The position numbers were made by a program, and so were the translations under genes. A stretch of DNA of 20,848 nt from a virus, in the IMG/VR virus record IMGVR_UViG_3300042451_002067, positions 1 to 20,848 of that record, one strand, 5' to 3'. Positions within the stretch are counted from its first letter, which is position 1. Each line of letters starts with the position of its first letter. Of this stretch, positions 1-20,848 are shown piece after piece. The notes beneath the pieces are model-generated. The model did no database searches, was not told the DNA's origin, and saw nothing but the letters and a program-made list of their open reading frames with translations.

Positions 1-1
1 T

Positions 2-499
2 GTCAGCGCTTTCTCTGATTACCTTATGGGGATTTACGCCCCTAAGCCTGAAGAAGAGCCTGACACTATCCCTATCGTAATGATGGAAAAACCAATGACA
101 GAAGAAACTACTACATATAGCGCTGCTGATATTCAACAGCTTATTAAGGAAGAACGCGACAAAGCGACTGCAAATATTCGCAAATTTGGGATATACAAAG
201 ATCGAGCGATCGCACTTAACCAAGCTGGCAAACTTAGCGCCGCTAAGTACAAAGCCACTTTTGAAGGTGCTGACGCTTTTGAAAGAAATGAATCAGCGAT
301 CGCTAATGGCGCTCTTGAAGATTTTCTCAACTATGTGGATGAAAATATCACGCCCGATCCTCGGTTAGCTCCTTCAGTTTATGGCGCGACACCGTTGGTT
401 AATCAGGATGTGCCTAAGCGTCCTGACACCAAAGACAACCTTGTAGATGACGTGGCTAAGGCTACGGCTGCAAAATACAAACGTAAATACGGAGCTTAA
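2..499 (+). CDS. C-terminal part of phage scaffold (probably protease-scaffold) protein, 5' truncated
   Basis: The frame is open from the first bases of the window, so the gene very likely starts outside it. The first in-frame Met is at base 26 and has no ribosome binding site, which argues against a start there. The visible part is about 165 residues, charged and Lys/Glu/Ala rich, with a predicted long helix beginning near IQQLIKEERDKATANIRKFG and a basic tail ending KYKRKYGA. A helical, charged protein directly before a decoration protein and the major capsid protein is the usual place of the assembly scaffold. In Mu-like phages the scaffold is the C-terminal part of a protease fusion (gpI/gpZ). 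That assignment is inferred from position and composition; no catalytic protease motif is visible in the piece present. A GGAG just before its stop serves the next gene. Confidence 0.6.
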   Translation, partial: VSAFSDYLMGIYAPKPEEEPDTIPIVMMEKPMTEETTTYSAADIQQLIKEERDKATANIRKFGIYKDRAIALNQAGKLSAAKYKATFEGADAFERNESAIANGALEDFLNYVDENITPDPRLAPSVYGATPLVNQDVPKRPDTKDNLVDDVAKATAAKYKRKYGA

Positions 500-504
500 A
501 CTCA

Positions 505-1410
505 ATGGCTACCTCAGTAGTAACTCAAACTTTTAACGCCTCGACTGACCAAGATATTGCAGTTTTGGCAACCAATAAATATAAGGCGGCTTTGTCTCGC
601 ACCGTTGATTTAAGCTTTTTGCAGCCTGATTCAGAAGGGTTCAAATCAATTAAAGCCGGCTCTATTTTCTGCGATATTCCCGCTTCTGATTTTGTGCGGG
701 TTTTGCCTCTAACCAGAGTAGCGGCGGCGCTTACTACCAGCGATAGTACTGTCACTGTTGCGGATGCGAAGATCTTCAAAAATGCTGAAGCCTTAGTCAT
801 TGCGAGACCATATAGCACCCTTTCTTTTGCAGGAACCGTAGCAACGGGGAACACAATTACCCTTACTCTGCAAGGGCAAGCTCTGACTTATACCCTAGTA
901 GCTGGTGATACGAACGCAACTATTACCGCTACCTCATTCGCTGCGTTCATCAACGCAGGTGTAGCTAGTGACAAGGTATTAGCGATCGCATCAGGTGCGG
1001 TTGTCTACTTCTACTCTAAAACTGGCTTACCCTACACATTCGCTACAAGCGTTACAGGAGGTGGTGTTACTTCTACAGCATCGGCGGCTGTCATGCAAGA
1101 GAACGTTGCAATTCAATCTATCCATGCATCAACCGCGATCAACCCTACAACCAATGTGATCACCTTGGCTGGTAGCAGTGCAGTAAACCAGCCAATCGGA
1201 GCGCCGATCGGTGTAGCGGTTAAGCCTAGCGCGATCTTAGGCTTATCGGTTGAGAAGCGCTTGATTGCAAGCACACAAGCTTTACAGAGAGCGCTATCCA
1301 ATGATGTGAATATCTACGATGAAGCGGATATTTACACTTCTTTAATCCCTTATTGGGATGAGGCGATCGCCTTGGCGCTTCCTAAAATCACATCTGTAGC
1401 AAGGGGATAA
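505..1410 (+). CDS. phage head decoration / structural protein with inserted beta-domain
   Basis: This 301-residue protein lies between the scaffold and the major capsid gene, where tailed phages usually encode a head decoration or stabilisation protein. GGAG (491-494) sits 10 bases before the ATG. The N-terminal third (about 1-100) and the C-terminal third (about 205-301, ending in a helical stretch with ALPKITSVARG) look like one chain. Between them, about residues 105-195, is a Thr/Val/Gly-rich segment of the form T-I-T-L-T-L-Q-G-Q-A-L-T-Y-T-L-V-A-G-D-T. I recognise this as a recurrent beta-sandwich add-on domain of phage structural proteins. No membrane segment or signal peptide is visible. 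The structural role is well supported by position, but the exact family is not. Confidence 0.6.
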   Translation: MATSVVTQTFNASTDQDIAVLATNKYKAALSRTVDLSFLQPDSEGFKSIKAGSIFCDIPASDFVRVLPLTRVAAALTTSDSTVTVADAKIFKNAEALVIARPYSTLSFAGTVATGNTITLTLQGQALTYTLVAGDTNATITATSFAAFINAGVASDKVLAIASGAVVYFYSKTGLPYTFATSVTGGGVTSTASAAVMQENVAIQSIHASTAINPTTNVITLAGSSAVNQPIGAPIGVAVKPSAILGLSVEKRLIASTQALQRALSNDVNIYDEADIYTSLIPYWDEAIALALPKITSVARG

Positions 1411-1415
1411 ATTAA

Positions 1416-2558
1416 ATGACTGGTGAAATTCTCGAATATTTGAATCGCCAAGATATTGCGAACTCTATTCGCGTCTTGGTTGATCAAACCAATTATTTGC
1501 TTATGAATGATGAAGCGATTCCCGTATTAGATCGGGTTATCGCTCCTAAATTCTATGCAGATACCAATTTGCTGTTAAATCGCATCAAACACCATAGACC
1601 AACTGTTGGTACATTGGTATCGAAAGATGCTGAGATCCCCCCTAGCCGCCCTCGTATGACCTTGACTGAGGACATACTAAAGGATTCGCGAATCGGGAAA
1701 AAGCTGCAATACGGCTCTGAAACTTTAGCGATGCTTCGCAAGCTAAATATGATGAGCGGTACTAATGCGATCGCCTTTGCAGAAGTGGTTAAAGAACATT
1801 TCTTTGGTGAGATTAGCGGTCTAGTCCCTGCTATCCAAGATAAAGCCCGTTTGCTATCTACTCAAATCGCCCTCACAGGGGCTTGCACTTTCTCCGACCC
1901 GATCAGCAAAGTCGAGTTTTCAGTAAGCTATACCACTGTCGCAAGCCACATGCCAGCGGCGCTTACTGGTAACGCTCGATGGAATCAGCCTACAAATGCA
2001 TCATGTGTCCCCTTAGATAATTTGCGCGATCACGCTGAAATCGTCTATTACGATGCGGCTGGCGGTAATGATAACTTAGGAAGATTCCCTGATTATGTGT
2101 TCATGAATCGCGTGAACTTGCGACGGGTTGCTGATAGCAACCAGGGCAAAACAGCATATTTGCTAAAAAATGGTGTAGGTACTACCTCGCAAGATCTAAC
2201 GACTGTTCATGTCCCTGACCAAGCAATCAAGGATATCATCGGCGAACGGGTTAACCCTCGCCGCCCTGCAACAGTCGTTGAGATTGATGCAATGATCAGC
2301 GAAGAGCAAGCAGATGGAACTATTACGGATAAGTTCTTGATGGATGTAAACGGCTCAACCGATTACTATTTCTTTGCTTGGGATGGCTACATTGAGAGAG
2401 CTTTCGTGCCTTGCGAAGAAGATGGCACAAGCGGGATCTTTATCGTGTCAGGTGAACAAACTAACGATATCCCGTTCAAGACTTGGACAACAGCCGTGGC
2501 TAACTATATGCCCATCGTGCTAGATCCTCGCCAAATCTGCGCCCGAAAAGTCGTTTAG
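1416..2558 (+). CDS. phage major capsid protein (lambda gpE-like)
   Basis: This 380-residue protein forms the icosahedral shell. The sequence fits the major capsid protein E family (HK97 fold). It has an N-terminal helix followed by the E-loop-like region (residues about 55-90, with PTVGTLVSKDAEIPPSRPRM), a long central helix (about 100-150), and the stretch GNARWNQPTNASCVPLDNLR followed by a segment ending FPDYVFMNRVNLRRV. That combination is typical of gpE-like proteins. The C-terminal half carries an acidic loop and a predicted beta-rich axial domain. The ATG has AAGGGGAT about 8 bases upstream and lies 5 bases after the preceding stop, so the gene is co-transcribed with scaffold and decoration genes. 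A strong hairpin terminator follows about 50 bases downstream and should separate this highly expressed block from what follows. Confidence 0.78.
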   Translation: MTGEILEYLNRQDIANSIRVLVDQTNYLLMNDEAIPVLDRVIAPKFYADTNLLLNRIKHHRPTVGTLVSKDAEIPPSRPRMTLTEDILKDSRIGKKLQYGSETLAMLRKLNMMSGTNAIAFAEVVKEHFFGEISGLVPAIQDKARLLSTQIALTGACTFSDPISKVEFSVSYTTVASHMPAALTGNARWNQPTNASCVPLDNLRDHAEIVYYDAAGGNDNLGRFPDYVFMNRVNLRRVADSNQGKTAYLLKNGVGTTSQDLTTVHVPDQAIKDIIGERVNPRRPATVVEIDAMISEEQADGTITDKFLMDVNGSTDYYFFAWDGYIERAFVPCEEDGTSGIFIVSGEQTNDIPFKTWTTAVANYMPIVLDPRQICARKVV

Positions 2559-2612
2559 AATATAGGCATAGCAAGGTTAAACTCTATCTTTAGCGTTGAG
2601 TCAGCCCTTGCT

Positions 2613-2650
2613 AAAAAGCCCATTTTGTTACTCAACAAAATGGGCTTTTT
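2613..2650. terminator. bidirectional intrinsic terminator after capsid gene
   Basis: Perfect 17-bp inverted repeat (2613-2629 with 2634-2650) around a 4-base loop. It has an A run at its left end and a T run at its right end, so it can act on both strands. It separates the capsid gene from the convergent small minus-strand gene that stops at 2653. Confidence 0.88.
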
Positions 2651-2652
2651 GA

Positions 2653-2844
2653 TTATTTACGGATGTTCTCGAAAGCAATTTTTTTAATTTGTTGAGCTTC
2701 TTCAAAAGCTCGCTTTTCAGCAAACCATCTAAACTTTGAGTGTTCACCTTTTAAAGATTTTAAATGTTTATCAGCAAGCGATCGCTCAAAAATAATTGAT
2801 TCTTGCCTAAGCGCTTTTTGGAACGACTCATACTCATTACTCAT
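2653..2844 (-). CDS. small charged hypothetical protein (63 aa)
   Basis: The longer open frame to 3045 is an antisense shadow of the next plus gene. The real start is the ATG at 2844, preceded on the minus strand by GGAGGTGATT, one of the strongest Shine-Dalgarno sequences in the window. The product of 63 residues is highly charged and mostly helical (ends AQQIKKIAFENIRK), with no membrane segment and no motif I recognise. It stops 3 bases from the bidirectional terminator and its ribosome binding site lies only a few bases from the divergent plus-strand start at 2861. An accessory or regulatory gene inserted in the late operon is the best guess from context. The function is unknown. Confidence 0.7.
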   Translation of the reverse strand: MSNEYESFQKALRQESIIFERSLADKHLKSLKGEHSKFRWFAEKRAFEEAQQIKKIAFENIRK

Positions 2845-2847
2845 AAT
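2818..2847 (+). promoter_or_regulatory. possible promoter for gp36-like gene
   Basis: TTGGAA (2818-2823), an 18-base spacer and CATAAT (2842-2847) precede the ATG at 2861. The predicted transcript would have a leader of only a few bases, which fits the lack of a ribosome binding site on this strand. The strong terminator upstream makes a new promoter here necessary or at least useful. The -35 match is only 4/6. Confidence 0.3.
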
Positions 2848-2860
2848 CACCTCCAAACTC

Positions 2861-3316
2861 ATGACACTACAATTTACAACATTAGCAGCTATCAACACTC
2901 GACTAAAACAACGGCTCCAAATGGGCGGTACACAAGCTGCTTTTGGGAAAGCTGTAATTTCTGATTCTGACACTGAGCAGATCGCTTGCCAAGTCGAAGG
3001 GCGCGTGAGAATGCGCCTCAAATCTAAGTACCAATTGCCTCTCAAGTTGACCGATACCGACGCTCAAAAAGCACTGGCTAGCATTGTCGAGAAACTTACG
3101 ATTTGCGATATTCTCGCGCCGAATTTCACAGGTATGGAGCCAAGCGATGAGGGCGGTTATATTCGCTCTGAGTTCTGTATGCAAGGGCAAAAAGAATTAG
3201 ATGAGCTTATGGCTAGCTATATTGATGGGGAAGTGGCGATCGGTGTGAGTATTGGTGCTACTAATCGCGCTCCTGTAGTTGGGATGCGAACTGGTGGGAC
3301 TAGGATTGATTTTTAA
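2861..3316 (+). CDS. head-tail connector protein, Mu gp36-like (DUF1320 type)
   Basis: This 151-residue protein shows the pattern of the Mu gp36/DUF1320 connector family: a helical region ending VRMRLKSKYQLPL, then DAQKALASIVEKLTICDILA. In the family the equivalent sequence is a helix, then RY-x-LPL, then a second helix that ends in an aromatic or small-residue stretch. Such proteins join the portal vertex to the tail during head completion. The length fits the family (about 130-150). No Shine-Dalgarno sequence precedes the ATG, because the upstream bases are the complement of the minus gene's GGAGGTGA. Initiation may be on a very short leader. The Mu F-like and G-like genes nearby support the head-completion role. 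Confidence 0.65.
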   Translation: MTLQFTTLAAINTRLKQRLQMGGTQAAFGKAVISDSDTEQIACQVEGRVRMRLKSKYQLPLKLTDTDAQKALASIVEKLTICDILAPNFTGMEPSDEGGYIRSEFCMQGQKELDELMASYIDGEVAIGVSIGATNRAPVVGMRTGGTRIDF

Positions 3317-3317
3317 T

Positions 3318-3346
3318 TTGACAAAATCGATCGCGTACAATATAGG
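3318..3346 (+). promoter_or_regulatory. predicted sigma70-type promoter before the gpF-like gene
   Basis: A perfect TTGACA (3318-3323), an exact 17-base spacer and TATAGG (3341-3346, 4/6) begin one base after the stop of the gp36-like gene. The predicted transcript starts near 3353, 16 bases before the gpF-like ATG. Confidence 0.5.
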
Positions 3347-3368
3347 AATATCTACCAGCGATCGCACC

Positions 3369-4289
3369 ATGACTAGCGCTCTATTTGATTCAGTTTTCGG
3401 CACTTTCCGATATAGCGATGCGCCCGATCTCATGCCTGTCTCTGAAATTATTGGCAGCATGGACGCGATAGAGTTGGCAACGCTGAAAGCTATGAATGAT
3501 GCGACGCGATCGGCGGTCAAGAGGTTAAAGAAAGAGGCACAGGGGAAATCGTTAAGCGAGATATCTAAACTTAATTGGGATCTAGCTCCTGACATTGCCG
3601 AAACTTTAAATGTGACTTGGGATAAAGGCTATAAGTCTGGAAGTAAAGACGCGATCAAGGAACTTCGCGCCGCTATCCCACAAAAGTATAATTCTGCTCA
3701 GTATGCAAAAGTAGCGGATCTGATCAAAAAGATATTTGACCTCAAGCCGTTCTCTGCTTTTGATAGCGGTCGTCCCAAGGCATCGGTCAAAGCTATTCTC
3801 TCCCGCAATTTGAAGATCGCAGGGGATTACTCCAAAGAACTACTAGAACGGGTTAAGAATAATCTCTCGCAGAGCATGATCGTGCAACCTGATACGGGCT
3901 ATCCAATGCCGCCCAAACAGGTAAATGCTTTAATCCAAGATACTCTAAACGTGAGTCAGGCACGCGCCGCCACGATATCTCGGACTGAAACCACTAACGC
4001 TTATTCTCAGTCGAGGGTTGAGACTTTCAAGCAGTCGAGTCTCGCAACTCACTGTAGGTTTTTGGCGATCGCTGATGATCGCGTGACGGATATCTGTCGC
4101 ACTCGCAACGGGATTGTATTCCCGATTAGCGACGCTGACAAATATAGACCCGCACTTCACTTTAATTGCAGAAGTACGATAAGCGTTTTGCTCCCTAAAA
4201 TTAATCCCGCGCATCAGAAGATGGTCGATGATCCTAATCTTGATCCTAATAATCGCGTATTAGCGCCGCTACAAAAAGGATGGCGGTAA
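3369..4289 (+). CDS. Mu gpF-like minor head / head morphogenesis protein
   Basis: This 306-residue protein belongs to the phage Mu gpF-like (SPP1 gp7-like) head morphogenesis family. Minor head proteins of this kind enter the procapsid with the portal and are ejected or retained near the vertex. The C-terminal signature is clear: ISRTETTNAYSQSRVETFKQ, then DDRVTDICRTRNGIVF, then RPALHFNCRSTISVL. These correspond to the family's R-T-E, D-x-R-x-C and H-x-N-C-R-S/C motifs. The open frame extends upstream to 3279, but that part overlaps the previous gene and the promoter at 3318, so I chose the ATG at 3369. No clear ribosome binding site precedes it. In Mu-like phages this gene normally follows the portal gene, but here the portal lies 13 kb downstream. 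Confidence 0.75.
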   Translation: MTSALFDSVFGTFRYSDAPDLMPVSEIIGSMDAIELATLKAMNDATRSAVKRLKKEAQGKSLSEISKLNWDLAPDIAETLNVTWDKGYKSGSKDAIKELRAAIPQKYNSAQYAKVADLIKKIFDLKPFSAFDSGRPKASVKAILSRNLKIAGDYSKELLERVKNNLSQSMIVQPDTGYPMPPKQVNALIQDTLNVSQARAATISRTETTNAYSQSRVETFKQSSLATHCRFLAIADDRVTDICRTRNGIVFPISDADKYRPALHFNCRSTISVLLPKINPAHQKMVDDPNLDPNNRVLAPLQKGWR

Positions 4290-4338
4290 ATATCTATTAA
4301 TCAAATTATCTTTATTGTGTGCAATAAAGAGGTAGACC

Positions 4339-4494
4339 ATGCAAGATTTTGACATTACAAAAATGTTACCAAGGGCGGAAAATAAAACAAAATCTCGGAT
4401 TTATAATCCTTTCCCAGTTGATACAACTCGTTTCACTAAGGAGGCAATTCGCAAGCATTATCCAGAGTTAGAGCATAAATTGATTCGAGATTAG
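4339..4494 (+). CDS. small hypothetical protein (51 aa)
   Basis: A short open frame with a good ribosome binding site, AAAGAGG, six bases before the ATG. The 51-residue product begins MQDFDITKMLPRAENKTKSR and is polar and basic, with no membrane segment or recognised motif. The bases just before it (4310-4329) form a 7-bp hairpin CTTTATT/AATAAAG whose 3' arm runs into the ribosome binding site, so initiation could be dampened by RNA folding. It lies between the gpF-like gene and a small membrane protein. Function unknown. Reality is supported by the ribosome binding site and by filling an otherwise empty gap. Confidence 0.55.
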   Translation: MQDFDITKMLPRAENKTKSRIYNPFPVDTTRFTKEAIRKHYPELEHKLIRD

Positions 4495-4507
4495 TAATTT
4501 TCTGCTA

Positions 4508-4523
4508 CCGTAATTAATTACGG
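4508..4523. promoter_or_regulatory. 16-bp perfect palindrome upstream of the small membrane protein
   Basis: CCGTAATTAATTACGG is a perfect palindrome ending about 18 bases before the ATG at 4542. It could be an operator for a dimeric regulator or a small RNA hairpin ahead of the ribosome binding site. There is no T run, so it is unlikely to be a terminator. Confidence 0.3.
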
Positions 4524-4541
4524 AGACACCACAAAAATATC

Positions 4542-4745
4542 ATGAGCAAAAAAGCCATCCTCATTACCGCGATCGCATTAGCAGCCACAGGCGCGATCGC
4601 CGCTACAATCTACTTTGCAACACGCCCCAAACCCGTATCAGGCTGCGATATTTTGCTTACTAAAATGCTTGAGGCAAAAACTCAAGACGAGAGCGATTTT
4701 GCTGAGAAGCGATGGATTGATACCTGTGTCACCAAGGGATCTTAA
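4542..4745 (+). CDS. small single-span membrane protein (67 aa)
   Basis: The product has a short basic N-terminus (MSKK), a hydrophobic segment over residues about 5-26 (AILITAIALAATGAIAATIY), then a polar tail with two cysteines (CDILL and DTC). The basic start and hydrophobic core fit an inner-membrane anchor or an uncleaved signal sequence, with the tail on the outer side. In a phage late region such a protein could be a spanin- or holin-type lysis accessory, or a moron altering the host envelope, but no motif decides this. Two HIP1 octamers fall inside the membrane segment codons. The only GGAG-like site is about 16 bases upstream, a weak ribosome binding site. The next gene starts 3 bases after its stop. 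Confidence 0.55.
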   Translation: MSKKAILITAIALAATGAIAATIYFATRPKPVSGCDILLTKMLEAKTQDESDFAEKRWIDTCVTKGS

Positions 4746-4748
4746 ATA

Positions 4749-5006
4749 ATGAGTTTAAAATATTTTGATGAGCTTGTAGACTTTTCCGATTTTCAAGCGT
4801 TGCGGTTGCTGTTTATCCATAAACTTAAGATTGAAGTTTATGGACAACCCATGACGAAAAAAGGAGAAAGCACAAAAGTTAGCCTTGATATTTATGATCT
4901 TAAGGGCAATTTTTTAAAAAGTTTTATAATCCCTGATAACCCGACAACTGAAGCAATGCGATCGCTAGTTGAGCAGCTTAACAGATTAGCTACCAATCAA
5001 CTTTAA
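4749..5006 (+). CDS. hypothetical protein (85 aa)
   Basis: An 85-residue, probably soluble protein with mixed alpha/beta character, running from an N-terminal aromatic-rich stretch (YFDELVDFSDFQALRLLF) to a C-terminal helix (EAMRSLVEQLNRLATNQL). No motif is recognised. It starts 3 bases after the small membrane protein and shares its transcript; AAGGGA lies about 9 bases upstream of the ATG. Its 3' end overlaps the convergent minus-strand frame 4990-5193 by 17 bases, so if both are real they share the last codons on opposite strands. Function unknown. Confidence 0.5.
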   Translation: MSLKYFDELVDFSDFQALRLLFIHKLKIEVYGQPMTKKGESTKVSLDIYDLKGNFLKSFIIPDNPTTEAMRSLVEQLNRLATNQL

Positions 5007-5193
5007 CGAGATTCCCCCCTGCTACCCATCGAGGCGATGACTCTCTCTCGTACTGGACTAATACTTGAAACTGTCCCCCGCTTGCTGGCTTTTTAATTTC
5101 TTCGCTGACAATTTCGCCGATCATCGTTGCGCGATCGCGTGAAATGTAATTGGCTTTTACTTTAGTATGTAGAGAGACATCGGAGAGCTTCAT
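4990..5193 (-). CDS. hypothetical protein (67 aa), antisense to gene ends on both sides
   Basis: A minus-strand frame of 67 residues with balanced composition, unlike a shadow frame: MKLSDVSLHTKVKANYISRD, then TMIGEIVSEEIKK, and an ending GGNLVKVDW. It looks like a small beta-rich domain. No separate plus-strand gene covers the region 5007-5194, which supports it being coding. Its ATG (5193-5191) is one base away from the divergent ATG of the gpG-like gene at 5195, and the gpG-like gene's GGAGAG lies inside its first codons. It has no clear ribosome binding site or promoter of its own. A longer frame to 5283 overlaps the neighbour and is rejected. Function unknown. Confidence 0.5.
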   Translation of the reverse strand: MKLSDVSLHTKVKANYISRDRATMIGEIVSEEIKKPASGGQFQVLVQYERESSPRWVAGGNLVKVDW

Positions 5194-5194
5194 A

Positions 5195-5683
5195 ATGTCG
5201 CGATTTATCAGTATTGACTTTTCGGCTATAGATAATATTTTATCTGAATTGCAAGGCATAAGCGATCGCGCATCAGATCTCAAACCTGTCGCCAGCCTTG
5301 TCGCGCTCGTAATTAGCAGCTATACCGATGACGTTTTTGCAAATGCACCCCGCACGGAATCAGGCGGCATTGCATCCAATGGCTTCTTTTGGGATAGGCT
5401 AAGCGAACCAACATTAAATGCAGAGAATGGAAGGCGGCGTAATGGTCAAATAATGCGAAAAACAGGGGCGTTACTGAACTCACTTCAATCTAGCTCGACT
5501 ACTACTTTTTCGCCGCGAAGCGCCGCTAATTTCTTCCAAGCTGGCAGCGATTTTATTAAATTTGGTACAAACTTGCCGCAAGGATTTAACAATACCAAGC
5601 GCCCCTTTCTAGCTCACACGGATTCGCTTAGTGCGTTGGTTGAGAAGGCGATAGAAAATTATATTTTGACTGGTGAGACTTAA
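5195..5683 (+). CDS. phage virion morphogenesis protein, Mu gpG-like
   Basis: This 162-residue protein resembles the Mu gpG / phage virion morphogenesis family, which acts at the head-tail joining stage. The diagnostic run is W-x-x-L (FFWDRLSEPTL), then basic residues and the segment QIMRKTGALLNSLQSS, then a FGTN element and the final KRPFLAHTDSLSALVEKAI. In the family these correspond to W..L...T, the I/L-x-x-T-G-x-L-x-x-S motif and the RPFL motif. The ATG at 5195 is preceded by GGAGAG with a 7-base spacer, so the upstream part of the frame (from 5150) is not used. The neighbours (gp36-like, F-like) agree with a head-completion role. Confidence 0.68.
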   Translation: MSRFISIDFSAIDNILSELQGISDRASDLKPVASLVALVISSYTDDVFANAPRTESGGIASNGFFWDRLSEPTLNAENGRRRNGQIMRKTGALLNSLQSSSTTTFSPRSAANFFQAGSDFIKFGTNLPQGFNNTKRPFLAHTDSLSALVEKAIENYILTGET

Positions 5684-5684
5684 A

Positions 5685-5709
5685 TCCAAGAGGCGGGAAT
5701 CGAACCCGC
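5685..5709 (-). pseudogene. tRNA 3'-end remnant (T arm and acceptor strand only)
   Basis: On the minus strand, three bases after the end of the complete tRNA, there is a second T arm, GCGGG-TTCGATT-CCCGC with a perfect 5-bp stem, followed by a 7-base acceptor strand CTCTTGG and a discriminator A. No matching 5' half (CCAAGAG) is present nearby. It is therefore a fragment, possibly left by recombination at a tRNA 3' end. Confidence 0.5.
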
Positions 5710-5712
5710 AAA

Positions 5713-5786
5713 TCCGAAAGGCAGGACTCGAACCTGCTACCTAGTGGTAATGAACCACTGCGCTTACCTCTTGCGCCACATTTCGG
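5713..5786 (-). tRNA. tRNA with CAU anticodon (Met type), slightly irregular
   Basis: A 74-base minus-strand cloverleaf. The acceptor strands CCGAAAT/CTTTCGG pair in six of seven positions, followed by discriminator A. The D stem is GCGC/GCGC, the anticodon stem AGTGG/CCACT has the loop TTCATTA (anticodon CAT at 5752-5750), the variable loop is 5 bases, and the T arm is GCAGG-TTCGAGT-CCTGC. Oddities are a mismatch at the last acceptor pair, three bases instead of two between acceptor and D stem, no base between D and anticodon stems, and U rather than A at position 37. No CCA is encoded. A CAU anticodon could be elongator or initiator Met, or Ile after lysidine modification; I cannot choose. 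It lies between two plus-strand head/tail genes. Confidence 0.62.
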
Positions 5787-5844
5787 TTATAGATGGCGAG
5801 CTCTATGCGCGATCGCTAAAATTCAATATATCATAAAAATAAAA

Positions 5845-6291
5845 ATGCCAGCACCAATTGACTCCCACCTAGAGAGCCTAGGGACATATATCAAAGAACG
5901 CCTCAATGAAGCAGGGGCGGCGTTAGATACTGCGATCGCCGTGGTAGAAGATGTCAGCTATTTAGGCGATTTTAACTCTACCGATAAGTTCCCCCTGCTA
6001 TTGATATATCGCACAGGGGGAAAAGGCTATGGAGGCGATCGCCGTGAATTTTGGGAGATTGTATATCTGCTCTCAAATTATGGCGATGTGTATGATGTGC
6101 CAAGGGTATTAGCTTGGGTATTTGAAGAGCATAATGAATCAAATATCATCAATCTGCTCGTTAACTATTTCTCTCAAACTCAATGCAATGGGTTAAAGCT
6201 TGATGTAAATTCTCTTGATTGGAATTATCTGTACCGTACTGCGATCGGTAATAGTGCGGGTGGGCGGCTTAAATTTACTCTTTCAGCTTAA
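5845..6291 (+). CDS. probable tail terminator / tail completion protein
   Basis: This 148-residue protein starts MPAPIDSHLESLGTYIKERL, with an N-terminal helix followed by alternating strands and helices (FPLLLIYRTGGKGYGGDRRE, then FWEIVYLLSNYGDVYDV) and a C-terminal strand ending GGRLKFTLSA. Size, fold pattern and position just after the gpG-like gene and before the tail tube resemble tail terminator or tail completion proteins, which cap the tail and bind the head connector. This is inferred from order and predicted secondary structure; no decisive motif is visible. The ATG follows an A-rich stretch with no real Shine-Dalgarno sequence. The region just upstream holds the tRNA on the other strand. 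Confidence 0.45.
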   Translation: MPAPIDSHLESLGTYIKERLNEAGAALDTAIAVVEDVSYLGDFNSTDKFPLLLIYRTGGKGYGGDRREFWEIVYLLSNYGDVYDVPRVLAWVFEEHNESNIINLLVNYFSQTQCNGLKLDVNSLDWNYLYRTAIGNSAGGRLKFTLSA

Positions 6292-6295
6292 AACA

Positions 6296-6634
6296 ATGGA
6301 CTTTTTAGTATTAATTTCTCAAGATGAAGATGGCATTTTCTGCGCCTCAGTGCCTAGCCTTATCGGGTGCGTAAGTCAGGGTGAGACTAAGGATGATGCG
6401 ATCGCTAATATTAAAGAGGCGATCGCGTTGCATATTCAACCAGGAGCAAAAGGTCAAATTTTAATAGAGTGGGATCATGAGGTAAATCTTTACTCTGCTA
6501 CTTGCAACGAGCTAAATTATCTCTCTTCCTTTGGCGATACCCGTCAACAAGCGATTATCAATCTCAAGGATGCTGCATCGCTTATGTTTGAAGACTCGGA
6601 CTTGATAGAGGTCGTGAGTATCGACTTAGCCTGA
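6296..6634 (+). CDS. HicB-like protein with two tandem HicB-type units, no HicA partner
   Basis: The 112-residue product begins with a typical HicB-fold sequence (residues 2-47), with an N-terminal strand, then DEDGIFCASVPSLIGCVSQG, then ETKDDAIANIKEAIALHI. HicB proteins are antitoxins of HicA mRNA-interferase toxins, or stand-alone regulators. Usually a ribbon-helix-helix or helix-turn-helix domain follows. Here the second half (residues about 61-98) repeats the same pattern in weaker form, including LSSFGDTRQQAIINLKDAAS, which looks like an internal duplication. No small HicA-like frame lies on either side. I chose the ATG at 6296 because the longer frame overlaps the preceding gene. There is no clear ribosome binding site, and it may be translated by coupling to the gene ending 4 bases upstream. 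Confidence 0.6.
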   Translation: MDFLVLISQDEDGIFCASVPSLIGCVSQGETKDDAIANIKEAIALHIQPGAKGQILIEWDHEVNLYSATCNELNYLSSFGDTRQQAIINLKDAASLMFEDSDLIEVVSIDLA

Positions 6635-6671
6635 AGCAAACAAGCAGGGCTCCACCCTAAAAGTGTTTGCT
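6635..6671 (+). promoter_or_regulatory. nested RNA hairpin right after the HicB-like stop
   Basis: An 8-bp outer stem AGCAAACA (6635-6642) with TGTTTGCT (6664-6671) encloses a small stem AGGG/CCCT (6646-6649 with 6655-6658). The enclosed CCACCCTAAAA occurs again near 6710. There is no T run, so it may protect the 3' end or take part in regulation rather than terminate. Confidence 0.3.
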
Positions 6672-6744
6672 GCTAAGCATTTGAAGCTTGAAGCGAAGCG
6701 ATAGGTTGCCACCCTAAAAAGTTATATAAAAGTTATATTTAACC

Positions 6745-6783
6745 AAAAAGCACCTTGTATACATGCATACAAGGTGCTTTTTT
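6745..6783. terminator. bidirectional intrinsic terminator
   Basis: Inverted repeat of 16 bp (6745-6760 with 6767-6782), loop ACATGC, bordered by an A run on the left and six T on the right. It ends the HicB-like transcript on the plus strand and could also end the minus-strand tRNA-like transcript, whose 3' end abuts it. The 347 bases between the HicB-like gene and the gene at 6982 hold only this terminator, hairpins, the tRNA-like element and a promoter. Confidence 0.85.
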
Positions 6784-6908
6784 GTGCGGACGCGATTTGA
6801 ACGCGCGATACCGTTCCTATTGAATGTTTGGCTTCAGTCACGGTAATTAGCCAATCAAGCCCTTACTTATTCGGGTTCAGCTTTAGTCCATTGCTCAGCC
6901 ACGCAAAT
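6783..6908 (-). tRNA. tRNA-like element, class II-like, probably degenerate
   Basis: On the minus strand the start looks like a class II tRNA (Ser/Leu type) D arm, TGGCTGAG with GG and AAAGC at the expected spacing. The end has a T arm GCGCG-TTCAAAT-CGCGT. The acceptor can only form an imperfect stem, and between the D and T arms there are about 75 bases with no regular 5-7-5 anticodon arm. Internal pairing exists instead (TTGGCT/AGCCAA and TACCGT/ACGGTA). At about 126 bases it is too long for a normal tRNA and too short for one with a group I intron. Most likely a decayed tRNA or a tRNA-like structured RNA. Confidence 0.3.
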
Positions 6909-6920
6909 TAATCTTAGCAT

Positions 6921-6949
6921 TTGCCAAATCTAAACCTCTGCTTTATTTT
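6921..6949 (+). promoter_or_regulatory. recurrent phage promoter element, copy 1
   Basis: TTGCCA (6921-6926), a 17-base spacer containing CTCTGC, and TATTTT (6944-6949). The same arrangement precedes the tape measure gene (13157-13185) and the portal gene (17312-17340). Here the start codon is 32 bases beyond the -10, so this transcript would have a leader with an AAGG ribosome binding site. Confidence 0.55.
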
Positions 6950-6981
6950 GCGGGAAATACCCTTAGCTAAGGTTTGATTTT

Positions 6982-7359
6982 ATGGCTCTTACAGGAATTG
7001 CTAATAGCGTGGCCCCTGCTATCACGATTAGCAGGACGCTGACTCCTACAGCGAAGCTTTTTGAAGACACAACGCGAAACATTATTGATTACTACGCAAC
7101 AATCAATAGTGCAGTCCGATTGCTTAAACGAATTACCCATACTCCAGAGTTTACAGGTGGTGTATGGAAAATCGCGGTTAGAGAGTACGAATACCCCGCA
7201 AATTACGACGATACGTATGACCCTACGAATCTAGCCAGCGCTGTTACGGCTCCTTTCACGATCGCCCTTGGCACTCAGATCGGTCAAACGACTTACACCA
7301 ACAATCAAGTCATGTTGCCAACAATCTACACGGCGGCTGGCGATACTCTCGCGTCCTAA
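6982..7359 (+). CDS. hypothetical phage structural protein before the tail tube gene
   Basis: A 125-residue protein beginning MALTGIANSVAPAITISRTL, Thr/Ala/Ile-rich with an aromatic middle (VREYEYPANYDDTYDP) and a C-terminal beta-rich stretch. Composition (few charges, many small and beta-branched residues) resembles virion proteins. It lies 30 bases upstream of the probable tail tube gene and shares its transcript, which begins at the predicted promoter 6921-6949. AAGG lies about 10 bases before the ATG. A minor tail or tube-associated protein is the best contextual guess. I do not recognise the family. Confidence 0.5.
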   Translation: MALTGIANSVAPAITISRTLTPTAKLFEDTTRNIIDYYATINSAVRLLKRITHTPEFTGGVWKIAVREYEYPANYDDTYDPTNLASAVTAPFTIALGTQIGQTTYTNNQVMLPTIYTAAGDTLAS

Positions 7360-7389
7360 TTTTTACCCAATTTATCGGAGCCTTAAACA

Positions 7390-8184
7390 ATGGCAAAACT
7401 TATTAATAATGGCGTTCAGGGGATTACCCAAGTAATCCTGAAAACCAAAAACATCGCAAATCCCTCGCTTAACCGCCCATTGATGATCGCCGCCCCTTCC
7501 AATGGCACATATAACAGTGGCGTAACTGAGACTGAGATCACATCAGTAAACTGCTTAGGCGAACAGATTGTCAGCGACAGCTATGTGAACGAGCGCAAAC
7601 CAACTCTTTCCTTTACCTATGGCGGTAAAACTAAGGAAGTTTTGGCGGCGTTCTTTGGGTTGGAATTAGCGAACGGTACGAAAACAACTGCATTTGCTAA
7701 ATCCATCGAAGTTACCGCAGCATCATACGCCGCCTCTACCAGTGGCTACAGTGGCTTTGGTGCGACTGCCAACAATACCAATTCTTACGCCTATTACCTG
7801 ACTAATGATGGTATTGCGACTGAGTTGACTAGACAGACTTTCGGCTCGTTCAACCCTGCTACCCCTAATAGTTGGGCGCAAGGTGCAGACGGCGCGTTAT
7901 TGTTTTCTACTGATGTTGTGGCGGCGCGTCGTTACGTCACTTTTTACGTCCCCTATGACTCAACAAATTCCGACTATCTAAGCACTACGCCGCAAGTTGA
8001 TTACACTGCCGATATCTTCTTTGTAAATATCAACAAGGATGTAGGACATTTCATCTTTGACAGCGTGTCTGCGAACCTTACGGAAAATGCTGAGTTTGAA
8101 TTTGGCGGCGGCGAAATCAGTTTGAACTTTAGGGTCACTGGTGGGTTCCAACTTATCTATCCAAATCGCTTGGCGCGTTGCTAG
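7390..8184 (+). CDS. probable major tail tube protein
   Basis: This 264-residue protein has the features of a tail tube subunit: N-terminal strands (GVQGITQVILKTKNIANPSL), a helix with conserved small residues, a long variable Thr/Ser/Asn-rich middle, and a C-terminal beta hairpin pattern (AEFEFGGGEISLNFRVTGGF). Tube subunits stack as hexamers around the tape measure. CGGAG 12 bases before the ATG is a clear ribosome binding site. The gene is followed by a strong terminator, as expected for an abundant protein. The order (completion genes, tube, two intermediate genes, tape measure) matches siphovirus and myovirus tail modules. No sheath gene is visible before it, so a non-contractile tail is likely, though this is inference. 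Confidence 0.6.
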   Translation: MAKLINNGVQGITQVILKTKNIANPSLNRPLMIAAPSNGTYNSGVTETEITSVNCLGEQIVSDSYVNERKPTLSFTYGGKTKEVLAAFFGLELANGTKTTAFAKSIEVTAASYAASTSGYSGFGATANNTNSYAYYLTNDGIATELTRQTFGSFNPATPNSWAQGADGALLFSTDVVAARRYVTFYVPYDSTNSDYLSTTPQVDYTADIFFVNINKDVGHFIFDSVSANLTENAEFEFGGGEISLNFRVTGGFQLIYPNRLARC

Positions 8185-8212
8185 ATATCAACTACGCGAT
8201 ATCACGTAATTC

Positions 8213-8257
8213 AAAAAAAATGAACTACTCGAATAATTTGAGTAGTTCATTTTTTTT
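8213..8257. terminator. bidirectional intrinsic terminator after tail tube gene
   Basis: An 18-bp inverted repeat (8213-8230 with 8240-8257) with eight A on the left and eight T on the right. It lies between the convergent tail tube gene and the minus-strand operon that ends at 8259, and serves both. Confidence 0.88.
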
Positions 8258-8258
8258 G

Positions 8259-8459
8259 TTATTTTTTAGCTCTTGACTCTGCTTGCTTCAATCGCATGTA
8301 TTGCTTGCCCTCATCAGTTTTAAGCCAACAAGCGCGACATATGGTAAGAGGTGAGTCTGATCTGAGTTGGCGATCGCATTGCGTACAGTAGTAGCGGGGC
8401 TTGTCTGCTGTACGTTTTAAATAGGCGGCGTGATCTATTTCTGCGCGTGATTTAGGCAT
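8259..8459 (-). CDS. small zinc-ribbon protein (66 aa)
   Basis: The 66-residue product carries two CxxC pairs, C25-T-Q-C28 and C41-R-A-C44, spaced like a four-cysteine zinc ribbon, with a basic C-terminal tail (MRLKQAESRAKK). Such small zinc ribbons often bind nucleic acid or a partner protein, but no precise family is recognised. It is the last gene of a three-gene minus-strand operon. Its ATG overlaps the stop region of the gene upstream by 8 bases, which suggests translational coupling. A similar small cysteine-rich basic protein, also beginning MPK, is encoded at 9783-10001. It ends right at the bidirectional terminator. Confidence 0.62.
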   Translation of the reverse strand: MPKSRAEIDHAAYLKRTADKPRYYCTQCDRQLRSDSPLTICRACWLKTDEGKQYMRLKQAESRAKK

Positions 8460-8853
8460 TATCTAGGCTGTTTAAAAGGTTTATAAGAAATTCGCCGTTT
8501 TGATATCCCCTCTCGTATGAAGGATCGTATCTAGGCAAGATATCAGGACCGCTAGACGTAGTTGGGAACGGGATTTTGATTTTATTCAAACCGTTAATTA
8601 CGCCTTGAGTGTAAGCAGATTGTTTTTTAGCTTCCGTAGTATTTACGTGATCCTCAAAATTCTTTAGCTTAAACACTTGATTAACAACGCTCTGCACTAT
8701 TTTGGGTAATGCTTTTAGTTTTCTAGCTTCTTCCACTTCTTGCAACAAATTAGGATGATTTTCTAGCTCATTAATGGCAACTTCTCCAGCAAGATTGCCA
8801 TTAATGAAAATACGGATATGCTCGTTAGCCGAGCATGAGATGTTTATATCCAT
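8452..8853 (-). CDS. hypothetical protein (133 aa), middle gene of minus operon
   Basis: A 133-residue protein with a beta-rich N-terminus (MDINISCSANEHIRIFINGN) followed by helical, charged sequence (LLQEVEEARKLKALPKIVQS) and a C-terminus with Tyr/Gly repeats (DPSYERGYQNGEF) and a helical end (LLNSLDNA). No membrane segment or known motif. Start and stop are fixed by tight packing: its ATG overlaps the stop of the upstream gene as TAATG, and its end overlaps the zinc-ribbon gene by 8 bases. The compact organisation is strong evidence for a real operon. Function unknown. Confidence 0.62.
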   Translation of the reverse strand: MDINISCSANEHIRIFINGNLAGEVAINELENHPNLLQEVEEARKLKALPKIVQSVVNQVFKLKNFEDHVNTTEAKKQSAYTQGVINGLNKIKIPFPTTSSGPDILPRYDPSYERGYQNGEFLINLLNSLDNA

Positions 8854-9065
8854 TAGTTTTTAGGGATTAGTTTGAATGCAACTTTAGAGGTTTTATTTGT
8901 TTGAGTGTTTAAAATAGCTTCATTTGAAACTACTTTAATAAATTTGTCGCCGTGAATAGTAGTTGTAGAGCAACCCATATCAAATAGAGTTGCTTCGCAT
9001 TGAGCGATCGCGTATCCGATAGATGTAGGATTGCTGTTTACTTTGAATGTTTTTAAGATAGTCAT
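8853..9065 (-). CDS. hypothetical protein (70 aa), first gene of minus operon
   Basis: This 70-residue product begins MTILKTFKVNSNPTSIGYAI and ends KTSKVAFKLIPKN; strands and one helix suggest a small alpha/beta domain. It has two cysteines and no known motif. It is the promoter-proximal gene of the operon 9065 to 8259. AGAGGG lies about 7 bases before the ATG, and the promoter at 9126-9098 is close to consensus. Expression can therefore be independent of the late transcript. Function unknown. Confidence 0.6.
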   Translation of the reverse strand: MTILKTFKVNSNPTSIGYAIAQCEATLFDMGCSTTTIHGDKFIKVVSNEAILNTQTNKTSKVAFKLIPKN

Positions 9066-9097
9066 TTGTTTGCCCTCTGTGTTTTTTGGTATGACCT

Positions 9098-9126
9098 ATT
9101 ATTGCTTGATATCCTGTATTTGTCAA
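9098..9126 (-). promoter_or_regulatory. strong sigma70-type promoter of the three-gene minus operon
   Basis: Read on the minus strand: TTGACA (9126-9121), exactly 17 bases, AATAAT (9103-9098, 5/6 match). The transcript would start about 25-30 bases before the first ATG at 9065. The sequence around the -10, AATAATAG followed by TCAT two bases later, recurs at the minus promoter near 10990. Confidence 0.7.
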
Positions 9127-9182
9127 CTACTATTTACAACTAATTTAAACTTATAATAAACCCGTTATGCAGCAAGGCTTTT

Positions 9183-9779
9183 ATGCTCCAAATCTACTCA
9201 CGCGATCGCTATCTCACCACAATCGAGCCTGTAAGCTATGCGCGATCGCAAAAGTTTAAAGTATTATTCCTGCATCTGCTCGAACGATTAGAGCAACACC
9301 AGTATGAGATCGGCGAATATATTGCACATGAAGGCGATCGCCTATTGCAAGAAATATTAGCTCTGCATAGCTCTACACTTAACTTTAGGGCGATCGCTTC
9401 AGATTATGAACTATTGCAAAATTTATTCACCCGTGACCTGATAGAGCTTAATAAATTTGAGCCATGCGAAGAAGCGCAAAAAGATAGACCGCACCTTGAT
9501 ATTGATCCTGCATATAAACGGTTGAAATTTAGGACAAGTGGCGATCGCTATATGGATGATCTTGCAGATTTAGCCGTTGATCTAGGCAGCTACGATCAAG
9601 CGATTAGCTTAGCAAATCAACTCACGCAGACACAAATTAGTAATTTCCTGTTTAGATACGTCGAGCGAAGCAGACCGATTGATCAGCTAATTAACGAGCA
9701 AAATAAAGAGTATTTCTTTAAAGAATGGCTGCAAGACGACTGGAATAAGGATTATATGAGCAAGGTATTTAACTCATGA
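9183..9779 (+). CDS. hypothetical protein between tail tube and tape measure (198 aa)
   Basis: A mostly helical, charged protein of 198 residues. Residues about 60-85 contain LNFRAIASDYELLQNLFTRD. A close variant (IDLKAIASNYPLLEQIFIAR) occurs in the gene at 11157, so the two are probably related. Genes between the tail tube and tape measure usually encode tail assembly chaperones, often two. Size and helical character fit, but I see no slippery frameshift site and no family motif, so this is inference. The ATG is preceded by AAGG at 6 bases, and a perfect TATAAT occurs at 9152-9157 without a convincing -35. The gene diverges from the minus operon promoter and its stop is 3 bases from the convergent gene at 9783. 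Confidence 0.6.
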   Translation: MLQIYSRDRYLTTIEPVSYARSQKFKVLFLHLLERLEQHQYEIGEYIAHEGDRLLQEILALHSSTLNFRAIASDYELLQNLFTRDLIELNKFEPCEEAQKDRPHLDIDPAYKRLKFRTSGDRYMDDLADLAVDLGSYDQAISLANQLTQTQISNFLFRYVERSRPIDQLINEQNKEYFFKEWLQDDWNKDYMSKVFNS

Positions 9780-9782
9780 AAA

Positions 9783-10001
9783 TTAATTATTTGTTTTCTT
9801 CTTAGCTCTATAACGCCTATTCTTTTCTACTTGTGTTAAAGGTTGATCACCTAATAGGGGACGATGTGCGGGGAGATCGCCATCGGTACAAGTAAAACCA
9901 CATTTACAGCGATATTGCACTGCTCCTGATTTGGCTTGTACCCCATTGCGGCGCATAGGGCGATCGCAATGGTATGGGTTTGCGGGATTAGGTTTGGGCA
10001 T
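9783..10001 (-). CDS. small zinc-binding protein with InsA-like cysteine pattern (72 aa)
   Basis: The 72-residue product has H11-C12, then C32-K-C34 and C38, set in PYHCDRPMRRNG and QYRCKCGFTC. This spacing resembles the N-terminal zinc ribbon of transposase-associated InsA proteins and related DNA-binding small proteins. The C-terminus is strongly basic (VEKNRRYRAKKKTNN). No catalytic domain follows, so it is not a transposase. There is no good ribosome binding site and no room for a promoter between its ATG and the terminator hairpin at 10029-10063, so expression must come through that terminator from the promoter at 10298, or be very low. It may be controlled by attenuation. Confidence 0.58.
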   Translation of the reverse strand: MPKPNPANPYHCDRPMRRNGVQAKSGAVQYRCKCGFTCTDGDLPAHRPLLGDQPLTQVEKNRRYRAKKKTNN

Positions 10002-10028
10002 TGGGTTAAGTAATTAATTGTGAATATT

Positions 10029-10063
10029 AAAAAAGCAGTCGATCAAAGATCGACTGCTTTTTT
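10029..10063. terminator. intrinsic terminator / possible attenuator upstream of the zinc-binding gene
   Basis: A 16-bp inverted repeat (10029-10044 with 10048-10063) with a 3-base loop, A run on the left and T run on the right, hence bidirectional. On the minus strand it stands 27 bases in front of the start codon of the gene at 10001, between that gene and its only visible promoter. Confidence 0.85.
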
Positions 10064-10100
10064 AGTGTGTCCCTTATTATTACGCCTAGGGTAAGATAGG

Positions 10101-10120
10101 TTTGAATAGTTGTCCTCTAT
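10101..10120. repeat. direct repeat, copy A
   Basis: TTTGAATAGTTGTCCTCTAT. Copy B at 10219-10237 is the same except for one missing C. The spacing is 118 bases, both copies lying inside the candidate minus-strand RNA. Confidence 0.7.
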
Positions 10121-10218
10121 TTCCCTCGTGTTACGGCTTGCGGGTAGTCGGGTTTACAATTTTCCTTTCAATGCTTTGCAGTTTTGCGTCTGGTTTTTAA
10201 GTACGTTTGTTATACACA

Positions 10219-10237
10219 TTTGAATAGTTGTCTCTAT
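10219..10237. repeat. direct repeat, copy B
   Basis: TTTGAATAGTTGTCTCTAT, matching copy A at 10101-10120 with a single-base deletion. Only two copies are present and the spacing is too long for a CRISPR unit. Confidence 0.7.
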
Positions 10238-10269
10238 GTGGTTCGAGTTTTCTTCGCCCCATGAATTTA

Positions 10270-10298
10270 AATATAGTTGATTACTCTAGTAATGTCAA
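10270..10298 (-). promoter_or_regulatory. strong minus-strand promoter with palindromic operator in the spacer
   Basis: Minus strand: TTGACA (10298-10293), 17 bases, TATATT (10275-10270). The spacer contains the inverted repeat ATTACT-CT-AGTAAT (plus-strand reading), well placed for a repressor to block RNA polymerase. It drives the candidate RNA at 10263-10029. Confidence 0.62.
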
Positions 10299-10434
10299 CC
10301 ATTTATAAAAAAATAATTTCGCGCACAAAAAAAGACGACCTCGCGATCGCCTTAATTCTCAAAAACATCCACAATCAAAAACTGAGTCGCATTTCCACAT
10401 AGTCTATTTTCAATCTCTAATAAAATATAGCATG

Positions 10435-10453
10435 AAAAAAGCGCTCTCAATTG
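10435..10453 (+). repeat. 19-bp direct repeat, left copy
   Basis: AAAAAAGCGCTCTCAATTG, identical to 11057-11075. Together the copies bracket the two-gene minus operon, its promoter and its terminator. Confidence 0.75.
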
Positions 10454-10463
10454 AGAGCGCTTT
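10435..10463 (-). terminator. intrinsic terminator of the RHH operon
   Basis: Perfect 26-bp palindrome (10438-10463), followed on the minus strand by a run of six T. It begins 2 bases after the stop of the ribbon-helix-helix gene. Its left 19 bases (10435-10453) are repeated exactly at 11057-11075. Confidence 0.8.
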
Positions 10464-10464
10464 C

Positions 10465-10647
10465 CTACTCTGTGAAGTAATCAATTAAAATGCTTTCGAC
10501 TAATTCCGAATTGCTGACACCTCTAGATTTAGCAACGTCTGACACTGTTTTAATTACGACAGGATTAAGGCTATAGGAGGCTGTAGCCTTGACTGTTTCG
10601 GGCGGTAGCTTAGGTCTACCGCCCCCATGGTTACCGCCTCTAGGCAT
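10465..10647 (-). CDS. small ribbon-helix-helix (CopG-like) DNA-binding protein
   Basis: The 60-residue product ends with a ribbon-helix-helix pattern. The strand ATASYSLNP is followed by helix VVIKTVSDVAKSRG and helix VSNSELVESILIDYFTE, the arrangement of CopG/Arc-type dimeric repressors that insert a beta ribbon in the major groove. The N-terminus has a glycine-rich, AT-hook-like GGGRPKLPP. I chose the ATG at 10647, which overlaps the stop of the upstream gene by 8 bases; a GTG at 10671 is an alternative that would add 8 residues. It is the second gene of a minus-strand pair and ends 2 bases before its terminator. It may repress its own promoter at 11016-10987 or related phage promoters. 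Confidence 0.68.
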   Translation of the reverse strand: MPRGGNHGGGRPKLPPETVKATASYSLNPVVIKTVSDVAKSRGVSNSELVESILIDYFTE

Positions 10648-10951
10648 TGCGCCCCATCCCCCATCCTCCACGCTTTGTCCAGTTGTAATCGCGATAGTCT
10701 TCAGGAGTGCAATCTTTAAAACTGTGTTTTGGCTCGTAATTTTTTGCGTATTCTGATTGTGGTTTACGGAATTTTAGCGACTCAACTGCGTTTGATCCCT
10801 TTGACTCTTTTGAACGCCCATCAACCAGGGTCACCTTGAAAAAATCATCTGCGATCTTTTTGATCGATTTGATTGCGACACCTTCAACCCAAGGTGTCTT
10901 TCTTAAATTACAAGCGTAAGCTTGTGCGACTGTAACGACTTCCATTTCCAT
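10640..10951 (-). CDS. hypothetical protein (103 aa), partner of the RHH gene
   Basis: A 103-residue protein. The first half forms a plausible small domain (MEMEVVTVAQAYACNLRKTP, then VEGVAIKSIKKIADDFFKVT). The second half is basic and aromatic, with YEPKHSFKDCTPEDYRDYNW and a Gly-rich end. No known motif. AGAGGA lies about 8 bases before the ATG, and a second Met two codons in is also possible. The tight overlap with the downstream RHH gene and the own promoter mark a two-gene unit. Small proteins paired with an RHH regulator are often toxins or other accessory factors, but nothing in the sequence proves a toxin. Confidence 0.58.
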   Translation of the reverse strand: MEMEVVTVAQAYACNLRKTPWVEGVAIKSIKKIADDFFKVTLVDGRSKESKGSNAVESLKFRKPQSEYAKNYEPKHSFKDCTPEDYRDYNWTKRGGWGMGRNA

Positions 10952-10986
10952 GGTTTTGTTCCTCTGTTTGTTTAACTCAATGATCT

Positions 10987-11016
10987 ATTATTGATCGACA
11001 CTATAGGTTTTGTCAA
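10987..11016 (-). promoter_or_regulatory. promoter of the RHH operon with shared operator-like motif
   Basis: Minus strand: TTGACA (11016-11011), 18 bases, AATAAT (10992-10987). The spacer contains TATAGTGTCG (11005-10996), which is also in the spacer of the minus promoter at 17285-17257. Confidence 0.6.
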
Positions 11017-11056
11017 TAGTAAAACTAAAGATATTTGAAACTAATTTTCAGCCAAT

Positions 11057-11075
11057 AAAAAAGCGCTCTCAATTG
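11057..11075 (+). repeat. 19-bp direct repeat, right copy
   Basis: Exact copy of 10435-10453. Here the sequence after the repeat, GAGAGGCGCTT, makes only an imperfect hairpin with it (one bulged base), so this copy looks like a decayed or partial terminator. Confidence 0.75.
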
Positions 11076-11094
11076 TCGCAGAGAGGCGCTTAGA

Positions 11095-11124
11095 TAGACT
11101 TCACTAGCATGGAGTTTCTATACT
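11095..11124 (+). promoter_or_regulatory. possible promoter for the gene at 11157
   Basis: TAGACT (11095-11100), an 18-base spacer and TATACT (11119-11124, 5/6) precede the ATG at 11157 by about 32 bases. The -35 is weak (4/6), but a plus-strand promoter is expected here because the upstream genes run the other way. Confidence 0.3.
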
Positions 11125-11156
11125 AACAGAAGTGGTAGAATATTGTCGAAGCCACG

Positions 11157-11786
11157 ATGAACGTGACCTCTCATCACTCAGCTACTGTACTAGCCAGAAT
11201 GACTATAGATATTTTAACTGAACTTATTCCCATCCCATGCACTGAGCATGAAAAGCTAAACAAACTGCGATCGCTCCTAATCGAAATTCAGGCGGCTTGG
11301 TTTGGCAATTCCTTTGGCAGTGGTGAAACATTTTCTACGCCTGAAATATGGGAAAAGATGCTAGAGGCTGTATGTCTGATGCATCGAAGCGATGACCCAT
11401 CCAAAAAAGGGATTGACCTTAAAGCGATCGCTAGTAACTACCCTCTACTAGAACAAATCTTCATCGCTAGGCACTGGGAAACTAGCGGCTATGTGCTTGA
11501 TGACTCATCTTTTGTTGGTTGCGACTTAATCCAAATGCATCGCTTTTCTGCCCTTGGGATTTTGAAGAAAGTTGATGCATTGCACCAAAGTATTTTGATG
11601 CAGCAGTCGAAAGAGAATAGCGATCGCACCGTTGAGGGAAGAGTTATAGATAGCTATCAATCAGAGATCATTGTGGGCAATGACGGTCGCAGCATTGAGC
11701 AAAGAGTGGTAGACAGCTATTCTGATGACGCGATCGCCGATCCTAAAACCCAAATAATTGATGAAGACGGCGATTCTCCTAATTGA
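11157..11786 (+). CDS. hypothetical protein (209 aa) related to the gene at 9183
   Basis: A 209-residue protein. The middle contains KGIDLKAIASNYPLLEQIF, matching the sequence in the 198-residue protein at 9183 (LNFRAIASDYELLQNLF), so both probably share a helical domain. The C-terminus differs, with two copies of a short acidic unit, VEGRVIDSYQSE and IEQRVVDSYSDD, and an acidic end (DEDGDSPN). Position between tail tube and tape measure again suggests tail assembly chaperones, with the pair perhaps arising by duplication. That is inference; no family motif is seen. No Shine-Dalgarno sequence precedes the ATG, and the next in-frame Met is 14 codons later. A hairpin at the stop codon may end the transcript. 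Confidence 0.6.
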   Translation: MNVTSHHSATVLARMTIDILTELIPIPCTEHEKLNKLRSLLIEIQAAWFGNSFGSGETFSTPEIWEKMLEAVCLMHRSDDPSKKGIDLKAIASNYPLLEQIFIARHWETSGYVLDDSSFVGCDLIQMHRFSALGILKKVDALHQSILMQQSKENSDRTVEGRVIDSYQSEIIVGNDGRSIEQRVVDSYSDDAIADPKTQIIDEDGDSPN

Positions 11787-11794
11787 GAATCGCC
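11769..11794 (+). terminator. hairpin overlapping the stop codon of the 11157 gene
   Basis: Ten-bp perfect stem GGCGATTCTC/GAGAATCGCC with a 6-base loop, followed by a T-rich TATATATTTT. The stop codon TGA (11784-11786) lies at the loop and stem edge. A weak-to-moderate terminator. Confidence 0.5.
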
Positions 11795-11892
11795 TATATA
11801 TTTTACCGCGCTTATTGACTACCTAAATAATCTAAAGTGCGCTCTAAAGCTTGATTTGACCAATAAATTATTTATTGACTTTATTTGCAATA

Positions 11893-12333
11893 ATGCTTAA
11901 ACCCGTGAATATCAAAGTACAGCGCCTAACCGATGACGCGACCCTCCCTAAGTATCTGCATAAAAATGATGCTGGCATGGATGTAGCTGCAATCGAAGAT
12001 CATGTAATTGAAGCTGGCGATCGCGCTTGCATTGCCACAGGGCTATCTTTTGAATTGCCTGATTATTGTCAGATCGAAGTACGTCCAAGGTCAGGGCTAG
12101 CAATTAAGCACGGCATTACGGTACTAAATACTCCTGGTACTGTTGATTCAAATTACCGTGGAGAGCTTGGGGTGATTCTAATCAATCTTGGCAAAGAGGC
12201 ATTTACAATCAAGAAAGGCGATCGCATTGCCCAAATTGTTGTTACTCCTTTCTATACAGCTAATTTGATAGAAAGCGATGAACTTGAAGAAAGCGATCGC
12301 GGCTCGGCTGGTTTTGGTAGTACTGGGAAGTAG
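11893..12333 (+). CDS. dut: deoxyuridine 5'-triphosphate nucleotidohydrolase (dUTPase)
   Basis: This 146-residue enzyme hydrolyses dUTP to dUMP and pyrophosphate, keeping uracil out of DNA and supplying the dTMP precursor. All five motifs of the trimeric dUTPase family are intact: AGMDV (27-31), RPRSGLA (64-70), NTPGTVDSNYRGE (79-91, with the catalytic Asp), KKGDRIAQIV (107-116) and the C-terminal RGSAGFGSTG (136-145). Length is normal. The frame also allows a TTG at 11875, but the ATG at 11893 is the natural start. No ribosome binding site precedes it. Upstream is TTGACC and a TTATTT six bases before the ATG, so it may be read from a very short leader. It is the only nucleotide-metabolism gene in the window, inserted in the tail module. 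Confidence 0.95.
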   Translation: MLKPVNIKVQRLTDDATLPKYLHKNDAGMDVAAIEDHVIEAGDRACIATGLSFELPDYCQIEVRPRSGLAIKHGITVLNTPGTVDSNYRGELGVILINLGKEAFTIKKGDRIAQIVVTPFYTANLIESDELEESDRGSAGFGSTGK

Positions 12334-12339
12334 AAAATT

Positions 12340-12498
12340 ATGAGCAGACCTAAGAAACCCGTGGTAATTCCAATCTCGTCGCAATCTGACGACGATCGCT
12401 ATAACAAAAGATCGGCGGCGCGAAAGTATAAGCAGATGGGTGGTAGCGACTTGATCCAACGTAAATTTTATGGAGATTGCGAAGATGACGAAGATTGA
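12340..12498 (+). CDS. small basic hypothetical protein (52 aa)
   Basis: An open frame of 52 residues with GGGAAG about 9 bases before the ATG. The N-terminal part is basic (MSRPKKPVVIPISSQ, then DRYNKRSAARKYKQMGGS) and the end is strongly acidic (GDCEDDED). It starts 6 bases after the dUTPase stop and overlaps the next gene's start in another frame, as in a packed phage operon. No motif recognised. Supported by the ribosome binding site and by filling the interval exactly. Confidence 0.55.
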   Translation: MSRPKKPVVIPISSQSDDDRYNKRSAARKYKQMGGSDLIQRKFYGDCEDDED

Positions 12499-13144
12499 TG
12501 AGATCGCCGATCCTCTACTTGAGCTAAATCTAGCGGTAGCTGCGATCGCAGGGTGGGAAAACATTCAAGAATGGAATCCAAACCCAAAAACTGAAAAGCC
12601 TAAAAAAGTCTTTCAAGGCACTAATAAAAAGCATCCAGAGTTAGGGATCTTTGTGCCTGACTATACAAGAGATTTGAATGCGATTATTGCTGTGTTTACT
12701 GATTGTATGGGGACTTTAGGCTGTCATTTTCAGCTAGATTTTGCGCCATCCGAATATTATTCTCCGCCTTCAAAACCTTTTTTAGCTGCGGGGTTTGGGC
12801 ATCATGTTTATGATGAGTCTCCCGCGATCGCCTTATGCAAACTTTTACTTGGTATAGCTCCTACCCTTAGCGGCGAATTAGAGACAGTTTATACAGTTGA
12901 CACTTTGGGTAATCCTGTCGCTCATTCTAAGTTCAAGCCAGAGCTAGATCATGGCGATTTTGTGACTATCGCAGGGCTTGAGATAGAGATTGCGAGAGAG
13001 ATTTTGAAGCCAACAGAAAAAGCAGCTAAAGCATTAAAGGATTTGGGATTAACCGCAGGGCTTGAGATAGCAAATCCTTTAGAAAATTATTCAGATCAAG
13101 TATTGATTGATTATTTAAAAAGTAAATCTTACAAAGTCCTATAA
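12485..13144 (+). CDS. probable phage ABA-sandwich domain protein (219 aa)
   Basis: The central region (residues about 40-125) runs VPDYTRDLNAIIAVF, a Phe/Gly-rich strand region, then GHHVYDESPAIALCKLLLG. This fits the phage ABA-sandwich family pattern of a Pro-Tyr-(S/T)-x-D start, paired strands, and an S-P-x-x-A-[IL]-x-x-A/C-x-L end. Its function is not known. The C-terminal part adds a helical tail with two similar pieces, TIAGLEIEIAREIL and LTAGLEIANPLEN. I chose the ATG at 12485, with GGAG 9 bases upstream; an ATG at 12470 (5 codons earlier) is possible. It is the last gene before the tape measure. Confidence 0.55.
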   Translation: MTKIDEIADPLLELNLAVAAIAGWENIQEWNPNPKTEKPKKVFQGTNKKHPELGIFVPDYTRDLNAIIAVFTDCMGTLGCHFQLDFAPSEYYSPPSKPFLAAGFGHHVYDESPAIALCKLLLGIAPTLSGELETVYTVDTLGNPVAHSKFKPELDHGDFVTIAGLEIEIAREILKPTEKAAKALKDLGLTAGLEIANPLENYSDQVLIDYLKSKSYKVL

Positions 13145-13156
13145 CGGGCTTAACAT

Positions 13157-13185
13157 TTGTCAAAATCCATGCTCTGCATTATTTT
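13157..13185 (+). promoter_or_regulatory. recurrent phage promoter element, copy 2 (tape measure gene)
   Basis: TTGTCA (13157-13162), 17-base spacer with CTCTGC, TATTTT (13180-13185). The ATG at 13193 begins 7 bases after the -10, at the expected transcription start. The element overlaps a 12-bp perfect inverted repeat (13167-13178 with 13185-13196) whose right arm contains the start codon. Confidence 0.58.
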
Positions 13186-13192
13186 GCAGAGC

Positions 13193-16100
13193 ATGGCAAA
13201 AGATAAGACAGCAACGATTGTTTTCAAGGGTGAAGACCAAATTTCACCAGCGATTAAGACTGCGACTGCATCGGTAGCAGGGCTTAATCAGTCGTTTGCG
13301 GGTGTGGAGAATACATCAAATAAAACTGCGGTACAGATTAAAGCAGAGCTTACTAAGGCGATCGCATCGGTAACGCAAGAATTAGCTAAGCTTTCTAACC
13401 AAAAATTAACGCCAGAAGTCAGGCTAAGACAAGATCAACTATTAGGGCAACTATCAGGATTAAAAAATCAACTCAAGGAAGTCGATAAAATCGTTGTCAA
13501 GCCCAAAGTTGAGCTAGATCCGCTCCAACTTAATGCAATCTCTCAAAGTTTTGGCGCGATCGCTGGCAAGCTGACTGAGCTAAGAGGGGCGGCTGTAGGG
13601 GCATTTACTGAGATCTCGCAAGCTGAAAGAAAACTATCCACAGTATCAGGGGAATCTAAGCAGCTAATTGCCAATTTTCGAGACTTAGCGGCGGCGAACA
13701 AGTTCCAATCAACGACCGCACAGCTAGCTAATGCATCCTATGAGGTTTTGAGCGCTGGCTTTACCAAAACTGCTGATGTAACCAAGATTCTAGACGCATC
13801 AACCAAGGGCGCTGTAGGCGGGTTTTCAGACGTAACCACGGTATCTAAGGCGACAATCTCAACCCTTAACGCCTATGGAGCAAGCGCCGATCAAGCCGCC
13901 GAATTTGTGGACAAATTTGTCTCAGTTCAGCAATCTGGATTAATCACAGTTGACCAATATGCAAGCCAAATCTCACGTATTGCACCAACAGCAGCAGCGG
14001 CAGGGGTAAGCCTTGACGAACTTAACGGAGCGATCGCGACTGCTACAGCGTCAGGTGTGCCCGTAGAGTCAACATTTGCGGGGTTGCGTACTGCATTAGC
14101 TGCGATCCTTAAGCCAAGCTCTGAGGCTGTTGAGCTATCCAAGGAATTAGGCATTGAGTTTAATGCGACGGGATTGCGTACTAAAGGGTTATCTGGAATC
14201 CTGAAAGAATTAAAAGCAAGTGGGAACGACAGCGCGGATACACTACTCAAACTATTTGGCTCAACCGAGGCACTTGCAGCGATCGCCCCATCAATCAACA
14301 GCATCGAAAAATTAGAAGCTAATATTAAAGCGAGCGCAGATAGTGCGGGCTTAGCCTCAACCAACTTCGAGAAAGCGATCGACCCTCTTAAAGCTTTCCA
14401 AAACGAAACTACCGAGGCTTTGGCGGTATTAGGCGAAGATATCGTAAAGGTATTTAATCCTGTTATTGGTGGAGCTAAGGCAGTTGTAGCGGCGTTTAGA
14501 GCATTACCAGAGCCATTACAAGAAGTTATCGCTTTTTTAGTTGGCGGTGGCGCTGCGATCGCTACTACAGGCGCGGCTATTTCTGGATTTTTGGCTGTGT
14601 TAGGGCCCACATTAGCAGGATTAACTGCACTTGGTACGGGCGTAACCACGGCGCTTTCTTTCCTCACGGCTGGACAGGTTGCGTTAGGCACTGCTACAGC
14701 TACCACTACTACACTCACAGCAGCAGAGGCGGCGGCGTTTGGAGGTGTAGCGGCGGCTTCTGGCACTGCTACGGCTGGGGTGGGAACTCTTACCACTGCT
14801 ACTGCTACTTTAGGGACAACCGCAGGGGTGACGGCTGGTACATTGGGATTAATCGGCTTAGCAGTAGCCTCACTCATACCCGCAGGGGCGCAATTAGCGG
14901 CGGCTTTTAATGTTTCTGAAGGTACGAAAAGCCTTGATGATTTGCAGCAAAAACTTAAGGAAGTTCGCGCCGAGCGAGACAAAATTACTACCCCTGTAGA
15001 CACTAAAAAAGACGATGGGCTAGGGCGTGCAGGTTTTACTCTTGATGTTTTTGGGCAACAAAGGGCTAGGCAAAAAGAGGTAATTGCATTAGCAGAAAAC
15101 CAAAAAGAATATGACAAAATCTTAGAAGAAAGTTTACAAACTTTACAAAGGTATGGCTTAACTAGTGCGGATGCTGGCGATAAAGCTCGTTTGGGCGCGT
15201 CTGGGATTGCCGAATTTACCAAGAAAGCAAACGAGCAAAAGGAAGAGATTGATCTCGTAATTGCATCGCTTAAGCAGCAAGCGTCAGGGGCTAAAGATAA
15301 CCCTGTTTTGCAAGCTCAGTTAAATAATGAAATCGCTATTTTTGCAAGACGTAAAAAGCTATTAGACGATCGCCTGAAGTTTTTGAATGAGGTCGCCAAA
15401 AAAGAATCAGGAGTTGCTAAGCGATCATCTGAAGATATTGAAGAGGCGGCTAAAAAACGGATTAATGCAGAGAAGCGATCCTTGGAAGAAGGGGCGCGAT
15501 TAAGGGCGCGTGAATTTGACAAACAGGCTAAAACTGAAAGTGGCGGCTTTGAAAAACAGGCAAGAGCCGATCAACAAGCATTTGAAAAATCCCTCAATGC
15601 TGAGAAGAAAACTTTTGACGATACCCAAAAAGCGGATCGCGAAGCTTTTGAAAAAGGCTTGCTCGCTGAGCAACGCACTTTTAATGATGGCGAAAAAGCC
15701 AAAGATGCGACGTATCAAAAATCTAAGCAGGACCAAGAGCGAGCATTTAATGCTCAACAGCAAGAGGCTAAAGCAGCCTTTGATAAGCAACAACAAGAAG
15801 CATCGAGAGCGTTTGATGCTCAGCAGAATGCTGAAAAGTTAGCAGCAGAAACCCAATTTTCACAACGCCGCCTTGAGATTGAGCGACAGTTGCAACTGGA
15901 CCAGGCTAAAACTCCAGAAGATCGCGCCGAATTAGAAGCCGAATTTAAAATTGCTGATGAGAAAGCGGCTAGGGAGGCGGCGGCTTTTGCTCAGTTGAAA
16001 GCTGATGAAGAAGCTTTTGCACTCAAACAACAGCAAGCCAAGATCGCTTTTGAAGAGAGCCAAAAATTAGCGGCGCAAACTTTCGAGGCAAATCAACAGG

Positions 16101-16834
16101 CGGCTAAACTTACATTTGACGACCAAATCAAAGCGCGTGACATAGCATTTGAGCAGCAAAAAGAGGCGGCTAAACTCGCATTTGAGGATACTCTCAAAGC
16201 CAAGCGCGACGCGCTCGAAGCAGGGCAAAATGAGACTAAATTAGCCTTTGAGGAGCAGTTAGCACTCAAAAAACAAGAGTTTGAAGATGCCGAACGGGTC
16301 AAAAAAGATGCGTTTGAGTTGTCCCAAAACGAGAAAAAGGCGGCTTTTGAAGAGTCTGAACGTGTTAAAAAACAAGCATTTGAGGATAATCTCAAGGCGT
16401 TAGAAGCCAAGTTTAAAGCTGATGAACGAGCCAAGGATCTAGCCAATGCTCAACAAGTGGCAGCGATTAAAAATGCTACCCCTGCTAGTGCGATCGCCAG
16501 CAAAGTACCAGCACTAGCAGGAATAGGAGTTAAGCCACTTGCGACAGGTGGACGGTTTAATGCTGGAGAGCAACTATTAGTTGGTGAACGAGGCGCTGAG
16601 TTGGTCAAATTTGGCAACAGTGGCTTTGTAAATAACGCAGCTAATACCAAACAGATTTTGCAGTCAAATAGCCCTGCTTCTACTATGTCCACTGCCAAGA
16701 TCGAAGGGTTGCTAACTCAGTTAGTAGGTAAGCTAGATCGCCCGAATATTGCAGTTACCACGGCTGAGAATCCCTCGGATACTTTGATCAAGATTCAGAG
16801 AGAGATCGGGCGATCGCTTGCTGTCGGGATGTAG
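13193..16834 (+). CDS. tail tape measure protein
   Basis: The longest gene (1213 residues). It sets tail length and lies inside the tail tube until ejection. Residues about 155-375 match the TP901-type tape measure core (ASYEVLSAGFTKTADVTKIL through QISRIAPTAAAAGVSLDELN to STEALAAIAPSIN). Hydrophobic segments follow (about 444-500 and 542-573), as expected for membrane insertion during DNA delivery. From about 774 to 1080 an 11-residue repeat with Phe at each start (AFEKSLNAEKK, TFDDTQKADRE and so on) forms an unusual hendecad coiled coil. The C-terminus has the common GERGAELVKFG element. The frame opens at a TTG at 13157, but the ATG at 13193 is preferred. No Shine-Dalgarno sequence is present. 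Large minus-strand frames opposite it are composition shadows. Confidence 0.93.
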   Translation: MAKDKTATIVFKGEDQISPAIKTATASVAGLNQSFAGVENTSNKTAVQIKAELTKAIASVTQELAKLSNQKLTPEVRLRQDQLLGQLSGLKNQLKEVDKIVVKPKVELDPLQLNAISQSFGAIAGKLTELRGAAVGAFTEISQAERKLSTVSGESKQLIANFRDLAAANKFQSTTAQLANASYEVLSAGFTKTADVTKILDASTKGAVGGFSDVTTVSKATISTLNAYGASADQAAEFVDKFVSVQQSGLITVDQYASQISRIAPTAAAAGVSLDELNGAIATATASGVPVESTFAGLRTALAAILKPSSEAVELSKELGIEFNATGLRTKGLSGILKELKASGNDSADTLLKLFGSTEALAAIAPSINSIEKLEANIKASADSAGLASTNFEKAIDPLKAFQNETTEALAVLGEDIVKVFNPVIGGAKAVVAAFRALPEPLQEVIAFLVGGGAAIATTGAAISGFLAVLGPTLAGLTALGTGVTTALSFLTAGQVALGTATATTTTLTAAEAAAFGGVAAASGTATAGVGTLTTATATLGTTAGVTAGTLGLIGLAVASLIPAGAQLAAAFNVSEGTKSLDDLQQKLKEVRAERDKITTPVDTKKDDGLGRAGFTLDVFGQQRARQKEVIALAENQKEYDKILEESLQTLQRYGLTSADAGDKARLGASGIAEFTKKANEQKEEIDLVIASLKQQASGAKDNPVLQAQLNNEIAIFARRKKLLDDRLKFLNEVAKKESGVAKRSSEDIEEAAKKRINAEKRSLEEGARLRAREFDKQAKTESGGFEKQARADQQAFEKSLNAEKKTFDDTQKADREAFEKGLLAEQRTFNDGEKAKDATYQKSKQDQERAFNAQQQEAKAAFDKQQQEASRAFDAQQNAEKLAAETQFSQRRLEIERQLQLDQAKTPEDRAELEAEFKIADEKAAREAAAFAQLKADEEAFALKQQQAKIAFEESQKLAAQTFEANQQAAKLTFDDQIKARDIAFEQQKEAAKLAFEDTLKAKRDALEAGQNETKLAFEEQLALKKQEFEDAERVKKDAFELSQNEKKAAFEESERVKKQAFEDNLKALEAKFKADERAKDLANAQQVAAIKNATPASAIASKVPALAGIGVKPLATGGRFNAGEQLLVGERGAELVKFGNSGFVNNAANTKQILQSNSPASTMSTAKIEGLLTQLVGKLDRPNIAVTTAENPSDTLIKIQREIGRSLAVGM
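15512..16430 (+). repeat. coding region of 11-residue (33-base) repeats in the tape measure gene
   Basis: Phe (rarely Tyr or Leu) recurs at 11-residue spacing in about eight consecutive units from REFDKQ to AFDAQQ. A break over TPEDRAELEAEF follows, then about thirteen more units from AFALKQ to AKFKADE. Bases diverge more than the protein pattern, so this is an old or selected periodicity. Confidence 0.8.
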
Positions 16835-16837
16835 TCA

Positions 16838-16869
16838 AAACGATAATAAGAATTTCTTTATTATCGTTT
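16838..16869 (+). terminator. hairpin after the tape measure gene
   Basis: Twelve-bp inverted repeat AAACGATAATAA/TTATTATCGTTT with an 8-base loop, starting 4 bases after the stop codon. The T run after it is short, so termination may be weak. CGATAATAAG is repeated once more at 16882. Confidence 0.45.
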
Positions 16870-16899
16870 CCCCTGATATTTCGATAATAAGCAGTAGAG

Positions 16900-16919
16900 A
16901 GGGGCGCTTAAGCGCCCCT
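16900..16919. terminator. 20-bp GC-rich palindrome downstream of the minus-strand gene
   Basis: AGGGGCGCTTAAGCGCCCCT is a perfect palindrome, 7 bases past the stop of the minus gene that ends at 16926. No T run follows on either strand, so it may be a 3'-end stabiliser, a weak terminator or a protein-binding site. Confidence 0.4.
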
Positions 16920-16925
16920 GATGCG

Positions 16926-17222
16926 TTAGATTGCTGTCGCCAAAACTTCAGTGGTTACATAGTGGCTTTGTAGTAGTTCAGCAGCCGATACAACACCATC
17001 GCAAAAATGACTGATTAAAGTTTTGCCTCTCAAGCCCTTGGAAGTTACGCGGGTAAATTCATCGTTGTGAAACACAGTCATTGAGATAACAAATTGCTTT
17101 TCTTCTTCAGAGATTCTGTCGTATTCAGCCTGTAACACTTGAGTTTTGGCGCTTACTGAAAGCTCGGTTAAACCTTGGTTTCTGTAGGATTTTAAAGCGG
17201 TCTGTAGTTCTTGGCGTGTCAT
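16926..17222 (-). CDS. hypothetical protein (98 aa)
   Basis: A 98-residue protein with N-terminal helix sequence LQTALKSYRNQGLTELSVSA followed by KTQVLQAEYDRI. I have seen similar pieces in small uncharacterised cyanobacterial and phage proteins, where L-K-x-x-R-x-Q-G is followed by an A-K-x-x-x-L-Q-x-E-Y-x-R-[IL] motif. The rest is mixed alpha/beta, ending with ELLQSHYVTTEVLATAI. It sits alone on the minus strand between tape measure and portal, with its own near-consensus promoter and a TGGAAACGAC just before the ATG. The promoter spacer carries the motif shared with the RHH operon, suggesting common control. Function unknown. Confidence 0.62.
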   Translation of the reverse strand: MTRQELQTALKSYRNQGLTELSVSAKTQVLQAEYDRISEEEKQFVISMTVFHNDEFTRVTSKGLRGKTLISHFCDGVVSAAELLQSHYVTTEVLATAI

Positions 17223-17256
17223 GTCGTTTCCATGTGCTTGTGTGTCTATAAATATA

Positions 17257-17285
17257 AATATACGACACTATAAAAAGATTGTCAA
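17257..17285 (-). promoter_or_regulatory. promoter of the 17222 minus gene with shared operator-like motif
   Basis: Minus strand: TTGACA (17285-17280), 17 bases, TATATT (17262-17257, 5/6). The spacer contains TATAGTGTCG (17272-17263), identical to that in the promoter at 11016-10987. Confidence 0.66.
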
Positions 17286-17311
17286 TAGGGTAAACAAACT
17301 AATTTCTTGAT

Positions 17312-17340
17312 TTGCCAAAACTCAAGCTCTGCATTATTTT
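17312..17340 (+). promoter_or_regulatory. recurrent phage promoter element, copy 3 (portal gene)
   Basis: TTGCCA (17312-17317), 17-base spacer with CTCTGC, TATTTT (17335-17340). The portal ATG at 17349 follows 8 bases after the -10. The flanking sequence is nearly identical to the tape measure copy, with one extra base before the ATG and one mismatch in the hairpin. Confidence 0.58.
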
Positions 17341-17348
17341 GCAAAGCT

Positions 17349-18626
17349 ATGGCAGATAGATCGCAGCAAATGCAACCGTTAAAAGGGACGCTCTCGAAAG
17401 AGGTAGAGCGCCTCACTAATTCGCTTATCAATGAGTTATCAAATCTCGATACGGTAGGGATTGATGAGTATTTGTTGATGGCAAGCACAGATCCCATTTG
17501 CGGGGCTGGGATCGAAGTGCCTATGCTCATGGGTATGCAAAAGTTAGGCGACTATCATCACCCCGATCCTGATATCCAAGATTGGGTAAGGCAAAACTTT
17601 GTAAATATGCACGGCTCTCTCATGCTTAGCTTTGCCGAAATGTGGCAAGCTAAGCCATTTGGGCATAGTTGGTCAGAAATATCAGTTGAGCCTAAAAATG
17701 GTCAATGGATGCTGTCAAGCATTATGGCAGTTGACCCGCGCTATTTTCGCTACGCTGGATCGATTGGCAAAATCGACACTATCCGTTATCGCACTGTTCC
17801 AGAAGGATTAATTGATATCCCCTATGCAAAAGGGATTCACATCGTCAATGGTCGCCATCTCAACATAGGGCGCGATCCTTATGGGTTCGCAGAGTGTAAG
17901 AAAGCTTATCCATATTGGAAGGCGAAAAGATTAATCTTGGCGGCTATGGTGATCGCCGCCCAAAGACAGGCTACCCCGTTGCTAGTTGGCAGGACGGATT
18001 TAGAGAGCAGCTTTGAGTTAGTCGATAGCTCTGGCAATGTGCTTTTAGATTCAAACAATATGCCAATCAGGGGACGTGCTGGCGATCGCATGAAGTCCGC
18101 TTTAGAGCAGATTGAAAACCAATCTGTAATCGTGATTGATAAAAATATTGACGAGATTATCGCGATCGCACAGCAGACCGATGGCGCATTTTTCCTTAAT
18201 GTTTTGCGATTCCTAAATTCACAGATTTTGATGGCGTTCTTAATGCCTGAAACTGTAATTACCACAGGATCTCAAGGCGCATCAGGTGACAGTAATCTTA
18301 ATCAAGGGCATGGCGCGATCCTTGATTTGGTAGTGAGTAGCTTTACTCAGCAATTTAAAGAGCGACTAATCGAAGATGTTTGTCGATTCCTGATTTTTAA
18401 TCAATTCGGAGAGCAGGAAACCTATGGAGAATTTAAAGAACCAGAACAAGATAAAACGGATTCGGTTGCTCTATTGGGTGCGATATCTAACGCAGCTTAT
18501 ACGGGCGTTTTGGGCGGTACTGACATCGAAGTAATTAATCGCTCTCGCGATCTTGCTGGTATTCCACCGATCGATCAAATCCTGATACAGCAAGCCTCTA
18601 GATATACGGAGGACTTAGCAGCATGA
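17349..18626 (+). CDS. phage portal protein, Mu gp29-like (DUF935 type)
   Basis: A 425-residue portal subunit; twelve copies form the DNA gate of the head vertex. Family features are the N-terminal YLLMASTDPICGAGIEVPML, where DUF935 portals have D-x-x-I/V-x-x-x/L, and the central DPRYFRYAGSIGKI with GIHIVNGRHLNIGRDPYGFA (the G-R-x-x-N-x-x-G/P-Y-G region). The later portion runs VLRFLNSQILMAFLMPETVI, then GSQGASGDSNLN and a helical FTQQFKERLIEDVCRFLIFN. Its length is slightly below the roughly 500 usual for Mu gp29. The frame is open upstream to a TTG at 17307, but the ATG at 17349 is preferred. No Shine-Dalgarno sequence. It lies after the tape measure, far from the other head genes, and overlaps the next gene by ATGA. 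Confidence 0.82.
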   Translation: MADRSQQMQPLKGTLSKEVERLTNSLINELSNLDTVGIDEYLLMASTDPICGAGIEVPMLMGMQKLGDYHHPDPDIQDWVRQNFVNMHGSLMLSFAEMWQAKPFGHSWSEISVEPKNGQWMLSSIMAVDPRYFRYAGSIGKIDTIRYRTVPEGLIDIPYAKGIHIVNGRHLNIGRDPYGFAECKKAYPYWKAKRLILAAMVIAAQRQATPLLVGRTDLESSFELVDSSGNVLLDSNNMPIRGRAGDRMKSALEQIENQSVIVIDKNIDEIIAIAQQTDGAFFLNVLRFLNSQILMAFLMPETVITTGSQGASGDSNLNQGHGAILDLVVSSFTQQFKERLIEDVCRFLIFNQFGEQETYGEFKEPEQDKTDSVALLGAISNAAYTGVLGGTDIEVINRSRDLAGIPPIDQILIQQASRYTEDLAA

Positions 18627-18940
18627 CACAGCCTATCGAGATTCAGAAAGAAGCGACATTTTTATACACAGGTAGAGCAAAAGCAACTACTTGCCCTGGG
18701 ACTTATTTTGATTTTACTGATTGCACAATTTCGGGCTATATCACCAAAGATTTAAAGTCAGGGGCGCGAATCCCTCTAACTGCTAGTTTTACTGATGCAG
18801 CTAACGGGGTTTTAGAATTTTCGCTTACCGATAATCAAGTGGCGGCGCTTGAATTTGTTGCCTACAAGTTGCGATTAATCATTGAGTTCCCATCTGGCAA
18901 TACTTTCACCGTGACCAATGACGCGAGGGTGTTGCCATGA
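18623..18940 (+). CDS. small beta-rich phage structural protein (105 aa)
   Basis: A 105-residue protein with alternating strands: ATFLYTGRAKATTCPGTYFD, then SGYITKDLKSGARIPLTASF, then GVLEFSLTDNQVAALEFVAY and a final strand with FPSGNTFTVTNDARV. The pattern (a strand, a plug phrase on polarity and constraint, a G-x-[LV]-x-[LF]-x-[LF]-T/S-x-x-Q step, a Y-x-[LV] strand, then a glycine hairpin) resembles the N-terminal domain of siphophage baseplate upper proteins (BppU type). That is inferred from pattern only. It starts inside the portal stop (ATGA) and ends in another ATGA overlap with the next gene, so all three are translationally coupled. Confidence 0.5.
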   Translation: MTQPIEIQKEATFLYTGRAKATTCPGTYFDFTDCTISGYITKDLKSGARIPLTASFTDAANGVLEFSLTDNQVAALEFVAYKLRLIIEFPSGNTFTVTNDARVLP

Positions 18941-19302
18941 CGGAAACTATTGCAGCAATTGAGTTTTTTAAGGGTTCCTTTGGCGAGATTGGATCTGAGG
19001 TTTTTAATGGATCGCCGATCGCATTGATTGAGGTTAATAAATCTGTTGTTAATCGCGAAGCAGATCCTCAATCAGTAATAGATAAATTTGTTTTTGGGGA
19101 AGTCCCTACGGGGTTAATCAATGGAAGTAACGCCACTTTTACGGCAACCGATCAGTTTATCCCTGAATCGTTAGTCGTAAAGGTTAACGGGATAACCCAA
19201 AAGCTTACCAACGATTACACGGTATCAGGGGGGCTAACGATTAGCTTTCTTGTATCGCCTGTAGTTGGCGATTCAATTCTCATAGATTATATAAAGGTGT
19301 AA
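18937..19302 (+). CDS. tail/fibre-associated protein with a GD-Y type C-terminal domain (121 aa)
   Basis: The N-terminal half (MTETIAAIEFFKGSFGEIGS) is not recognised. The C-terminal half (residues about 55-121) runs PTGLINGSNATFTATDQFIP, LVVKVNGITQKLTNDYTVSG and VSPVVGDSILIDYIKV. This is a small beta domain (GSNATFT, VNG, DYTVSGG, I-F, SP-x-x-GD-x-I-x-[VI]-x-Y) often found at the ends of phage fibre or baseplate proteins. The next gene ends with the same domain. It overlaps the previous gene by ATGA and is followed 4 bases later by the fibre-like gene, which has AAGGTG ahead of its ATG. Confidence 0.55.
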   Translation: MTETIAAIEFFKGSFGEIGSEVFNGSPIALIEVNKSVVNREADPQSVIDKFVFGEVPTGLINGSNATFTATDQFIPESLVVKVNGITQKLTNDYTVSGGLTISFLVSPVVGDSILIDYIKV

Positions 19303-19306
19303 ATAT

Positions 19307-20146
19307 ATGGCTGCAACAGATATTGCTTCTAGGCAGATTAGAGACGGTGCTATTACCGACGCGAAAGTGGCGGCGGGTGCAGCGATCGCTACTAGTAAAT
19401 TGGCTGAAGGGGCTGATTTTGTACGGAGAGATGGCTCTGTAGCTTTCTCAGCCAACCAGTCAATGGGCGGTTTCAAGTTGACAAACTTAGGCGCTCCAAC
19501 GGCTGCTTCTAGTGATGCGGCTCGGATTTCTGATGTCGAGGCTGCGATCGCTGGTTTAAACTCAGCTTATAAATATCGCACCGTGCGAGTAGCAAGTACT
19601 GGCAACGTCACTATCTCAAACCCTGCTACAAGTACTTTTGACGGTGTAACCTTAACCAGCGGCGATCCTCTACTTGGTTCCATCCTTTTAAAAAATCAAA
19701 GCACAGCTACAGAAAATGGGCTTTATCTGTTTAATGGCAGTGGATCGGCTTTAACAAGGCTTAGTAACTCGGACGCTTGGAATGAATTTCCTGGTTCTTT
19801 GGTGTTTGTCAATGAAGGAACTGTCAATGCCAATACTAGATGGCAATGTACCTCAGACGATGGCGGTACGCTTGGTTCAACTGCGATCGCTTATACCCAA
19901 GATGTTTCGGGTGGACTCTCAAGCGCAAATTTTGTTGACAAAGAGACTCCAAGCGGATCAATTAACGGCTCAAATACAACTTTCACTCTTGCCAATACTC
20001 CAACTACAGGAAGTGAGCATGTATACCTAAATGGGCTTTTGCAAGAGTCGGGGTCTGGCAACGATTACACAATATCCACTAATACAATCACAATGCTTAC
20101 GGCTCCTATCTCTGGAGATAAAATTCGTGTTTCTTATCGGAGATAA
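19307..20146 (+). CDS. tail fibre-like protein (279 aa)
   Basis: The N-terminal part shows the pattern of phage tail fibre proteins: ASRQIRDGAITDAKVAAGAA, ADFVRRDGSVAFSANQSMGG and FKLTNLGAPTAASSDAARIS. These are the repeated attachment elements of side-tail-fibre-like proteins. A middle section (about 90-210) has ILLKNQSTATENGLYLFNGS, matching the common L-L-K-N-Q-x-x-x-x-E-N-G-L/I-Y fibre domain. The C-terminus (about 215-279) is a GSNTTFT / YLNGL / DYTIST / SGDKIRVSYRR domain like that of the preceding gene. It probably forms a trimeric fibre or spike for host recognition. AAGGTG precedes the ATG. Confidence 0.68.
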   Translation: MAATDIASRQIRDGAITDAKVAAGAAIATSKLAEGADFVRRDGSVAFSANQSMGGFKLTNLGAPTAASSDAARISDVEAAIAGLNSAYKYRTVRVASTGNVTISNPATSTFDGVTLTSGDPLLGSILLKNQSTATENGLYLFNGSGSALTRLSNSDAWNEFPGSLVFVNEGTVNANTRWQCTSDDGGTLGSTAIAYTQDVSGGLSSANFVDKETPSGSINGSNTTFTLANTPTTGSEHVYLNGLLQESGSGNDYTISTNTITMLTAPISGDKIRVSYRR

Positions 20147-20151
20147 CCTAA

Positions 20152-20784
20152 ATGCCAGTAACAAGGATTAGAGCTAGTAGCCAGTCCACAAAGGTTGTCA
20201 CGCTTACCAGCTCAAGCAACTTAACAGCCTGTAATGCCGACACTACCGATATCGGCATAATCACGCTCACAGAAAACACAACTTTTAGCAATCCTACAGG
20301 CACTCCTTTTGATGGGCAATTGCTCTTGTATCGAATCGTAAGTGCAAGTAGTTTTACGATCGCGTTCGACACAGATTTTGAACCTGCAAGCTCGCTTTCG
20401 TATCCACTGGCTACTACTGGCGGGAATAAACTTGACGAGATTGCGGCTCGTTGGAGTGCAACTAGATCTAAATGGATTTACGATGCAACAACGATCGGGG
20501 CGATCGCATCAGGACTAAGGACAGCCGTCGTTACTGTCGATTTCACAAGTCCATCCAAAGGAACATTTTTTAATGTGTCCGTTGCTAGCGCTTTGTCGGG
20601 CGATCGCATAGTGCCAACTCCTAGCCTCGTAATGCCATCGGGCGTTGATGAAGATGAGCTTGAGTGTGATCCTATCGTTGCCTATGGCTCTTGTACCAGT
20701 AACGGTACTGTCAGGCTATTTATCGGATCTGTTGACGGCAGTTTTATCTATGGTCAGCGAAATATAAATTTAGTAATAGGATAA
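20152..20784 (+). CDS. phage tail / baseplate structural protein (210 aa)
   Basis: A 210-residue Thr/Ser-rich protein. It has an N-terminal beta domain (TKVVTLTSSSNLTACNADTT, then TENTTFSNPTGTPFDGQLLL), a middle region with SYPLATTGGNKLDEIAARWS, and a C-terminal part containing VTVDFTSPSKGTFFNVSVAS and a run to the final INLVIG. The T-x-F-x-N-P-T-G-x-P-x-D-G-Q element is common in fibre or receptor-binding proteins of tailed phages. GGAGA nine bases before the ATG is a good ribosome binding site, and it begins 5 bases after the previous stop. A capping or receptor-binding component is the best guess from context. Confidence 0.55.
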   Translation: MPVTRIRASSQSTKVVTLTSSSNLTACNADTTDIGIITLTENTTFSNPTGTPFDGQLLLYRIVSASSFTIAFDTDFEPASSLSYPLATTGGNKLDEIAARWSATRSKWIYDATTIGAIASGLRTAVVTVDFTSPSKGTFFNVSVASALSGDRIVPTPSLVMPSGVDEDELECDPIVAYGSCTSNGTVRLFIGSVDGSFIYGQRNINLVIG

Positions 20785-20788
20785 AAAG

Positions 20789-20848
20789 ATGACTACTATC
20801 AACAGTTCAGACGGCTTAAGATTTCTGGATATTGAAGGGGGGATAAAT
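20789..20848 (+). CDS. start of a further tail-region gene, cut by the window end
   Basis: An ATG 4 bases after the previous stop opens a frame that runs off the window after 20 codons (MTTINSSDGLRFLDIEGGIN). An A-rich stretch but no clear Shine-Dalgarno sequence precedes it. The position continues the fibre/baseplate operon. Too short to identify. Confidence 0.5.
   Translation, partial: MTTINSSDGLRFLDIEGGIN

Follow-up and report, generated by a model that had tools for sequence, protein, structure and literature searches.

We tentatively conclude, with close to even confidence, that a minus-strand RNA predicted near the middle of a phage genome comes from a moron-type accessory unit that lacks its usual protein gene. 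(The window that we analyzed, at 20,848 bases, is the complete IMG/VR record.) In our proposal, an upstream terminator and a sigma-70-type promoter with an operator in its spacer would drive an RNA of ~235 nt. This RNA would be untranslated and essentially unstructured, and would end at a strong terminator. That terminator would cut the adjacent zinc-ribbon gene off from the promoter, which would leave the gene with readthrough transcription only, presumably at a low level. Coordinates are given in Table 1.

Table 1. Features of the candidate unit and its surroundings in the window.
Feature	Coordinates	Strand	Remarks
Accessory island: minus-strand units flanked on either side by a plus-strand gene	9780..11057	.	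content varies among relatives
Upstream intrinsic terminator, AAGGCGATCGCGAGGTCGTCTT + TTTTT	10332..10353	-	first half of the reused terminator-plus-promoter module
Promoter, TTGACA-N17-TATATT	10270..10298	-	near-identical 29-mer in G002, G003, and G007
Palindrome ATTACTAGAGTAAT in the promoter spacer (putative operator)	10280..10293	.	perfect 6+6
Predicted transcript, ~235 nt	10029..10263	-	coding signal not significant; no structure except the terminator
Repeat copy 1, ATAGAGACAACTATTCAAA	10219..10237	-	19 nt, one G missing
Repeat copy 2, ATAGAGGACAACTATTCAAA	10101..10120	-	20 nt
50-nt segment (copy 2 + 30 nt)	10071..10120	-	94% identical to the G012 51-nt unit
Intrinsic terminator	10028..10064	-	perfect 17-nt arms, 3-nt loop, -22.6 kcal/mol
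Zinc-ribbon-like gene, 72 aa	9783..10001	-	12 relatives in viral contigs

The window encodes a Mu-type portal, a tape measure protein, and a dUTPase. Among phages, the best match to the portal is from Pseudanabaena phage Pam2, and GCGATCGC sites are present in the window, so the sequence suggests that the probable host is a cyanobacterium. We found no relative of the portal among 386 cyanobacterial genomes, and the matches of the candidate to these genomes were to its terminator hairpin only. A DNA search of known phages gave nothing convincing for the candidate. (Rfam also reported a minus-strand tRNA at 5714-5785, where the phage genes to either side are on the plus strand.)

The original prediction included a TTGACA-N17-TATATT promoter with a palindrome in its spacer, and both features hold up. 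The boxes (TTGACA at 10298-10293 and TATATT at 10275-10270, with a 17-nt spacer) match the consensus at 11 of 12 positions, and the palindrome is perfect. As a class, promoter-like sites hardly exceed their chance number in this region (8 found vs. 5.7 expected), but this promoter is conserved in relatives. The palindrome and the -35 box overlap by one base (the first of the palindrome and the last of the box); this position suggests that a repressor bound to the putative operator would block RNA polymerase. Also, ATTACTNNNGTAAT overlaps the promoters of accessory genes in G001-G007.

This promoter belongs to a module, in which a GCGATCGC-type / AAGGCGATCGCGAGGTCGTC terminator is followed by the operator-bearing promoter, and the module is reused in 7 related phage contigs. 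We list six instances as distinct: one each in L003 and L004 and two each in L005 and L009. (The operator site at L003 4662 is at the same place in L006-L008.) In the relatives, the same hairpin as in the window's upstream terminator lies ~50-60 nt ahead of each operator-bearing promoter listed. An ATG led by a Shine-Dalgarno sequence (SD) lies within ~70 nt of the -35 box in L003, L004, and L005 and at L009 3496. At the second L009 instance, no SD was flagged, yet an ORF starting with MATLTEVK is visible in the sequence. The module in relatives precedes small protein genes; in the window alone, it precedes a segment with no recognizable gene. Similarity to the nearest relatives (L004 and L005) ends just beyond the -10 box. 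In the collections searched, the promoter module was not found outside of related phage contigs. The arrangement of a GCGATCGCGAGGTCGTC terminator and then, ~50-60 nt on, a TTGACA promoter with ATTACTnnnGTAAT is seen ahead of different small genes. Through homology, this terminator and ATTACTnnnGTAAT promoter probably serve as a platform for exchanging cassettes. We also noticed a second type of reused promoter: the minus-strand promoters at 10987-11016 and 9098-9126 have TTGACAAA..ATC..CAATAATAG in common, and L003-L008 have this type as well, downstream of their zinc gene.

The module lies in an island whose content varies. L203 encodes a protein 93% identical to the product of the flanking plus-strand gene (9183-9779), but the 1.2 kb that follow contain other genes on the minus strand. 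In L204 the site is empty: the flanking gene's stop codon is directly followed by the AAAAAAGCGCTCTC hairpin, which in the window is at 11057. The candidate unit has its own promoter and terminator, as morons do, and it sits in a variable insert that separates two genes found side by side in relatives. The architecture of the island is moron-like. The protein encoded at 10640-10951 has no close viral relative. Separately, a hairpin at 10438-10463 (AAAAAAGCGCTCTCAATTGAGAGCGCTTT) partially duplicates the hairpin near 11057. The two hairpins bracket a CopG-like gene and a gene for a 103-aa protein, both of which are missing in L203, a pattern suggestive of an insertion event at a terminator.

Phage morons that carry promoters of their own have been described (PMC6814406), and small RNA (sRNA) genes, the anti-sRNAs, are known at moron sites of lambdoid prophages (PMC4104026), so this kind of unit is known. 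The candidate and these loci are alike in being self-contained promoter-to-terminator units at a variable site flanked by conserved phage genes. However, the anti-sRNAs of lambdoid prophages are 51-60 nt long and have conserved 3' regions and tested targets (PMC4104026, PMC6814406), whereas the candidate is ~235 nt and is found whole in one genome only.

We then considered the body of the predicted RNA. The two copies of a 19-20-base repeat that had been described within it are indeed present, at 19 and 20 nt, with 14 nt identical. None of 3000 random sequences generated with a first-order Markov model (matching dinucleotide make-up) contained an exact 14-nt repeat, so the internal repeat is beyond chance. 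In the collections searched, just one other record, the phage contig G012 (IMGVR_UViG_3300044912_000492), contains the 51-nt unit that matches copy 2 and its neighboring bases. In G012, the unit is present as two tandem copies, ~25-130 nt downstream of a promoter that matches the consensus at 10 of 12 positions and upstream of a gene for a 97-aa zinc-ribbon paralog. The alignment of the window to the G012 unit includes a 1-nt indel, which breaks any common frame and argues against coding. The zinc gene itself is 81-88% identical, in aligned pieces, to G012's own ortholog, as compared to 94% for the 50-nt piece. With two leaders compared (n=2), this difference in identity suggests that the piece was either recently exchanged or is constrained. 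Finding 50 nt at 94% identity, in tandem in G012 and between a promoter and a zinc-ribbon paralog, is more than a random scar predicts, and because the 14-nt repeat is not due to chance, we count it as well against a gene-less shuffled unit. According to the original prediction, homologous regions in which the promoter, the repeats, and the terminator were all disrupted would speak against it. What we found is mixed: relatives keep the promoter and operator, with a gene in place of the repeats and the terminator, and in G012 the second repeat is retained in duplicate, without the terminator.

The strong intrinsic terminator at the end of the RNA was correctly predicted, and since A and T runs flank it on either side, it should be usable on both strands. 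As had also been noted, the zinc-ribbon gene starts 27 nt beyond the terminator (at 10001), and a promoter scan of the interval between them found none. The zinc-ribbon-like protein belongs to no Pfam or PHROG family. The upstream DNA of its 12 viral relatives is unrelated to the candidate, with the exception of the promoter module; in L003 and L004, the zinc gene is closely behind another ORF. (In L009-L014, at 5001-5300, or 1426-1725 in L014, the zinc gene is ~87 nt longer, in frame, than the window's. The extra stretch of ~87 nt adds Cys residues and a hydrophobic run.)

If the RNA were an attenuated leader, as one version of the prediction had it, then the terminator would be regulated. 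The zinc gene can indeed be reached only by readthrough, but regulation by alternative folding is not supported: the best duplex that competes with the terminator has a free energy of -7.4 kcal/mol, versus -22.6 for the terminator, and it was equaled in 63% of shuffles. We rejected an attenuator of this type. With no competing fold, what is left is a self-contained terminated RNA (a scar or an sRNA) or protein-dependent antitermination. In the latter case, a protein bound to the repeats would allow transcription to continue through the terminator, similar to processive antitermination in phages; this protein could be an antiterminator or the product of the zinc-ribbon gene itself, which is small and basic. 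This is possible, if rather unlikely. In its favor, predicted 5' leaders of ~230-262 nt with two repeat copies precede paralogous zinc-ribbon genes in two phages, and the scan left the zinc gene with no other promoter. But besides the missing alternative fold, we found no terminator in the G012 leader, and the repeats are missing from the zinc gene's close relatives.

Two known phage leaders make useful comparisons. At pR'-tR' of phage lambda, a ~190-nt terminated leader is passed under antitermination by Q. Like the candidate, it combines a strong promoter, an untranslated RNA of ~200 nt, and an intrinsic terminator, with genes beyond. Unlike pR'-tR', the candidate is followed not by a late operon but by a single small gene, encoded on the opposite strand from the structural genes, and it has a palindrome in its promoter spacer. 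The put RNA of phage HK022 also has a repeated element in a leader before a terminator, but the put sites are stable stem-loops, while the candidate's repeats fold no better than shuffles.

Indeed, the idea of small stem-loops formed by the repeats finds little support. By itself, copy 2 has a free energy of -0.8 kcal/mol (z -0.19). For copy 1, a 28-nt probe whose last two bases are GG (GT in the window) gives -4.6 (z -1.63). Neither is clearly beyond shuffles, and the centroid fold keeps neither hairpin. The whole RNA folds with z -2.61, but without the terminator the body has z +0.94, which is slightly worse than shuffles, so the score of the whole RNA is due to the terminator. We therefore rejected a structured RNA or riboswitch. 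No known RNA family had been apparent, and a covariance search agrees: Rfam, at gathering and at permissive thresholds, gave only chance-level matches around the terminator hairpin. (For compensatory changes, we found one partial homologous locus only.) Of the proposed free-standing small RNA, then, the short promoter-to-terminator minus-strand unit with no recognizable gene stands, but the structured RNA with stem-loops does not.

A functional phage sRNA, carried as a moron, with its 3' end set by the terminator, could still act through an A-rich unstructured body with two ACAACTATTCAAA copies, either by base pairing (with mRNAs or sRNAs of the host) or by protein binding. The unit is complete from promoter to terminator, the repeat is non-random, and 50 nt are shared with G012 and duplicated there; sRNA genes do occur at moron sites of lambdoid prophages (PMC4104026). 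Nevertheless, we consider such an sRNA unlikely. The unit is conserved whole in no relative that we found, and its body has no fold. Within the phage, the candidate has no long antisense match, and potential RNA-RNA targets are no better than random (the longest complementary run is 11 nt, as in shuffles). Searches for the repeat point the same way. The 15-base repeat core had 65 viral matches, which is about the number expected by chance, as estimated from the size of the collection; these were judged by BLAST and the expected number alone. A gapped repeat pattern had 102 exact matches in bacterial and archaeal genome contigs, which were judged mostly by BLAST, with the 12 lowest-numbered loci and two cyanobacterial loci chosen for reading in context. 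The flanks of those viewed in context were unrelated. When all 65 and 102 matches were compared by BLAST to the G012 unit and the candidate, the best extended to only 28 nt, at Prochlorococcus-type loci, and we recognized no relative of the repeat among the 102.

We recognized no gene within the promoter-to-terminator unit. In a 3-periodic coding model, the best frame of the candidate had P 0.08-0.12, no better than random, while six neighboring minus-strand genes had P of 0.05 or less. The repeats were also rejected as coding: the 51-nt unit in G012 is open (GRGQLFKPASPERNNKDDRGQLFKPTCPRRNNKG), but no ordinary start codon was seen, and the window's copy is frameshifted. A 34-aa repeat peptide gave nothing convincing in protein searches against phages and plasmids. 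Still, relatives have a protein gene at the matching place, and a leaderless ORF of 21 codons (MGRRKLEPHRDNYSNVYNKRT) begins within 1-2 bases of the predicted transcription start, with its ATG ~8 nt beyond the -10 box; after one stop, a second run of 21 codons follows in frame. A very small or decayed protein gene is nevertheless very unlikely, as the coding score is not significant, the translated frames have no homolog elsewhere in 16 records of the group, the repeat peptide has none in phage records, and the indel in the 50-nt segment disrupts any shared frame. Least probable of all, and hardly to be expected, is that the 51-nt ACAACTATT unit is a new phage leader element, as RNA or DNA, for the downstream zinc-ribbon protein; if it were, a zinc-ribbon protein that reads the unit would control its own expression via the polymerase's passage through the terminator.

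Overall, ordinary cargo shuffling most likely gave rise to the unit, although there is a small chance that it is a real regulatory RNA. A moron-type unit without its protein gene would mean that one group of phages shuffles its accessory cargo by reusing a single terminator-plus-operator-promoter module. The common palindrome suggests that several cargo genes of these phages obey one regulator, which is testable. And cargo shuffling may leave behind gene-free transcripts that resemble small RNAs.
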